Source: Fluviicola sp. (GTDB taxonomy: Bacteria > Bacteroidota > Bacteroidia > Flavobacteriales_D > Crocinitomicaceae). From it: a DNA stretch of 60,308 nt. The position numbers and the translations under genes are program-made. The notes below the pieces were generated by a model. The model saw only the letters and a list, made by a program, of their open reading frames with translations, did no database searches and had not been told where the DNA came from. The DNA is taken from positions 1-60,308 of the forward strand of contig JARWZO010000026.1 of the NCBI GenBank assembly GCA_029866325.1, given 5' to 3'. Of this stretch, positions 1 to 60,308 are shown one piece after another. Position 1 is the first letter of the stretch. Each line of letters begins with the position of its first letter.

Positions 1-13
1 TTGCTATCCTGTA

Positions 14-142
14 TTCAAACAGAATGCCATGCCGTGCCAAACGATCAGAAACTGAGTATTATCAAGGGTTGTAGCGCTGTGCCATATTTTTTGGCACTGA
101 ATAAAGTCTTCGAAAACGAAGATGAATCATTCGGAAACGAAT
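14..142 (-). promoter_or_regulatory. Unit A: leftward sigma-54 promoter with two activator sites
   Basis: On the minus strand, 29-14 reads TGGCATTCTGTTTGAA, a fair match to the -24/-12 consensus TGGCACG-N4-TTGCW with the correct spacing; the -12 part is TTGA rather than TTGC. Upstream are CTTCGAAAACGAAG at 108-121 and ATTCGGAAACGAAT at 129-142, both inverted repeats of TTCG-type arms, with starts 21 bp apart (two helical turns). The nearer site starts 79 bp from the promoter edge. The unit fires off the left end of the window. The assignment is by eye; the strength is that the same layout recurs at 342-470 and 4491-4606. Confidence 0.65.
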
Positions 143-230
143 ACTGAAGATTTGGTAAGCCGGTTTAATAAAGTAGTTGCAGACGCGAAAAATCGTGAAT
201 GACAAAAAAGAACGAAATCAGGGAAAATGA

Positions 231-262
231 AAATGGAGATAGACAAGCGTCATATCTCCATT
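231..262 (-). terminator. Hairpin, possible terminator of a unit B transcript
   Basis: AAATGGAGAT at 231-240 and ATCTCCATTT at 253-262 form a perfect 10-bp stem with a 12-base loop. Read leftward it is followed by a modest T-rich stretch (TCATTTTCCC), so termination strength is uncertain. With a start near 330 from the unit B promoter, the transcript would be about 100 nt. Confidence 0.4.
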
Positions 263-341
263 TACTTTCACCACTTAACACCTAACACTATTTGTTTTTA
301 CCACCTAACACTATTCACTTTTAACTGATTAACAATACTGT

Positions 342-470
342 TCCAAAAGGAATGCCAAAGTTGACTAAAGCAGCCAGAACATCAGTTTTATCAAGGGTTC
401 TGGCGTGTGCCAAAAATTTGAGCATTCAATTTAGTCTTTGAAAACGAAGGATTTCTATTCAAAAACGAAG
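342..470 (-). promoter_or_regulatory. Unit B: leftward sigma-54 promoter with two activator sites
   Basis: On the minus strand, 357-342 reads TGGCATTCCTTTTGGA, matching the -24 (TGGCA) and -12 (TTGG) elements of sigma-54 promoters with correct spacing. Palindrome-like sites CTTTGAAAACGAAG (436-449) and ATTCAAAAACGAAG (457-470) lie upstream, again 21 bp start to start, and the nearer one is again 79 bp from the promoter edge, identical to unit A. The unit probably binds the NtrC-type activator encoded at 4620-5984 (inference). No open reading frame follows within the ~310 bases to unit A, so its transcript may be a small RNA or the remnant of a lost gene. Confidence 0.65.
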
Positions 471-555
471 AATAAAACGCTAATAAAACGACGAGCATTT
501 ATGTGCACAACTTATCTGATAGAAAACACCTTGATTCACATCAATAAATCGTTTG

Positions 556-3090
556 CTAGTTTTGAAGTGTAATTTCAATCCCATCCACAAAATCTCCTTG
601 TGTTGATGTTTTTATTTCGAAAGATATTCGGGGATAATTAGAAGATAAGCCCAGACCTTTAAGTTGTTTTTCATCAAATTGAATGGTGTAATTTCCAGGT
701 GCTAATCCCAGATACGAAAAATAGCCGTCTTGCTCGGTTAATCCTTTTCCAACTTGTTTATTGTTGCTATCCATAATATAGACAATTTGTCGATTAGCCG
801 GGGAAATCGTTCCGTTTTTGTTGATCGAAATTTTCATTTCGACCTCCCCCATTGGTTTTACAGGAATAAAAACCTTTTTGATTTGATTTGGATTGGTAAC
901 CACCGACCACGTTGATTTTTCCAGAATCCATGAAATGGATGGGAATCCGTTATTTGCGACGGTTAATAAATAGGGAGTATAAGGTTCAAGTGAAACGAAT
1001 CGATGAATCGTGTCATTTTCTGTAAGGACTTGTTTCCCTTTGTTTATTGCAACGGTTGCGTTTTTAACGAATGGCTCATTATCGTCTTTTACATCATTGT
1101 GGTTAACATCCAAAAAAACGATCACGTCTAATCCTGCTCTTCCAACACTATTGCTGTTACTAACAAAAACCGGATTAGGTTTGCCCGTAAAATGGACACT
1201 TCCGGCTACTGTTTGAGTACTAGCTATATAGTTTTTTTGAACAGTCATGTTCCCACTGGTTCTCATGAAATTGAAATCAATATAAATGGACATACCAACC
1301 TGTAAGCTCTTGGTCGAATACGCGTAGGAGAAATTGGTTTCGGCATAAAGCATTTTATTGAATCGTTTTTGGAGTTGTAGGGTACTGCTTACCGGACTTT
1401 TACGTGAAATATTGTAAGATGTGTTGTGAATGATTGTCCAGTTATTTTTAAAATAAAAAGAAGTATTCCAACTCATAACCGTTTCTTGGCTTGTTATCAG
1501 TGTAAATCCGGTATTTATTCTTTTATAAAAAAACGAAATAGCAGATTCGCTAATAAAAGAATACCGCTCGTAGCTATATGTAAACCGATCAGTATTTCTC
1601 ACGTGTATTTTCAACTTTCTGTTCCAAATCGGAACATTGATGCCTAATTCAGATTCTCCGAGCTGAAGGGTTTGAATGATTGTTTGATTTTTAAGGTATT
1701 GACGATGTTTTCCGGTGATCACCAAATTTCGTTTGGTTCTTTGCATCAGTTCTATATAGTGACTTGAATTATGTAAATAGGTGTAATTAAGCAGTGTGTT
1801 TTTTCCCAAAGCCAGATTTAATGAACCTGAAAAAATGTGTTTGTTTAACATGTTTCCTTCAAAGTATTCATATCCGGCGCTTATTGTGGCCCAACGACTT
1901 AAGCCATAAGACATTTTTGATTTATTGAAAATAAAGTGAGAAGAATCAGCAGTAATTCCTGAATGCGTTTGATACTCTAAGTGTTTGTGTGTCGTAAAAG
2001 AAAAGGGTATGTTAATTGGAATTTCTTCGATGCTTTCTTGTCCCCAGGGCCCATAGTAACGAATCAAAATAATTGAACTGCCAAACACAAGCGGAATTTC
2101 AAAGTTAAAATAGCCGTTCATGTCGGCGGTTGTAAAATTTACCAGTATTCCGTTGACGTAAATCTCTACGTCCCATCCGGGATTCGTTTTTCGCTGAATG
2201 AGATAGCTGCCAAAGGTTTTTTTTATGCTATATGGTGTATTGGTAAGTTTGACTCCATAGAAGTTTGAAATAGTTTGACCGGTAAGACTTACATTGATAT
2301 TTCCCGCTTCCAGTTGTTTTAGTAAGGCAAATTTATCATTTACATACCTCCATTTAAGACTTGTATTCTGGAACTTAACTGCACTATCTCTGGTAACTAA
2401 GGATCTCCAATTCAATTCACCTCCCAAAACCTCCATTCCAAAAGAACTTTTGAATTGTTGGACATTCGCTCCTAAATTAACTTCTTTAGATTGTAAGTTC
2501 CAATCAATTACCGCTCCTCTAATCCAATTCCATTTTCTTGCAATAGTAGTGTCGGCATCAACATCTCCTGTTAACGTAAGCAGATTCGTTCTTAGTTTTT
2601 TGATTCGTAGTTGTTTAATAACAGGTAATTCGATATCAGAACGAAGAAAAAGGGTGAGCTCTCTAAAATTAAAATCCATGGTCATCCCAAACAATCCCTC
2701 ATAGATTTCCTTGGGCAAATAAACATCACTAAAATCAGATATGATCTGTTCCGGCTTTAAAAGTTGAGATTTATCCCGAAAGGTGATTTTACCTGAATTT
2801 AGATTGACTGAATAGGAATTATCGTTGCTGAGAATAAATCCGTTGATGGTATCCAATTGAACGGAATGATTCAGGTAAATCTCCAATTTGCCAAACAAAT
2901 CAATGATTGGTAAATAAATGTTGTCGTTGTAGTAAATCGCTTCCATTTCATACACTCCAAGTTTGTCAACATTTAAATTGATTGTGAATTGCTCATATTC
3001 TACTTCGTCCTGACTGAATACAGTCTTCGGTATATTCATGAAGAATAAACAAAAGATAATGGGTACTATTTTGGGCGAGAAGCAGCACAT
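556..3090 (-). CDS. Usher-like outer-membrane protein (chaperone-usher type)
   Basis: The 844-residue protein starts with a signal peptide (about residues 1-27). An N-terminal domain of about 170 residues follows, with alternating phrases such as IYLPIIDLFGKL and DVYLPKEIYEGLFG that recall the periplasmic N-domain of ushers. A long beta-rich region of about 450 residues is barrel-like. Inside it, around residues 300-370, EIYVNGILVNFTTADMNGYF and LIRYYGPWGQ resemble the plug and motifs of alpha/CS1-type ushers. The C-terminus carries a Cna-B/SdrD-like beta-sandwich (FLDVNHNDVKDDNEPF) and a second such domain. Size and order fit an usher, which would export chaperone-bound subunits. It starts 6 bases after the DUF4402 gene, in one operon with the chaperone. 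The family is inferred from pattern, with no direct match made. Confidence 0.65.
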   Translation of the reverse strand: MCCFSPKIVPIIFCLFFMNIPKTVFSQDEVEYEQFTINLNVDKLGVYEMEAIYYNDNIYLPIIDLFGKLEIYLNHSVQLDTINGFILSNDNSYSVNLNSGKITFRDKSQLLKPEQIISDFSDVYLPKEIYEGLFGMTMDFNFRELTLFLRSDIELPVIKQLRIKKLRTNLLTLTGDVDADTTIARKWNWIRGAVIDWNLQSKEVNLGANVQQFKSSFGMEVLGGELNWRSLVTRDSAVKFQNTSLKWRYVNDKFALLKQLEAGNINVSLTGQTISNFYGVKLTNTPYSIKKTFGSYLIQRKTNPGWDVEIYVNGILVNFTTADMNGYFNFEIPLVFGSSIILIRYYGPWGQESIEEIPINIPFSFTTHKHLEYQTHSGITADSSHFIFNKSKMSYGLSRWATISAGYEYFEGNMLNKHIFSGSLNLALGKNTLLNYTYLHNSSHYIELMQRTKRNLVITGKHRQYLKNQTIIQTLQLGESELGINVPIWNRKLKIHVRNTDRFTYSYERYSFISESAISFFYKRINTGFTLITSQETVMSWNTSFYFKNNWTIIHNTSYNISRKSPVSSTLQLQKRFNKMLYAETNFSYAYSTKSLQVGMSIYIDFNFMRTSGNMTVQKNYIASTQTVAGSVHFTGKPNPVFVSNSNSVGRAGLDVIVFLDVNHNDVKDDNEPFVKNATVAINKGKQVLTENDTIHRFVSLEPYTPYLLTVANNGFPSISWILEKSTWSVVTNPNQIKKVFIPVKPMGEVEMKISINKNGTISPANRQIVYIMDSNNKQVGKGLTEQDGYFSYLGLAPGNYTIQFDEKQLKGLGLSSNYPRISFEIKTSTQGDFVDGIEITLQN

Positions 3091-3096
3091 ATCAAG

Positions 3097-3645
3097 TCAT
3101 TCTAGTAGTATGAAAACATTGAATCTCCCGGAATACTTACCCGGAGATTCAAATGATGCATCTTGAATAGTCAATTTTGCACCAATACTGTATAAGAAAC
3201 CGGATTCAGCATTATTCGGACTTACAAATTGGGTTGGTTCAGTAAAAATCGGTTCGCAACGAATAGTGCCGTTTGATTGATCCTGTAATTCAATGATAGG
3301 ATCAATCATCACATGAATCATTGTATTGGAAGGACATTTAATTTCGAAAACGGCAGCTGAGGCATTTAATTCGGAATGCAATAGGATTACCGATCCGCTT
3401 GAAGACCGTGTACCGTTTTTAGTGATTTCGATGCTTCCTCCAAGCTGGCCGGGATAAAAGGCCCCAAAACTGAGATTGGATAACTGCGTAATGGAGATAC
3501 GGCGTTCTTCCTGATGATCCTGAAATAGTTCTTCGTGACCAGTGGAATGTTCCGCATTCAACTTGTTTTGAGCGAACAAAAAGCAAGGGAATGCAATGAC
3601 TATAACGAGTATAGACTTTTGGTATGTCCAATCGAAATAACGCAT
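3097..3645 (-). CDS. Secreted DUF4402 protein, probable pilin-like subunit
   Basis: The protein has 182 residues with an N-terminal hydrophobic signal segment ending near CFLFAQ (residues 20-26). The mature part matches the DUF4402 pattern: ISITQLSNLSFGAFYPGQ near the start, a glycine/serine-rich GTRSSSGSVILL stretch, and a final PGKYSGRFNVFIL strand. DUF4402 proteins are small immunoglobulin-like secreted proteins often found beside chaperone-usher genes. Lying between the chaperone (11 bases upstream) and the usher-like gene (6 bases downstream), it is the best candidate for a structural or tip subunit. No T9SS signal or lipobox is visible, which fits export by the neighbouring usher-like protein. 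Confidence 0.75.
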   Translation of the reverse strand: MRYFDWTYQKSILVIVIAFPCFLFAQNKLNAEHSTGHEELFQDHQEERRISITQLSNLSFGAFYPGQLGGSIEITKNGTRSSSGSVILLHSELNASAAVFEIKCPSNTMIHVMIDPIIELQDQSNGTIRCEPIFTEPTQFVSPNNAESGFLYSIGAKLTIQDASFESPGKYSGRFNVFILLE

Positions 3646-3656
3646 CTCTATTGCAA

Positions 3657-4466
3657 TTACAAACTGATTGGTTGATCGAAATAATACACTTCCTTCCCAT
3701 CAACTTTTGAATAGTACTTAAGAGCAATTTTTCCTTTTGTAAGATCTACTGTTTCAGGAATTGATAGGGGAACTGAAATATCCCGCGAATGGATTGGAGT
3801 GTAAACCGCAACACCATTTACTTTTCCAAGAATGGTCTTAGCGCCCGTTTCTGATGTGTGTTCAACTTCCAATTGACCGAATGTGGAAACATTACCATAT
3901 CGTTCAATTTTACAATCGACTTGTTTCAGACCATTTACATCCGTTACTTGAATATCCGATGCGTTGGCTTTTACAACCGACTGTCCCATTCGAAGAATAA
4001 CCGGGATCGTGATACCATAAACAGGCACAAGCTTAAATCCGATTCCTGTTGAGTCTGTTTCAGTTCCCATATCGGGAGTTTCATCCACAATTGATCTGAA
4101 GTATAAATGGGAGCGGTATTCTCCCGGAGCTAAATCGGGTGGCGTTTTTAATTGAAGTCTTACCATTTGAGCTTCATTTGGTGCCAACGTAACTGTTTTA
4201 GGGAAGATTCGCAGGTATTTATCGGCAAATAAAATACTGTCTTCGGCAGCATCTATTTTCTCCAGTTTTCCAGTGCTAAGCATTTTGTATTGCAAAAAAC
4301 TGATTGTATACCTGGCAGTATCTTTTCCAGTATTGGCAACGGTTAACTCTTCGATGTTTTTACCGTTTTCAAATACTACACGGAATGGTGTGATCAATAA
4401 ATCACTTTGCGAATGTGCATTAACTCCTATAAAAAGGGTGATAATTAAGAATAGTTTGTTTTTCAT
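3657..4466 (-). CDS. PapD/FimC-like periplasmic chaperone
   Basis: The protein has 269 residues with a cleavable signal peptide (about 1-20, ending AHSQ). Residues 22-140 form the first immunoglobulin-like domain of pilus chaperones: LLITPFRVVFENGKNIEELTV, then YRSHLYFRS in the G1-like strand. A second beta domain follows (VPVYGITIPVILR onward). Such chaperones complete the fold of pilus subunits by donating a strand and deliver them to the usher. It is the first gene of a three-gene operon preceded by a sigma-54 promoter at 4491-4506. At 269 residues it is longer than typical PapD (~215-240), mostly in the C-terminal domain. Confidence 0.75.
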   Translation of the reverse strand: MKNKLFLIITLFIGVNAHSQSDLLITPFRVVFENGKNIEELTVANTGKDTARYTISFLQYKMLSTGKLEKIDAAEDSILFADKYLRIFPKTVTLAPNEAQMVRLQLKTPPDLAPGEYRSHLYFRSIVDETPDMGTETDSTGIGFKLVPVYGITIPVILRMGQSVVKANASDIQVTDVNGLKQVDCKIERYGNVSTFGQLEVEHTSETGAKTILGKVNGVAVYTPIHSRDISVPLSIPETVDLTKGKIALKYYSKVDGKEVYYFDQPISL

Positions 4467-4490
4467 GATAGATCGTTTTTAATCTACCAA

Positions 4491-4606
4491 ACCAATTCTC
4501 ACGCCACTTTTTTCAAACAACTGTAAATCAACTAATTAGATTTTATTTGATTTTCAGACTTGTATTTTATTCTTCGTTTTCGAAGGTGTTTTTTCCAAAA
4601 ACGAAG
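4491..4606 (-). promoter_or_regulatory. Unit C: sigma-54 promoter and activator sites of the chaperone operon
   Basis: On the minus strand, 4506-4491 reads TGGCGTGAGAATTGGT, a good -24/-12 match (TGG and TTGG with ten bases between). It lies 25 bases upstream of the chaperone start. Upstream are CTTCGTTTTCGAAG at 4572-4585 and TTCCAAAAACGAAG (plus strand) at 4593-4606, starts 21 bp apart as in units A and B. The nearer site is 66 bp from the promoter edge, the usual range for enhancer sites of NtrC-type activators. The sites lie just downstream of the stop of the gene for the probable activator. Direct binding is inference. Confidence 0.75.
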
Positions 4607-4619
4607 ACTTTTGAATGAT

Positions 4620-5984
4620 TTACAGTTGGTATTTCTGTAATCTTCTGTGAAGGGCATTCCACTCGATGTTTAATAATCGTGCTGCTTCGGCTTTATTGAA
4701 ATCCGTTTTTTCGAGAGCTCGCATAATGGTGTTCTTTTCTATTTCTTCCAAATCAAATGTTTCGGTCAACGTTTTGGTGTTTGAAAATGACTTGATGATA
4801 TCAAAATGCTTGCTTTGAAGTTCATTTTCGTTGCAAAGGATTACTGCCCGTTCCATTAAATTACGCAACTCTCTCACATTTCCGGGAAAACGGTATTCAT
4901 TAAACAATGCCAAGGCGTCATCACTAATTCCACGAATATCCTTTCCCATTTTGCTGTTGAGGGATTTCAAAAAATGATTGGCGATAATCGGGATGTCATC
5001 TTTTCTGTCTCGAAGCGGTGGAATATGGATTATAAATGTTCCCAGACGGTGAAATAAATCAAGTCGGAAGCTTGTGTTTTCTGTTAATGTTTCAATACTC
5101 TTGTTGGTTGCAGAGACAATTCTCACGTCAAAAGGCGCACTCTTTTGGGTACCGACTTTTGTGTATTTTCGATCCTCCAATACACGTAATAATTTTACTT
5201 GCAGGTTCAATGTCATTTCGCCGATTTCGTCTAGAAAAAGGGTTCCTTTATTGACTGTTTCAAACCAACCTGCTTTATCTGTAGACGCATCGGTAAAACT
5301 GCCTTTCGTATGTCCGAAAAATTCACTTTCAAAGAGTGCATCAGGAATGGCAGACATATTTGAAGCTCCGAATAGTTGATCTTTTCTATTGCTGAAATCG
5401 TGAATGGCTCTAGCTACCAGTTCTTTACCTGTTCCACTTTCACCTATAATAAGCACGGAAGTATCCGGTGTTTGGGCAACCATTTTAATTTGTTCTATGA
5501 CAGCTAAAATTTGTTTTGATTTTCCGATGATAGTTCCGATTTCACTTTTCAATTCCTTCTTTAAAAGAACATTTTGTTGTTTTTGTGTAGTTAAATCTTG
5601 CTTTAGCTGAGAGTATTTCATCACCCTTTCAATTGACATCCAAATATCGGCAGGAGTAAACGGTTTTTTAAAATAATCAGCAGCTCCTTTTCTCAATGCC
5701 TCGATTACCGTGTCCATATCTCCTGAATTACTGATCAAAATCACTTCAATTGCCGGATATTCGACTTTTACTTTTTCTAGTAATTCTAAACCGGTCATTT
5801 CAGGTAAGATGTAATCTGAAATGATAAAATTGATTTTCTCTTTTTTTAGAATTTTAAATCCGTCGGATGGACAATCAGCTGCAAAGACATTAAATTTCTC
5901 ACCCAAAATAGAAGCTGACAAACGTCTATAAAATGGATCGTCATCAATAATTAATAGGTTAAGTTTCGTAGTATCTTCTTCCAT
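4620..5984 (-). CDS. NtrC-family sigma-54-dependent response regulator
   Basis: The protein has 454 residues. It has a receiver domain at 1-125 (acidic DDD at 14-16, phospho-acceptor Asp57 in ISDYILPEM, Lys107 in KKPF). The AAA+ domain at about 150-385 has Walker A GESGTGKE at 181-188 and Walker B GTLFLDEIGE at 247-256, with arginines in FRLDLFHRL. A C-terminal Fis-type helix-turn-helix lies at about 410-454. The sigma-54 contact loop reads GSFTDA (228-233) instead of GAFTGA. The protein should activate sigma-54 promoters from upstream sites, and the paired palindromes of units A-C are likely targets. It starts 3 bases after the stop of the receiver-kinase gene, so the two are co-transcribed. 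Confidence 0.93.
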   Translation of the reverse strand: MEEDTTKLNLLIIDDDPFYRRLSASILGEKFNVFAADCPSDGFKILKKEKINFIISDYILPEMTGLELLEKVKVEYPAIEVILISNSGDMDTVIEALRKGAADYFKKPFTPADIWMSIERVMKYSQLKQDLTTQKQQNVLLKKELKSEIGTIIGKSKQILAVIEQIKMVAQTPDTSVLIIGESGTGKELVARAIHDFSNRKDQLFGASNMSAIPDALFESEFFGHTKGSFTDASTDKAGWFETVNKGTLFLDEIGEMTLNLQVKLLRVLEDRKYTKVGTQKSAPFDVRIVSATNKSIETLTENTSFRLDLFHRLGTFIIHIPPLRDRKDDIPIIANHFLKSLNSKMGKDIRGISDDALALFNEYRFPGNVRELRNLMERAVILCNENELQSKHFDIIKSFSNTKTLTETFDLEEIEKNTIMRALEKTDFNKAEAARLLNIEWNALHRRLQKYQL

Positions 5985-5987
5985 GAT

Positions 5988-7076
5988 TTAAATAGATTTA
6001 TCGATGATAATCGTAAGGGTAGTTCCTTCGTTAACAATGCTATTGACTTTCAATTCTGCATTGTTTTTTTGAATCAGGTCTTTTATAATTTGAAGTCCCA
6101 AACCCGAACCCTTTTCTTTGTTCGTTCCATTGGATTTATGAAACTCGTTCTTTACAAATATTTTTTCTACCACCCCCTTACTCATTCCAATTCCGGAATC
6201 TTCCAGTAGAATTGCTATTTTTTGACCATTCTCTTCACATGAAAAAGCGATTTCTCCACCGGTGGGCGTAAATTTTATTGCATTTGCTAGTAAATTTCGA
6301 AGGATCACTTCCATAGATTTTTCATGGCAAATGAGTTTAACCTTTTCATCTACATTGTTTTGTATTTCCAATTCTTTAGAATCAGACTGCTGTTTTAAAA
6401 ATGCGATTACCGTATCTACGATCGGTTTAAGCTGTTTGGATTGAAGTTGATTGTTATTTTCGTTCATCAACAAGTGTCCCCATTCAATTAATTCATCAAT
6501 TAATCCATTGGTCTTTTGGGTTTCTGTGTCTAAGATGTCTAACAGCTCTTTAAAGTCGGAAGAATTCGAATCAATGTGTCCTCCGTTTAATAGCTGTAAA
6601 AACTGGGTGATTTTATTGAAAGGGGCCTTGATATCATGCGCGATAATAGAATAAATCAGGTCTCTGTTTTTATAGAGTTCTTTTAGTTTTCGTTTGGAAA
6701 GAAACAAATCCAAGTGCGTGTTTACTCTGGCAAGAAGTTCTAGTCTGTTAAACGGTTTGAAAATGTAATCCACACCCCCTGCTTCGAACGCTTCTAAAAT
6801 GTCAGCCGTTTGCGCTTTTGCTGTCAAAAATATCAGCGGTATTTCTTTTAATGTATCGATGCGTTTAATCCTGCGACAAGTTTCAAGACCATCGATTTCA
6901 GGCATCATGATGTCCATCAAGATCAAATCAATGTCATTATTTAAGAGCACATTAATCGCGCTTTCCCCATTTAAGGAAACGGCAATATCAAATTGTTCTG
7001 ATTGAAGAATGCTTCCAACAACTTTGAGGTTCTCAATATTGTCATCAACGATCAATATTTTGGGAGTGTAATCCAT
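5988..7076 (-). CDS. Receiver-histidine kinase fusion protein
   Basis: An N-terminal receiver domain (KILIVDDN at the start, phospho-acceptor Asp in LILMDIMMPEIDG, Lys in KPFNR) is followed directly by a HisKA domain with the H-box IIAHDIKAPFNK and a HATPase_c domain (N-box LLANAIKFTP, G-boxes DSGIGM and GSGLGLQI). There is no membrane segment, so the kinase is cytoplasmic and probably receives phosphate or a signal through its own receiver. It lies immediately upstream of the NtrC-type regulator and is its likely kinase. I chose the Met that begins MDYTPKILIVDDN; an in-frame ATG at 7130 would add 18 residues without family character. Confidence 0.85.
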   Translation of the reverse strand: MDYTPKILIVDDNIENLKVVGSILQSEQFDIAVSLNGESAINVLLNNDIDLILMDIMMPEIDGLETCRRIKRIDTLKEIPLIFLTAKAQTADILEAFEAGGVDYIFKPFNRLELLARVNTHLDLFLSKRKLKELYKNRDLIYSIIAHDIKAPFNKITQFLQLLNGGHIDSNSSDFKELLDILDTETQKTNGLIDELIEWGHLLMNENNNQLQSKQLKPIVDTVIAFLKQQSDSKELEIQNNVDEKVKLICHEKSMEVILRNLLANAIKFTPTGGEIAFSCEENGQKIAILLEDSGIGMSKGVVEKIFVKNEFHKSNGTNKEKGSGLGLQIIKDLIQKNNAELKVNSIVNEGTTLTIIIDKSI

Positions 7077-7329
7077 GAATAGCGATTTGAACTTGTTGAC
7101 TGATAACCACATTCTTGTTTCCGCTGACATGAATAAAGAAGTGTAACAGCAACCTTATTAATATGTAATTCTTTAGAGGTTTAACTTGTAATCATCTTGG
7201 CACGTGTTCATTAATTGATGCCGCAATAGTTATTATTTTCTGATAGATTTGTTTTTTGTATAATCTCACTCATTTGTATGAACAATATAGTGTTTTTTTC
7301 AAAATTAAAAACAGGTTTAATGCATTTAC
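7077..7329. other. Gap between the two kinase genes
   Basis: About 250 bases, AT-rich, with no gene seen. A TGGCACG at 7198-7204 looks like a -24 box but has no -12 partner (see rejected items). The gap could hold the promoter of the receiver-kinase/NtrC pair. Confidence 0.4.
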
Positions 7330-10131
7330 TTATTGCGAACTCACATTCGTTCTATTCTTGTTTCTTTCATCAATGATAAGTTGAATTTTTTTAAGCAGGT
7401 TTGGGAATTCGTTCAACGTTGATGAAATCTCCATCAGATTAACGTTGTCGACGTGATTCAAGATCAGTCTTGAATAATTTTCCAAATAGTCGAATTGATA
7501 CTTTTGCGCAAACTCAAGTAAATTAACTCCAAATTCTTCAATTCGAAACAAGACCATTCCATCTTTTATCATGGAATAGGCAGGAAGAAAATCATGGTTC
7601 AAGATCGCTAGTATCTCTGAGAGCTTATTGCTGATTTCCGGATTTAAATGAATACTCAAGCTTTCATCTATTTCCTCAAATGATGAATCGGGCGAAATAG
7701 TTTTGTAGGGCAGATATTTCATAAGCATATTTACCAATTCTGCTTTATTGGTGGGTTTGTATAAAAAACCATCAAAATGAACCGATAACTCTTGATCTGT
7801 TTTAGCTGAGACAGATGCTGTTAACGCTATGAGAGGTACGTTTTTGAATGTTGCGCTTGATCTAACTTTTTCTGCTACCTGATATCCATTCATCTTCGGC
7901 ATTCGGATATCCAACAGGATCAATGATGGTGTTAACGTTTCCAAAATTTCCAAAGCCATTTCACCACTATCAGCAGAAATAATTTCCAATCCCATTTCGT
8001 CCAATAATCCTTCAACTGCCATAATGTTAGAGAGAACATCATCAACAACCAGGATCATATTATCTTCGAAATGCACATTGTCGATAGGTAAAAAAGGATT
8101 TGATTTTTTGATAAGTTCATGACAGATTTCAACATCCGGAATAATCAACGAAAACTCAGAACCTTTTCCGGGTTTACTGCTCATTTCGATTCGACCGTTC
8201 ATTTTTTCAGCCAATTGCCTGGAAATAGACAATCCCAAACCTGCCCCGGCATATAGTCGGTTTGAGTGCCCAGATTGTTGTCTAAACGCATCGAAAATCA
8301 GCTCATGTTGATCTAGGGGTATTCCAATTCCCGTATCAATTACATCCACTCTTAATTGACCTTTCAATTCGTCAACAGCTTCGAATAACAAGTTGATTCT
8401 TACGTATCCTTTATGTGTGAACTTAATGGCGTTTCCTATCAAATTAAAGATTATTTGCTTAAAACGAATTTCGTCAAGCAATAACCCTTTGGGGAACATC
8501 GGGTCTATTTCAACCGAAAGTGAAACACCTTTTTTTAGGGTTTTCTCAAAGAATAGAAGCTTAATCTCATTTACAATGTTGATTGCATCAACAGGCATTT
8601 TTACAATATCAATCTTGTCAGCTTCAATTTTTGACAAATCCAAAATATCATTCAGAAGTGCTAAAAGTAAATTTCCACTACTTAAAATTGATTCGATCAT
8701 CTTTTTAAATTGTGGATTATCCGTTTTGTGATAAATAGTTTCACTAAAGCCTAAAATAGCATTCATTGGCGTTCTGATTTCGTGGCTCATATTAGCAAGG
8801 AATTCAGTTTTCGCATTACTTGCAGCTTCGGCTTTATGTTTTTCATCGATAAGTTTGCGTTCTAGCTCGGCACGCTGTCTCACATTCACCAACATTCTCG
8901 AAAATATGGTGAGCAACGATTCTTCTTTTTCGGTGTAAACATGATGTTCCTTAACTGAATCAAAACCAACGAAACCGATGCAATCATCACCATCCATCAT
9001 TGGTATTGCCAGCAAGCTCACTATTTCTTGTTGTTCAAGTGGAATACGCACTTCATGACCTTCAGGCAATTCATAAACATCTGGAATGTTCATGTTTTTC
9101 CCTTCTTTATGCGTCCCGGCCCAAATCTTTATGGTGTCTAGCGGCAAGGCTTGTAATTCATTGATTTGCGGTGAAATTCCTTCTTCACACCATTCATGGG
9201 TATTGGTACAGATTCCTTTAATCCAATCATAGCTAAAAACATAAGCGCGATCGGCCCCAACAAATTGCCCTAATTCTCTTAGTGATTTGTGAATCGCATC
9301 TTCTAACTGATTCAATGGAATGTTGATATACATGGAAGAGACATCCATCAATATTTTTTGTAAAGCGGTTTGATTTTGAAGCGCCTCTTCGATTCTTTTT
9401 CTACGACTGATATCGTTGTAGATCCATAGATTCTCGACATACCCATTCGCAAAAATGATGGGAATATAGTCTATTTGAAAAAGCCTTCCATCTTCTAATT
9501 CTAATTCTTCGCTTAAAACAACCTTTTTTTCGTTTTGAATAAAAATAATCCTCCTACTAAATGAATCAGGATATTTAAACAATCCTTTTATTTTATCAAT
9601 GAGTTCCGATGTATTTGTTCCTTCTAATTCATGCTCGTCTATTTCTAAACCTACCATACTACAGAACTTCTTATTCAATTGCTGAATTTTAAAGTCTGAG
9701 CTCTCAATGATTATTCCACCGGGGAAATTGGTCAAGAAAGTATTGAAGCGATTGGTGAGATTGTTTAACTGATCTGAATAATCAGTTGTTCCGGTGAACA
9801 AACAAATGATCTCATCATGATCTTGAGGGATCAGTTGTAATCGATAGTTGGTTTTGATCTGATTAAAAACAGTAAAATCATCTGTTTTTCCGTTCACAAA
9901 ATTGATTAAGCAGACTAGCAATTCTCCCCAATCAAAGTCATCGGTTTTGACCTGCAATTCGGAAAAATACTTTGTTAATAAATCTGCTTCATCTCTTTGT
10001 ACTATTTCTGTGAAGGCCTCATTTAACTGAATTATTCTGGCATCTGAAACAATTCTCGTTTCATTGAAAATGAGCTTGCATTTCGCGAATCCGAAAAGCG
10101 TAGAGTGCATCGCGGTTGGAATAGTGAGCAT
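7330..10131 (-). CDS. Hybrid sensor histidine kinase (PAS-GAF-HisKA-HATPase-REC)
   Basis: The protein has 933 residues without a membrane segment. From the N-terminus it has one or two PAS-like regions (the clearer one near residues 135-240, LTNFPGGIIIESSDFKIQQL), then a GAF domain (about 260-420, QFVGADRAYVFSYD). HisKA follows with H-box EFLANMSHEIRTPMNAILGF (His near 449), then HATPase_c with the N-box NLIGNAIKFTHKGY. A receiver domain (about 690-810) has phospho-Asp in LILLDIRMPKMNGY. The last ~110 residues are helical but lack an HPt histidine motif. It belongs to the BarA/ArcB-like class, probably senses a cytoplasmic signal, and by position may feed the receiver-kinase and NtrC pair. 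That link is inference. Confidence 0.88.
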   Translation of the reverse strand: MLTIPTAMHSTLFGFAKCKLIFNETRIVSDARIIQLNEAFTEIVQRDEADLLTKYFSELQVKTDDFDWGELLVCLINFVNGKTDDFTVFNQIKTNYRLQLIPQDHDEIICLFTGTTDYSDQLNNLTNRFNTFLTNFPGGIIIESSDFKIQQLNKKFCSMVGLEIDEHELEGTNTSELIDKIKGLFKYPDSFSRRIIFIQNEKKVVLSEELELEDGRLFQIDYIPIIFANGYVENLWIYNDISRRKRIEEALQNQTALQKILMDVSSMYINIPLNQLEDAIHKSLRELGQFVGADRAYVFSYDWIKGICTNTHEWCEEGISPQINELQALPLDTIKIWAGTHKEGKNMNIPDVYELPEGHEVRIPLEQQEIVSLLAIPMMDGDDCIGFVGFDSVKEHHVYTEKEESLLTIFSRMLVNVRQRAELERKLIDEKHKAEAASNAKTEFLANMSHEIRTPMNAILGFSETIYHKTDNPQFKKMIESILSSGNLLLALLNDILDLSKIEADKIDIVKMPVDAINIVNEIKLLFFEKTLKKGVSLSVEIDPMFPKGLLLDEIRFKQIIFNLIGNAIKFTHKGYVRINLLFEAVDELKGQLRVDVIDTGIGIPLDQHELIFDAFRQQSGHSNRLYAGAGLGLSISRQLAEKMNGRIEMSSKPGKGSEFSLIIPDVEICHELIKKSNPFLPIDNVHFEDNMILVVDDVLSNIMAVEGLLDEMGLEIISADSGEMALEILETLTPSLILLDIRMPKMNGYQVAEKVRSSATFKNVPLIALTASVSAKTDQELSVHFDGFLYKPTNKAELVNMLMKYLPYKTISPDSSFEEIDESLSIHLNPEISNKLSEILAILNHDFLPAYSMIKDGMVLFRIEEFGVNLLEFAQKYQFDYLENYSRLILNHVDNVNLMEISSTLNEFPNLLKKIQLIIDERNKNRTNVSSQ

Positions 10132-10316
10132 AACTGAAATTAGTTAATGGGTTATTCGTGTTCAAAGGAATTTTAAATTAAGGAAAATAATACACAAAGC
10201 AACTATTTTTTTGTTTGGAACAAAAAGTTGTTGCAGGTTAATCACCTGAATTCTGATTTTGAAACCGTGTCCGCATTTGGCTTGAGTGCTTACAGGTTAA
10301 TATAGACTTGAAAGAA

Positions 10317-10610
10317 TTAGTTTCTGAGAAAGCAATGAAGATCTTCTAAATTTTCGCTGATGAGTCGGATCGTATAGTGATGCACGGCGTATTCCATTTC
10401 GATGAGGTTGGCTCGCTTGAGTTTTTGTAAATGATGATGTATCGTTGTCGGATGTAGTTTCAACCAACCTGAAAAATCGGTTGACCGCAACATTGAAGTA
10501 CGTCTTAGTTCGTTGATAATTGCCACTCTAGCCGGATGAGCGAGTGCACTGGCAGTAACTGATAGATTCTTGAAATCTTGAGAAAATTGATCGGCTTTTG
10601 AAGCTCCCAT
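10317..10610 (-). CDS. ArsR-family winged-helix transcriptional regulator
   Basis: The protein has 97 residues and is essentially a single winged helix-turn-helix domain. ALAHPARVAIINELRR is the typical ArsR entry helix, STDFSGWLKLHPTTIHHHLQ the recognition helix-turn-helix, and LKRANLIEMEYAVHHYTIRL the wing. No metal-binding CxC motif is present, so it is unlikely to be a classic arsenic sensor. It faces the same way as the suf operon upstream and stands alone. An inverted repeat at 10611-10649, directly before its start codon, suggests self-regulation. Confidence 0.75.
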   Translation of the reverse strand: MGASKADQFSQDFKNLSVTASALAHPARVAIINELRRTSMLRSTDFSGWLKLHPTTIHHHLQKLKRANLIEMEYAVHHYTIRLISENLEDLHCFLRN

Positions 10611-10649
10611 AATGGTCTTTTCTTATTTAAGTTAGACGAAAAGATCATT
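10611..10649 (-). promoter_or_regulatory. Inverted repeat before the ArsR-type gene (candidate operator)
   Basis: AATGGTCTTTT at 10611-10621 and AAAAGATCATT at 10639-10649 are inverted copies matching at 10 of 11 positions, separated by 17 bases and abutting the start codon of the ArsR-type gene. This position would let a bound dimer block initiation. No binding data exist; the repeat is seen directly. Confidence 0.4.
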
Positions 10650-10679
10650 TGGTCAAAATTATTCGGAGGTTTTTTTCGA

Positions 10680-10745
10680 GAAAAGTGTAAAATTTTAAAA
10701 ATCTAAACGTTTAAAATTGGCCAATTTTAGAATTTTACACTTTTC
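10680..10745. terminator. Long inverted repeat downstream of sufD
   Basis: GAAAAGTGTAAAATT at the left and its inverse AATTTTACACTTTTC at the right bracket a central near-palindrome TAAAATTGGCCAATTTTA (about 10712-10729). Transcripts leaving sufD leftward would fold into a long AU-rich hairpin followed by UUUUC, so it may end the suf transcript. An operator role for the adjacent ArsR-type protein is an alternative. Confidence 0.45.
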
Positions 10746-10779
10746 AAAGAAGTCCGGAAACACTGGGTTTTAGAACGTC

Positions 10780-12054
10780 TTATCCAACAAAATCCCACTC
10801 AAACCGTTCCTGCAACAATTGATCAACTCTTGTCTTCACAGCCTCATTTGTCAATTTCCCGAAAACATCCCCAACAAAAGCACCAACCATTAACTGCCTG
10901 GCTGCTTTTTCGCCAATTCCACGAGCTCTGAGGTAGAAGATAGCTTCGTCATCAAGCTGACCGGTGGTAGAACCGTGTGAACATTTCACATCATCTGCAT
11001 AAATCTCCAGTTCCGGTTTCGAGTTAACGGTAGCATCATTGCTGAGTAATACATTCCCGTTCGACTGAAAAGCATTGATCTTCTGAGCGTCTTTTCGCAC
11101 GAAGACCTTTCCGTTGAAAACCGCAGTTGCTTTTTCGTCGATAACACCTTTGTACAATTCGTTCGAAACGCAATGAGCAACGGTATGATCTACAACAGTA
11201 TGGTTGTCAACGTGCTGACTTCCTTTTAGGATGTAAGCTCCATTCAGATGAGTTTCACAATTTTGGCCATTTACAGCAATGTTTAAATTGTTGCGAACCA
11301 ATCCGCCATTCAGTGTAAGCGTATTGATAGTGAAATTAGAGTCTGTGGCTTGCGTTACTTGTTCCGTTGCAATGGTGAAGCAAGATTCATCTTCATACTG
11401 CAATTTATCGATGGTTAAAAAGGCATTTTTAGCAACTGAAACTTCGGTTACTACATTCGTGAAACAAGTATTGGCATTCTCGGTAACATACTGTTGCACA
11501 ATGTGTGCTTTTGAAAACGCTTCGGCAACAATCACATTTCTGAGGTGCGAAATGGTATTTGTGCCGGTAACGATGTGCGTGATTTCTATAACAGGCTTAA
11601 TATGCATGTTAGCGGAAATGTGCAAGTAAACACCATCTGTTGCATAGGCAGTATTGAAGGCATTAAATAATTCTCCTTCCAGCGGTAAAGTGTTTCCTAA
11701 AACGGAAAGTTCCATTACCTCCATTTGCGAAAGCGCCAATAATTTGATTCCGTCGGGAAAATGCGAAGAAGAAAGGTTGGAAGCGAAATGACCGTTTACG
11801 AACACCAATGAAATCGCATTCAAATCAATCTGGTGACGATTAGAAGCCAGTTGTTCTTGTCGAGCAACAAAATTTCCATTGCGAATTTTTGCCAAGCGCG
11901 TATATTTCCAAGCCTCGGTTCTAGTTGTTGGGAAAGGCATGTTTTCCAGCACCGAAAGCGCTTTTTTACGCAAATCTTCCGATAATAGATGTTTTCCTTC
12001 GAGCTTCCAATTTACACTGGCCGCCATTTCAGGGATAATCGTTTCTAAATTCAT
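10780..12054 (-). CDS. sufD: SufD, Fe-S cluster scaffold complex subunit
   Basis: The protein has 424 residues of the SufB/SufD right-handed beta-helix family. The C-terminal block is diagnostic: KCSHGSTTGQLDDEAIFYLR followed by a helical RGIGEKAARQLMVGAFVGD. SufD joins SufB and the SufC ATPase in the SufBC2D complex, which assembles Fe-S clusters in the cytoplasm. It is the last gene of the minus-strand sufA-B-C-D operon, 12 bases after sufC. The usual next genes, sufS and sufE, are absent here, so the cysteine desulfurase must be elsewhere. Confidence 0.95.
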   Translation of the reverse strand: MNLETIIPEMAASVNWKLEGKHLLSEDLRKKALSVLENMPFPTTRTEAWKYTRLAKIRNGNFVARQEQLASNRHQIDLNAISLVFVNGHFASNLSSSHFPDGIKLLALSQMEVMELSVLGNTLPLEGELFNAFNTAYATDGVYLHISANMHIKPVIEITHIVTGTNTISHLRNVIVAEAFSKAHIVQQYVTENANTCFTNVVTEVSVAKNAFLTIDKLQYEDESCFTIATEQVTQATDSNFTINTLTLNGGLVRNNLNIAVNGQNCETHLNGAYILKGSQHVDNHTVVDHTVAHCVSNELYKGVIDEKATAVFNGKVFVRKDAQKINAFQSNGNVLLSNDATVNSKPELEIYADDVKCSHGSTTGQLDDEAIFYLRARGIGEKAARQLMVGAFVGDVFGKLTNEAVKTRVDQLLQERFEWDFVG

Positions 12055-12066
12055 CGTAGATGTTGC

Positions 12067-12819
12067 TTAGTGTTGAAATTCGGCTTTGATCCAATCATAT
12101 CCTTTTTCTTCAAGCTCCAGCGCCAATTCTTTCGGACCGGATTTTACAATTTTTCCATCGTATAAAACGTGCACAAAATCGGGAACGATATAATCCAGCA
12201 ATCGTTGGTAATGTGTAATAACGATTGTGGCGTTTTTATCCGATTTCAAGGTGATCACACCATTGGCTACAATGCGCAAAGCATCAATGTCCAAGCCTGA
12301 ATCGGTTTCATCGAGAATAGCTAATTTCGGATCGAGCATGGCCATTTGGAAAATCTCGTTGCGTTTTTTCTCACCACCCGAGAATCCTTCGTTTACTGAG
12401 CGACTAGCTAACTTGGCATCTAATTCTACGATAGCTGATTTTTCGCGAACCAAAGCCATAAAATCTTTGGCAGAAATTTGTTCCTGACCGTTGTATTCTC
12501 TGATTTCATTCAAAGCGGTACGAAGAAAATTCACATTTGATACTCCCGGAATTTCTACCGGATATTGAAATGCCAAAAATAGTCCTTCACGAGCACGATC
12601 TTCGGTAGCCATTTCCAATAAGTCTTTTCCTTCAAAAGCAACTGTTCCTTCCGTGATTTCGTATTCTTCACGACCAGCCAATACAGATGCTAAGGTACTT
12701 TTTCCGGCACCGTTAGGCCCCATGATAGCGTGTACTTCACCTGCTTTTACGTCAAGGTTTAATCCCTTTAATATCTCTTTTCCGTCAATTGACGCATGTA
12801 AATTCTCGATCTTTAACAT
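12067..12819 (-). CDS. sufC: SufC, Fe-S assembly ATPase
   Basis: The 250-residue ABC-type ATPase has Walker A GPNGAGKST (about residues 35-43), a Q-loop, the signature FSGGEKKRNE, Walker B LAILDETDSGLD and an H-loop histidine (VITHYQRLL). These are the hallmarks of SufC, including the SufC-specific DETDSGLD. ATP hydrolysis drives rearrangement of the SufBC2D scaffold. It sits between sufB (70-base gap) and sufD (12-base gap) in the operon. Confidence 0.96.
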   Translation of the reverse strand: MLKIENLHASIDGKEILKGLNLDVKAGEVHAIMGPNGAGKSTLASVLAGREEYEITEGTVAFEGKDLLEMATEDRAREGLFLAFQYPVEIPGVSNVNFLRTALNEIREYNGQEQISAKDFMALVREKSAIVELDAKLASRSVNEGFSGGEKKRNEIFQMAMLDPKLAILDETDSGLDIDALRIVANGVITLKSDKNATIVITHYQRLLDYIVPDFVHVLYDGKIVKSGPKELALELEEKGYDWIKAEFQH

Positions 12820-12889
12820 CCTCTTTTTATCTAGATTAAAGATTGCAGATTGGCAGATTACAAATTTCCGCCAACTTCAATCTTACTTT

Positions 12890-14335
12890 TTATCCTACTG
12901 AACCTTCTAAGCTAATGGCGAGTAATTTTTGTGCTTCCACAGCAAATTCCATCGGTAATTGATTCAACACTTCTTTACAATAGCCGTTTACAATTAAGCT
13001 GATTGCTTTTTCTTCGCTGATTCCACGCTGTAAGCAATAGAAAATCTGATCTTCGCCGATTTTTGATGTCGTAGCTTCATGCTCAATCTTAGCGCTCGGA
13101 TTCTTGCACTCGATGTACGGAAATGTATGCGCACCACATTCATCGGTCATCAACAGTGAATCACATTGAGAGAAATTGCGGGCATTGTGAGCATTTTTGT
13201 GAATCTGTACCAGTCCGCGGTAGGAATTTTGCGATTTTCCGGCAGAAATACCTTTCGAAATGATGGTGCTCTTGGTGTTTTTGCCCAAGTGAATCATCTT
13301 AGTACCTGTATCTGCTTGCTGGTAATTGTTGGTAACGGCAACAGAATAAAACTCACCGATTGAGTTATCACCTTTCAGGATACACGATGGGTATTTCCAA
13401 GTTACGGCAGATCCCGTTTCAACCTGTGTCCACGAAATTTTCGCATTGGTTTCACACAAACCGCGTTTGGTAACGAAGTTGAAAATCCCACCTTTTCCGT
13501 CTTTATCGCCAGGGTACCAGTTTTGTACAGTTGAGTATTTGATTTCAGCATCGTTCAATGCAATTAATTCAACAACTGCAGCGTGCAATTGATTTTCATC
13601 GCGTTGTGGAGCGGTACATCCTTCCAAATAAGAGACATACGAACCTTCATCTGCAATGACCAATGTACGTTCAAACTGTCCTGTATTTGCCTCATTGATA
13701 CGGAAGTAGGTAGAAAGTTCCATCGGACAACGCACTCCTTTCGGAATGTAACAAAATGATCCGTCGGTGAAAACAGCACTGTTTAAAGCCGCATAAAAGT
13801 TATCAGTAACCGGAACCACCGATCCCATGTATTGTTTTACCAATTCAGGGTGTTCTTTCACCGCTTCGGAAAATGAACAGAAAATAATGCCTAATTCACC
13901 CAATTTTGCCTTGAAAGAAGTCGCCACGGAAACTGAGTCCATTACAAAGTCCACTGCAACGCCCGTTAAACGTTGTTGTTCTTCCATTGAAATTCCTAGT
14001 TTGGCCATAGTGGCTTTTAACTCAGGGTCAACATCGTCCCAACTTTCGTATTTCTTGGTTTGCTTTGGAGCTGCGTAATAAGAAATGGCTTGGAAATCGG
14101 GCTTTTCATAATGAACATGTGCCCAATTCGGTTCTTTCATCTCGCTCCAAATGCGAAAAGCTTTCAAGCGGTATTCCAATAACCACTCTGGTTCTTCCTT
14201 TTTTGCGGAGATATACCGAATGATGGTTTCGTTCAAGCCATTGGGTGCTCTGTCTGACTCAATGTTTGTAGTAAAACCGAATTTGTATTCGGAGTTTTCT
14301 AAATCTTTCGCTAAATCATTCTCTGTGTAACCCAT
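12890..14335 (-). CDS. sufB: SufB, Fe-S cluster scaffold protein
   Basis: The protein has 481 residues, the normal SufB length, with the family blocks [35 protein letters not shown] and the C-terminal [19 protein letters not shown]. SufB builds the nascent cluster in complex with SufC and SufD. The cysteine in GCTAP and the conserved C-terminal acidic and histidine residues are present. It follows sufA by 37 bases. All four suf genes share strand and codon style, consistent with one transcript starting upstream of 14696. Confidence 0.97.
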
Positions 14336-14372
14336 GGGTTGTGTTCTTGTTGTATTGAATGATACCTAACTA

Positions 14373-14696
14373 TTATACTGAAAATGATTCACCACATCCG
14401 CAAGTTCTTCCTGCATTCGGGTTCGAGAAAATAAATCCTTTTCCATTCAAACCACCTGAAAAATCAAGTGTTGTGCCAATCAAATAGAGGAAACTTTTTT
14501 TGTCAACAACTACTTTAATGCCGTTGTCAGTGAAAATTTTGTCGTCTGCGCGTTCTTCGTTGTCGAAAGTAAGCTGGTACATAAGTCCTGAACAACCACC
14601 GCCCTGAACGCCAACACGGATAAAAGACCCAGGTTTACCTTCATCCTCCATAAGGCGAATGGCTTGTTTTTTAGCTTGTTCTGTTACTGTTATCAT
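14373..14696 (-). CDS. sufA: HesB/IscA-type Fe-S carrier (SufA-like)
   Basis: The 107-residue A-type carrier has the three invariant cysteines: one in QGGGCSGLMYQL and two in the C-terminal RTCGCGESFSV. These proteins accept Fe-S clusters from the SufBCD scaffold and pass them to apo-proteins. It is the first gene of the suf operon. IscA, SufA and ErpA are hard to tell apart by sequence alone; the operon position supports the SufA name. Confidence 0.88.
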   Translation of the reverse strand: MITVTEQAKKQAIRLMEDEGKPGSFIRVGVQGGGCSGLMYQLTFDNEERADDKIFTDNGIKVVVDKKSFLYLIGTTLDFSGGLNGKGFIFSNPNAGRTCGCGESFSV

Positions 14697-15259
14697 AATC
14701 GTTTGTCTGATTGCCTATTTAGACTAAATATAAATAAACAACAATTTACGCCACAAAAATACCACTTTTATGGTATAGGTACAAGTGAAAAAGAAATTAT
14801 CGAGAATAGATATAGAAATAGAACCAAACTGAGTTTATAGAATGATAATCCATTCCGGATTAATTGACAGGATAGCTATGAGATGTATTAAAACAAAGGA
14901 ACGCATGCTGTGAGGTGAATAAAGCCAGATAATGAAAAATCAACCTTCGCCTTGTTGTCTTTTGTGACTGAACGAGTTCTCTTCTCGAATTGATGTTATT
15001 TTTCAAGATTCTTTAGTTTGAACAGATGTCGGTGATCTAAACGCATTGGACTTTTTCGAATAAATCCATTAGTTTGACTTTAATTGTTAGAAAAAGGAGC
15101 GCTCTTGTTTCCCCATTTTACTAGGGATTTGGGTCTATTCAGGGTCTTAATTGTTAAAAAAAGCGACTTTATCAACTGAGTTCATTAATATTGTAAGCAA
15201 CTTTTGAACGAGTTCTCTCGTTAGAGAGAAGTACAATTACCAATTTTACTACTACCAGC
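14697..15259. promoter_or_regulatory. Divergent intergenic region, suf operon / adhesin operon
   Basis: About 560 bases without a gene. On the suf side, ATACCA and TGGTAT (14759-14776) form an inverted repeat 63 bases upstream of sufA, a possible operator. On the adhesin side a GAACGAGTTCTCT motif occurs twice (near 14970 and 15207). The second copy runs into a perfect hairpin, TTCTCTC-GTTA-GAGAGAA at 15213-15230, in the leader of the 15260 gene. TAATTGTTA followed by an A-run also occurs twice (near 15081 and 15148). Promoters for both directions must lie here, but I could not place them securely. Confidence 0.45.
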
Positions 15260-15595
15260 ATGAAAAAAGCATGTTATCTCTTATTCTTCTTGTGTTCAAC
15301 AACTGCATCTTTCGGTCAAAACACAGGGCAAACTAAACAAGTTAAAACACAATCAAACGGCGTTGTTGTGCACGAAAGTGCAGGTAATGAAGGAGTTTAT
15401 GTAGCTTCCGAGCCTAAAGTTGTTGTCAGAACCATTCAGGATTGGACACTTCCGGAGTGTATTGATGCCCTAAACGTGATTCAGGAAAAACTGATTATGT
15501 TGGAAGGTTCAGAAGAGTATGAAACAGCCAAAGTTGCTATTCTTGAGCAACAAGCATTAATCGAAGCACGTAAACAATCACTTTTATCCAAATAA
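15260..15595 (+). CDS. Small secreted protein of unknown function
   Basis: The 111-residue protein has a clear signal peptide (MKKACYLLFFLCSTTASFGQ). The mature part has a polar region, then TIQDWTLPECIDALNVIQEK and a helical, charged C-terminus likely to form a short coiled coil. I do not recognise a family. It ends 7 bases before the start of the large repeat adhesin and is almost certainly co-transcribed with it, so it may be a periplasmic partner of that protein. A single cysteine in the mature part is of unknown meaning. Confidence 0.7.
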   Translation: MKKACYLLFFLCSTTASFGQNTGQTKQVKTQSNGVVVHESAGNEGVYVASEPKVVVRTIQDWTLPECIDALNVIQEKLIMLEGSEEYETAKVAILEQQALIEARKQSLLSK

Positions 15596-15602
15596 GCTAC
15601 CG

Positions 15603-18600
15603 ATGAAACAGTTCCTTTTTTTGAGTGCCGCTTTATTGTTGGCTTTTGGAGTCAATGCACAATTAGTACCAAATGGTAATTCGGGTTCTTCCACTACTGC
15701 TTATACCAATGGTGCAACCAATGACCCTATTTATATTTGGTGTAGTGATGTCTTATCGACTGCACAAGGTAGTTTAACTGCAACACCTCCAAGTGGGGTG
15801 GGTCCATTTACGTTTGACTGGTACTTCCATAATCAAAGCAATGCATCCTGGACTCCTTACACTACCCAAGTTGGAGCTACATCAACCGTAAACAGTTTGG
15901 TGAGTGATGGTTACCGGGTAGAAATCCGCGATGCGGGAAATGCTATCGTGGCTTGTTACATTGCCTGGGTGTGGAACATGAATACAGAGGTTACTGCTTC
16001 CAACACACGTACCGGATGTAATCAGGCAAACCTTTCGTCTGTAGTAAATACGACAGGTAGTTTTTCCTACTACAATCCACCACCTGCTGAATCTTTGATT
16101 ACGCCGAGTACGCAAATTCAGGTGTGTTTCTCAGCTACTCATACTTGGGTTTCCGATTTGGCTTTCTACCTTGTTGGTCCGCCTTCATGTGGAAGTCCTA
16201 CAATATTATTGTCACCAAACCCAGGTGCAATCGGCCAAGGTACGGTATGTAATTCCGGAGATAACGTAAATAACTTATGCTTCACTACAACACCTGCAGG
16301 TAACCTCAATGTTTGTGCACCAGCGCCATCAACATTATCTGGAACCTACAGTAGTTATGGGCCGGCAAACACTGCTATTAACTGGGCTCCATTGATTGGC
16401 TGCAATGCCGCTTCCGGGGGGTGGCAGGTTCAAATTTATGATTGTATCAGTCTTGATGTGGGAGCACTTACCAATTCTGTTATTACCTTCTCTAATTTGA
16501 CATCGGTTTGTGGGTCTCCTACTTCTATTACGTATAATTCTGGCTCTATAAACTCAGCAATTAATGACAACTCGTGCTCCGCGGGAACAGCTTCAATTTT
16601 TCAAGTTCCACCGGATCCGTCACTTACGATTCCAATTAACATTTCGGCAACCACAACCCTTCAGTGGACGGCAAATCCAGCAACTGCTATAACCAATTCA
16701 ACTTCATTAAATGCAACGGCAACGGGCGTTCCGGCTGGTTCAACCGATTTCATTCAAACTGCAACAACTGTTTTCGGAACAGCAAACTGTACTTCCGATG
16801 ATACAACGACATTCTCTTATGCATTACCTGTTGTGAATGCGGGACTCGATCAATCTGCATGTAGTGGTGCGAGCGTGACGCTTTCTGGCTCAGGAGCAAC
16901 ATCTTATTCATGGGATAACGGTGTCACGAACGGAGTTTCTTTTAACCCGGTTGCCACCCTAACGTATACTGTTACGGGGACGGATGCAGCAGGTTGTCAG
17001 GGGACAGATCAGGTTGTAGTAAGCGTTGGTACCAACCCTATTGTAGATGCTGGTGCCAATCAATCTATATGCCCGGGGCAATCAGTCACACTGAATGGAT
17101 CAGGTGCAAATTCTTATACATGGGATAATTCGGTAACAGACGGTGTGGCATTTACCCCGGCGGCAACCCAAACCTATACGGTAACAGGAAGTGACGTCGC
17201 AGGCTGTCAGGGAACGGATCAAGTAACTGTAACGGTAAACACGTTACCGGTTGTCGGAGCAGGTCCTGACCAAACAACGTGTGGCGGATCGGTGACTTTA
17301 TCAGGTTCCGGCGCTACAAGTTATACATGGGATAATGGCGTTACAGATGGTGTATCATTTACACCGGCTTCAACTCAAACATATACTGTTACGGGAACTG
17401 ATGCCAATGGTTGTCAGAGTACCGATCAGGTTACGGTTACAGTTGGCGCGAGCTTAAGCGTGAATGCAGGTCAGAACCAAAGTATTTGTCAAGGTCAGTC
17501 AGTAACACTCACCGCTACCGGAGCTTCGGGTTATGTTTGGGACAATGGTGTGACGCAAGGAGTTTCCTTTACTCCTGCCTCAACACAAACCTATACGGTT
17601 ACCGTTTCAGATGCAGTTGGATGTTCAGCTACTGATCAGGTGACTGTGACCGTGAATAGTATTCCAAACATTAATGCGGGTGCCAATCAGGCAATTTGTC
17701 CGGGTGGATCAGTTATCCTCAGCGGTTCAGGAGGTACGACTTATACTTGGAACAATGGTGTCACAAATGGTGTATCATTTAATCCAGCGAGTACGCAAAC
17801 ATACACGGTAACTGGTACAGATGCTAATGGCTGTACAAACACTGATCAAGTGTTGGTAACAGTGAATGCATTGCCGAATGTAAGTGCAGGTCAAGATCAA
17901 TCGGTTTGTGCCGGAACTACTGTAACACTTAACGGAAGTGGAGCAGTTTCGTACGTTTGGAATCTATCTGTTGTAAATAATGTTCCTTTTACACCTGGCG
18001 CAACTCAAATCTATACCGTTGTAGGAACAGATGCCAACGGATGTCAAAATTCCGATCAAGTTACTGTAACAGTGAATCCTCCGCCAACAATTGGTGCGGG
18101 AGCAGATCAAACGATTTGTGTGGGAACTTCTGTTACTCTTTCAGGTACCGGAGGTGTGAGTTATGTTTGGACAAATGGTGTAACCAATGGAGTATCGTTT
18201 AATCCGGGTTTAGGAACACAAATCTATACTGTTACCGGAACTGATGCTAACGGTTGTACGAATACCGATCAGGTTACCATTACAGTATTAACGGTACCGG
18301 TTGCTGATATCAACTCAACTGACCCGCTTTCTGGATATCCTGGTTTGGCGGTTACATTTACCAACTCAAGTACAAATGCAACCAACTTTGTGTGGGATTA
18401 CGATAACGGAGATACGGATGTAACCAACAACGTCAATCAAAATGGTGGATCAACCTTTAATTCTCCGGGAACTTACACAGTTACTTTAACTGCTTCCAAT
18501 GGCGTTTGTGATGATGTTGATCAGTTGATTGTGATCGTGATACCGTTTGAACCATTGGTGATTCACGTACCCAATGTATTTACACCTGATGCCGATGGCT

Positions 18601-18833
18601 TGAACGATACCTTCCAAATTGATACCGAAAATGCAGAAAGTATGTCGGTGATTATTATCAATCGTTGGGGTGAATTCATCGAAGAGTTGGATGAAATTAC
18701 AGATGTTTGGGATGGAACTTCCAAAGGAAAAGAAATGAGCGAAGGCGTATATTTCTTTAAATATAGCATTGGTGCGAAGGACGGTACAACAACCGAAGGA
18801 CAAGGGTTTGTTGAGCTGATTCGCGGTAAATAG
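15603..18833 (+). CDS. Large repeat adhesin with PKD domain and type B T9SS signal
   Basis: The 1076-residue surface protein has a signal peptide (about 1-19). Around residues 130-300, phrases such as LAFYLVGPP and GGWQVQIYD resemble the proprotein-convertase P-like beta-sandwich. Seven tandem 70-residue repeats follow (about 410-898), each with an AGxxQ opening, two conserved cysteines and a TYTVTGTDANGC-like strand. Next come a PKD-like domain (VADINSTDPLSGYPGLAVTF to TVTLTASNG) and a C-terminal type B sorting domain beginning NVFTPDADGLNDTFQI (gliding-motility C-terminal family). It should be exported by the T9SS and displayed on the surface or released. A terminator follows at 18853. Confidence 0.85.
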   Translation: MKQFLFLSAALLLAFGVNAQLVPNGNSGSSTTAYTNGATNDPIYIWCSDVLSTAQGSLTATPPSGVGPFTFDWYFHNQSNASWTPYTTQVGATSTVNSLVSDGYRVEIRDAGNAIVACYIAWVWNMNTEVTASNTRTGCNQANLSSVVNTTGSFSYYNPPPAESLITPSTQIQVCFSATHTWVSDLAFYLVGPPSCGSPTILLSPNPGAIGQGTVCNSGDNVNNLCFTTTPAGNLNVCAPAPSTLSGTYSSYGPANTAINWAPLIGCNAASGGWQVQIYDCISLDVGALTNSVITFSNLTSVCGSPTSITYNSGSINSAINDNSCSAGTASIFQVPPDPSLTIPINISATTTLQWTANPATAITNSTSLNATATGVPAGSTDFIQTATTVFGTANCTSDDTTTFSYALPVVNAGLDQSACSGASVTLSGSGATSYSWDNGVTNGVSFNPVATLTYTVTGTDAAGCQGTDQVVVSVGTNPIVDAGANQSICPGQSVTLNGSGANSYTWDNSVTDGVAFTPAATQTYTVTGSDVAGCQGTDQVTVTVNTLPVVGAGPDQTTCGGSVTLSGSGATSYTWDNGVTDGVSFTPASTQTYTVTGTDANGCQSTDQVTVTVGASLSVNAGQNQSICQGQSVTLTATGASGYVWDNGVTQGVSFTPASTQTYTVTVSDAVGCSATDQVTVTVNSIPNINAGANQAICPGGSVILSGSGGTTYTWNNGVTNGVSFNPASTQTYTVTGTDANGCTNTDQVLVTVNALPNVSAGQDQSVCAGTTVTLNGSGAVSYVWNLSVVNNVPFTPGATQIYTVVGTDANGCQNSDQVTVTVNPPPTIGAGADQTICVGTSVTLSGTGGVSYVWTNGVTNGVSFNPGLGTQIYTVTGTDANGCTNTDQVTITVLTVPVADINSTDPLSGYPGLAVTFTNSSTNATNFVWDYDNGDTDVTNNVNQNGGSTFNSPGTYTVTLTASNGVCDDVDQLIVIVIPFEPLVIHVPNVFTPDADGLNDTFQIDTENAESMSVIIINRWGEFIEELDEITDVWDGTSKGKEMSEGVYFFKYSIGAKDGTTTEGQGFVELIRGK
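16830..18299 (+). repeat. Seven tandem 210-bp coding repeats
   Basis: The region is exactly 7 x 210 bases, and every unit encodes 70 residues, except for 1-residue adjustments that cancel out. Each unit has a Cys near position 9 and another near position 55, spaced for an intra-domain disulfide. DNA identity between units is moderate because synonymous and non-synonymous sites both vary, so the array is old rather than freshly amplified. Confidence 0.85.
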
Positions 18834-18852
18834 AGTTTTCATATAAGCGCAG

Positions 18853-18888
18853 AAAGGGTTGTTCATCACTAGATGAACGGCCTTTTTT
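18853..18888 (+). terminator. Rho-independent terminator after the adhesin gene
   Basis: GTTCATC-ACTA-GATGAAC (18861-18878) is extended by outer AAAGG/CCTTT pairing and followed by a T run. It ends the 15260-18833 operon before ribF. Confidence 0.8.
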
Positions 18889-18953
18889 GTTTACGGTAAT
18901 TTTCTTTTTGGCTGGCGAAACGGTGATTACGAACTTTCCTTTAACTTTGCCGG

Positions 18954-19892
18954 ATGCGTATTATTCGTGATCTTACTCCGGACGTTCAATTCAATCAACC
19001 CATTGTTACTTTGGGAACCTATGATGGTGTTCATCTTGGACATCAAACCATTATCCGTGAAATGGTTTCGGAAGCACGTAAGAAGGGAAAAGAATCTGTT
19101 TTGCTCACGTTTCATCCACATCCGAGAATGGTATTGTACCCCGAAAGCCATTCGGTACGATTGATCGACACCATCGAAGAAAAGTTGGAAAAGCTAGAGA
19201 AACTCGGATTGGATACGGTCATTTTGTTTCCGTTTACCATCAAGTTTTCGCGACTCACCGCGGTTGAGTTTGTACGTGATGTGTTGGTAAATCAAATCGG
19301 TGTATCGCAAATGTTGGTTGGTTATGATCATCATTTCGGAAAAAACAGAGAAGGGAATTTTCAGCAGTTGGAAGAATTGGGTGTGCTTTATGACTTCGAG
19401 GTCCGCGAGATAAAAGCGGTTGAAACGAATGGTATTGCCGTAAGTTCTACCAAAATACGTAAAGCGCTGGCCGAAGGAGAGATGAAAAAGGTGGAACAAT
19501 TTTTGGGCGTTCCGTATCAATTATCGGGTGTAGTGATTCATGGTAATAAATTGGGTAGAACAATCGGTTTCCCAACTGCAAATCTTTACCTCGATCAAAC
19601 CACAAAAATTTTACCCGAAATGGGTGTGTATGCCGTTCAAATAATTGTTCGCGGAAATCGCCTGAACGGAGTAATGAATATTGGTAAAAAACCTACAGTG
19701 CAACAAACAGACGCCATTTCCGTTGAAGTATTTATCTTCGATTTTGAAGCGGAAATCTACGATGAAACGGTGCGCGTTTATGTATATGACAGACTGCGCG
19801 GCGAACAACGTTTCGGGTCGATTGATGAATTGAAATCTCAACTGAAAAAAGATGAAGAAAACGCTCGGTCTGTCCTTACTGCTATGGTTTAG
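18954..19892 (+). CDS. ribF: Bifunctional riboflavin kinase / FAD synthetase
   Basis: The protein has 312 residues. The N-terminal FAD synthetase (nucleotidylyl transferase) domain has GTYDGVHLGHQTII with the HxGH signature and SSTKIRKALAEG. The C-terminal riboflavin kinase domain starts near residue 185 (LSGVVIHGNKLGRTIGFPTA, then GVYAVQI and NIGKKPTV). It makes FMN from riboflavin and FAD from FMN in the cytoplasm. A TAACTTTG at 18939-18946, just upstream, looks like a Bacteroidota -7 box. The 3' end overlaps the start of the leucine-rich-repeat gene by 41 bases. Confidence 0.96.
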   Translation: MRIIRDLTPDVQFNQPIVTLGTYDGVHLGHQTIIREMVSEARKKGKESVLLTFHPHPRMVLYPESHSVRLIDTIEEKLEKLEKLGLDTVILFPFTIKFSRLTAVEFVRDVLVNQIGVSQMLVGYDHHFGKNREGNFQQLEELGVLYDFEVREIKAVETNGIAVSSTKIRKALAEGEMKKVEQFLGVPYQLSGVVIHGNKLGRTIGFPTANLYLDQTTKILPEMGVYAVQIIVRGNRLNGVMNIGKKPTVQQTDAISVEVFIFDFEAEIYDETVRVYVYDRLRGEQRFGSIDELKSQLKKDEENARSVLTAMV

Positions 19893-20445
19893 CTACACAC
19901 TGTGTTTCAGCACGCAATTAGCCGCACAAGATTCAATTCGAATTTATACATGGGAAGAAGCATTGCTTGCTCCGAAAGATTCCGTGTTCAGACTCGATGC
20001 CTCGAAACAAAAATGGGAAGAACTTCCGGCTGAATTGTTCACGTTCACGCATTTGAAATCGTTGGATATCAGTAAAAATAAATTGACCTCATTACCCGCA
20101 GAAATGAGTGTGTTCAAAGAATTACGCACCTTGGATGCCGGGAAAAACAAATTGAAGGAGTTTCCGGTTGCTATTTGCCCTTTGACACAACTAAAAAAAT
20201 TAATGCTCAACCGCAATTATATTACCACACTTCCTGCGTGTATCGGTTATTTTTCACAATTAAAAGTGCTCGATTTGTGGGATAATCCAATTGAATCGTT
20301 ACCAAGTGAACTTTCTAAAGTAACTTCCTTGGAAGTAGTTGATCTGCGTGGAATCCTCTTCAATCAAGCGTTTCAGGATAAATGGCGCGAAGAATTGCCA
20401 CAAACAAAATGGTATTTTGACCTCCCTTGCAAATGTTTGGATTAA
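19852..20445 (+). CDS. Secreted leucine-rich-repeat protein
   Basis: The 197-residue protein has a signal peptide (about 1-25, ending QLAAQ). About five leucine-rich repeats of 23 residues follow, for example LKSLDISKNKLTSLPAEM, LRTLDAGKNKLKEFP, LKKLMLNRNYITTLP and LKVLDLWDNPIESLP. These repeats usually bind proteins. The C-terminus (DLPCKCLD) has two cysteines that may pair. Its start lies inside the end of ribF in another frame, so translation may be coupled. Function unknown; exported to the periplasm or surface. Confidence 0.8.
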   Translation: MKKTLGLSLLLWFSYTLCFSTQLAAQDSIRIYTWEEALLAPKDSVFRLDASKQKWEELPAELFTFTHLKSLDISKNKLTSLPAEMSVFKELRTLDAGKNKLKEFPVAICPLTQLKKLMLNRNYITTLPACIGYFSQLKVLDLWDNPIESLPSELSKVTSLEVVDLRGILFNQAFQDKWREELPQTKWYFDLPCKCLD

Positions 20446-20543
20446 TTTTTCCAACCTTTTAAAAAAGCCTGCATCAATAGGTTGTTATTAAGGATAATCA
20501 GAGCTCTCTCTGATTGGTTTGGTAAATTGGGTTTTAGGTTTGG

Positions 20544-20573
20544 AAAAGGGTACTTCATAGAAGTACCCTTTTC
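20544..20573. terminator. Bidirectional terminator hairpin
   Basis: AAAAGGGTACTTC and GAAGTACCCTTTT pair perfectly around a very short loop, with T-rich sequence on one side and A-rich on the other. It stands between the convergent leucine-rich-repeat gene and ddl and can serve both. Confidence 0.8.
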
Positions 20574-20634
20574 TAGTTCTTGTTACCTTGTTTTGCCGAA
20601 CAATGCAACGGGAATAAGTCTTATAAATGGATTG

Positions 20635-21597
20635 TCAGAGTTCGACCTCCATTATTTCTTTCCAAAAATCGTGAATGCTGATGCCGTCTGCCGCCAACAT
20701 TTGCGGAACAATACTGGCTGCAGAAAATCCGGGAGTTGTATTTACCTCGATGAGGTAAGGAACATTGTTGACAATCATAAAATCTATGCGCGCAATCGAT
20801 TTTAATTGCAGCAATTGATAACACTTACGTGCAACTTCCCAAACCTGGTCACGCACCGTGTCTTCTATGCGCGCCGGAGTTATTTCCTGTGATTGACCCA
20901 AATATTTTGCTTCGTAATCAAAAAAGTCATTATCGGAAGCAATTTCAGTCAATGGCAATGCGTGCAATCCGGAATGCCGGCGATAAATTCCACAAGTCAC
21001 TTCTGTTCCGTCTAGAAATGCTTCCACAATCACCGTTCCACCTTCTGCAAAAGCTTTATCGAGTGCGGCTCCGAGCGCGTCGGCTGTATTTACGCGTGAA
21101 ATACCGTAACTGGATCCCGAATCGGATGGTTTCACAAAACAAGGTAAACCCAATTGGGCAATTATCGTTGCTTCGTCAACAGCCGTTCTGGATGTCATGA
21201 ATACCGATTCGGCAATGCGCACGCCAAACTTGCTCAGAAACTGATTGCAGTACCATTTATCAAACGAAAGCTCCGAAGCCAAGGCTCCTGAATTTACATA
21301 CGGAAGCCCTTTCATATCCAGATACGCCTGAATTTTTCCGTTTTCACCCGGATTTCCGTGAATATAGATTAATCCAATATCGATTTTGGTTTCGCTGCCG
21401 GCATCCGAAAAACTCAGAGTTTCCATGTTAAACGGTACTTTTCCTTCCGGAAGATGAACAAACCAAGCAGCTTTCGTCACCTCAATTTTCACAATCGTAT
21501 ACGTTGAAGGAAAGTTGTCTACTATCGTTTGAGCGCTCTTCATCGAAATGTCAAACTCCGAAGAAAAACCACCGCAAAATAATCCTACCGTTTTCAT
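20635..21597 (-). CDS. ddl: D-alanine--D-alanine ligase
   Basis: The 320-residue ATP-grasp enzyme joins two D-alanines for peptidoglycan precursors in the cytoplasm. Visible motifs are HGNPGENGKIQAYLD (the usual HGxxGEDGxIQ loop with Asn for Asp), PSDSGSSYGISRV (ATP-binding loop) and RIDFMIVNNVPYLIEVNTTP (metal-binding Asp, Glu and Asn). The N-terminal GLFCGGFSSEFDISMKSA corresponds to the GGxSxEhxVS signature. It is transcribed alone, divergent from the PASTA gene at 21738. Confidence 0.95.
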   Translation of the reverse strand: MKTVGLFCGGFSSEFDISMKSAQTIVDNFPSTYTIVKIEVTKAAWFVHLPEGKVPFNMETLSFSDAGSETKIDIGLIYIHGNPGENGKIQAYLDMKGLPYVNSGALASELSFDKWYCNQFLSKFGVRIAESVFMTSRTAVDEATIIAQLGLPCFVKPSDSGSSYGISRVNTADALGAALDKAFAEGGTVIVEAFLDGTEVTCGIYRRHSGLHALPLTEIASDNDFFDYEAKYLGQSQEITPARIEDTVRDQVWEVARKCYQLLQLKSIARIDFMIVNNVPYLIEVNTTPGFSAASIVPQMLAADGISIHDFWKEIMEVEL

Positions 21598-21737
21598 GAT
21601 CGTTTCTTTTTTGCGAAAATAGAGATAGGTAGCACGTTATTTTGACCGGATCGTTAAAAGTTTTAAGCATGAAATGTTGAAAGCTTCAATTCAAACGAAT
21701 CACATTCTTAGTATATTTGTTTCCTCATTCGTGAACG

Positions 21738-22526
21738 ATGGAATTTCTGAAAAAACTGCGCAACTTTATTTGGAGTAAACATTTTCTGAAGCATACCGGA
21801 TTAATTTTTCTGGCGTATGTAGTAATTGTAGGTGGCACCATCCTTATTTTGGATAGCTACACCAATCATGGTCAGCAAATCAAAGTTCCCAACCTGATTG
21901 GATTAAAATCGGATGTTGCTCGTCAGCGCGTGGAAGAATTGGGCTTGAAAATAGAAGTGCTTGATTCTGTTTACAACCCCGATATCGCTGCCGGAACAAT
22001 TGTTTCGCAAGATCCTGCTCCAACGTCAAAATCTTCAGTGTACGTAAAGGAAGATCGCATTATTCGTATTCAGGTTTCCAAAAAAACACGTTTGGTAGAA
22101 ATGCCGAGTTTGTTGGATAAATCGCAACGTTTCGCAGAAAGTGTGTTGAAAAACCGCGGATTAAAATACCGAATCGAATTCAAACAAACCAGTGAAGCCA
22201 ACGGCGCCGTATTGAAACAAATCTACAAAGGTTCCGAAATCAAAGAAGGAAAACGCATTCCGATTGGTTCTACCATCACCATTATTGTGGGCAGAAATGA
22301 AGGTGGTACGCCTGTTCAGGTTCCCGATTTGGTGGGTTCTACAATATCTGAGGCTCGCGGACGTTTAAGTGGAACATCTTTGAGTTTGTTCATTGGTTCT
22401 TGCGAAGGTTGCACGAATGCCCAAGATTCAACTTCTGCTATTATTCAGGCACAAAGCCCTGAGTATATGGATGGAGTAATGAGTCCGTCGGGTAGCACCG
22501 TTACCATTCAGGCGATTAAGAACTAA
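21738..22526 (+). CDS. Membrane-anchored PASTA-domain protein
   Basis: The 262-residue protein has one membrane segment (about 20-40, GLIFLAYVVIVGGTILIL) and three extracytoplasmic PASTA domains (about 47-115, 118-190, 193-260), each opening with a PxLxG/D-type phrase (VPNLIGLKSDVARQRVEELG, MPSLLDKSQRFAESVL, VPDLVGSTISEARGRL). PASTA domains bind peptidoglycan fragments. Usually they are attached to Ser/Thr kinases or PBP2x-type enzymes; here no kinase or transpeptidase part exists, and this free-standing form is common in Bacteroidota. Next to ddl, it fits a cell-wall role. A TATATTTG -7-like box lies at 21711-21718. Confidence 0.85.
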   Translation: MEFLKKLRNFIWSKHFLKHTGLIFLAYVVIVGGTILILDSYTNHGQQIKVPNLIGLKSDVARQRVEELGLKIEVLDSVYNPDIAAGTIVSQDPAPTSKSSVYVKEDRIIRIQVSKKTRLVEMPSLLDKSQRFAESVLKNRGLKYRIEFKQTSEANGAVLKQIYKGSEIKEGKRIPIGSTITIIVGRNEGGTPVQVPDLVGSTISEARGRLSGTSLSLFIGSCEGCTNAQDSTSAIIQAQSPEYMDGVMSPSGSTVTIQAIKN

Positions 22527-22553
22527 ACCCATCGATGGCCTAAACAATTGACA

Positions 22554-24761
22554 ATGAAAAAAAGTTTTTTGCTAGCGCTTTCCTGTTGGTTAGTTACGAG
22601 TGTGTTTGCTCAAACGGAATCCGTTGGACCAATTACACGACAATTCTTCGGAAAAGCGAGTATGATGCAAACGCGTGCTTCCAATCCGATTGATAGCACT
22701 TATGTTTACAATCTGGATACGCTGACCTTGCCTTTCTTTGATGAATTTTCGAAGTCGCGCTTCCAGCAATACAATGCACAGCCTTCCGACCCGAATGTTA
22801 GTGAACAACTCTTTCATCAATTATTGGATGTTGCAGATGTGCCCTTACCGGCTGATGACACGTATAGCCTCACGCAAACGCATCGTTACGAAACTACTGC
22901 CGGTGAAACAGATACAATTGATTTACCGGGTGTTTCCATCAAAATAGGAGATTTTTCTGTATACCCGATTGTGTATGCCACTACTACCGTCTATCCGCCT
23001 TATGATCTTTATGACACACTCGATTTTGTGAATGACATAGATACTATTTGGCAAATTCCACCTGATGTGGTTCAGGATTCGGCACTTATCTTTACCGTAC
23101 AGGTTTCTGATCCGAATGCATTGTGGGCCGATCATTATGCATACCATAATTATACGTTTGCTGTAAATCCATGGACCTTGGGTGTGGCCACATTTGACGG
23201 TCTCGATGAAAACGGTTTTCCATATAACTTTGGCTCCAGCACATCAGGAATAGCTGATTTTTTGACCTCAAAACCATTAGATCTTTCCGGGCTTTTGCCA
23301 AGTGATTCCATTTACCTCAGTTTTCTGGTGCAACCCGAGGGTTTTGGAGATGTTCCTGAAGCAGCCGATTCATTGAAGCTTGAATTTTACGACGTAAACG
23401 CCGATCAGTGGAACCAGGTTTGGGCTATGGGCGGATCTTCCACAACAGATTTTAAAGTGGGGCATATTCGTCTCACACAAGCCATTTATTTTACAGATGG
23501 TTTCCGTTTCCGTTTCAAAAACCGTGGCGGACTTTCAGGGTCACTGGATCATTTTCACTTGGATTACGTTCATCTGCGAACGCTCTCCGGTATTCAGGAT
23601 ACTTTATTCAAAGATTTTGCTTTTGTTTATCCGGTTGGAAGTCTGATCGAAGACTATACACAAGTTCCTTGGGATCACTGGAAAAACAGTGCTGTCAATC
23701 ACATGAACGATTCGTTGGTGGTGACGGTGAGAAATGGATCTAATCAGGTGGAAAACAATCAAAACGGAAGCGCGGCAGTAGAATTTGCTGGAGCTCCAGA
23801 GGGGAACTTCACTTTAATCGACCAAATTCTGTCAAACGGAATTAATTATGCAGCGCGAACAACCGTTGAGTCGTATCACGATTGCAACGACGGATATTCA
23901 TTTGATCCGACCACTCCGGGTGATGCGGTAAGTTTCGATATCATCGGTGCGGCTTCTGCACAATTTCCCAACTTCGTACAAAACGACTCGTGTTTTACCA
24001 CGCAGCAATTTGCGGATGTGTATGCCTACGATGATGGCTCTGCTGAAAAAGTATACGGTCCAACGGGAGTTCAGGCGCGTTTGGCCTATAAATTCACGCC
24101 TTATGAAGCAGATTCATTGATTGGAGTAAAAATGCACTTTGTGCCTTCGGTAAATGACGTTTCGGATAAATTGTTTCTCTTAAGTGTGTGGAATGACAAT
24201 GGCGGTCAACCGGGATCGGTTATTTATGAAGATGAATTTTTCTTTCCGCGTACACCACAATACGAAGACAGCATCGGTAAATTCACGACTTATTATCTGA
24301 AAGATACCATGAAACTTCCGATCACCGGAACATTCTATGTGGGTTGGAGACAAATAGATGCAGATCGTCTGAATATCGGAATGGACATGAATAACGATAA
24401 TTCCGACAAGATTTTCTACTCTATAAACGGAGGTGTTACTTGGTCTAATACCTCATTTGAAGGAAGTTTGATGATGCGACCTGTCTTTTCAACGGCTGTG
24501 AACGCCGATTTAGCGGTGGAAGAGCGTACTTTGACACCTTCGTGGGAGTTGTACCCGAATCCTACTTCAGGTGTTGTTAGCATCGACTGGAATGAAAACA
24601 CACCTTTCCCGGGTGCCATTTGTGTTGATGCGCAAGGTCGTGTTGTAGGAACCATGGAAGCCGACCGCCCAACGATTGATCTGAGTGCTAATCCGGCAGG
24701 AATCTATTTTATCCAACTCAACGGTTACAACCACCTTGTGAAAAAAGTCATTCGTTATTGA
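22554..24761 (+). CDS. Secreted protein with type A T9SS sorting domain
   Basis: About 735 residues, with a signal peptide MKKSFLLALSCWLVTSVFAQ. I start at the ATG at 22554; an in-frame TTG lies 6 bases earlier. The body is beta-rich, without catalytic motifs I recognise. SLDHFHLDYVHLRT in the middle and YDDGSAEKVYG later are seen in large secreted Bacteroidota proteins. The C-terminus is a classic type A T9SS sorting domain: LYPNPTSGVVSIDW, then NPAGIYFIQL and VKKVIRY. The product is exported by the T9SS. It overlaps rluD by one base (TGATG), so the two are translationally coupled. Confidence 0.85.
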   Translation: MKKSFLLALSCWLVTSVFAQTESVGPITRQFFGKASMMQTRASNPIDSTYVYNLDTLTLPFFDEFSKSRFQQYNAQPSDPNVSEQLFHQLLDVADVPLPADDTYSLTQTHRYETTAGETDTIDLPGVSIKIGDFSVYPIVYATTTVYPPYDLYDTLDFVNDIDTIWQIPPDVVQDSALIFTVQVSDPNALWADHYAYHNYTFAVNPWTLGVATFDGLDENGFPYNFGSSTSGIADFLTSKPLDLSGLLPSDSIYLSFLVQPEGFGDVPEAADSLKLEFYDVNADQWNQVWAMGGSSTTDFKVGHIRLTQAIYFTDGFRFRFKNRGGLSGSLDHFHLDYVHLRTLSGIQDTLFKDFAFVYPVGSLIEDYTQVPWDHWKNSAVNHMNDSLVVTVRNGSNQVENNQNGSAAVEFAGAPEGNFTLIDQILSNGINYAARTTVESYHDCNDGYSFDPTTPGDAVSFDIIGAASAQFPNFVQNDSCFTTQQFADVYAYDDGSAEKVYGPTGVQARLAYKFTPYEADSLIGVKMHFVPSVNDVSDKLFLLSVWNDNGGQPGSVIYEDEFFFPRTPQYEDSIGKFTTYYLKDTMKLPITGTFYVGWRQIDADRLNIGMDMNNDNSDKIFYSINGGVTWSNTSFEGSLMMRPVFSTAVNADLAVEERTLTPSWELYPNPTSGVVSIDWNENTPFPGAICVDAQGRVVGTMEADRPTIDLSANPAGIYFIQLNGYNHLVKKVIRY

Positions 24762-25798
24762 TGAGCGAAGAGATTCAGGAAGTTGAGAATGACGAGGAAG
24801 AACTGTTTGAGCATTATCGGTTCAAATCAGATCCGGGGCAGGAATTACTTCGCATTGACAAATTCCTTATGGACAGGTTGCCGGGAACTTCACGCAACAA
24901 AATTCAGATAGCAGCCAAAAACGGAAACATTCTTGTAAACGGAAATGTGGTAAAACCCAATTACCGTATTAAACCACGCGATGAAGTTTCTATCGTTTTA
25001 CCCTATCCGATCAGGGAAATCGAACTGATTCCACAAGATATTCCCATTGACATCATTTACGAAGACGATTACCTGGTTTTGGTGAATAAGCAAGCCAATA
25101 TGGTTGTGCATCCCGGATACGGAAATTACACCGGAACAATGGTCAATGCATTGGTCTATCACTTTGACCATTTACCGCATCGCATTCAGGATTATTTCGG
25201 CAGACCCGGATTGGTGCATCGCTTAGATAAACACACCACAGGTATTATGGTGGTTGCAAAAACAGAACAAGCATTAACGCATTTGGCGAAACAGTTCTAT
25301 GATCGTACTACCGAACGTCGTTACCATGCGCTTGTTTGGGGTGATGTAAAGGCAGATGTTACGGTTGAAGGGCATATCGGGCGTTCATTGCAAAACCGGA
25401 AGGTCATGACCGTTTTTCCTGACGGTGACCACGGAAAGCATGCTGTAACCCATGTTAAGGTCTTAAAAAGCTTCGGGTTGGTTACGCTAGTTGAATGTAA
25501 GTTGGAAACGGGAAGGACACATCAAATCCGGACACATTTGAAATGGATCGGTCACCCGTTGTTTAATGATTTGGAGTATGGTGGTGATTCCATTCAGCGT
25601 GGCACAACCAGCGGACCTTATAAACAATTCATCCAAAACTGTTTCGACCTGATTCCGGGGCAAGCGCTTCATGCTAAGACACTTGGTTTTGTTCATCCGC
25701 ATACGCAGGAGTGGATGCAATTTGATTCCGACCTTCCGGAAGGCTTTTCAGAAATCCTGAAAAAATGGGAAACCTACACACAAGGTTACCTTTCATAA
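24761..25798 (+). CDS. rluD: Ribosomal large-subunit pseudouridine synthase, RluD/RluA type
   Basis: About 345 residues. An S4 RNA-binding domain comes first (LRIDKFLMDRLPGTSRNKIQ), followed by the RluA-family catalytic domain with the active-site Asp in GLVHRLDKHTTGIMVVAKT and the ETGRTHQIRTHL motif. It converts uridines of 23S rRNA to pseudouridine. The ATG at 24761 overlaps the stop of the upstream gene; this fits better than a TTG three bases before. RluD is the usual annotation in Bacteroidota, though RluC or RluA specificity cannot be excluded. Confidence 0.9.
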   Translation: MSEEIQEVENDEEELFEHYRFKSDPGQELLRIDKFLMDRLPGTSRNKIQIAAKNGNILVNGNVVKPNYRIKPRDEVSIVLPYPIREIELIPQDIPIDIIYEDDYLVLVNKQANMVVHPGYGNYTGTMVNALVYHFDHLPHRIQDYFGRPGLVHRLDKHTTGIMVVAKTEQALTHLAKQFYDRTTERRYHALVWGDVKADVTVEGHIGRSLQNRKVMTVFPDGDHGKHAVTHVKVLKSFGLVTLVECKLETGRTHQIRTHLKWIGHPLFNDLEYGGDSIQRGTTSGPYKQFIQNCFDLIPGQALHAKTLGFVHPHTQEWMQFDSDLPEGFSEILKKWETYTQGYLS

Positions 25799-26059
25799 TC
25801 AAATTACATATAGTTGCGTAAGATGTTCGTTTCGTAAAAGAATCATTGTTTGATCAATTAACACCTTGGGACAATAACTTTTAGGAATCTAACATTCAAA
25901 GACAGAAAAGTATAATTTTAAATCAGTTTTAGCCGTAGTTCGTTTTTTTAAATTAATTTCGGCAATCGCGAAAAACGTAAAAATTAGACTGGCTTATTTG
26001 TCCATGTCAGAATTATTTACTTCTTTCGGGATAATTTAACAAAAGTTTGCACCTTAGCT

Positions 26060-28210
26060 ATGAACGTTAAAACACTTATCTTATTGACATTTATTGGTCT
26101 TTCGGGATCATTATTGGCACAGTCAAAGTTTATTAAAGAAGCCAACTCGAAGTTTTATAACGAGAACTACTGTGAAGGGGCTGAGAAATGTGCCCAGGCC
26201 TACACCAAAATTTCCCGCAAAGGAAATGCAGCTTTAAAAGTGAAGGGTGACATGGCTTTCAAAACGGCAGAATGTCATCGCCTAACTGAAAATTTCAAAG
26301 AAGCAAATGAATGGTATGAAAAAGCTATTTTGTTGAAATATCAGCAAACAGAGCCATTGGTATTGTTATACAACGCCGAATGCTGGCGTACAATGGGTGA
26401 TTTCAAAAAAGCAAAAGAGAACTATTCTGCCTACAAAGCATTGGTTCCAGACGATTCGCGTGCCGATATCGGTTTGAAATCATGTGAAATGCACGAAGAT
26501 TTCAAAGAAAACAAAACCCGTCACCTTGTTACGAATATTGAGAAATTAAACCTTGATGGTTTTGAAATGGCTCCGATGTTTGTTGACAAAAAAGAAACGG
26601 TTGTTGCTTTCAGTTCTTCAAGAAGTACATCAACCGGATCTGATGAAGATCCGCGTACCTGTGAAAAGTATATGGACATCTATGTTTCTGCATTGGATAA
26701 AAAAGGAAACTGGACAGAGCCTAAGTTAATTGAAGCAGAAGGCGTTAATACGGAAGACAACGAAGGAACGATCTGTATCGACTCTCGAGGAAAAACAATG
26801 TTCTTTACACGTTGTCCGAATGTGAAAAAACAAAACTTGGGTTGTGATATCTGGTGGGCTGAAGCAAAAGGTAAAAGCTGGGATACACCTGTTAAGTTGA
26901 ATTTGAAAACAGCTGACTCGGTTTCAGTTGGTCACCCATGTGCAAGTGAAGATGGAAAATACCTGATTTTCGCTTCAGATATGGATGGCAATGGAGCTAT
27001 GGGTGGTCGCGATTTGTGGTACACAACGTATAACAAGAAAAACGAAGAGTGGTCAGCACCTGTTAACATGGGACCTGAGATCAACACTGCCGGAGATGAG
27101 TTATTCCCGTCATTCGGATTGAATGGTGAGTTGATTTATGCTTCTAACGGCTTGCCTGGAATGGGTGGTTTGGATATTTTCAAAGCAGTAAAAGTTGGTG
27201 AAGAGTACAAATGGGAGAATCCGACGAACCTTGGTTCACCGATCAACTCCGACTACAACGATTACGCTTTGGTTGAAGCTACTGAGCGCAAAGGATATTT
27301 CACATCTGAGCGTAAAGGAAGCAAAGGTGAAAACTACAAACCGGATTTGTATCAATATGAATTGCCTCCAAACATTTTCGACTTGAAAGTGAATGTATCT
27401 GACCTTACCAATAAAGAAAAGAAATTGGAAGGTGTTAAAGTAACCGTTACCGGATCAACTGCTGGTGATAAATGGGAAGGTACTACTGCGAAAGACGGTT
27501 CTGTATTCTGGGATAAAAAACCGAATGGAGATCGTTTCGTTAACGAAAATGCTTCTTACTCGATTGTTTTAGCCAAAAAAGAAGGTTATTATGAAGATAA
27601 AAACGGTTCTAAATTCACAACGGTAGGTTTGAATTACGATCAAAACTTTATCATCGATATGGCATTGATTCCTGAGAAACCGATCCGTTTGCCGGAGGTA
27701 CGTTACCCGTTGTCTCAATGGACATTGTTGATCGACTCTACAATCAATTCAAAAGATTCACTTCAGTTCGTATATGACTTATTAACTGAGTACCCTGGAA
27801 TGGTATTGGAGTTGAGCTCGCATACGGATGCTCGTGGTACTGATAATTCAAATCAAGTGCTTTCTGAAAACCGTGCTAAAGCTTGCTACAAGTACCTTGT
27901 TGAAGAAAGAGGAATTGATCCACGTCGTATTGTACCTGTTGGAAAAGGTGAGCGTGAGCCGAAAACAGTTTACAAAAAAGGTGAAATGTATCAGGTAGGT
28001 GAGCCGATTGATATGACGGGTTATGAAAAAGTGATCCTTACTGAGGCTTACATTAACCAGTTTAAGAAAACGGATAAACGCAAGTTTGAAATGTTGCACC
28101 AGTTGAATCGTCGTACGGAAGGTAAAATTCTTACGATGGATTTCGACCCGGCAACTGCTCCGGCTGCAAATCCTGATTTCAAAGTGTTTAAAAAGGTTCC
28201 TAAGAAATAA
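26060..28210 (+). CDS. OmpA-family protein with TPR and PD40 repeats (PorE-like)
   Basis: The 716-residue protein has a signal peptide (about 1-20, ending SLLAQ). TPR-like helices follow (about 25-150, MAFKTAECHRLTENFKEANEWY). A beta-propeller of PD40/WD40-like repeats (about 170-430) has ASDMDGNGAMGGRDLWYT and ASNGLPGMGGLDIF. A Cna-B-like segment comes next, and the OmpA C-terminal peptidoglycan-binding domain (about 560-640) has ELSSHTDARGTDNSNQVLSENRA. The order TPR, PD40, CNA-like, OmpA matches PorE, a T9SS component that anchors the machine to peptidoglycan, but paralogues are common in this phylum. A terminator follows at 28231. The upstream 25799-26059 stretch is AT-rich and should hold its promoter. 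Confidence 0.82.
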   Translation: MNVKTLILLTFIGLSGSLLAQSKFIKEANSKFYNENYCEGAEKCAQAYTKISRKGNAALKVKGDMAFKTAECHRLTENFKEANEWYEKAILLKYQQTEPLVLLYNAECWRTMGDFKKAKENYSAYKALVPDDSRADIGLKSCEMHEDFKENKTRHLVTNIEKLNLDGFEMAPMFVDKKETVVAFSSSRSTSTGSDEDPRTCEKYMDIYVSALDKKGNWTEPKLIEAEGVNTEDNEGTICIDSRGKTMFFTRCPNVKKQNLGCDIWWAEAKGKSWDTPVKLNLKTADSVSVGHPCASEDGKYLIFASDMDGNGAMGGRDLWYTTYNKKNEEWSAPVNMGPEINTAGDELFPSFGLNGELIYASNGLPGMGGLDIFKAVKVGEEYKWENPTNLGSPINSDYNDYALVEATERKGYFTSERKGSKGENYKPDLYQYELPPNIFDLKVNVSDLTNKEKKLEGVKVTVTGSTAGDKWEGTTAKDGSVFWDKKPNGDRFVNENASYSIVLAKKEGYYEDKNGSKFTTVGLNYDQNFIIDMALIPEKPIRLPEVRYPLSQWTLLIDSTINSKDSLQFVYDLLTEYPGMVLELSSHTDARGTDNSNQVLSENRAKACYKYLVEERGIDPRRIVPVGKGEREPKTVYKKGEMYQVGEPIDMTGYEKVILTEAYINQFKKTDKRKFEMLHQLNRRTEGKILTMDFDPATAPAANPDFKVFKKVPKK

Positions 28211-28230
28211 GGAATCGACCGAAATTATAG

Positions 28231-28263
28231 AAAAGGTCTTCGTTTTAACGAAGACCTTTTTTT
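28231..28263 (+). terminator. Rho-independent terminator after the OmpA-family gene
   Basis: AAAAGGTCTTCG and CGAAGACCTTTT form a 12-bp stem around a 6-base loop (28231-28260), followed by more T residues. It ends the 26060 gene before purM. Confidence 0.85.
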
Positions 28264-28325
28264 GTTTCCCATCCGCCTGAGGCGAACTCAGTTGAATTTA
28301 GTACCTTTGCCCTTTCATTTGCATC

Positions 28326-29495
28326 ATGTCTGATACACGTTATAACTTGCGCGGAGTTTCTGCCGGTAAAGAAGAAGTACACAACGCTATTAAATCGGTT
28401 GACAAAGGTCTTTACCCAAAGGCATTTTGTAAGATCGTACCGGATCATCTAACAGGTGACGAAGATTACTGTATTGTCATGCATGCCGATGGCGCAGGTA
28501 CAAAATCGGCGTTGGCCTACATGTATTGGAAAGAAACGGGTGACGTTTCCGTATGGAAAGGAATTGCTCAGGATGCACTGATCATGAACATCGACGATTT
28601 GTTGTGCGTTGGTGCCACAGAAAACATTCTGCTTTCATCCACAATCGGACGCAACAAAAACAAAATCAACGGAGAAGTAATCGCCGCTATTATCAATGGC
28701 ACCGAAGAATTGTTGCAAACCTTGCGAGGTCAGGGAATCGGAATCTACTCTACAGGCGGAGAAACCGCAGATGTTGGTGATTTAGTTCGTACGATTATTG
28801 TTGATTCTACGGTTGTCTGTCGCATGAAACGCTCAGAAGTGATTTCCAACCACAACATTCAGGATGGCGATGTGATTGTAGGAATGTCATCGTTCGGTCA
28901 ATCGACTTATGAAGACAGTTACAATGGTGGTATGGGTTCCAATGGCTTGACTTCTGCCAGACACGACGTGTTCAACAAAGTATTGGCAATGAAATATCCC
29001 GAGAGCTTTGATCCGTCGGTTCCGATGGATTTGGTTTATTCCGGCTCGAAAAACCTAACGGATACCGTTGAAGGAACTCCTGTAAATGCCGGGCAATTGG
29101 TGCTTTCTCCTACAAGAACCTACGCACCGATCATCAAAAGTATACTCGACAAACATCGGTCACAGATTCATGGAATGGTACATTGTTCGGGTGGCGCGCA
29201 AACCAAAGTGTTACATTTTGTTGACAATGTACATATCATCAAAGATAATTTGTTTCCCATTCCGCCGCTTTTCCGAATGATCCAGGAAGAATCAGGCACG
29301 GAATGGCAGGAAATGTATAAAGTGTTTAACATGGGGCACCGCATGGAAGTATATGTTCCGGCCGATTTGGCGCCTGAAATCATTGCGATTTCCAACTCAT
29401 TTGGTGTAGATGCACAAGTGGTTGGAAGGGTAGAAGCCATGGATGGAAAACGTGTCACCGTAAGGTCTGAAATGGGAGAATTCGTTTACGAATAA
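28326..29495 (+). CDS. purM: Phosphoribosylformylglycinamidine cyclo-ligase (AIR synthase)
   Basis: The 389-residue PurM/AIRS family enzyme uses ATP to close the imidazole ring of AIR in purine synthesis. Family blocks include VMHADGAGTKSALAYMYWKE, the metal and ATP site around WKGIAQDALIMNIDDLLCVG, and the glycine-rich YSTGGETADVGDLVR. It is longer than the E. coli enzyme (~345), as is usual in Bacteroidota. A TACCTTTG -7-like box precedes it near 28303-28310. prfA follows after a 5-base gap, so they are co-transcribed. Confidence 0.92.
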   Translation: MSDTRYNLRGVSAGKEEVHNAIKSVDKGLYPKAFCKIVPDHLTGDEDYCIVMHADGAGTKSALAYMYWKETGDVSVWKGIAQDALIMNIDDLLCVGATENILLSSTIGRNKNKINGEVIAAIINGTEELLQTLRGQGIGIYSTGGETADVGDLVRTIIVDSTVVCRMKRSEVISNHNIQDGDVIVGMSSFGQSTYEDSYNGGMGSNGLTSARHDVFNKVLAMKYPESFDPSVPMDLVYSGSKNLTDTVEGTPVNAGQLVLSPTRTYAPIIKSILDKHRSQIHGMVHCSGGAQTKVLHFVDNVHIIKDNLFPIPPLFRMIQEESGTEWQEMYKVFNMGHRMEVYVPADLAPEIIAISNSFGVDAQVVGRVEAMDGKRVTVRSEMGEFVYE

Positions 29496-29500
29496 GCAAT

Positions 29501-30580
29501 ATGAACGATTTATTACAAAAATTGGAAGCGATCCACTTTCGTTTTGTGGAAGTGGGTAAAATGATTACCGATCCGGAAATTATTTCCGATATGGAACGGT
29601 ACGTGCGACTCAATAAAGAATACCGAGATTTGGAAGAAGTTGACTCTGCTTACAAAACGTATAAAAATATTATTGACAACCTGCAGAGCGCACGTGAATT
29701 GCTGGAGACCGAAAAGGACCAGGAAATGCGCGAAATGGCAAAGATGGAAATCGATGAACTGGAACAAAAACGTCCGGTTGTTGAAGAAGACATCAAAGTA
29801 TTATTGATTCCGAAAGACCCGGAAGATGATAAAAATGCCATTTTGGAACTTCGTGCAGGAACCGGTGGTGACGAAGCTTGTATTTTTGTGGAAGATGTGT
29901 TCCGCATGTACATCATGTACTTCAAAGAAGCAGGATGGAAATATGAAATCATCAACTCTTCGGAGGGAAGTGTAAAGGGATATAAAGAGATTTCGATGAG
30001 CATTGAAGGTGCCGGAATTTACGGAATGCTGAAATTTGAATCGGGAGTTCACCGTGTTCAACGTGTTCCCGAAACCGAATCTCAAGGTCGTGTGCATACT
30101 TCAGCCATTACTGTTGCTGTTTTACCCGAAGCCGAAGAAGTTGATTTCGAACTTGACATGAATGATGTGCGTAAGGATACATTCCGAGCATCAGGTGCAG
30201 GTGGACAGCACATTAACAAAACCGAATCGGCAATACGACTCACACACATTCCTACAGGCGTGGTTGTGGAATGTCAAGACGGGCGTTCACAGCATAAAAA
30301 CTTAGAACAAGCAATCTCGGTATTGCGATCACGTCTTTATCAGGCGGAATTGGATCGTTTGCATAATGAACGCGCCGCACAGCGTAAGACATTGGTATCT
30401 ACAGGCGACCGTTCGGCAAAGATCAGAACCTACAATTATCCGCAAGGTAGAATCACAGATCACCGTATCAACAAAACAATGTATAACCTTGGTGTGTTTA
30501 TGAATGGTGATATCCAAGAAATGATCGATGCACTGAAAATGGCCGAGAATGCCGAAAAGATGAAAGGGGAATTGGTTTAG
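29501..30580 (+). CDS. prfA: Peptide chain release factor 1
   Basis: The 359-residue class I release factor has the catalytic GGQ in GAGGQHINKTESAIRL (about residue 230), whose Gln is the usual methylation target. The RF1 signature GVVVECQDGRSQHKNLEQA follows. The N-terminal helical domain and the anticodon-recognition region precede it. RF1 reads UAA and UAG stop codons. I assign RF1 rather than RF2 because the gene is full length without a programmed frameshift and carries the RF1-type QHKN box. Confidence 0.96.
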   Translation: MNDLLQKLEAIHFRFVEVGKMITDPEIISDMERYVRLNKEYRDLEEVDSAYKTYKNIIDNLQSARELLETEKDQEMREMAKMEIDELEQKRPVVEEDIKVLLIPKDPEDDKNAILELRAGTGGDEACIFVEDVFRMYIMYFKEAGWKYEIINSSEGSVKGYKEISMSIEGAGIYGMLKFESGVHRVQRVPETESQGRVHTSAITVAVLPEAEEVDFELDMNDVRKDTFRASGAGGQHINKTESAIRLTHIPTGVVVECQDGRSQHKNLEQAISVLRSRLYQAELDRLHNERAAQRKTLVSTGDRSAKIRTYNYPQGRITDHRINKTMYNLGVFMNGDIQEMIDALKMAENAEKMKGELV

Positions 30581-30854
30581 TTACAGCTTACCGATTCGCT
30601 AGTTACCGCTCACCCTTGTTTTCATTCAATTCACCCCCTCATTTCGAACCTCGAACAGATTTAAGGGTTTATTCACATACTTTAACATTGCCAATTGGGA
30701 AATTCGCATGAAATTCGCGACACCATTTGAGCGCAAAGACAATCGTGTTTTTGTTGCTTGTAGTGGTGAAACACCAATTGCGTGTTTGTGTTTTACATCT
30801 GATAACTGAAAAGGGAATTCTGAGATGAAACACTTACTAAATGAAACTTAACTA
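30581..30854. other. Intergenic region before the TonB-receptor gene
   Basis: About 270 bases without a gene or an obvious terminator for prfA. It presumably holds the receptor promoter; no operator-like repeat stood out. Confidence 0.4.
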
Positions 30855-33188
30855 ATGCAACGCATGACAAAATTAGTAACCTGTTTAACACTAATTCTCT
30901 TCTTTGGCGGTTCGCTTTTCGGGCAGGAAAAGGCCACTCTGAGCGGAACAATCGAAGAAGGTAAGAAGGGAGAGGAGCTTATTGGAGCCACGATTCAAAT
31001 AAAAGGCCAGAATATTGGCGCACAAACCAATGAATATGGTTTTTATTCCTTAACAATTCCTGTTGGCACCTATAACTTTTCCATTTCGTCCTATGGTTAT
31101 GAAACACTGGATACAACAATCAATCTTGCTGTCAGTCAGCAATTGAATGTACAATTGAGAGAAGAAGGTGGTACTGATTTGGAAGAAGTTGTTGTAACAA
31201 CAGAGCGTCAGGATGCGAATGTGAAAGATCCGATCATGGGTGTTGAACGTCTCGATCCGAAAGAATTATCGAAAATACCGGTATTGTTTGGAGAAAAGGA
31301 CATCATCAAGACTATGCAATTATTGCCCGGTGTAAAAAGCGCCGGTGAAGGAAATGCAGGTTATTACGTGCGTGGTGGGGCTGCCGATCAAAACTTGATT
31401 TTATTGGATGAAGCGCCAGTTTACAACGCTTCTCACTTGTTAGGTTTTTTCTCGACCTTCAACTCTGATGCTATCAAAGATGCCGTATTGTACAAAGGAA
31501 ATCAACCTGCCAATTTCGGAGGTCGCTTGTCATCGGTACTTGATATTAAAATGAACGAAGGAAATGCTAAACGTTATAATGTAAGTGGCGGTTTGGGTCT
31601 CATTTCCTCTAAACTGAACGTTGAAGGTCCGATTGTAAAAGATAAAGCATCTTTTTTGGTAACCGGTCGTCGTACGTATGCCGATTTGTTTCTGAAAGCA
31701 AGTGATCGCTTTAAAAACAACACCTTGTATTTCTATGATTTGAATGCCAAAGTGAATTACCGTGTAGGTAAAAAAGATCGCTTGTTTTTGTCGGGTTATT
31801 TTGGGCGTGATGTGTTGGGTGTAGGTCAAACCTTCGGATTTAACTGGGGAAATGCCACGGCAACCTTGCGTTGGAACCACATTATCAATGATAAATTGTT
31901 TTCCAACACGTCGGTGATTTACAGTTCTTACGACTATAAAATATCGATCAAAGGTGGCGACGTGAAATTTGATATCACATCACTCATCCGCGATTGGAAC
32001 CTCAAGCAAGAATTTCAGTATTTCGTAAATACCCGCAACAAAATCCGTTTCGGATTCAATGTGATCAATCACGACATCACACCAGGACAAGTAGATGCCG
32101 AAACTGCAGTTGGGATTAACGCTACTAAATTGAGTCCTACACGCAGCTTGGAAAGCGCAATTTTTGTCACCAATGATTGGAGCGCAACAGATAAACTTAC
32201 GGTGAGTTATGGTGCGCGCCTGAGCGGCTTTTCGGTACTTGGTAACGGTCAGGAAGTTTATACATACGACGCTGCAGGAGATGTTGCTACAACCACGATT
32301 TACAAGAAAAATGAGTTTTTGAAAACATATTTCAATGTAGAACCCCGTATTTCGGCTAGTTTTTCTTACAACAAAGTGGCTTCCGTTAAAGCGGCTTATG
32401 CACGCAATGCTCAAAACATTCACTTGGTTTCAAACGCCACTTCTTCCTCACCAACTGATGTGTGGTTGGCAAGTTCACTCAATACCAAACCCGAATTGGC
32501 CGACCAGTTTTCATTGGGATGGTTCAAAAATTTCAAGGAAAACATGTATGAAGTCAATGTTGAAACGTACTACAAATCAATGTTGAATCAAATAGATTAC
32601 CGCAATGGCGCAAATACCCAAGCCAACGAATTACTGGAAGGTGAATTGCTCTCAGGGATTGGTCGTGCTTATGGTTTGGAAATGATTATCAAGAAAAAAC
32701 GCGGTCGTTTCACGGGTTGGGTAGGCTATACATTATCGCGCACCGAACGAAAAATCGACGGAATCAACGACAACAACTGGTATGCTGCCAAGCAAGACAG
32801 AACGCATGATATTTCGATTGTGACCATTTACGATATCACTCCGAAATTGTCGGTTTCTGCTTTGTTTATCTATTATACCGGAAATGCGATTACGTTCCCT
32901 TCCGGGAAATATCAAATCAATGGTGAAACACAATTCCTTTATACGGAACGCAACGGATACCGTATGCCTGCTTATCATCGATTGGATTTGGGGGTAACAT
33001 GGATTCGTAAAAACACCGAGAAATTCGAGAGTAGCTGGAACTTTTCCGTATACAATGCTTACGGTCGTGAAAACGCGTACATTATTACTTTCCGTGAAAG
33101 CGAAACAAATCCGGGTACTACCGAAGCAGTACAAACAACATTATTCCGCTGGATTCCGGCAATTACCTACAACTTCAAATTCAAATAA
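30855..33188 (+). CDS. TonB-dependent outer-membrane receptor with carboxypeptidase-like domain
   Basis: The 777-residue protein has a signal peptide (ending SLFGQ, about 1-23). A CarboxypepD_reg-like beta-sandwich (about 27-110) begins ATLSGTIEEGKKGEELIGAT. The plug domain has LLPGVKSAGEGNAGYYVRGG, the RGG box typical of TonB receptors. The 22-strand barrel has AYGRENAYIITF near the end. These proteins import large or chelated ligands with TonB energy. It is followed by a DUF4249 lipoprotein 2 bases downstream, a common Bacteroidota pair distinct from SusC/SusD. The substrate cannot be read from sequence. Confidence 0.92.
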   Translation: MQRMTKLVTCLTLILFFGGSLFGQEKATLSGTIEEGKKGEELIGATIQIKGQNIGAQTNEYGFYSLTIPVGTYNFSISSYGYETLDTTINLAVSQQLNVQLREEGGTDLEEVVVTTERQDANVKDPIMGVERLDPKELSKIPVLFGEKDIIKTMQLLPGVKSAGEGNAGYYVRGGAADQNLILLDEAPVYNASHLLGFFSTFNSDAIKDAVLYKGNQPANFGGRLSSVLDIKMNEGNAKRYNVSGGLGLISSKLNVEGPIVKDKASFLVTGRRTYADLFLKASDRFKNNTLYFYDLNAKVNYRVGKKDRLFLSGYFGRDVLGVGQTFGFNWGNATATLRWNHIINDKLFSNTSVIYSSYDYKISIKGGDVKFDITSLIRDWNLKQEFQYFVNTRNKIRFGFNVINHDITPGQVDAETAVGINATKLSPTRSLESAIFVTNDWSATDKLTVSYGARLSGFSVLGNGQEVYTYDAAGDVATTTIYKKNEFLKTYFNVEPRISASFSYNKVASVKAAYARNAQNIHLVSNATSSSPTDVWLASSLNTKPELADQFSLGWFKNFKENMYEVNVETYYKSMLNQIDYRNGANTQANELLEGELLSGIGRAYGLEMIIKKKRGRFTGWVGYTLSRTERKIDGINDNNWYAAKQDRTHDISIVTIYDITPKLSVSALFIYYTGNAITFPSGKYQINGETQFLYTERNGYRMPAYHRLDLGVTWIRKNTEKFESSWNFSVYNAYGRENAYIITFRESETNPGTTEAVQTTLFRWIPAITYNFKFK

Positions 33189-33190
33189 GG

Positions 33191-33973
33191 ATGAAAACAC
33201 TAAAATGGTTTGGCTTTTTTACGCTTCTATTGGCAAGCGCTTCCTTCATTTCTTGCGAGAAGGTAATCGATGTGGATTTGAATTCGGATGACCCGAAAGT
33301 GGTGATTGAAGGAACGTTTACAGCTGGTGAAACTACGCACAATGTAGTGATAACGCGCACCATGAATTTTGATGAAGCGACACCCTATCCAACAGTTGAC
33401 AATGCTGTTGTGAGCGTCACCGATAATCTTGGAAATGCTCAAGTGTTGACCTTTGTTGGAAACGGAACCTACCAGGCAACGGCTTATCCGGTGATTGAAG
33501 GAAGAACGTATACGTTGACCGTTGTTGCCGACGGTAAAACTTATACAGCCCAAAGCACAGCTCCGGCGCTAGTTCCAATCGACGATTTGTTTGTCTTGTC
33601 ATTTGAATTCGGTCCGGATACCATCAATTCCATTGTTCCACTGCGCATGGATCCGGCAGGAGTGAAGAATTTTTACCAATTCAACCTGTTTAATAATGGT
33701 GAACGTTTAGATGGAATTTACCTGCAAAATGATGCATTTACCGATGGAATTCAGATTCAGGAACCAATTTTTGATAACGAAGGTTCGTATGAATCGGGTG
33801 ACACCGCTTTTGTAGAAATGTTCATCATCGATGAGCCCGTTTACAATTATTTCTTTGCTTTGTTGCAAAATCAAACGGCGACACCTGCTAATCCCACATC
33901 CAATTTCTCCGGTGGTTGTTTGGGCTATTTTTCTGCCCGATCAAAAGATACGGCTAGTGTGATTATTCCTTAG
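33191..33973 (+). CDS. DUF4249 lipoprotein
   Basis: The 260-residue protein has a lipoprotein signal (MKTLKWFGFFTLLLASASFISC, lipidated Cys at residue 22). VIDVDLNSDDPKVVIEGTFT opens the DUF4249 domain, a beta-sandwich with CNA-like strands (ATAYPVIEGRTYTLTV). DUF4249 proteins are nearly always next to a TonB-dependent receptor and are probably surface-exposed helpers. Here it directly follows the receptor gene in the same operon. It is shorter than many family members (300-400 residues), mainly in the C-terminal part. Confidence 0.85.
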   Translation: MKTLKWFGFFTLLLASASFISCEKVIDVDLNSDDPKVVIEGTFTAGETTHNVVITRTMNFDEATPYPTVDNAVVSVTDNLGNAQVLTFVGNGTYQATAYPVIEGRTYTLTVVADGKTYTAQSTAPALVPIDDLFVLSFEFGPDTINSIVPLRMDPAGVKNFYQFNLFNNGERLDGIYLQNDAFTDGIQIQEPIFDNEGSYESGDTAFVEMFIIDEPVYNYFFALLQNQTATPANPTSNFSGGCLGYFSARSKDTASVIIP

Positions 33974-34040
33974 AATTTCGGTACATTCCAAAAGGTAAAT
34001 AGTTGCTATCTTTACCGCTTTGTAATAATCAGAAACATAC

Positions 34041-34859
34041 ATGACCCGTCAGGAATTAATAGCGCAAATACGAACAAAGCAGTCGTTTCTCTGCGTTGGA
34101 TTGGATACGGACCTTACAAAGATTCCCGCTCATTTGTTGCAGGATGAAGATCCGGTGTTTGCGTTCAACAAAGCAATTATTGACGCTACCAAGGATTTTT
34201 GTGTAGCCTACAAACCCAACATTGCGTTTTATGAATGTTTGGGTCCGAAAGGCTGGGAATCGCTGAAAAAAACCATCGATTACATTCCTGATAACTGTTT
34301 TGTGATTGCCGATGCCAAGCGTGGTGATATCGGTAACACATCTTCTTATTACGCCAAAACATTTTTCGAATACCTAGATTGCGATGCTGTTACTGTAGCT
34401 CCTTATATGGGCGAAGATTCGGTGACGCCGTTTCAGGAATATGAAGGTAAATGGGTGATTCTATTGGCTTTGACTTCAAATAAAGGTGCGCTCGACTTTC
34501 AGTTTATGACCGACATCAATGGTGAAGAATTGTACAAAAAAGTATTGAGGAAATCGGCCAAATGGGGCAACGACTCCAACCTGATGTATGTAGTAGGAGC
34601 AACACGTGCCGAAGGAATTGGTGAAGTGCGGAAGTTGGTTCCGAATCACTTTTTCTTAGTTCCGGGTGTTGGTGCACAAGGCGGAAGTTTAGATGATGTA
34701 GCGAACTACGGTTGGAATGCTGATTGCGGTTTGCTGGTCAATGCTTCGCGTTCGATCTTGTATGCTTCCAACGGAAACGATTTTGCCGAAAAAGCCGGCG
34801 AGGAAGCACAAAAATTGCAACAAGAAATGCAGGCAATTCTGCACCGAAAAGGATTCTGA
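34041..34859 (+). CDS. pyrF: Orotidine 5'-phosphate decarboxylase
   Basis: The 272-residue enzyme makes UMP from OMP, the last step of pyrimidine synthesis. The catalytic signature [20 protein letters not shown] (Asp, Lys and Asp) is intact. It is the longer group of the family (type 2), with [14 protein letters not shown] at the start and a [12 protein letters not shown] phosphate-binding loop. Its stop overlaps the mtnB start by one base (TGATG), suggesting coupling. A TATCTTTA -7-like box lies just upstream of the gene. Confidence 0.95.
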
Positions 34860-35467
34860 TGGAAGCAGAAAAAACCAAACTTGCATTGGCGGATACTATC
34901 CGTAACTGGCACCAAAAAGGCTGGTCTCCGGCTACATCAACCAATTATTCCTTCCGGTTGCCCGAAGATCCGAATACCATTTACGTTTCACGTTCCGGAA
35001 TAGATAAATCGCAGTTTACAGCTGATGATTTTATGGAGGTCGATTTGCAGGGAATTGCCAAACCGCGCTTTGCAGATGCACGACCTTCGGCAGAAACATT
35101 GATTCACTGTACACTTTACGAGTTGTTTCCCGAAACACAGTGCATCGTTCACAGTCATTCGGTGTATTCGGTTTTGCATTCAGCAGTTGAACAAGATCGG
35201 GTAACGATTCAAGGTTACGAAGTCCTCAAAGGATTTGAAGGAATTACCACACATGAAACCACTGTCGACTGCCCGATTTTGGATAATACCCAAGATATGG
35301 TTGCGTTCAGTGAAACGTTGCGAAACGCGAAAGAAAAACTGACCATTCCTGCTTTCATCATGCGGAAACACGGAACGTATGCCTGGGGTAAAAATCTCTT
35401 CGACGCCAAGCGCCATTTGGAAACCATTGAGTATTTGCTGGAGTGTGAGTGGAAACTTAGAAGGTAA
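34859..35467 (+). CDS. mtnB: Methylthioribulose-1-phosphate dehydratase
   Basis: The 202-residue class II aldolase-family enzyme of the methionine salvage pathway removes water from 5-methylthioribulose-1-phosphate. Metal-binding histidines are in IVHSHSVYSVLHS and in MRKHGTYAWGKNLFDAKRHLE, and ATSTNYSFRLPEDP is the family N-terminus. The ATG at 34859 overlaps the pyrF stop; a longer upstream frame inside pyrF is a shadow. mtnD, mtnC and mtnA, encoding neighbouring steps, lie 3-7 kb downstream. Confidence 0.92.
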   Translation: MEAEKTKLALADTIRNWHQKGWSPATSTNYSFRLPEDPNTIYVSRSGIDKSQFTADDFMEVDLQGIAKPRFADARPSAETLIHCTLYELFPETQCIVHSHSVYSVLHSAVEQDRVTIQGYEVLKGFEGITTHETTVDCPILDNTQDMVAFSETLRNAKEKLTIPAFIMRKHGTYAWGKNLFDAKRHLETIEYLLECEWKLRR

Positions 35468-35508
35468 TTATCAATTATGAATTGAAAAATTATGAAGGGG
35501 CGCTTTCT

Positions 35509-35964
35509 ATGAAAAAATACATAGCATATATCATAATTGGCTTGTTGTTCCTATCACTTGTGATCGACGGCTTTTTCCCTTTTTATTCATTAACCGATTT
35601 TGGTCCGATTGTCAACGATGAAGAAACATATATTAGTAATCAATATACCGGCTGGCAATCTGTTTTTTTCATTCTTAACCTTGTTATCATTGGTGTCTGT
35701 TCCATTTTTGCTCTTATCAAAATAGATAAAATTGCATGTAGAATAGTATTAATCATACTTACTAGTTTCCTTTTGGTGGCTTTTTTTTTACATCATGTTG
35801 CAAATTCTATGGGACAAAATGGAGGGCCTTTCATCCCAACGTTTGAAATAGGTTACCACGCAATGTTTGTAATTGATCTTCTGTTGATCATTTATTGCTT
35901 TACAACAGTGGAAAAACGAAAATCACTGAAGCCTACTGATTCCGATTTACTCGATCAGTTTTGA
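35509..35964 (+). CDS. Small integral membrane protein of unknown function
   Basis: About 151 residues with four predicted membrane helices: YIAYIIIGLLFLSLVIDG, VFFILNLVIIGVCSIFALI, ILTSFLLVAFFLHHVAN and MFVIDLLLIIYCFTTV. An extracytoplasmic loop follows helix 1. I do not recognise a family. I start at the ATG at 35509, followed directly by helix 1; a TTG 27 bases earlier is in frame but adds polar residues. It is more AT-rich than its neighbours and not obviously linked to methionine salvage. Confidence 0.6.
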   Translation: MKKYIAYIIIGLLFLSLVIDGFFPFYSLTDFGPIVNDEETYISNQYTGWQSVFFILNLVIIGVCSIFALIKIDKIACRIVLIILTSFLLVAFFLHHVANSMGQNGGPFIPTFEIGYHAMFVIDLLLIIYCFTTVEKRKSLKPTDSDLLDQF

Positions 35965-36113
35965 GTTGAATATTGAAAAGGAGAATTGCTGTTCTACAAT
36001 CTTTTCAATTTTACATTTTCAATTCATGACTTTATTATTCATAGTTCTTGAATTTACAAACTCACCAATCATCCGATTTTTCTGATACTATTTCATGTTT
36101 TTTACTTAAATTT

Positions 36114-36127
36114 GTTACCATGGTAAC
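36114..36127. promoter_or_regulatory. Perfect 14-bp palindrome over the pirin promoter
   Basis: GTTACCATGGTAAC is a perfect palindrome 14 bases before the pirin start. It shares its first base with TAAATTTG (36107-36114), a Bacteroidota -7 match, so a bound repressor would cover the transcription start. HxlR/MarR-type regulators often use such short palindromes (general knowledge); no such gene lies nearby. Confidence 0.5.
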
Positions 36128-36141
36128 TAAAATTCAATGAC

Positions 36142-37281
36142 ATGAGTTCCAAACAAGATCGCAGAACCTTTATTGAACGACTAACAATCGCATCAGGTTC
36201 TCTTTTCGCACTACCTTGGCTAACAGCAGCAACAAAAAATGACAAACTAACAGAAGAAAAAGTGACGAATCCAATAAAACAAATCAAACCACTCGGTTTT
36301 CAATGGGAAACCCAAGATCCGTTCTTGTTCTGTGTGCACCACGAAGATTTTTTTCCGAAAGGAAATGACCAAATGGGACCGGATCAAACGCATTTCAAGG
36401 GTCGCCATATGGGTGATGATTTCATTATCAAAGACGGTTTCAGGATGTATCACGGAAAAACGGTTCCCGGATTTCCCGGGCATCCGCATCGGGGGTTTGA
36501 AACCATTACTGTTGTGCGCAAAGGATTGGTCGATCATGCCGATTCATTGGGTGCTGCCGGTCGTTACGGCGACGGCGACGTGCAATGGATGACTTCCGGA
36601 AAAGGAGTACAGCATTCAGAGATGTTTCCCTTGCTTTCGAAAGAAGAGGAAAATCCAATGGAACTGTTTCAGATCTGGCTCAATTTGCCGAAGAAGGATA
36701 AAATGGTGGAACCGCACTTTAAAATGTTGTGGAAAGATGCCATTCCGAATATCACGGTAACGGATGAAGCCGGTAAAACGTCAGCCGTAGAATTGATTGC
36801 CGGAAGTTGGGGCGAATCGGTGGCTTCTGCACCTCCACCCAATTCGTGGGCTGCCGTAAAAGAAAACGAAGTGTTGATTGTCAATATCAAGATGCAACCC
36901 GAAGCACAAGTGGTGTTGCCGAAAGCAAGTACGGGTGTGAATCGCACGCTTTATTTTTACGAAGGTGATCAATTGACCATTTCCGATCAAACAATTTCGT
37001 CGTATTCAGGCATCGAACTACTTGCCGATCAAGAAGTATTACTGAAAGCAGGAACGGCTCCCGCCAGTATTTTGATCCTTCAGGGAAAACCGATAGCCGA
37101 ACAGGTGATGCAGTACGGACCTTTTGTAATGAATACCAAAGAAGAAATCAATCAGGCATTTCAAGACTATCACGACACGCAGTTTGGTGGTTGGCCGTGG
37201 CCGAAATACGATCAGGTACACGATCGTTCAAAACCGCGTTTTGCAAGAAATGCTGATGGAACCGAAGAGGTAAAGGTGTAA
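36142..37281 (+). CDS. Pirin-family protein with twin-arginine-like leader
   Basis: The 379-residue bicupin has the pirin metal site: GHPHRGFETITVV supplies two histidines, and GKGVQHSEMF supplies a third histidine and the Glu. The pirin C-terminal domain covers about 240-350. The N-terminus, SKQDRRTFIERLTIASGSLF, looks like a Tat signal (RRxFI), so the protein may be exported folded with its metal, unlike most pirins, which are cytoplasmic. Some pirins act as quercetin dioxygenases; the substrate here is unknown. A palindromic operator candidate precedes it. Confidence 0.82.
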   Translation: MSSKQDRRTFIERLTIASGSLFALPWLTAATKNDKLTEEKVTNPIKQIKPLGFQWETQDPFLFCVHHEDFFPKGNDQMGPDQTHFKGRHMGDDFIIKDGFRMYHGKTVPGFPGHPHRGFETITVVRKGLVDHADSLGAAGRYGDGDVQWMTSGKGVQHSEMFPLLSKEEENPMELFQIWLNLPKKDKMVEPHFKMLWKDAIPNITVTDEAGKTSAVELIAGSWGESVASAPPPNSWAAVKENEVLIVNIKMQPEAQVVLPKASTGVNRTLYFYEGDQLTISDQTISSYSGIELLADQEVLLKAGTAPASILILQGKPIAEQVMQYGPFVMNTKEEINQAFQDYHDTQFGGWPWPKYDQVHDRSKPRFARNADGTEEVKV

Positions 37282-37317
37282 GATTTAAATAGAAAACAGC
37301 AATTTTTCGGACGTTCT

Positions 37318-38445
37318 TTAAAACGCCTCTCCCACAAAGATATAGAGTCCGTTTCCTTCATTGGTAAAGGCCAAATCTAGACGTATCCATACATCTTTTT
37401 TACGGAATAGTTGAAATCGTAAACCGGCACCACCTGCAAAAAGAATATGATCATTCGTTAGATTGTTGAGGTTGCTATACACGGCTCCGGTTCCTGCAAA
37501 TACGGAAGCGCCCCATCGTTTGGCAAAACGTACCGGTAACATTCGATACTCTATTTGAGCTGCCATTAAGTTACGGTCGCGAAATCTACCTAAGTAATAT
37601 CCACGCATCATTGTTTCACCTCCTAACAAAGCCAGTTGGTTGAAGGGTGGGTTGCCATAAGTAAACTGTCCTATTACTTGAGTAGCAAGAACGTTTCGCT
37701 CAAGAATTGGCTTGAACCAGCGCATGTCTGCATAAACGGAAGTGAATTCAAAATCGCTACCCCAGTTAGGTGTATAATGAAGAAAGGCAACTTCAGAGAA
37801 AAAACCGTGACGCACATTCAGCACATTGTGGCGGTTGTCGTACAACAATCCTAGTCCGAATCCCATATTAGTTGATCCTTCGCTTCCCGCTGGTTTTTCA
37901 TAGACGATAGAAGTATCGGAGTCCACGAAATCAACTTTCCCCAAATGGTGTAAATCGGTTTCTAGTCCTACATAAACGTTTTTATAAATCTTACGCAATA
38001 CCCGCTCTTTCAACTGAAACTGAAAGGCATCTACACGCGCTATTTTTTCGCTTGGCGATTCAGGACCAATGCCATGATAGGATAAAGGGAAACTTTGAAA
38101 TTTAAGTTTGCCAAGAAAAAACCAGTTGTTTTTGTGAGAATAGTTAGCATGATCTATAATTCCTCCATATTGTTGTTGCAGTGTATAGAACCCAAGCGCG
38201 TTTACTTCACTTAACCGATTAGTTGTATCACGTTTGGCATAATACATAAATAAACTACTCACACCAATTTCAACACTTGTTTCGGGAGCATAAGCTAAAA
38301 TAGGGTAAGCAATAAACTGCGGTTTCGATTTATCAACCGTATCATTGAATACACGATTTAGGTACCGCATTGCAAACGATTGTTTTTCCTGAGCAATGGA
38401 GCAGATATTTAAGCAAACATAGAGAAATAGAACAATGTATTTCAT
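37318..38445 (-). CDS. BamA/TamA-type (Omp85) outer-membrane barrel protein without POTRA domains
   Basis: The 375-residue protein has a signal peptide (about 1-18) and alternating beta strands throughout. LGGETMMRGYYLGRFRDRN is the loop-6 (V/I)RGY/F motif of the Omp85 family, followed by LMAAQIEYRML and VFAGTGAVYSNL strands typical of the C-terminal barrel. The size is the barrel alone; the N-terminal POTRA repeats of BamA are missing. Such short forms occur in Bacteroidota with unknown cargo. It is convergent with the pirin gene and divergent from mtnD. Confidence 0.8.
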   Translation of the reverse strand: MKYIVLFLYVCLNICSIAQEKQSFAMRYLNRVFNDTVDKSKPQFIAYPILAYAPETSVEIGVSSLFMYYAKRDTTNRLSEVNALGFYTLQQQYGGIIDHANYSHKNNWFFLGKLKFQSFPLSYHGIGPESPSEKIARVDAFQFQLKERVLRKIYKNVYVGLETDLHHLGKVDFVDSDTSIVYEKPAGSEGSTNMGFGLGLLYDNRHNVLNVRHGFFSEVAFLHYTPNWGSDFEFTSVYADMRWFKPILERNVLATQVIGQFTYGNPPFNQLALLGGETMMRGYYLGRFRDRNLMAAQIEYRMLPVRFAKRWGASVFAGTGAVYSNLNNLTNDHILFAGGAGLRFQLFRKKDVWIRLDLAFTNEGNGLYIFVGEAF

Positions 38446-38608
38446 GAAGTGAGTTGAAGCTAAAGAAGCAACAAAAATAAGGAAAGATAGTTTCCTGAAT
38501 CAATAAAAAATATATTCTATTTGTTTGATAGATTAATGTTTTTCCATGTGATAGTTGTTTCTGAAAAATCACTATTTTCGCACTATTCAGCACAAAATTA
38601 GTAGCACA

Positions 38609-39154
38609 ATGGCAATTCTATCTATTCCCGATCAACACGTTACAGAGCACAATCCGTCGGCGATTCGAGCATTTTTAAACGAGCGCGGAGTTTTCTTCGA
38701 TCAGTGGGAAGCAGCGGTGGTGTTTTCGGATACTGCCACGCCCGAGGAAATTCTGGCTGCTTACGCGAAAGATTTGAATCCGTTTATGGAAGCCGGCGGT
38801 TACCAAACAGCAGATGTAATTACCATCAATCATTTGACGGAAAATTACGAAGCAATACGCGCCAAGTTTTTGTCCGAGCATACGCACTCGGAAGATGAAA
38901 TCCGCTTTTTTGTGGATGGTCAGGGCTTGTTTTGGTTTCACCTCGAAAGCGGTGAAATCTTTAATGTGTTGTGTCAGAAAGGCGATTTGATTTCTGTTCC
39001 TGAAGGCACCAAACATTGGTTCGACGCTGGTGAAAAGAGTCCGTTCGTAAAAGCAATCCGCATTTTCATCGATATGAGTGGCTGGGTTCCCGTTTACACG
39101 CAATCGGAGGTAGAACAGCGCTATTTGAATTTCACCGTGCCTCAGTCGAATTGA
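38609..39154 (+). CDS. mtnD: Acireductone dioxygenase
   Basis: The 181-residue cupin of methionine salvage splits acireductone with oxygen into formate and 2-keto-4-methylthiobutyrate (iron form). The metal ligands are in HTHSEDEIRFFVDGQGLF (two His and a Glu) and in VPEGTKHWFD (His). The ATG at 38609, 54 bases inside the longest frame, matches the family start. A TATTTTCG -7-like box precedes it. The stop overlaps the next gene by one base. Confidence 0.93.
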   Translation: MAILSIPDQHVTEHNPSAIRAFLNERGVFFDQWEAAVVFSDTATPEEILAAYAKDLNPFMEAGGYQTADVITINHLTENYEAIRAKFLSEHTHSEDEIRFFVDGQGLFWFHLESGEIFNVLCQKGDLISVPEGTKHWFDAGEKSPFVKAIRIFIDMSGWVPVYTQSEVEQRYLNFTVPQSN

Positions 39155-39873
39155 TGTTCAAGCAACTTTCTACCTATACTTCTTTTGCATTTACCGTAGG
39201 CTGGTCGGTTGTTTCATTGATCGGTTACCTGAAATTAGGCTGGAATCTCGGACAAGCAATCCTATTCATCAATCTCGGGTTTTTCAGCCTCTTTTTGAAT
39301 TATTATTTGCTGTTTGTCTGGATGAATTTTCAGGAGCATATAGTGCGTGCTTATTCCGGAAAACGCCAAGATCGGGAGATGCCAATACCGATACTTGTGA
39401 TTTTTGAAACCTTCTGGTTTTTTGGGAATTTTTTCTTGATGACGTGTTTGTTGGCAATCATGAGCATGATTTCTACAGTGTTGATTTCTACCTATTTCAT
39501 GAAAATTCAGAAAATGAAAGTGTTCGCTTTCGAAAAGATTGATTGGGGCGGTTCCTTTATGGTACTGTTGTTTGTTGGAGTTGTCTTGTTTGTGATTGAA
39601 TTTATTCGTTTCAAACGAATTTTTCTGGCGCATAAAACGTCAGAAAAGGTATTCGATTGGGATGCGTTTAAACCGTTTCAGCGCAACAATAAACTGAAAC
39701 TGGTGGCGTATTATTTCGGTTCTGTTATAGTGATGATGATCGATGGTTTTTTGAACGATTTCGATCATGCAGGAATGCTTTGTTTCTATTGGCTTTTTGT
39801 GCTGAACATTTTTTGGGCTTTTGTCGATCTTCGTTTTCCAGTTGCTTCAACTCCCCATAGCAAACACATTTGA
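39154..39873 (+). CDS. Integral membrane protein of unknown function
   Basis: About 239 residues with five or six membrane segments, for example FTVGWSVVSLIGYLKLGW, ILFINLGFFSLFLNYYLLF, FWFFGNFFLMTCLLAIM, VLLFVGVVLFVIEFIRF and GMLCFYWLFVLNIFWAFV. A FQEHIVRAYSGKRQD loop and a cytoplasmic FKRIFLAHKTSEKVFDW loop separate them. No family was recognised. The ATG overlaps the mtnD stop (TGATG), so its translation is probably coupled to that of mtnD. Confidence 0.65.
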   Translation: MFKQLSTYTSFAFTVGWSVVSLIGYLKLGWNLGQAILFINLGFFSLFLNYYLLFVWMNFQEHIVRAYSGKRQDREMPIPILVIFETFWFFGNFFLMTCLLAIMSMISTVLISTYFMKIQKMKVFAFEKIDWGGSFMVLLFVGVVLFVIEFIRFKRIFLAHKTSEKVFDWDAFKPFQRNNKLKLVAYYFGSVIVMMIDGFLNDFDHAGMLCFYWLFVLNIFWAFVDLRFPVASTPHSKHI

Positions 39874-40354
39874 TTTTTTTACCACAAATGAAATTAACGA
39901 TGGCCACGCAAACAATTAGAAGTGGATTCAAATCACTCATAATGATTGATTATTTAAAGTAGACTCGTTTTAAGTAAACCACAAACTAAGTTGTTTACCA
40001 ACCAAAAGTTCGTAAATAGGAACTTTCCTTTTTACCTAAAGTAAGGTTTGCGGACAACGCCATTCAGGGAAGCGAAGTAAGAAAAATGGTTATTTCGTTG
40101 TGTTTTGTCAAAAGCGCTTGCGTTTCAGATCCTGATCTGACACTTTTGACCTTAAAACACAGAAAGAGCCATTTTTCACGAGTGGCTTAGAATGGCGTAA
40201 AAGGATGTTTTGCTTACTTTTTCAGCCTTGGCAAAAAGTAAGATGCTATTTGTACAATTGAAATGCGGCACTGTACAAAGGTTTTAAATGCGTTTGCTCT
40301 GTTCAACTCTCGCAGAAAGCACCCCGAGTGAGCAGGAATAATTAACTTTGCCTC
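39874..40354. other. Intergenic region containing an inverted-repeat element
   Basis: About 480 bases without a gene. Most of it is occupied by the structured element at 40038-40242. A TAACTTTG -7-like box (about 40342-40349) lies just before mtnC and marks its probable promoter. Confidence 0.6.
40038..40242. repeat. Imperfect 160-bp palindromic element plus a CTTACTTTTT hairpin
   Basis: ACGCCATTC at 40057 and GAATGGCGT ending at 40198 are the ends of a long imperfect palindrome. Inside, GAAAAATGG, GTGTTTT and TCAAAAG recur in inverted order in both arms, and the centre is GATCCTGATC-like. AAAGTAAG appears outside the left arm (40038-40045), inverted as CTTACTTT outside the right arm. The right end forms its own hairpin, CTTACTTTTT...AAAAAGTAAG (40213-40242). 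Bacteroidota genomes often carry many copies of such non-coding elements; only one copy is in this window. Confidence 0.55.
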
Positions 40355-41041
40355 ATGAGCAAACACCCGATACGTTTTATCCTTACAGATATTGAAGGCA
40401 CCACAACTTCCATCTCTTTTGTAGCCGACGAATTGTTTCCGTATTTCCGCGAGAATATCGGTTTATTGAAAACAATGACCGATCATCCGGCGGTGAAAGA
40501 GGCGTTTTCCGAAACCATTGAATTGGCATTTAAGGAAGATGGTTTGACTATTTCGACTTTTGATGAAATTATCGAAACGCTGAGACGGTGGAGTGTCGAA
40601 GACCGCAAAATCACTCCTCTCAAAACCCTGCAGGGATTGTTGTGGAAAAAGGGCTACGAAGACGGAGATTTGAAAGGTCATGTGTATGCCGATGTTCCGT
40701 CGAAATTGAACGAATGGCATGCTGCCGGAATCGGTTTGGGTGTTTTTTCCTCGGGTTCGGTAGCGGCGCAAAAACTAATTTTCGGTTACAGTATTGCCGG
40801 CGATTTAACACCAAATTTCTCAGCTTATTTCGATACCAAAACCGGTGGAAAACGCGAAACTCAAACGTATAAAACGATTGCGGAACAACTGCAAATTCCG
40901 TCAACAGAGATTCTTTTTCTAAGCGATATTGTTTCAGAATTGGAAGCCGCCAATGAAGCAGGTTTTCAGACTATACAATTGCTTCGTCCGGGAACAGAAA
41001 AAGGTTGGGATCGAACCGCGGCCGACTTTTCGGAAATTTGA
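40355..41041 (+). CDS. mtnC: Enolase-phosphatase (acireductone synthase)
   Basis: The 228-residue HAD-family enzyme of methionine salvage enolises and dephosphorylates diketomethylthiopentyl-1-phosphate to acireductone, the MtnD substrate. HAD motif 1 is TDIEGTTTSISFV (nucleophile Asp), the cap follows, GVFSSGSVAAQKL is motif 2 and LSDIVSELEAANEAGF is motif 4 (usually SD). Length and the IEGTTT signature are diagnostic. mtnA follows 62 bases later with its own -7-like box. Confidence 0.95.
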   Translation: MSKHPIRFILTDIEGTTTSISFVADELFPYFRENIGLLKTMTDHPAVKEAFSETIELAFKEDGLTISTFDEIIETLRRWSVEDRKITPLKTLQGLLWKKGYEDGDLKGHVYADVPSKLNEWHAAGIGLGVFSSGSVAAQKLIFGYSIAGDLTPNFSAYFDTKTGGKRETQTYKTIAEQLQIPSTEILFLSDIVSELEAANEAGFQTIQLLRPGTEKGWDRTAADFSEI

Positions 41042-41103
41042 TACCCTAGCTCCCTTTAAACCAGTTCCCTCCAAAAGATTATCTTTGCCCCAAAATTCCC
41101 GTT

Positions 41104-42189
41104 ATGAGTGCTTTTAGAACCATTTGGACAACCGAAGATCGTTTTGTTGAAGTGATCGATCAACGCAGCTTGCCCCACGAATGGGTGGTTGTGAAATTGC
41201 TGACCTACAAAGATGCAGAAGTTGCCATCAAAGACATGACAGTTCGTGGAGCGCCATTGATCGGTGCAACTGCTGCTTACGGTATTTACCTGGCAGTGCG
41301 CGAAATGGTGGAACAGGAATTAGACGGTTCGTTCCTTGATCTGGCATTTACCGATTTGCGTGCTTCGCGACCAACAGCTGTAAACTTGTTTTGGGCTCTG
41401 GATAAAATGCGTGCAGCACTCGATAATGCAACCGATTTCCTGCAAACTGCCTGGGAAGCAGCCGGCGCAATTGTTGAAGAAGACGTGGAAACGTGTCGCA
41501 TGATTGGCGTACACGGATTGCCTATTTTGGAAGCCATTTCCGCGCGAAAAAACGGAGAAACCATCAATATTTTGACCCATTGCAACGCCGGAATGTTGGG
41601 TTGCATCGAATGGGGAACCATTACTTCGCCAATTTATCAGGCAGTTCAAAAAGGATTGAAGGTACACGTATGGGTGGATGAAACCCGCCCGCGAAACCAA
41701 GGAGCCAACCTGACGTGTTACGAACTCACACGCCACAACGTCAATCACACATTGATTGTTGACAATACAGGCGGACACCTTATGCAACACGGCATGGTTG
41801 ACATGGTGATTGTTGGAACCGACCGCACTACTCGTCAAGGCGATGTAGCCAATAAAATCGGAACGTACCTCAAAGCATTGGCGGCCAACGACAACAATAT
41901 TCCGTTTTATGTGGCGCTGCCTTCTACAACTTTAGATTGGACGATCAACGACGGCCTGAAAGAAATTCCCATCGAAGAACGCAACCAAGACGAAGTAAAA
42001 TACGTGATTGGCAAAAGTAAAACCACCGGAAAATTGGACGAAGTATTGATTTGCCCGGAAACCACCAAAGCAAGCAACTACGGTTTTGATGTGACTCCGG
42101 CTCGTTTGGTTACCGGTTTGATCACCGAGCGTGGAGTGTGCGAAGCCAGTGAGGCCGGATTGCTAGGGTTGTTTCCGGAGAAATATTGA
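41104..42189 (+). CDS. mtnA: Methylthioribose-1-phosphate isomerase
   Basis: The 361-residue enzyme, related to eIF2B subunits, converts methylthioribose-1-phosphate to methylthioribulose-1-phosphate, the MtnB substrate. RGAPLIGATAAYG is the substrate-binding box, THCNAGMLGC carries the catalytic Cys, and DRTTRQGDVANKIGTY carries the catalytic Asp. TATCTTTG at 41079-41086 is a Bacteroidota -7 match. With mtnB, mtnC and mtnD in the window, all steps from methylthioribose-1-phosphate to the 2-keto acid are encoded. mtnK or mtnP and the final transaminase are not here. Confidence 0.94.
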   Translation: MSAFRTIWTTEDRFVEVIDQRSLPHEWVVVKLLTYKDAEVAIKDMTVRGAPLIGATAAYGIYLAVREMVEQELDGSFLDLAFTDLRASRPTAVNLFWALDKMRAALDNATDFLQTAWEAAGAIVEEDVETCRMIGVHGLPILEAISARKNGETINILTHCNAGMLGCIEWGTITSPIYQAVQKGLKVHVWVDETRPRNQGANLTCYELTRHNVNHTLIVDNTGGHLMQHGMVDMVIVGTDRTTRQGDVANKIGTYLKALAANDNNIPFYVALPSTTLDWTINDGLKEIPIEERNQDEVKYVIGKSKTTGKLDEVLICPETTKASNYGFDVTPARLVTGLITERGVCEASEAGLLGLFPEKY

Positions 42190-42257
42190 CAGAAGAGTCT
42201 ACTCACGTTAATCTAGTTTCAAGTGTCGTTGTAAGTTCAGCAATCATAATCATTCCA

Positions 42258-42812
42258 TCACTTATCTTCTGCTTCGATAGTTCCCAATGTTAGTTTAATG
42301 TGTCGAATTTGAAACCGCCAATTGGTGAATGAAACGAAGTGGAGTAGAATCGCAGTTGCAGTTATTCCGAACAAAAGCGCTTGTTTTTTTACTGTTAAAT
42401 CATTATTCCATATAAAATAAAATACGAGTGAGCTACCAAAAACAATGGAACTAATCATAGACAGGAGGAATAAGCGTTTTAACCGTGTCATAAATTGAAT
42501 TAATGATTGTCTAATTGAAGTAACACCAGCGAAATGCCGTAGTTTGAAATATCCCCAACTATTGGTGCCTAGATAAAACAAACTACTTGAAATTAGCAAA
42601 AGGCGTAGCCACAAAGGTTTGTTTTGTCCATCAAAAGCGTCATAATAAAAGGCTAGAAAAGCAATTAACCAAATCGTTTCGATGACAAGTTTTAGGCGAA
42701 TACGTTTTAATGTTGGATGGTTTCCTATCGCCATCATTTCGTTTAATTCTGTTTTACTTTTTGCCGAGTTTTGTGCATTTTGCCAGCTCGATTTTAGCAT
42801 TTGAAGTTCCAT
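42258..42812 (-). CDS. Membrane protein paired with an ECF sigma factor
   Basis: The 184-residue protein has a short cytoplasmic N-terminus (LKSSWQNAQNSAKSKTELNEM). Four membrane helices follow, such as IETIWLIAFLAFYYDAF, LLLISSSLFYLGTNSWG, LFLLSMISSIVFGSSLVFY and ALLFGITATAILLHFVSF. It starts 4 bases after the sigma-factor gene. Proteins of this layout in Bacteroidota commonly follow an ECF sigma gene and may hold it at the membrane as an anti-sigma factor, but no zinc-anti-sigma motif is visible, so the role is inference. Confidence 0.6.
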   Translation of the reverse strand: MELQMLKSSWQNAQNSAKSKTELNEMMAIGNHPTLKRIRLKLVIETIWLIAFLAFYYDAFDGQNKPLWLRLLLISSSLFYLGTNSWGYFKLRHFAGVTSIRQSLIQFMTRLKRLFLLSMISSIVFGSSLVFYFIWNNDLTVKKQALLFGITATAILLHFVSFTNWRFQIRHIKLTLGTIEAEDK

Positions 42813-42816
42813 GATC

Positions 42817-43290
42817 TTATGTTGTTAAAATGATTTTGAGTTTTGATTTTATACGATTGATGCGCACACCAACATTGTTTTCAGTGACCCCAATAATTGA
42901 TGCGATTTCGCTATAGGAGTAATCGTCCAAGTAAAGTGCAATAATTGCTTTCTCTGCACTATTGAGTTGTCGTAAAGCCCAGTACATACGTTCTTCCTGC
43001 TCTGATGAATCATCGTTTTCTAGTTGAACAGTTAATTCGGATGGTCGAGCATCTGTTACAATAGGTAAATGTGATTTTCTGAAAAGGGCAATCGCTGTAT
43101 TGAGCGCAATCCGATACATCCATGTACTGACCTTTGATTCATTGCGAAAAGTAGGAAAGGACTTCCACAATTGAAATACAATTTCCTGAAACAAATCTTC
43201 TTGATCTTCCAATGTATCTCGATACATCCGACTGATTTTGAAAATGATTGCTTGATGTTCATCAACAATTTTAAGAAAAGCAGTTTCCAT
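42817..43290 (-). CDS. ECF-type RNA polymerase sigma factor
   Basis: About 157 residues. Region 2 is LEDQEDLFQEIVFQLWKSFP followed by STWMYRIALNTAI, and region 4 has EKAIIALYLDDYSYSEIASIIGVTENNVGVRINR. Regions 1 and 3 are missing, as in group 4 sigma factors. I start at METAFLKIV; an ATG 60 bases upstream gives a less likely lysine- and phenylalanine-rich leader. It is co-transcribed with the membrane protein downstream and divergent from the DUF2851 gene. Confidence 0.9.
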   Translation of the reverse strand: METAFLKIVDEHQAIIFKISRMYRDTLEDQEDLFQEIVFQLWKSFPTFRNESKVSTWMYRIALNTAIALFRKSHLPIVTDARPSELTVQLENDDSSEQEERMYWALRQLNSAEKAIIALYLDDYSYSEIASIIGVTENNVGVRINRIKSKLKIILTT

Positions 43291-43537
43291 CTTACTTGTT
43301 TGATTTTCCTTATCAGTTGTTAGAAAAGTAAAAAACTTACAAGATGCCAAGTTTTTTTAAAAAAAAAGTTTATTGAATAACCGATTGTGAACACCAGATC
43401 ACGCTACACATGTTGTTTCCAATGTCTGATGAACGCGTTAATCGATTAGATTTAATTACACAGAATCGCTTAGAAAAATAGAATGTACAATCAATTATTA
43501 ATTCAAAAATGTGTATATTCAATAGAAACAATTTTTC

Positions 43538-44812
43538 ATGAATGAACAATACCTGCATTTGCTCTGGCGAACCAAACGTTTGCCCATGCATTTACTCCAC
43601 ACTGTCGATCACCTGCCGGTGAAAATTCTGCACATCGGTTTTTACAACACAGCCTCGGGACCTGACTTTTTCAACGGTCGCATCGAACTCGACGGCATGC
43701 AACATAGCGGCAACATCGAAATGCATGTAAAATCCTCTGATTGGTATGCCCACGGACATCAAACGGATGACGCTTACAATAATGTAATCTTGCATGTGGT
43801 GTACGAACACGACCGCATGGTGTTTATTGAAGGCATTCCAATTCCGACCGTCGAATTAAAACCGTACATCGATTTGGAACACTTCCGGCGAACACTCGAT
43901 TTTACGATCCAAACTTCGTCTATTCCCTGTCGTGCGCAATTGAAAGATTGTCCGTCACCGATTGTCTGGAATCAGGTAGAAGGAATGATGCTGGCGCGGT
44001 TGGCACGGAAAAAATTACTGGTCGACCAGTTGGCTGAGCAATTGAGTTCCGATCCGCGAAAAGTGTTGTTTCACCTCATTGCGCAGGCATTCGGAATGAA
44101 AACAAACGCACTGCCGTTTCAGGAATTGGCGCATCGCATTCCGTTTGAACGCATCATCAAAGCCGGAAAAAAGCAAGTAGAATCCATCGTTTTTGGAGCA
44201 AGTGGTTTGATTCACGAATCTATTCCTGCCGATGATTACCAACAGGAACTCACACGCGAATGGCAATTTCAGTCGCACCGACTACAAATTCACCCGTCGA
44301 ATGCGCATAGCTGGCATTTCAAAGGTTGCAGACCCGCAGGTTTCCCCACTTTGCGACTAGCACAATTTGCCGCGTTCATCGAGCGCATGAACTGGTCGGA
44401 ATCGTTTTGGGAATTGCCGGTTGCCAAGATTAAACTCCACCTCGAAGAAGCGCTTACTACCGCGCCTTCCGACTATTGGACCGATCATTATCATTTCGGT
44501 AAAAAACGTCAAACTCGGGCTTCTTCGGCAATGAGTTTGGCTTCGGCGCATGTGGTGATTATCAACAGTGTGGTTCCTTTTTTATGGTGGCTGTCTGATG
44601 TGTTGGCCGTGCCTGTTTTTCGCGAGAAAGCGCAAACCTTGCTCGAGTTGCTCCCTGCCGAAAAAAATGCGCTGCTCTCCGAATGGAAAGAAAATGGAAT
44701 TGGTGCAAAATCTGCTGCCGAAAGTCAAGGACTTATCGAATTAAAAAACGAACTTTGTAACAAGAAACAATGCCTTCAGTGTAAAATAGGAATGCAACTC
44801 TTAAAACGATGA
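43538..44812 (+). CDS. DUF2851 family protein
   Basis: The 424-residue protein matches DUF2851, a family almost confined to Bacteroidota. The typical opening is MNEQYLHLLWRTKRLP, then TASGPDFFNGRIELDGMQHS and GNIEMHVKSSDWYAHGHQTD, and AFGMKTNALPFQELA in the middle. The conserved NIEMHV, HxHDD-like segment and acidic residues could form a metal or nuclease site, but no function is established. The C-terminus has cysteines (LCNKKQCLQCKIG) that might bind metal. Its stop overlaps the PspC gene start. Confidence 0.85.
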   Translation: MNEQYLHLLWRTKRLPMHLLHTVDHLPVKILHIGFYNTASGPDFFNGRIELDGMQHSGNIEMHVKSSDWYAHGHQTDDAYNNVILHVVYEHDRMVFIEGIPIPTVELKPYIDLEHFRRTLDFTIQTSSIPCRAQLKDCPSPIVWNQVEGMMLARLARKKLLVDQLAEQLSSDPRKVLFHLIAQAFGMKTNALPFQELAHRIPFERIIKAGKKQVESIVFGASGLIHESIPADDYQQELTREWQFQSHRLQIHPSNAHSWHFKGCRPAGFPTLRLAQFAAFIERMNWSESFWELPVAKIKLHLEEALTTAPSDYWTDHYHFGKKRQTRASSAMSLASAHVVIINSVVPFLWWLSDVLAVPVFREKAQTLLELLPAEKNALLSEWKENGIGAKSAAESQGLIELKNELCNKKQCLQCKIGMQLLKR

Positions 44813-45048
44813 AACGAACTCTTCAGAAAATTGCTTTTTTCTTCGAAATGCGCTCATTCGGAGTGTGCGCGTGGTGGGCTCAAAAGCTCGGTATTCACAC
44901 CAATAGAGTGCGCGTTGGTTTTATTTACGCTACTTGCATCGGGTTGGGTTCTCCGCTCATTCCATACTTGATCATGGCCTGGATCTTGGAACACAAGCAT
45001 TATTTTGGCTTCAAGCGCACCAAACGTTCTTCTATTTGGGAGTTGTAG
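44809..45048 (+). CDS. PspC-domain small membrane protein
   Basis: The 79-residue protein resembles the PspC domain: GVCAWWAQKLGIHTNRVRVGFIYATC in place of the usual GVcaGLAeylgid, then one hydrophobic helix ending in YLIMAWILEHKH. PspC proteins belong to phage-shock type membrane-stress responses. Translation is probably coupled to DUF2851 through the 4-base overlap. Its tiny size and the absence of other psp genes leave the role open. Confidence 0.72.
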   Translation: MKRTLQKIAFFFEMRSFGVCAWWAQKLGIHTNRVRVGFIYATCIGLGSPLIPYLIMAWILEHKHYFGFKRTKRSSIWEL

Positions 45049-45182
45049 GTCACAAGAAACCCGATTTTTCAGGTTTGCGAAATCACTGATTTCGTAAAGT
45101 CGAAATGAATTGATAGGAATCAGTGAAAAAGATCACATAAAATAGTTAGTTTTCGACTAAAATCAGAAAGAAAGCACATACA

Positions 45183-46079
45183 ATGAAACTCCTCATTACT
45201 GGCTCCAACGGACTACTTGGACAAAAAATCGTAAAGCGTTGTTTGAAGCAGAACATTCCGTTTCTAGCAACTTCTAAAGGCGAAAACCGCAATCCGGATT
45301 GTCCTGCTGAGCATTATCAGTCACTAGATATCAGCGTTCCGCTCGAAGTGGGTGATGTGTTTTTTCGCTACAGACCTACGGCTGTGATTCATACGGCAGC
45401 AATCACCAATGTCGATTATTGCGAGGAACATCCCGAGGAATGCTTTCAGGTAAACGCGCATGCAACCATGATTTTGTGGGAAGCAGCTAAAATTATCGGG
45501 GCGCATTTTCAGTTGGTTTCTACTGATTTTGTCTTCGATGGATCAACGGGCAATTACGCAGAAACGGATCGCGTAAATCCATTGAGTGTTTACGCACATT
45601 CCAAAGTAGCCGCAGAAAATTGCTTGCGCGATGATGACAACCGTAATTGGTCAATTGCCCGAACAATCATCGTTTACGGTACCGGAAATAACCTTTCACG
45701 TTCGAATCTGATTTTGTGGGCATTGGAAGCATTGCCGAAAGGTGAACCGATGAAATTGGTCAATGATCAGTTTCGCGCACCAACTTGGGCCGATGATCTG
45801 GCTTATGGCTGTGTAGAGATTGTAAAGCGTCAGGAAATTGGAATTTTCCATCTTTCCGGTCCTGAAACAGCATCGATTGATCAGTTTGTAAAACGCGTTG
45901 CTGTTTATTTGGGAATAGAAAACCCGCCGATTGAAACCATCACTTCCGATACCTTGAATCAAGCAGCAAAACGTCCGCCCAAAACAGGGTTTGACCTTTC
46001 GAAAGCGCGAGTATTACTCGGTTACAGCCCGAAAACACTGGAAGAGTCATTGGCAACGCTTTTAGTGGAATTGAAATAG
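45183..46079 (+). CDS. dTDP-4-dehydrorhamnose reductase-like (RmlD-type) protein
   Basis: The 298-residue short-chain reductase has a Rossmann fold with MKLLITGSNGLLGQK as the GxxGxxG nucleotide-binding loop. STDFVFDGSTGNYAETD and the active-site YAHSKVAAE (YxxxK) match the RmlD family. LIRTIIVYG-type and IFHLSGPE-type strands follow. The classic enzyme makes dTDP-L-rhamnose, but no other rml genes are present and family members can also be methionine adenosyltransferase beta-like subunits or other sugar-nucleotide reductases. I therefore leave the gene symbol empty. Confidence 0.8.
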   Translation: MKLLITGSNGLLGQKIVKRCLKQNIPFLATSKGENRNPDCPAEHYQSLDISVPLEVGDVFFRYRPTAVIHTAAITNVDYCEEHPEECFQVNAHATMILWEAAKIIGAHFQLVSTDFVFDGSTGNYAETDRVNPLSVYAHSKVAAENCLRDDDNRNWSIARTIIVYGTGNNLSRSNLILWALEALPKGEPMKLVNDQFRAPTWADDLAYGCVEIVKRQEIGIFHLSGPETASIDQFVKRVAVYLGIENPPIETITSDTLNQAAKRPPKTGFDLSKARVLLGYSPKTLEESLATLLVELK

Positions 46080-46211
46080 GTGATTATCGTTTTGTGGTTG
46101 CCAAATCGCTCTAGTTCAATTTAAAAAACCAAAATTTCAGTTAGAATATTCAACTTTTGTTTTAGTTGTGACTAGCTTCAAAGTCGTATTTTGGTCGGCA
46201 CAAATTCTGCC

Positions 46212-47081
46212 ATGCAAACAAAACCAACCCTATCAAAGTCCACATTGCGTGGCACGTTGCTATTCGTGCTTGTGCTCATTGTGATCTTTGTGCTCCCTGA
46301 TTTGATTGCTCATTTCAGCCCAAAAGAAAAGTACCATATCCGTTATAGCGATTCTGCAGTTCAGGAAGCGGTGCAAACAGTAAAGCGAAACAAAAAACAA
46401 CGGTATCAGCCGAAACGCAAAAAAGAACGGTACTCAGCACCGGATCGGGCATTCGACCCCAATACCTATACGGTTGAGCAATGGATGGCGCTCGGACTCA
46501 GCGAAAAACAGGCTGCTGTGGTACTTAAGTTCACCAAATACGGCATTTATTCTAATGACGACTTGAAAAAAATCTTCGTTATTTCCGATGAGTTATTTCA
46601 ACTCATTAAAGATTCAACAGTTTACCCTGCCCGAAGCAAACCCAACTACGAAAACAACTATCCAACACATACGTTTGCAGAAAAACAACGAGTGAATATC
46701 AATACCGCTACAATTGCCGATTTGGATTCAGTATGGGGGATTAGCGCTTTTTATGCCAAAAAGTTTATCGAACGCAGGGATCTGCTAGGTGGTTATTACG
46801 ATGAAAGTCAGCTCCTTGAAATCTGGAAAATGACGCAGGAAAAGGTTTCCGAACTCGCCCCGCGACTTTTGTTTGATCAATCGAAACTCAAACGCATCAA
46901 CATTAATACCGCTACAACCGAAGAATTGAAAGCACATCCTTATATTTCTTGGAACTTAGCTAATTCTATCGTAAAATTGCGCTCTCAAATCGGTCGTTAC
47001 AATCGGATTGAGGATGTGAAGAAATCCGTGTTGATGACGGATGAATTGTACGAAAAACTAAAGTGGTATTTAACCTGTTGA
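46212..47081 (+). CDS. Helix-hairpin-helix protein with membrane anchor (ComEA-like)
   Basis: About 289 residues. An N-terminal membrane helix (LLFVLVLIVIFVLPDLIAHF) is followed by a basic linker (VKRNKKQRYQPKRKK). Then come three helix-hairpin-helix modules: LGLSEKQAAVVLKFTKYGIY, NINTATIADLDSVWGI and NINTATTEELKAHPYI. The last two are the ComEA type that binds DNA without sequence specificity. The protein may act in DNA uptake at the inner membrane, but no other competence genes are nearby. The start is set at ATG 46212 after a TTG in the same frame. Confidence 0.75.
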   Translation: MQTKPTLSKSTLRGTLLFVLVLIVIFVLPDLIAHFSPKEKYHIRYSDSAVQEAVQTVKRNKKQRYQPKRKKERYSAPDRAFDPNTYTVEQWMALGLSEKQAAVVLKFTKYGIYSNDDLKKIFVISDELFQLIKDSTVYPARSKPNYENNYPTHTFAEKQRVNINTATIADLDSVWGISAFYAKKFIERRDLLGGYYDESQLLEIWKMTQEKVSELAPRLLFDQSKLKRININTATTEELKAHPYISWNLANSIVKLRSQIGRYNRIEDVKKSVLMTDELYEKLKWYLTC

Positions 47082-47095
47082 TTAAACAGAATCTA

Positions 47096-47623
47096 ATGAT
47101 AGAAGAAAAAATTAAGGCGGTTATCCGCGACGTTCCCGATTTTCCCAAAGAAGGAATTGTGTTCAAAGACATCACACCCATCATGTTGGATGCAGCTTTG
47201 TCGAATGAAATTGTTGACCACTTGGTTGAAATCTACAAGGACCAACAGATTGATAAAATTGCCGGTATTGAAAGTCGCGGTTTTTTGTTTGGTTATCCAT
47301 TGGCCATGCGCCTCGGAATTCCGTTTGTATTGATTCGCAAAGCAGGAAAATTACCCTATCATAAAATCAGTCATTCCTACGATTTGGAATACGGAAGTGC
47401 TGTCATTGAAATGCATGTTGATGCCGTTCAAACCGGTGACCGTGTATTGGTTCATGATGATTTACTGGCTACAGGCGGTTCGGCACAAGCGGCGGCTGAA
47501 CTCATTCGCAAATGTGGAGGTGAAATAGCGGGCTTTAACTTTTTGGTAGGATTGAGTTTTTTAAACGGTCAAAATAAATTAACCGAGTACAGTAAGAATA
47601 TTACTAATTTAGTCGCCTATTAA
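47096..47623 (+). CDS. apt: Adenine phosphoribosyltransferase
   Basis: The 175-residue purine salvage enzyme joins adenine to PRPP to give AMP. VLVHDDLLATGGSAQAA is the PRPP-binding loop, and IAGIESRGFLFGYPLA and FVLIRKAGKLPY are diagnostic of APRT. It starts at ATG 47096 (MIEEKIKAVIRDVPDFPKEG); a longer frame that begins in the upstream gene is discarded. It would also recycle adenine released from methylthioadenosine, which links it functionally, though not by operon, to the mtn genes. Confidence 0.95.
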   Translation: MIEEKIKAVIRDVPDFPKEGIVFKDITPIMLDAALSNEIVDHLVEIYKDQQIDKIAGIESRGFLFGYPLAMRLGIPFVLIRKAGKLPYHKISHSYDLEYGSAVIEMHVDAVQTGDRVLVHDDLLATGGSAQAAAELIRKCGGEIAGFNFLVGLSFLNGQNKLTEYSKNITNLVAY

Positions 47624-47676
47624 ACGTATTAATCGAAAAACAAGCTGTTAACTGTTGCACCCCAAAACTGTTAAAC

Positions 47677-48816
47677 ATGAACTTTGAAAAGAACGAGAAT
47701 CAATTAATGATTGCGCAAATGGTGCGCGATTTCGCTGAGCGAGAAATTCGACCAAACATGAATAAATGGGATGAAGAAGAACACTTCCCTGTAGATGTCA
47801 TGAAGAAAATGGGCGATTTGGGATTGCTCGGTATTTTTGTCCCTGAACAATACGGTGGTAGCGGATTCAGCTACTTTGAATACGCAACGGCGCTTATGGA
47901 ATTAGGTCGTGTTTGCGGCGGAGTAGGATTGAGTGTTGCTGCGCACAATTCCCTGTGTACAGGACATATTTATTACCACGGAAACGAAGAACAAAAACAA
48001 AAATACCTTCCGAAACTTGCTACTGGTGAGTTTATCGGGGCATGGGGATTGACAGAGCCGAATACCGGTTCCGATGCCATGCGTATGAAATGTACTGCTG
48101 TTCGTGATGGCGATGAGTGGGTAATCAACGGAGCTAAAAACTGGATCACTCACGGACTTTCCGGCGATGTAGCAGTCGTATTGATTCGCACTGGAGAATT
48201 GTTGGATTCAAACGGAATTACCGCATTTATCATTGAAAAAGGAACTCCGGGATTTTCGGCAGTTAAAATCAAAGACAAATTCGGGGTGCGTGCTTCCGAA
48301 ACAGCTGAGTTAATTTTCGACAACGTACGCATTCCTCATGCAAATGTAATCGGAGAAGTAGGCCAAGGTTTCAAACAAGCCATGCACATCTTGGATGGTG
48401 GTCGTATTTCTATTGCTGCGCTTTCATGCGGAGTTGCACGAGGTGCTTTTGAAGCATCGGTAAAGTATTCCAAAGAGCGTGAGCAATTCGGACAACCAAT
48501 CTCTAAATTCCAGGCAATTGCTTTTAAACTGGCTGATATGGCTACGGAAGTAGAAGCGGCCGAGTTGTTGACTTACCAGGCGGCTTACCGTAAGAACAAT
48601 AAATTGCACATGACCCGCGAGGGAGCTTTCGCGAAGTATTTTGCCTCTGAAGTTGCTGTTAAATGCGGAAACGAAGCCATGCAAATTATGGCAGGTTACG
48701 GGTATACGAAAGAATATCCTGCCGAGAAATTTTTGCGCGATGCACGACTCATGACAATCGGTGAAGGAACCTCTGAAATTCAGAAAGTTGTTATCTCTCG
48801 CGAACTGTTGAAATAG
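47677..48816 (+). CDS. Acyl-CoA dehydrogenase
   Basis: The 379-residue flavoprotein oxidises acyl-CoA to enoyl-CoA in fatty-acid or branched-chain catabolism. The FAD-binding segments are GAWGLTEPNTGSDA and GAKNWITHG. The C-terminal GYGYTKEYPAEKFLRDARL carries the catalytic Glu in the short/medium-chain position (TKEYP), followed by the closing EGTSEIQKVVISREL. The overall class is close to butyryl-CoA dehydrogenase, but chain-length preference cannot be read here. It is monocistronic, with a probable promoter in 47624-47676. Confidence 0.93.
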   Translation: MNFEKNENQLMIAQMVRDFAEREIRPNMNKWDEEEHFPVDVMKKMGDLGLLGIFVPEQYGGSGFSYFEYATALMELGRVCGGVGLSVAAHNSLCTGHIYYHGNEEQKQKYLPKLATGEFIGAWGLTEPNTGSDAMRMKCTAVRDGDEWVINGAKNWITHGLSGDVAVVLIRTGELLDSNGITAFIIEKGTPGFSAVKIKDKFGVRASETAELIFDNVRIPHANVIGEVGQGFKQAMHILDGGRISIAALSCGVARGAFEASVKYSKEREQFGQPISKFQAIAFKLADMATEVEAAELLTYQAAYRKNNKLHMTREGAFAKYFASEVAVKCGNEAMQIMAGYGYTKEYPAEKFLRDARLMTIGEGTSEIQKVVISRELLK

Positions 48817-48887
48817 GTTGTAAACCGTAAATAAAAGTGATTTGCAATTATTTTTTATAAACAACAGGCATTTAAAAAAAAGATTTA

Positions 48888-48895
48888 TATCTTTG
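48888..48895 (+). promoter_or_regulatory. Bacteroidota -7 element upstream of rpsU
   Basis: TATCTTTG matches the TAnnTTTG -7 box exactly, 57 bases before the rpsU start. The -33 TTG is not obvious at the expected distance, so only half of the promoter is supported. Confidence 0.45.
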
Positions 48896-48951
48896 CCGCC
48901 TCTCTGCTGATAAGTAGAGCCAACAAATAAGCATTAAATAGAATTATAGAT

Positions 48952-49143
48952 ATGTTAATTATTCCAGTAAAAGAAGGCGAGAACATCGAAAGAGCCCTTA
49001 AGAAGTACAAGAAAAAATTCGACAAAACAGGTGTCATGAGAGAATTGCGTACACGTAAAGAATACGTTAAATCCTCTGTGATTAACCGTCAGGCTAATAT
49101 TCGTGCTGCTTATGCTCAACGCATGAAGTCGCAAGAAATCTAG
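48952..49143 (+). CDS. rpsU: 30S ribosomal protein bS21
   Basis: The 63-residue basic protein has KEGENIERALKKYKKKFDKT at the N-terminus and RKEYVKSSVINRQANIRAAY in the middle, the complete bS21 pattern. In Bacteroidota bS21 helps hold the anti-Shine-Dalgarno region of the 30S subunit, which may explain the weak use of ribosome-binding sites in this genome. It is monocistronic and followed by a terminator at 49167. Confidence 0.97.
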   Translation: MLIIPVKEGENIERALKKYKKKFDKTGVMRELRTRKEYVKSSVINRQANIRAAYAQRMKSQEI

Positions 49144-49166
49144 GAATAACTAGCAAACAGTATTGA

Positions 49167-49194
49167 GGGAATCCAAACGGGTTCCCTTTTTTTT
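49167..49194 (+). terminator. Rho-independent terminator after rpsU
   Basis: GGGAA and TTCCC pair around a ten-base loop (49167-49186), followed by an eight-base T run. It is a clean intrinsic terminator. Confidence 0.85.
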
Positions 49195-49255
49195 GTGCTA
49201 TTGAAGTTGGATCCTATAATTGAAACCTTTCCTTCAATTCCCCGTTAATCGATGT

Positions 49256-50146
49256 ATGACATCGCTTGGCGCCATAGAACAGTTTGAAGTATACCTCGCA
49301 ACCGAGAAGCGGTATTCCGAGCATACACTGATTGCCTATAAAAATGACTTGCAGCAATTTGTGAGTTACGCCGAAATCACCGAAGACCGTCAATTGACCG
49401 AAGTTAATCACCAGCTTGTTCGCGGGTGGATGGTTGAATTGCTTGAGCAATCGATAGTTCCGCGTTCTGTAAGCCGAAAACTGTCGTGCTTAAGATCCTT
49501 TTTCAACTGGCTAAAAAAAGAAGGTCGCGTTACGGAAAATCCAATGCTTAAAATTCGCGGACCGAAAGTTGAAAAGCGACTACCTCTGTTTGTGAAACAA
49601 TCAGAGTTTGCGAAAGAACGGATTGACCCCATTTTCGCGAATAACTTCGACGGCATCCGTGATCGGTTGATAGTAGAACTGTTTTACCAAACAGGCGTCC
49701 GGTTGAGCGAGTTAATCAACTTAAAAGAACAAGATGTGGTTTCAACACATATAAAGGTGTTGGGTAAACGCAATAAAGAACGCATCATTCCTATCGGGAA
49801 AGAGCTTTTCGATTGCATTCTTGCATACCGTCTCATTAAGCCCGAGGGTCGCGATAGCCAAAATTTGTTATTTGTAAAAAGAGACGGCGTTAAATTATCT
49901 TCAAAGTTTGTTTATAGAAAAATAAATACATACCTTGGGATGGTAACGAACACGCAGAAAAAGAGCCCGCATATACTTCGGCATACGTTTGCAACGCACA
50001 TGCTGAATAATGGGGCTGGGCTTGAGACACTAAAAGAGCTGTTGGGTCACGCCAATCTTTCCGCAACTCAAGTGTATACGCACAATTCGTTTACACAGAT
50101 AAACAACATTTACTCACAAGCTCACCCACGTGGGCGTAAAAATTGA
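49256..50146 (+). CDS. xerC: Tyrosine recombinase, XerC/XerD type
   Basis: The 296-residue tyrosine recombinase has a SAM-like N-terminal core-binding domain (FEVYLATEKRYSEHTLIAYK). The catalytic domain has the first Arg in TGVRLSELINLKEQ, HILRHTFATHML (H-x-x-R), LGHANLSATQVYTH and the nucleophile Tyr in TQVYTH. Xer proteins resolve chromosome dimers at dif. Bacteroidota often have one or two Xer genes, so XerC versus XerD is uncertain. I start at MTSLGAIEQF; a TTG 36 bases upstream is possible. hpf follows after 6 bases, a widespread pair in this phylum. Confidence 0.87.
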   Translation: MTSLGAIEQFEVYLATEKRYSEHTLIAYKNDLQQFVSYAEITEDRQLTEVNHQLVRGWMVELLEQSIVPRSVSRKLSCLRSFFNWLKKEGRVTENPMLKIRGPKVEKRLPLFVKQSEFAKERIDPIFANNFDGIRDRLIVELFYQTGVRLSELINLKEQDVVSTHIKVLGKRNKERIIPIGKELFDCILAYRLIKPEGRDSQNLLFVKRDGVKLSSKFVYRKINTYLGMVTNTQKKSPHILRHTFATHMLNNGAGLETLKELLGHANLSATQVYTHNSFTQINNIYSQAHPRGRKN

Positions 50147-50152
50147 ATTGTC

Positions 50153-50449
50153 ATGGACATCAAAGTACATTCCGTTCATTTTAAGGCGGATCAGAAATTG
50201 CTTGACTTCGTAAATGAGAAAGTGACCAAGTTGCAGTTATTCTTCGATAACATCATTGCCGGAGAAGTATTTCTGAGATTGGATAAAAGTTCGGAAAAGG
50301 AGAATAAGGTAGCTGAGGTTAAGATATTGATGCCGGGCAGGGAGTTGTTTGCCAAAAAACAATGTAAGAGTTTTGAGGAGGCAGCAGATTCTGCAGTAGA
50401 AGCATTGCGCAAGCAAGTAAAAAAACATAAAGAGAAAATCGCTAGTTAG
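50153..50449 (+). CDS. hpf: Ribosome hibernation promoting factor (short form)
   Basis: The 98-residue RaiA/HPF-type protein starts MDIKVHSVHFKADQKLLDFV and has VFLRLDKSSEKENKVAEVKI and CKSFEEAADSAVEALRKQVKKHK, the beta-alpha-beta-beta-beta-alpha fold with basic surface residues. It binds the 30S subunit at rest and helps form inactive ribosomes. It is co-transcribed with the Xer recombinase and followed by a terminator. Confidence 0.9.
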   Translation: MDIKVHSVHFKADQKLLDFVNEKVTKLQLFFDNIIAGEVFLRLDKSSEKENKVAEVKILMPGRELFAKKQCKSFEEAADSAVEALRKQVKKHKEKIAS

Positions 50450-50472
50450 TAGTGATAATGAATAGCTTAGAG

Positions 50473-50503
50473 AAGGTGGTCGAAAGATCACCTTTTTCTT
50501 TTT
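50473..50503 (+). terminator. Rho-independent terminator after hpf
   Basis: AAGGTGGTC-GAAA-GATCACCTT folds into a 9-bp stem with a tetraloop, followed by TTTTTC and further T residues. It separates the xerC-hpf operon from the tRNA-tuf unit. Confidence 0.85.
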
Positions 50504-50535
50504 GAAAAAAAAGTAGAAAAAAAATCAACAGCCCC

Positions 50536-50565
50536 TTGTACGTAAGGATATCTTTGCTACATTTG
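50536..50565 (+). promoter_or_regulatory. Promoter of the tRNA-tuf operon
   Basis: TTG at 50536-50538 is followed after 19 bases by TACATTTG at 50558-50565, the textbook Bacteroidota -33/-7 arrangement. A second -7-like TATCTTTG (50549-50556) overlaps it. It lies 65 bases before the first tRNA and should drive tRNA-Thr through tuf. Confidence 0.65.
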
Positions 50566-50630
50566 CAAACCCAAACGGGAAAACACTTAAGAAAAGCGTT
50601 CTTTAAAATCATATTTTATAAAATTTTAGT

Positions 50631-50704
50631 GCCGGTGTAGCTCAGTTGGCTAGAGCAGCTGATTTGTAATCAGCAGGTCGGGGGTTCGAGTCCCTCCACC
50701 GGCT
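50631..50704 (+). tRNA. tRNA-Thr (anticodon TGT)
   Basis: The cloverleaf folds with acceptor GCCGGTG/CACCGGC, anticodon loop TTTGTAA (TGT) and T-arm GGTTCGAGTCC. CCA follows directly (50705-50707), so the 3' end is encoded. It is the first of four tRNAs before tuf. Confidence 0.93.
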
Positions 50705-50715
50705 CCAAGATTTTT

Positions 50716-50797
50716 GGGGGTGTCGCATAGTGGCTATTGCAGCAGACTGTAAATCTGTCACCGTAAGGTATCGTTGGTTCGAGTCCATCCACCCCCA
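50716..50797 (+). tRNA. tRNA-Tyr (anticodon GTA)
   Basis: The 82-nt class II tRNA has acceptor GGGGGTG/CACCCCC, an anticodon loop around CTGTAAA (GTA) and a long variable arm (CACCGTAAGGT region). The T-loop has GTTCGAGTC. CCA is not encoded. Confidence 0.93.
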
Positions 50798-50818
50798 CAA
50801 GTTGAATAAAATTTTTAA

Positions 50819-50891
50819 GCGGGAGTAGCTCAGTTGGTAGAGCGTCAGCCTTCCAAGCTGAGGGTCGCGAGTTCGAGTCTCGTCTCCCGCT
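50819..50891 (+). tRNA. tRNA-Gly (anticodon TCC)
   Basis: Acceptor GCGGGAG/CTCCCGC is perfect. The anticodon loop CTTCCAA reads TCC, and the D-loop has AGTTGGTAGAGC. No CCA is encoded. Confidence 0.93.
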
Positions 50892-50918
50892 CAATTATTT
50901 TATGATTTTAAAGTGCAC

Positions 50919-50990
50919 GCCGGTGTAGCTCAGGGGTAGAGCGCTTCCTTGGTAAGGAAGAGGTCACGAGTTCAATTCTCGTCATTGGCT
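50919..50990 (+). tRNA. tRNA-Thr (anticodon GGT)
   Basis: The anticodon loop TTGGTAA gives GGT. The acceptor GCCGGTG pairs with CATTGGC using two G-U wobbles, which is a little unusual. It lies 84 bases before tuf, so tuf mRNA is released by tRNA processing. A hairpin (TTCACTCAT...ATGGGTGAA, 51001-51022) lies in the tuf leader. Confidence 0.92.
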
Positions 50991-51074
50991 CATAAGGGAA
51001 TTCACTCATGAGTATGGGTGAAATTTTGTATTAGTAAGAATAAGGTTTATTAACTACGTAACAAATAAAAACAA

Positions 51075-52262
51075 ATGGCTAAGGAAAATTTTAATCGTTC
51101 TAAACCACACGTTAACATTGGTACAATTGGTCACGTTGACCACGGTAAAACAACTTTGACGGCTGCTATTTCTAGCGTTTTAGCGTCAAAAGGTTTAGCT
51201 GCGGTTCGCGATTTCTCGTCAATTGATAACGCTCCTGAAGAAAAAGAGCGTGGTATTACCATTAACACGTCACACATTGAGTATGAAACTTTAAACCGCC
51301 ACTACGCGCACGTTGACTGTCCAGGTCACGCGGATTACGTGAAGAACATGGTTACAGGTGCTGCTCAAATGGATGGTGCTATCTTGGTAGTTGCTGCAAC
51401 TGACGGTCCAATGCCACAAACACGTGAGCACATCTTGTTAGGAAAACAAGTTGGCGTTCCTCGTTTGGTTGTATTCATGAACAAAGTGGATATGGTTGAC
51501 GATGCTGAACTACTTGAACTAGTAGAAATGGAAGTTCGTGAATTGTTGTCTTTCTATGACTACGATGGTGACAATGCGCCGGTTATTCAAGGTTCTGCAC
51601 TTGGTGCATTGAACGGAGAAGCTGAGTGGGTTGCTAAAATCGACGAATTGATGGATGCAGTTGATACTTACATCGAATTGCCTCCACGTGATGTTGACAA
51701 GCCGTTCTTGATGCCGGTTGAAGATGTATTTACGATCACTGGTCGTGGTACTGTTGCTACAGGTCGTATCGAAACAGGTGTAATCAACTCTGGTGAGCCG
51801 GTTGAGATCTTAGGTATGGGTGACGAGAAATTAACGTCAACTGTAACTGGGGTAGAGATGTTCCGTAAGATCTTGGATCGCGGTGAAGCTGGTGATAACG
51901 TAGGTCTACTTTTGCGTGGTATTGAGAAATCTCAAATCAAACGTGGAATGGTAATCTGCAAACCAGGTTCTGTTAAACCTCACGCTGATTTCAAAGCTGA
52001 AATCTATGTATTGAAAAAAGAAGAAGGTGGTCGTCACACACCATTCCATAACAAATACCGTCCTCAGTTCTACTTCCGTACGACTGACGTAACTGGAGAG
52101 ATTTTCTTGACAGACGGACGTGAAATGGTTATGCCTGGTGACAACGTTACAATCAACGTTAAGTTGATCGTTCCGGTAGCAATGGACAAAGGTTTACGTT
52201 TCGCTATCCGTGAGGGTGGACGTACCGTAGGTGCTGGTCAGGTTACTGAGATCATCGCGTAA
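51075..52262 (+). CDS. tuf: Elongation factor Tu
   Basis: The 395-residue GTPase carries aminoacyl-tRNA to the ribosome. G1 is GHVDHGKT, switch I ends in [14 protein letters not shown]3 is DCPGHADYV, and G4 is NKVDMVDD. Domains 2 and 3 are complete, ending in [12 protein letters not shown]. Codon use is strongly biased (nearly all CGT for Arg), as expected for a very highly expressed gene. A strong terminator follows, then tRNA-Trp. Confidence 0.98.
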
Positions 52263-52287
52263 TTCAGAACAAAATAAAATGTCGAAA

Positions 52288-52309
52288 GGGGAGCTTGCCT
52301 CCCCTTTTT
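52288..52309 (+). terminator. Terminator between tuf and tRNA-Trp
   Basis: GGGGAG-CTTGC-CTCCCC (52288-52304) is followed by TTTTT, three bases before tRNA-Trp. Read-through would be needed to link tuf to secE-nusG, or a separate promoter serves the downstream genes. Confidence 0.85.
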
Positions 52310-52311
52310 AC

Positions 52312-52384
52312 GCGGGTGTAGCTCAGCTGGTAGAGTAGTGGTCTCCAAAACCATTGGTCGTGAGTTCGAATCTTACCGCCCGCG
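52312..52384 (+). tRNA. tRNA-Trp (anticodon CCA)
   Basis: Acceptor GCGGGTG/CGCCCGC pairs with one G-U. The anticodon loop CTCCAAA gives CCA, the discriminator is G, and the T-loop has GTTCGAATC. The location between tuf and secE is conserved in Bacteroidota. Confidence 0.94.
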
Positions 52385-52403
52385 CAACTAAAGGAAAATA
52401 ACC

Positions 52404-52619
52404 GTGTCAAAGTTTAAAAACTATTTTAGCGAAACCATTACTGAGATGACTCAGAATGTTTCGTGGCCAACATGGAAAGAACTACAAAGTAACGCACTTA
52501 TCGTTGTCGTTGCTTCTGTCATTTTTGCTCTGTTGGTATTTGTGATGGATACTGTATTCGGAATCACAAACGGTGAGACTTGGAAAGGTGCTCTTGGTTT
52601 TATTTACTCAATGTTTTAG
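52404..52619 (+). CDS. secE: SecE, preprotein translocase subunit
   Basis: The 71-residue protein starts at GTG (52404). KNYFSETITEMTQNVSWPTW is the conserved amphipathic helix and SWPTWKEL the SecE signature. One membrane helix follows (ALIVVVASVIFALLVFVMDT). SecE stabilises SecY in the inner membrane. nusG follows after 12 bases. Confidence 0.93.
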   Translation: MSKFKNYFSETITEMTQNVSWPTWKELQSNALIVVVASVIFALLVFVMDTVFGITNGETWKGALGFIYSMF

Positions 52620-52631
52620 TCGTAGATTATC

Positions 52632-53183
52632 ATGGGTGATATTAAAAAACGTTGGTATGTAGTGCGTGCTGTAAGTGGGAAAGAGAAAAAGGTGAAAGAA
52701 TACCTTGATCTTGAGATTTCTCGCTTGAAGTTAGACGATTACGTATCGCAAGTGTTGATTCCAACTGAAAAAGTATTCCAAATCCGAAACGGAAAAAAAA
52801 TCAGTAAAGAAAAAGCGTATTTACCGGGTTATGTGTTGATTGAAGCGTCTCTTGTCGGAGAGGTTCCTCACGTAATTAAAGGTATTCCAAACGTGATTGG
52901 ATTCTTAGGTGCTGAAAAAGGCGGTGATCCGCAACCGATGCGCCTGTCTGAAGTCAATCGTATATTAGGTAAAGTTGACGAACTTTCCGAAACCGAAGAG
53001 GAAATGAAAATTCCATTCGTGATCGGTGAAGCCGTTAAGGTTATTGATGGACCTTTCAATAATTTCACTGGTGTGATTGATGAAATCAACGAAGACAAGA
53101 AAAAATTGAAAGTAATGGTTAAAATCTTCGGTCGTAAAAACCTCTTGGAGCTCAGCTACATGCAGGTAGAGAAAGAAGGCTAA
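52632..53183 (+). CDS. nusG: Transcription termination/antitermination factor NusG
   Basis: The 183-residue protein has RWYVVRAVSGKEKKVKEYL as the start of the NGN domain, with the family's LPGYVLIEA and HVIKGIPNVIGFLG. A KOW domain near residues 127-160 reads IGEAVKVIDGPFNNFTGVID. NusG binds RNA polymerase and couples it to the ribosome. It precedes rplK with an 82-base gap in which I see no strong terminator. Confidence 0.97.
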   Translation: MGDIKKRWYVVRAVSGKEKKVKEYLDLEISRLKLDDYVSQVLIPTEKVFQIRNGKKISKEKAYLPGYVLIEASLVGEVPHVIKGIPNVIGFLGAEKGGDPQPMRLSEVNRILGKVDELSETEEEMKIPFVIGEAVKVIDGPFNNFTGVIDEINEDKKKLKVMVKIFGRKNLLELSYMQVEKEG

Positions 53184-53265
53184 ACATGTATTAACCCGCA
53201 GAAGTGAGATTACTGATTAAAGCTTCCCTTTAACGCTCACGCTTGACTGCATAATTTAAATAACA

Positions 53266-53712
53266 ATGGCTAAAGAAGTAGCAGCATTGATCAAATTACA
53301 GATCAAAGGTGGCCAAGCCAATCCAGCTCCTCCAGTTGGTCCCGCACTCGGTGCAAAAGGGGTCAACATTATGGAATTCTGCAAGCAGTATAATGCTCGT
53401 ACGCAGGACAAACCTGGAAAGGTATTACCATGTGTGATTACTGTATACAGTGACAAGTCGTTCGACTTCGTCATCAAAACTCCACCGGCAGCGGTACAGA
53501 TCATCGACAGCGTGAAATTGAAAAAAGGTTCGTCAGAGCCTAACAAAACGAAAGTAGGTTCCATGTCATGGGATCAAATTCGTTTGATCGCTGAAGATAA
53601 AATGCCAGACATGAACTGTTTTACAGTTGATGCGGCAATGACAATGATCGCCGGAACGGCTCGTAGTATGGGTGTAACTGTTAAAGGTGGTGAAGCACCC
53701 GCAACTAAATAA
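53266..53712 (+). CDS. rplK: 50S ribosomal protein uL11
   Basis: The 148-residue protein has the N-terminal [20 protein letters not shown] and the rRNA-binding [20 protein letters not shown]. It forms the GTPase-associated centre with 23S rRNA. It is the first of the rplK-rplA-rplJ-rplL cluster, 11 bases before rplA. Confidence 0.98.
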
Positions 53713-53723
53713 GCATTGACATC

Positions 53724-54419
53724 ATGGGAAGAATTTCTAAAAAAAGAAAAGAGGTTTTAGCTAAGTATGACTTAACTAAAATTTACACCTTGGTTGAAGC
53801 GTGTGATTTAGTGAAAAACGTTACAACTACCAAGTTTGATGCTTCGGTAGACATCAGCGTTCGTTTAGGAGTAGATCCACGTAAAGCGAACCAAATGGTT
53901 CGTGGAACCGTTGCTTTGCCTCACGGAACCGGAAAAGATGTACGAGTACTTGTACTTTGTACACCTGACAAGGAAGCCGAAGCAAAAGCAGCAGGTGCCG
54001 AATTCGTTGGATTGGACGATTTCATCGAAAAGATCAAAGGTGGTTGGACAGATATCGACGTGATTATCACCATGCCGTCTGTAATGGGTAAAGTGGGTGC
54101 ACTAGGACGTGTTCTTGGACCACGAGGTTTAATGCCGAACCCTAAGACAGGTACAGTGACTATGGAAGTTGGTAAAGCCGTTGAAGAAGTGAAGGCAGGT
54201 AAGATTGACTTCAAAGTTGACAAGTATGGTAATATCCACACGTCTATCGGAAAATCAAGCTTCGAAGGAGGTAAGATTAAAGATAACGCGTTTGAATTGA
54301 TCCAACAATTGATCAAATTGAAGCCGTCTGCTGCAAAAGGAACATACATTAAAAGTATTTTCATCAGTTCTACAATGTCGCCAAGTATCCAAATCGACGC
54401 GAAATCTGTAGTAGCTTAA
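53724..54419 (+). CDS. rplA: 50S ribosomal protein uL1
   Basis: The 231-residue protein has the conserved [40 protein letters not shown] and [18 protein letters not shown]. uL1 forms the mobile stalk near the E site and in other bacteria represses its own mRNA. rplJ follows after 11 bases. Confidence 0.98.
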
Positions 54420-54430
54420 AATCTTGAAGA

Positions 54431-54952
54431 ATGAATAAAGATCAAAAATCACAGTACATTGACGATCTTGCTCAAGATTTATCTCAAGCAAACGTCTTTT
54501 ATCTTGCAGACACAGCAGGCCTTACAGTTGAAACAATCAACCAGTTACGTCGTCGTTGCTTCCAACAAGGAATTACTTTACGCGTTGTAAAGAATACCTT
54601 GCTAGTAAAAGCGATGGAGCGCGTTGACGGTAGAGATTACGGACAATTACCTGAAGTATTGGGTGGTCCGACATCTATCATGTTCTCTGAAGTAGGTAAT
54701 GCTCCTGCAAAATTGATTAAAGAATTCCGCAAAAAGAGTGAGAAACCGCTTCTTAAAGGTGCTTACATTGAAGATGCAATCTTTGTTGGTGACAACCAAT
54801 TGGATATGCTTGTAGCAATTAAGTCACGTGAAGAGTTGATCGGTGATATCATCGGATTGCTACAAAGCCCTGCGAAAAATGTTATCTCAGGTCTTACAGG
54901 TGGTGGTCAGAAAATTGCCGGAATCCTTAAAACGCTCGAAGAACGAGCATAA
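54431..54952 (+). CDS. rplJ: 50S ribosomal protein uL10
   Basis: The 173-residue protein starts MNKDQKSQYIDDLAQDLSQA, with AGLTVETINQLRRRCFQQGI, RVVKNTLLVKAME and the C-terminal helix that binds bL12. It anchors the bL12 stalk to the ribosome. A perfect palindrome follows in the gap before rplL. Confidence 0.97.
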   Translation: MNKDQKSQYIDDLAQDLSQANVFYLADTAGLTVETINQLRRRCFQQGITLRVVKNTLLVKAMERVDGRDYGQLPEVLGGPTSIMFSEVGNAPAKLIKEFRKKSEKPLLKGAYIEDAIFVGDNQLDMLVAIKSREELIGDIIGLLQSPAKNVISGLTGGGQKIAGILKTLEERA

Positions 54953-54958
54953 CGCTTG

Positions 54959-54974
54959 CGCTGAAGCTTCAGCG
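54959..54974. promoter_or_regulatory. Perfect 16-bp palindrome in the rplJ-rplL gap
   Basis: CGCTGAAGCTTCAGCG is a perfect palindrome starting 7 bases after the rplJ stop, with no T run after it, so it is not an intrinsic terminator. It may protect the mRNA end or serve as a processing or stability hairpin that helps raise rplL expression. Confidence 0.4.
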
Positions 54975-55023
54975 AAGGCACAAGTAAACAAAATTATTAA
55001 GAACCTTTTTAAATTAAATAAAA

Positions 55024-55401
55024 ATGGCTGATTTAAAACAAATCGCAGAAACGCTAGTAAATCTTACAGTAAAAGAAGTTAACGAACTAGCTACAATTTT
55101 GAAAGATGAGTACGGTATCGAGCCTGCAGCTGCAGCTCCTGTTATGATGGCAGGTGGCGGAGGCGGTGGCGCTGAAGCTGCTGCTGAGCAAACTGAATTC
55201 AATGTAATCTTGAAAGCAGCTGGTGCTAACAAACTTGCAGTAGTTAAGTTGGTGAAAGAATTAACAGGTCAAGGTTTGAAAGAATCGAAAGATCTAGTTG
55301 ACGGAGCTCCTACTACATTGAAAGAAGGTGTTTCAAAAGACGAAGCTAACGCTTTGAAGACTCAGCTTGAAGAAGCTGGTGCAGAAGTTGAAGTTAAGTA
55401 A
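55024..55401 (+). CDS. rplL: 50S ribosomal protein bL12
   Basis: The 125-residue protein has an N-terminal dimerisation domain ([20 protein letters not shown]), an Ala/Gly-rich hinge ([20 protein letters not shown]) and the globular C-terminal domain with [20 protein letters not shown] that recruits translational GTPases. It is present in several copies per ribosome. A terminator-like hairpin separates it from rpoB. Confidence 0.98.
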
Positions 55402-55416
55402 TTCATTACTTTATTG

Positions 55417-55462
55417 ACAGGAAATAGGTGTCCGCCTCAGGCGGATGCCCTTTCCTGTTTTT
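55417..55462 (+). terminator. Attenuator-like terminator between rplL and rpoB
   Basis: ACAGGAAA pairs with TTTCCTGT at the base. Inside is GG-tg-TCCGCC-tca-GGCGGA-tg-CC, giving a long stem, followed by TTTTT. Most transcripts of the ribosomal part should stop here, with a fraction reading into rpoBC, as in other bacteria. Confidence 0.8.
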
Positions 55463-55510
55463 CAGCATACAAGAAGAATAAAGTCCTTTCTCAATTAAAT
55501 ATTTTTAACC

Positions 55511-58500
55511 TTGGCAACAACAAGCAACACAATAACGAGAATTAATTTTGCCTCAAGCAAAAATCAGTTCGCTTATCCGGATTTTCTGGATATTCAGCTT
55601 AAATCCTTCCAAGAGTTTTTCCAGTTGGAAACAACCCCTGAAAATCGTGAAAGTGAAGGATTGTACAAGGTATTTGCGGAGAACTTCCCAATTACTGATA
55701 CGCGAAATCAATTCGTGTTGGAGTTCCTCGATTACTTCATCGACCCACCTCGTTATACCATCGAAGAGTGTATCGAACGTGGTCTGACTTACAGCGTTCC
55801 GCTGAAAGCAAAACTGAAATTGTATTGTACCGATCCTGAACACGAAGATTTCGAAACCATCGTGCAGGACGTATACTTGGGTACGATTCCGTACATGACA
55901 CCTAAAGGTTCGTTTGTAATCAATGGTGCTGAACGTGTAATCGTTTCTCAGTTGCACCGTTCACCGGGAGTTTTCTTCGGACAAAGTCGTCACGCAAACG
56001 GTACTAAATTGTACTCTGCGCGTGTGATTCCGTTCAAAGGATCTTGGATCGAATTTGCAACAGATATAAACAGTGTAATGTACGCTTACATCGACCGTAA
56101 GAAGAAATTGCCTGTCACCACATTGTTCCGCGCAATTGGTTATGAAACTGATAAAGACATTCTAGAAATATTTGGCCTTGCCGACGAGGTAAAGGTGAAT
56201 AAAGCTAACCTGAAAAAAGCCGTTGGTCGTCGTTTGGCAGCACGTGTTTTGAAATCATGGATCGAAGATTTCGGTGATGAGGACACAGGTGAAGTAGTTT
56301 CTATTGAACGTAATGAAGTGATCTTGGATCGTGAAACAATGTTGGAGGAATTCCACATTGATACGATCTTGGATGCAGGTGTGAAAACCTTGATCTTCCA
56401 CAAAGAAGATGCAAATACGGCTGATTACACGATCATCTATAACACGCTTCAAAAAGATACGTCCAACTCGGAAAAAGAAGCGGTAGAACACATCTACCGT
56501 CAATTGCGTAATGCTGAACCACCTGATTATGAAACAGCAAAAGGTGTATTCGAGAAATTATTCTTCTCTGATGCACGTTATGACTTGGGTGAGGTAGGTC
56601 GTTACCGAATGAACAAAAAATTAAACATCGACAGCTCGGAAGAGTCGCGCGTGTTGACGAAAAACGATATCCTTTGCATCATCAAGTATTTGATCGAATT
56701 GATCAACTCGAAAGCAGATGTGGATGATATCGATCACTTGTCGAATCGTCGTGTAAGAACTGTTGGTGAACAATTATATGCACAATTCGGTGTCGGTTTG
56801 GCCCGTATGGCCCGTACCATTCGTGAGCGTATGAACGTTCGTGATAACGAAGTCTTTACTCCAATCGACTTGATCAATGCGAAGACACTTTCTTCGGTGA
56901 TCAATTCCTTCTTCGGAACCAACCAGTTGTCTCAATTCATGGATCAGACCAACCCGCTTTCAGAGGTAACTCACAAGCGTCGTTTGTCTGCACTAGGGCC
57001 AGGTGGACTTTCGCGTGAGCGTGCAGGTTTCGAGGTACGTGACGTTCACTATACGCACTACGGTCGTTTGTGTACCATTGAAACACCGGAAGGACCAAAC
57101 ATCGGTTTGATTTCTTCGTTGTGTGTATTCGCCAAGGTAAACAAACTCGGATTCATTGAAACTCCTTACCGTTCGGTTTCCGCCGGTAAAGTTGATACGA
57201 CATCTGAACCGATTTACTTGTCTGCCGAAGAGGAAGATGAAAAAATGATTGCTCAGGCGAATGCTTTGGTTGATGATAAAGGAAATTTCCTTTCTGATTT
57301 GGTGAAAGCACGTTACGAGGGCGATTTCCCGGTGGTAGCACCGAAAGATTTGAATTTGATGGACGTAGGCGCCAACCAGATTGCATCGATTGCAGCATCT
57401 TCTATTCCGTTCTTGGAGCATGATGATGCCAACCGTGCATTGATGGGATCAAACATGCAACGTCAAGCTGTTCCGTTGTTGAAACCGCATTCTCCTATCG
57501 TGGGAACTGGTATCGAGCAATTGGTAGCGCGTGACTCTCGTGTATTGATCAACGCTGAAGGTCCGGGATCTGTTGAATACGTTGACGCGAATGAAATCGT
57601 GATCCGTTACGACTGGTCAAACGAAGATAAATTGGTAAGCTTTGACAGCGAAGTAACACGTTACGGCTTAACGAAATTCCAAAAAACAAACCAAAGCACA
57701 ACGATCAACTTGAAGCCGATCGTTCGTAAAGGTGACCGAATTGAGAAAGGACAGGTACTTTGCGAAGGTTATGCAACACAAGGTGGTGAGTTGGCATTGG
57801 GTCAAAACCTGAAAGTGGCGTTCATGCCATGGAAAGGGTACAACTTCGAGGATGCGATTGTGATTTCTGAGCGTGTAGTGCGCGACGATATCTTTACGTC
57901 TATCCACATCGATGAGTACGCTTTGGAAGTTCGTGATACGAAACGTGGTATGGAAGAATTAACGTCGGATATTCCGAACGTTAGTGAAGAAGCTACAAAA
58001 GATTTGGACGAAAACGGTTTGATCCGTATCGGTGCCGAGATCAAAGAAGGTGACATCCTGATTGGTAAAATCACTCCGAAAGGGGAAACTGATCCGTCAC
58101 CGGAAGAAAAACTATTGCGTGCCATCTTTGGTGACAAAGCTGGTGATGTGAAAGATGCTTCCTTGAAAGCAGGTCCGTCGTTGCGTGGTGTGGTGATCGA
58201 GAAAAAATTGTTCTCACGTGCAATTAAAGATCGTAAGTCAAAAGCGCAAGACAAACCGGTATTGGAAGTATTGGATACTGAATACGACAAAGATTACGCC
58301 GTATTGAAAGACCGTTTGGTTGAGAAATTAATGTCGGTTCTTGGTGAGCACAAATCTGCAGGAGTTTTCAATAACTTCAAGGAAGAAATCATTAAGAAAG
58401 GAACGAAATTCGCTCAGAAAAACCTGGTTGCTATCGATTACACGATTGTAAACCCTACTGGTTGGACAGGCGATCAACACATCAATACCTTGGTGAGCCG

Positions 58501-59323
58501 TGTATTGCACAACTTCACCATTAAGGCAAATGACTTGTTGGGTATCTACAAACGCAAGAAATTCCACATTTCAGTTGGAGATGAATTGCCTGCAGGTATC
58601 GTGAAAATGGCCAAAGTTTATGTTGCTCAAAAACGTAAGTTGAAAGTGGGTGATAAAATGGCGGGTCGTCACGGTAACAAAGGTATTGTTGCCAACATCG
58701 TTCGTGCTGAAGACATGCCATTCTTGGAAGATGGAACACCGGTAGATATCGTATTGAATCCGTTGGGTGTACCTTCTCGTATGAACTTGGGTCAGATTTA
58801 TGAAACAGTTCTTGGATGGGCAGGTGAAAAATTAGGTGTGAAATTCGCTACGCCGATTTTCGATGGTGCTAAACCGTTTGAAATTGATGAGTGGACAGCT
58901 AAAGCAGGAGTTCCGAAATCAGGTAAAACGTACTTGTATGACGGAGGAACCGGAGAGCGTTTCCACCAAACTGCAACAGTTGGTGTGATTTACATGCTGA
59001 AACTATCGCACATGGTAGATGACAAAATGCACGCACGTTCAATCGGACCATACTCATTGATTACACAACAACCATTGGGTGGTAAAGCTCAGTTCGGTGG
59101 TCAGCGTTTTGGTGAGATGGAGGTTTGGGCGCTTGAAGCATTTGGTGCAGCAAACATTCTACAAGAAATTCTTACCATCAAATCAGATGATGTTATTGGT
59201 AGAGCTAAGGCTTACGAAGCAATTGTTAAAGGCGAAAACATGCCAACTCCTGGAATTCCAGAATCCTTTAACGTATTGTTGCACGAGCTAAGAGGCCTTG
59301 CACTTGACGTTAATCTTGATTAG
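55511..59323 (+). CDS. rpoB: RNA polymerase beta subunit
   Basis: The 1270-residue protein is full length. It starts at TTG ([20 protein letters not shown]); no ATG lies in frame nearby. The rifampicin region shows [33 protein letters not shown], broken here as [19 protein letters not shown] and [12 protein letters not shown], with the usual wild-type residues (Asp, His and Ser positions). [12 protein letters not shown] and the C-terminal [20 protein letters not shown] clamp region are intact. Arg codons are almost all CGT until about 59106, but AGA after 59209 (see findings). Confidence 0.98.
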
Positions 59324-59368
59324 TAAGTTTCTAGAAATTAATTTAATTAAAGGTTTAAAAACAAATAA

Positions 59369-60308
59369 ATGACTTTTAAAAAAGAAAATAAAGTAAGAAG
59401 TAATTTCACAAAAATTACTATCGGGTTGGCTTCTCCAGAGGCCATCCTTGACCGCTCCAGTGGAGAGGTTTTAAAACCAGAAACTATTAATTACAGAACA
59501 TACAAACCAGAAATGGGTGGTTTGTTTTGTGAGAGAATTTTTGGACCTGTTAAAGATTGGGAATGTGCTTGTGGAAAATACAAAAGAATAAGATACAAAG
59601 GCATTGTTTGCGACCGTTGTGGTGTTGAGGTTACTGAGAAAAAAGTACGTAGAGAAAGAATGGGACACATTTCATTGGTTGTTCCTGTAGCTCACATCTG
59701 GTACTTCAAATCTCTTCCTAATAAAATTGGATATTTGTTAGGCCTTCCTACCAAAAAACTAGATTCAATTATATACTACGAACGATACGTTGTAATTCAG
59801 GCAGGGATAAAAGAAAGCGAAGAAATTAAATACTTAACTTTCTTATCTGAAGAAGAATATTTGGCCATAATGGAAGATCTTCCAAAAGAAAACCAAATGT
59901 TGGACGACAAAGATCCAATGAAGTTTATAGCAAAGATGGGTGCTGATGCATTGTATGATTTGCTAGGAAGATTAAACCTTGATGAATTGTCATACGACCT
60001 TCGTCACAAAGCAAACAACGAAACATCTCAACAAAGAAAAACTGAAGCATTAAAACGCCTACAGGTTGTTGAAGCTTTCCGTCAGGCAAACGAACACATG
60101 GTTAATCGCCCAGAATGGATGATTATTAAAGTGGTTCCGGTTATTCCACCAGAATTGCGTCCTCTTGTTCCATTAGACGGCGGTAGATTTGCAACTTCCG
60201 ATTTAAATGACCTTTACAGAAGAGTTATTATCCGTAATAACCGTCTTAAAAGACTTATCGAAATCAAAGCCCCTGAAGTAATCTTAAGAAACGAAAAAAG
60301 GATGCTTC
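59369..60308 (+). CDS. rpoC: RNA polymerase beta' subunit (5' part)
   Basis: The start ATG is at 59369 and the frame runs off the right edge after about 313 residues. [20 protein letters not shown] is the conserved N-terminus. The zinc-binding region has four cysteines in [40 protein letters not shown] is the lid/rudder-side motif. Codon usage differs from rpoB: I count about 14 AGA and 1 AGG against 7 CGT and a few other CGN codons for arginine. No sign of frameshift. Confidence 0.95.

Follow-up and report, generated by a model that had tools for sequence, protein, structure and literature searches.

The contig JARWZO010000026.1 (contig C1) of Fluviicola sp. probably encodes a divergent chaperone-usher system that makes surface fibres of DUF4402 subunits, forms a sigma-54 regulon of its own and sits on a genomic island. 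The probability of this reading is estimated at about 0.83. It is directly supported by the genes, their homology, their synteny, the promoter architecture, a second subunit gene and an empty site in a sister genome. The window, meaning the whole stretch of DNA analyzed here, is the entire contig of 60308 bases, and its position 1 is a contig end. The original prediction of six genes transcribed in the order hybrid kinase, receiver-kinase, NtrC-type activator, chaperone, DUF4402 protein and 844-residue protein is borne out. All six frames are open and intact on the minus strand within the first 10.1 kb.

7330..10131, minus strand: hybrid sensor kinase (PAS, GAF, HisKA, HATPase and receiver domains in Pfam)
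5988..7130, minus strand: receiver-histidine kinase (receiver, HisKA and HATPase domains in Pfam)
4620..5984, minus strand: NtrC-type sigma-54 activator (receiver, AAA+ Sigma54_activat and Fis-type HTH_8 domains in Pfam)
3657..4466, minus strand: PapD-like periplasmic chaperone, 269 aa (family matches to PapD_N, gene context)
3097..3645, minus strand: DUF4402 subunit, 182 aa (Pfam PF14352)
556..3090, minus strand: usher-like outer-membrane protein, 844 aa (homology, low-confidence model, SdrD_B C-terminus)

The six proteins are 69-93% identical to their counterparts in another genome of the same genus (G008), and all six are intact in both species. None of the six genes is annotated as a tip adhesin. 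Two further genomes are compared below: G011, a closed sister genome, and G274, from the same order. The genome containing the window (G000) has a listed contamination of 1.11%.

The chaperone-usher reading is supported by homology to FimD and PF00577, by the pairing with a chaperone, by the pilin tail motif and by the ranks of the Foldseek matches. Curated Pfam and NCBIfam models give no usher or chaperone name to the window proteins. The C-terminal SdrD_B is the sole domain of the 844-residue protein above the Pfam cut-off, and PF00577 (Usher) does not match this protein at E<=1; it is outside the curated Pfam usher family. PF00577 is above its curated cut-off in none of 395 Bacteroidota genomes. 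Four sub-threshold matches were observed across these genomes, all of them within members of the usher family of the window. Among 30 members of this family, six reach PF00577 at E<=1 (best 1.9e-4) and two show a weak match to the TcfC domain. With hhalign, the profile of the 30 members aligned to E. coli FimD (P=8.5e-5, probability 60%) and to the C-terminus of EcpC (P=1e-4, probability 58%), both values being uncalibrated against unrelated proteins. The FimD match spans residues 190-413 of the window protein, which correspond to the barrel start and the plug, not to the C-terminus. The following parts were assigned in the 844-residue protein.

Residues 33-151: N-terminal domain
Residues 195-266 and 371-629: barrel-type strands (465-524 unmodelled)
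Residues about 281-361: plug-like insert
Residues 746-844: C-terminal sandwich domain

A further sandwich domain would be located at about residues 650-745. The structure model is of low confidence (mean pLDDT 45, pTM 0.26). It has 20 barrel-type strands and an unmodelled gap, and is consistent with 24 strands and a plug. In the Foldseek search of this low-confidence model against 350,542 PDB chains, ranks 1-15 were all FimD or PapC (E from 6.4e-11), and LptD was among the matches from rank 16 on. The query TM-scores for the 15 usher chains were only 0.11-0.17, and the best FimD fold alignment had 12% identity. The 50 matches listed by VIA-align all reach the C-terminal domain and thus do not address the barrel; no usher is among these 50. 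They confirm the Cna-B/transthyretin-like nature of the C-terminal domain. The presence of this domain had been predicted correctly, but it is not clearly a difference from canonical ushers, because these likewise end in small beta-sandwich domains and the C-terminus of EcpC aligns with the family.

The chaperone of the window alone has no PapD match in Pfam. Two homologues encoded on plasmids, with 25-27% identity, pass PapD_N. At E<=0.01, PapD_N matches seven of 29 members of the chaperone family, and fn3_5 matches more, nine of 29. The hhalign comparison of the chaperone with FimC was weak (P=0.007), and among PDB sequences the chaperone profile matched a WxL-interacting protein best (E=0.017) and PapD less well (0.033). 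When profiles from small alignments were compared with PDB sequences, nothing named as an usher, PapD or a pilin came up at E<=0.01. In the best 29 usher loci out of 74 further near-full-length matches, the chaperone is always upstream on the same strand (29/29). It adjoins the usher in 28 of them, and in the remaining locus, L062, a gap of 829 bases separates the two. A pilin is present in the short remaining flank at seven of the 29 loci. In 18 wider regions, three of which come from genomes already among the 29 loci, a chaperone was found in 16 and a pilin in 11, some at weak E-values up to 0.007. In the two wider regions with no chaperone, the contig ends a short way upstream of the usher. 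Judged by these counts and by the PapD_N matches in the family, a PapD-superfamily chaperone is encoded beside the usher. In G591, the order of chaperone, pilin and usher is the same as in the window, with one more pilin in front.

The DUF4402 protein of the window matches PF14352 with 58.3 bits against a cut-off of 25.2. A second DUF4402 gene in the genome scores 113.3 bits, and its 5' side is cut by the end of another contig, C24. Among 30 tails of the DUF4402 type, glycine is present at -13 to -15 in 27, an aromatic residue at -1 or -2 in 25, and both in 22, although the profile that found most of these rows, or that they helped to build, covers the tail and so favours the motif. The Fim-type tail motif is seen in all four E. 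coli subunits compared (FimA, FimI, FimF and FimG) and in none of the 50 window ORFs of 150 codons or more. The window DUF4402 protein has glycine at -14 and no penultimate aromatic residue, and its orthologue in G008 is the same. The missing aromatic residue in both fits a minor or specialised subunit, which this protein probably is. The best PDB matches of its structure model (pLDDT 61) were CfaB (E 6.9e-3) and Caf1 (E 2.4e-2), with Csu pilus subunits lower; no PDB match was found at E<=0.001. With hhalign, nothing linked DUF4402 to FimA (P=0.15).

The regulatory elements are found upstream of the chaperone gene and downstream of the usher gene.

4572..4606, minus strand: two activator sites in front of the chaperone operon, the second of them inverted, 21 bp from start to start
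4526..4538, minus strand: perfect match to the IHF consensus, located after the activator sites and before the -24 element, uncalibrated against chance
4491..4506, minus strand: sigma-54-like promoter P1, TGGCGTGAGAATTGGT
435..470, minus strand: paired activator sites, first copy of unit A, 21 bp apart
342..357, minus strand: sigma-54-like promoter P2, TGGCATTCCTTTTGGA
228..332, minus strand: predicted short transcript of about 100 nt, with a conserved hairpin at its end
107..141, minus strand: paired activator sites, second copy of unit A, 21 bp apart
14..29, minus strand: sigma-54-like promoter P3, TGGCATTCTGTTTGAA, facing the contig end

The activator element TTCGTTTTCGAA, with small variations, is observed as a pair before the chaperone gene and as two further pairs in the 555 bases that follow the usher gene. 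In G008, the same paired elements are present before the chaperone gene and three times after the usher gene. The repeated promoters predicted at the left edge do exist. If up to 3 mismatches are allowed, the 15-bp site has 13 matches in the window, including five in the cluster; the mean for shuffles is 3.7. With up to 2 mismatches, a search of 4.68 Mb finds the direct-repeat pair of sites twice, each time in the window, and its reversed control nowhere. At the chaperone promoters of the two species, the site pair is 99 and 100 bp from the -24-like element; at the five other promoters the distance is 112-113 bp. In each promoter region, the candidate in register across copies was chosen from several -24-like candidates. 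The block CCCTTGATA, between the activator pair and the -24-like element, is invariant in the five downstream copies. The IHF-consensus match at P1 is at a place similar to this block.

An NtrC-type sigma-54 regulon is characterized by promoters with GG at -24 and GC at -12 and by a GAFTGA loop in the activator. Control by sigma-54, as proposed originally, is supported here by an activator with receiver, AAA+ and Fis-type HTH domains, the paired upstream sites, the -24/-12-like elements and a sigma-54 gene encoded in the genome. The Sigma54_activat domain is complete (207 bits) and GG is present at -24. Two features are atypical: the sequence at -12 is TTGG or TTGA, and both species have GSFTDA as the loop of the activator. 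G274 has two activators, with the loops GAFTGA and GSFTGA. A scan for sigma-70 promoters showed no excess (31 against 36.7 in shuffles). NtrC genes next to the usher cluster were observed only in three Flavobacteriales, which are the genome of the window, G008 and G274. They were observed in none of the 18 wider regions from other Bacteroidota, some of which end early at contig ends; these counts disfavour sigma-54 control as a general property of the usher family.

No gene is present downstream of P2. A hairpin terminator is located about 100 nt on, and it is conserved in place and sequence in G008. The fold z-score of the predicted short transcript is -4.4, largely due to the terminator. It contains no complete minus-strand ORF of at least 20 codons; two that start inside it extend beyond the terminator. 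Rfam has no match in positions 1-11000 of the window. The transcript may be a small RNA that is expressed along with the fibre genes.

The cluster looks like cargo of a mobile genomic island. In G011, sufD, an HTH gene, tlyA and the next gene are consecutive, the HTH gene and tlyA being about 40 bp apart. This stretch contains no cluster genes, and whole-genome searches of G011 found no relative of the usher, DUF4402 or the chaperone. In G000, the cluster is between the HTH gene, on C1, and tlyA, on C24. The adjacency of these two genes in G011 indicates that the left end of C1 and the right end of C24 flank one island. The DUF4402 gene at the C24 end is thus very probably a continuation of the cluster, through a join of C1 and C24 that we infer from synteny, and it is probably driven by P3. 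It agrees with the prediction that more subunits would be found to the left of the window. The tlyA synteny disfavours an unrelated copy. The 3' end of the HTH gene, about 82 bp, is repeated on the tlyA side with 64 of 82 positions alike.

In G008, the contig likewise stops shortly after a promoter of this type, with a broken DUF4402 remnant in between, and a second contig is cut within a DUF4402 gene. That two assemblies break at similar places suggests that pilin genes are repeated there. Among 25 flanking proteins, 23 have matches, with 88-100% identity to G011 and 39-99% (median 69) to G008. The neighbours of the cluster differ between G000 and G008. Together with the flank identities, this difference makes exchange of the cluster within the genus likely, and loss in G011 is possible. 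The chaperone and DUF4402 are found in two of 14 genomes of the genus; the other 12, two of which are under 90% complete, have no match to either. Simple vertical inheritance in the genus was rejected, given the presence in only 2/14 genomes, the empty site in G011 and the other neighbours in G008.

Outside the genus, a two-row usher profile matches five of 399 genomes of the order, three of them at full length. A seven-row profile matches 228 of 395 genomes of the phylum at E<=1e-3, many through the C-terminal domain alone. Near-full-length relatives, defined as matches of >270 bits that span most of the seven-row profile, number 75 in 71 of the 395 Bacteroidota genomes, including the own genome. 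Within the class of the window, this 395-genome sample contains them only in the own genome, G539 and G591. Judged by these sequence relatives, the usher system is not peculiar to one genome; the family is widespread across the phylum, though rare in the order of the window. A Neomarinimicrobiota contig encodes a chaperone and an usher; the two frames in front of them have pilin-like tails and no match to the pilin profile. Three proteobacterial plasmid stretches carry DUF4402, chaperone and usher together. In a 28-row usher tree, which is midpoint-rooted and includes several rows on long branches, the ushers of the five Bacteroidia rows group together (100/99). A second clade (100/100) holds the proteobacterial rows and also G442 and G550 (family f29) from Bacteroidota. 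The grouping of these two speaks against a cleanly phylum-wise usher family.

The proposed mechanism is as follows. A signal of some kind would be passed through the two kinases to the NtrC-type activator, in this presumed order of phosphorelay. The activator would bind the paired palindromic sites and, with sigma-54, fire P1, P2 and P3. P1 would drive the chaperone, the minor subunit and the usher, P2 the short RNA, and P3 the major DUF4402 subunit. Subunits would reach the periplasm by putative signal peptides, where the PapD-like chaperone would hold the incomplete Ig fold of each by donor-strand complementation. The usher barrel would open its plug, the chaperone strand would be exchanged for the N-terminal extension of the next subunit, and the fibre would be threaded out. 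A role in adhesion or biofilm formation is conceivable.

Other readings were weighed against this one. The barrel could belong to another outer-membrane exporter or adhesin scaffold, LptD-like or T9SS-linked, that carries Ig-like and SdrD_B-like domains; its accessory and cargo would then be the PapD-like and DUF4402 proteins, with no donor-strand polymerisation. The single SdrD_B domain above the Pfam cut-off, the LptD chains from rank 16 and the likeness of the chaperone profile to WxL-interacting proteins agree with such a scaffold. It is quite unlikely, given FimD and PapC at Foldseek ranks 1-15, the position of the FimD match on barrel start and plug, the chaperone upstream in 29/29 loci and the pilin tail motif. 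The cluster could also be decaying or inactive, which the broken DUF4402 remnant in G008 and the 12/14 genus genomes with no match to DUF4402 or the chaperone (two under 90% complete) would fit; the six genes intact in two species at 69-93% protein identity and the conserved promoter architecture make it highly improbable.

The remaining two alternatives concern parts of the chaperone-usher reading. NtrC-like control with no sigma-54, or with another sigma factor, would account for the atypical -12 (TTGG or TTGA), the GSFTDA loop and the finding of no NtrC gene beside the 18 relatives outside the order. It is unlikely in view of the GG at -24 and near-constant spacing to paired sites at seven promoters, the complete AAA+ Sigma54_activat domain of 207 bits and the sigma-54 gene of the genome. 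The shape of the product is less certain. A thin polyadhesive coat or matrix fibril in place of a rod-like pilus is a serious if less favoured possibility, as no tip adhesin is annotated among the six genes and Caf1, the subunit of a capsule-like fibre, is among the best fold matches of the pilin model; CfaB and Csu pilus subunits are also among these matches, and the data fit rod and coat alike.

We give an even chance to a broader proposal. A so far unrecognised chaperone-usher branch, with SdrD_B/transthyretin-ended ushers and DUF4402 or related pilins, would be the usual chaperone-usher system of Bacteroidota and would also occur in Neomarinimicrobiota and Proteobacteria. In Flavobacteriales, a dedicated sigma-54 switch, which also produces a small RNA next to repeated pilin genes, would have taken control of it. 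If the chaperone-usher reading is true, the chaperone-usher pathway is extended to a major phylum, DUF4402 gains a function, and very distant ushers become available to test which gating and strand-exchange parts are essential. As far as the literature searches reached, it is new as a described system. No mention of DUF4402 or PF14352 was found in the open-access papers searched, and no description of this system was found in this literature, which included PMC4793230 and PMC3796261.

Chaperone-usher pili are usually presented as mainly proteobacterial. In type V pili, the precursors are lipoproteins cut by a protease, and no chaperone or usher is known. Archaic chaperone-usher systems are given in the available text of PMC4654587 as present in Proteobacteria, Cyanobacteria and Deinococcus-Thermus. 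The type V pili of Bacteroidales (FimA/Mfa1) are, according to the available text of PMC11316588, donor-strand-assembled surface fibres of the same phylum. They resemble the present system in this respect, where such assembly is proposed.

Similar gene sets are present on plasmids of Polaromonas, Sphingopyxis and Pseudoalteromonas, where DUF4402, chaperone and "carboxypeptidase regulatory-like" genes are side by side and annotated singly. In these plasmids the pilin genes precede the chaperone, whereas the pilin of the window is between chaperone and usher, and the ushers are 16-18% identical to that of the window. The plasmid stretches contain no NtrC or kinase match and no exact activator site. 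The alternative (alpha/CFA-I, ECP) and archaic (Csu) pathways are approached by the fold matches of the pilin model to CfaB, Caf1 and then Csu, and also by weak usher matches through the EcpC C-terminus and the TcfC domain. The window proteins differ in having no significant sequence membership in either pathway. With the classical Fim and Pap pili of E. coli, the system shares the grouping of pilin, chaperone and usher genes, a PapD-like chaperone, usher homology to FimD at the barrel start and plug, and the pilin-tail motif of glycine at -14 followed by tyrosine at -2. It differs from them in an usher that is below the Pfam Usher threshold and 12% identical in the best FimD fold alignment, in DUF4402 subunits that are not FimA-like by sequence, and in the sigma-54-type control seen in Flavobacteriales.

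Among the 30 family ushers aligned in A11, domain matches taken at E<=1 include SPOR (9 of 30), OmpA (2 of 30) and some TPR domains. These matches suggest peptidoglycan anchoring of the family ushers. The copper amine oxidase N1 domain is matched, at the same threshold, by 7/30 of the same set.

More distant barrel proteins are observed in the compared genomes G035 and G058:
L010 7935-13400, stretch with a distant barrel protein
L011 2369-5293, distant barrel protein
They probably constitute a sister branch. The barrel protein of G035 is accompanied by two pilin-like genes, neither of them found to contain DUF4402, and by a chaperone.

Por_Secre_tail, the T9SS sorting-tail domain, is matched by five of the 29 chaperones in A14 (best E 6.9e-5). 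These matches perhaps reflect a common sandwich fold and nothing more.

A 3'-terminal segment of about 82 bp from the ArsR-type HTH gene is present at each edge of the island, and the two copies are 78% identical:
window 10294-10373, copy of the HTH 3' end
L012 9196-9277, copy of the HTH 3' end
The HTH 3' end of the sister genome is closer to the tlyA-side copy than to that of the other edge. Elsewhere in the window, two adjoining genes (36142-38445) differ from their neighbours in being unmatched across the syntenic stretches examined of G008 and G011.

Two further short units are associated with sigma-54-like promoters:
window 228-357 (-), such a promoter with a predicted ~100-nt transcript and conserved terminator downstream
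L009 206-830 (G008), promoter of the same type, putatively driving a small open frame of ~118 codons
The promoter in the window has its own paired activator sites and no recognisable gene downstream; in G008, the promoter and predicted short transcript occupy the same place (L026 about 13492-13620). Downstream of the frame in L009 lies a broken DUF4402 remnant, then a terminator.

The sigma-54-contact loop of the activator (window 4620-5984 (-)) reads GSFTDA in place of GAFTGA, alongside -12 elements missing the usual GC; the loop and the elements might have changed jointly.
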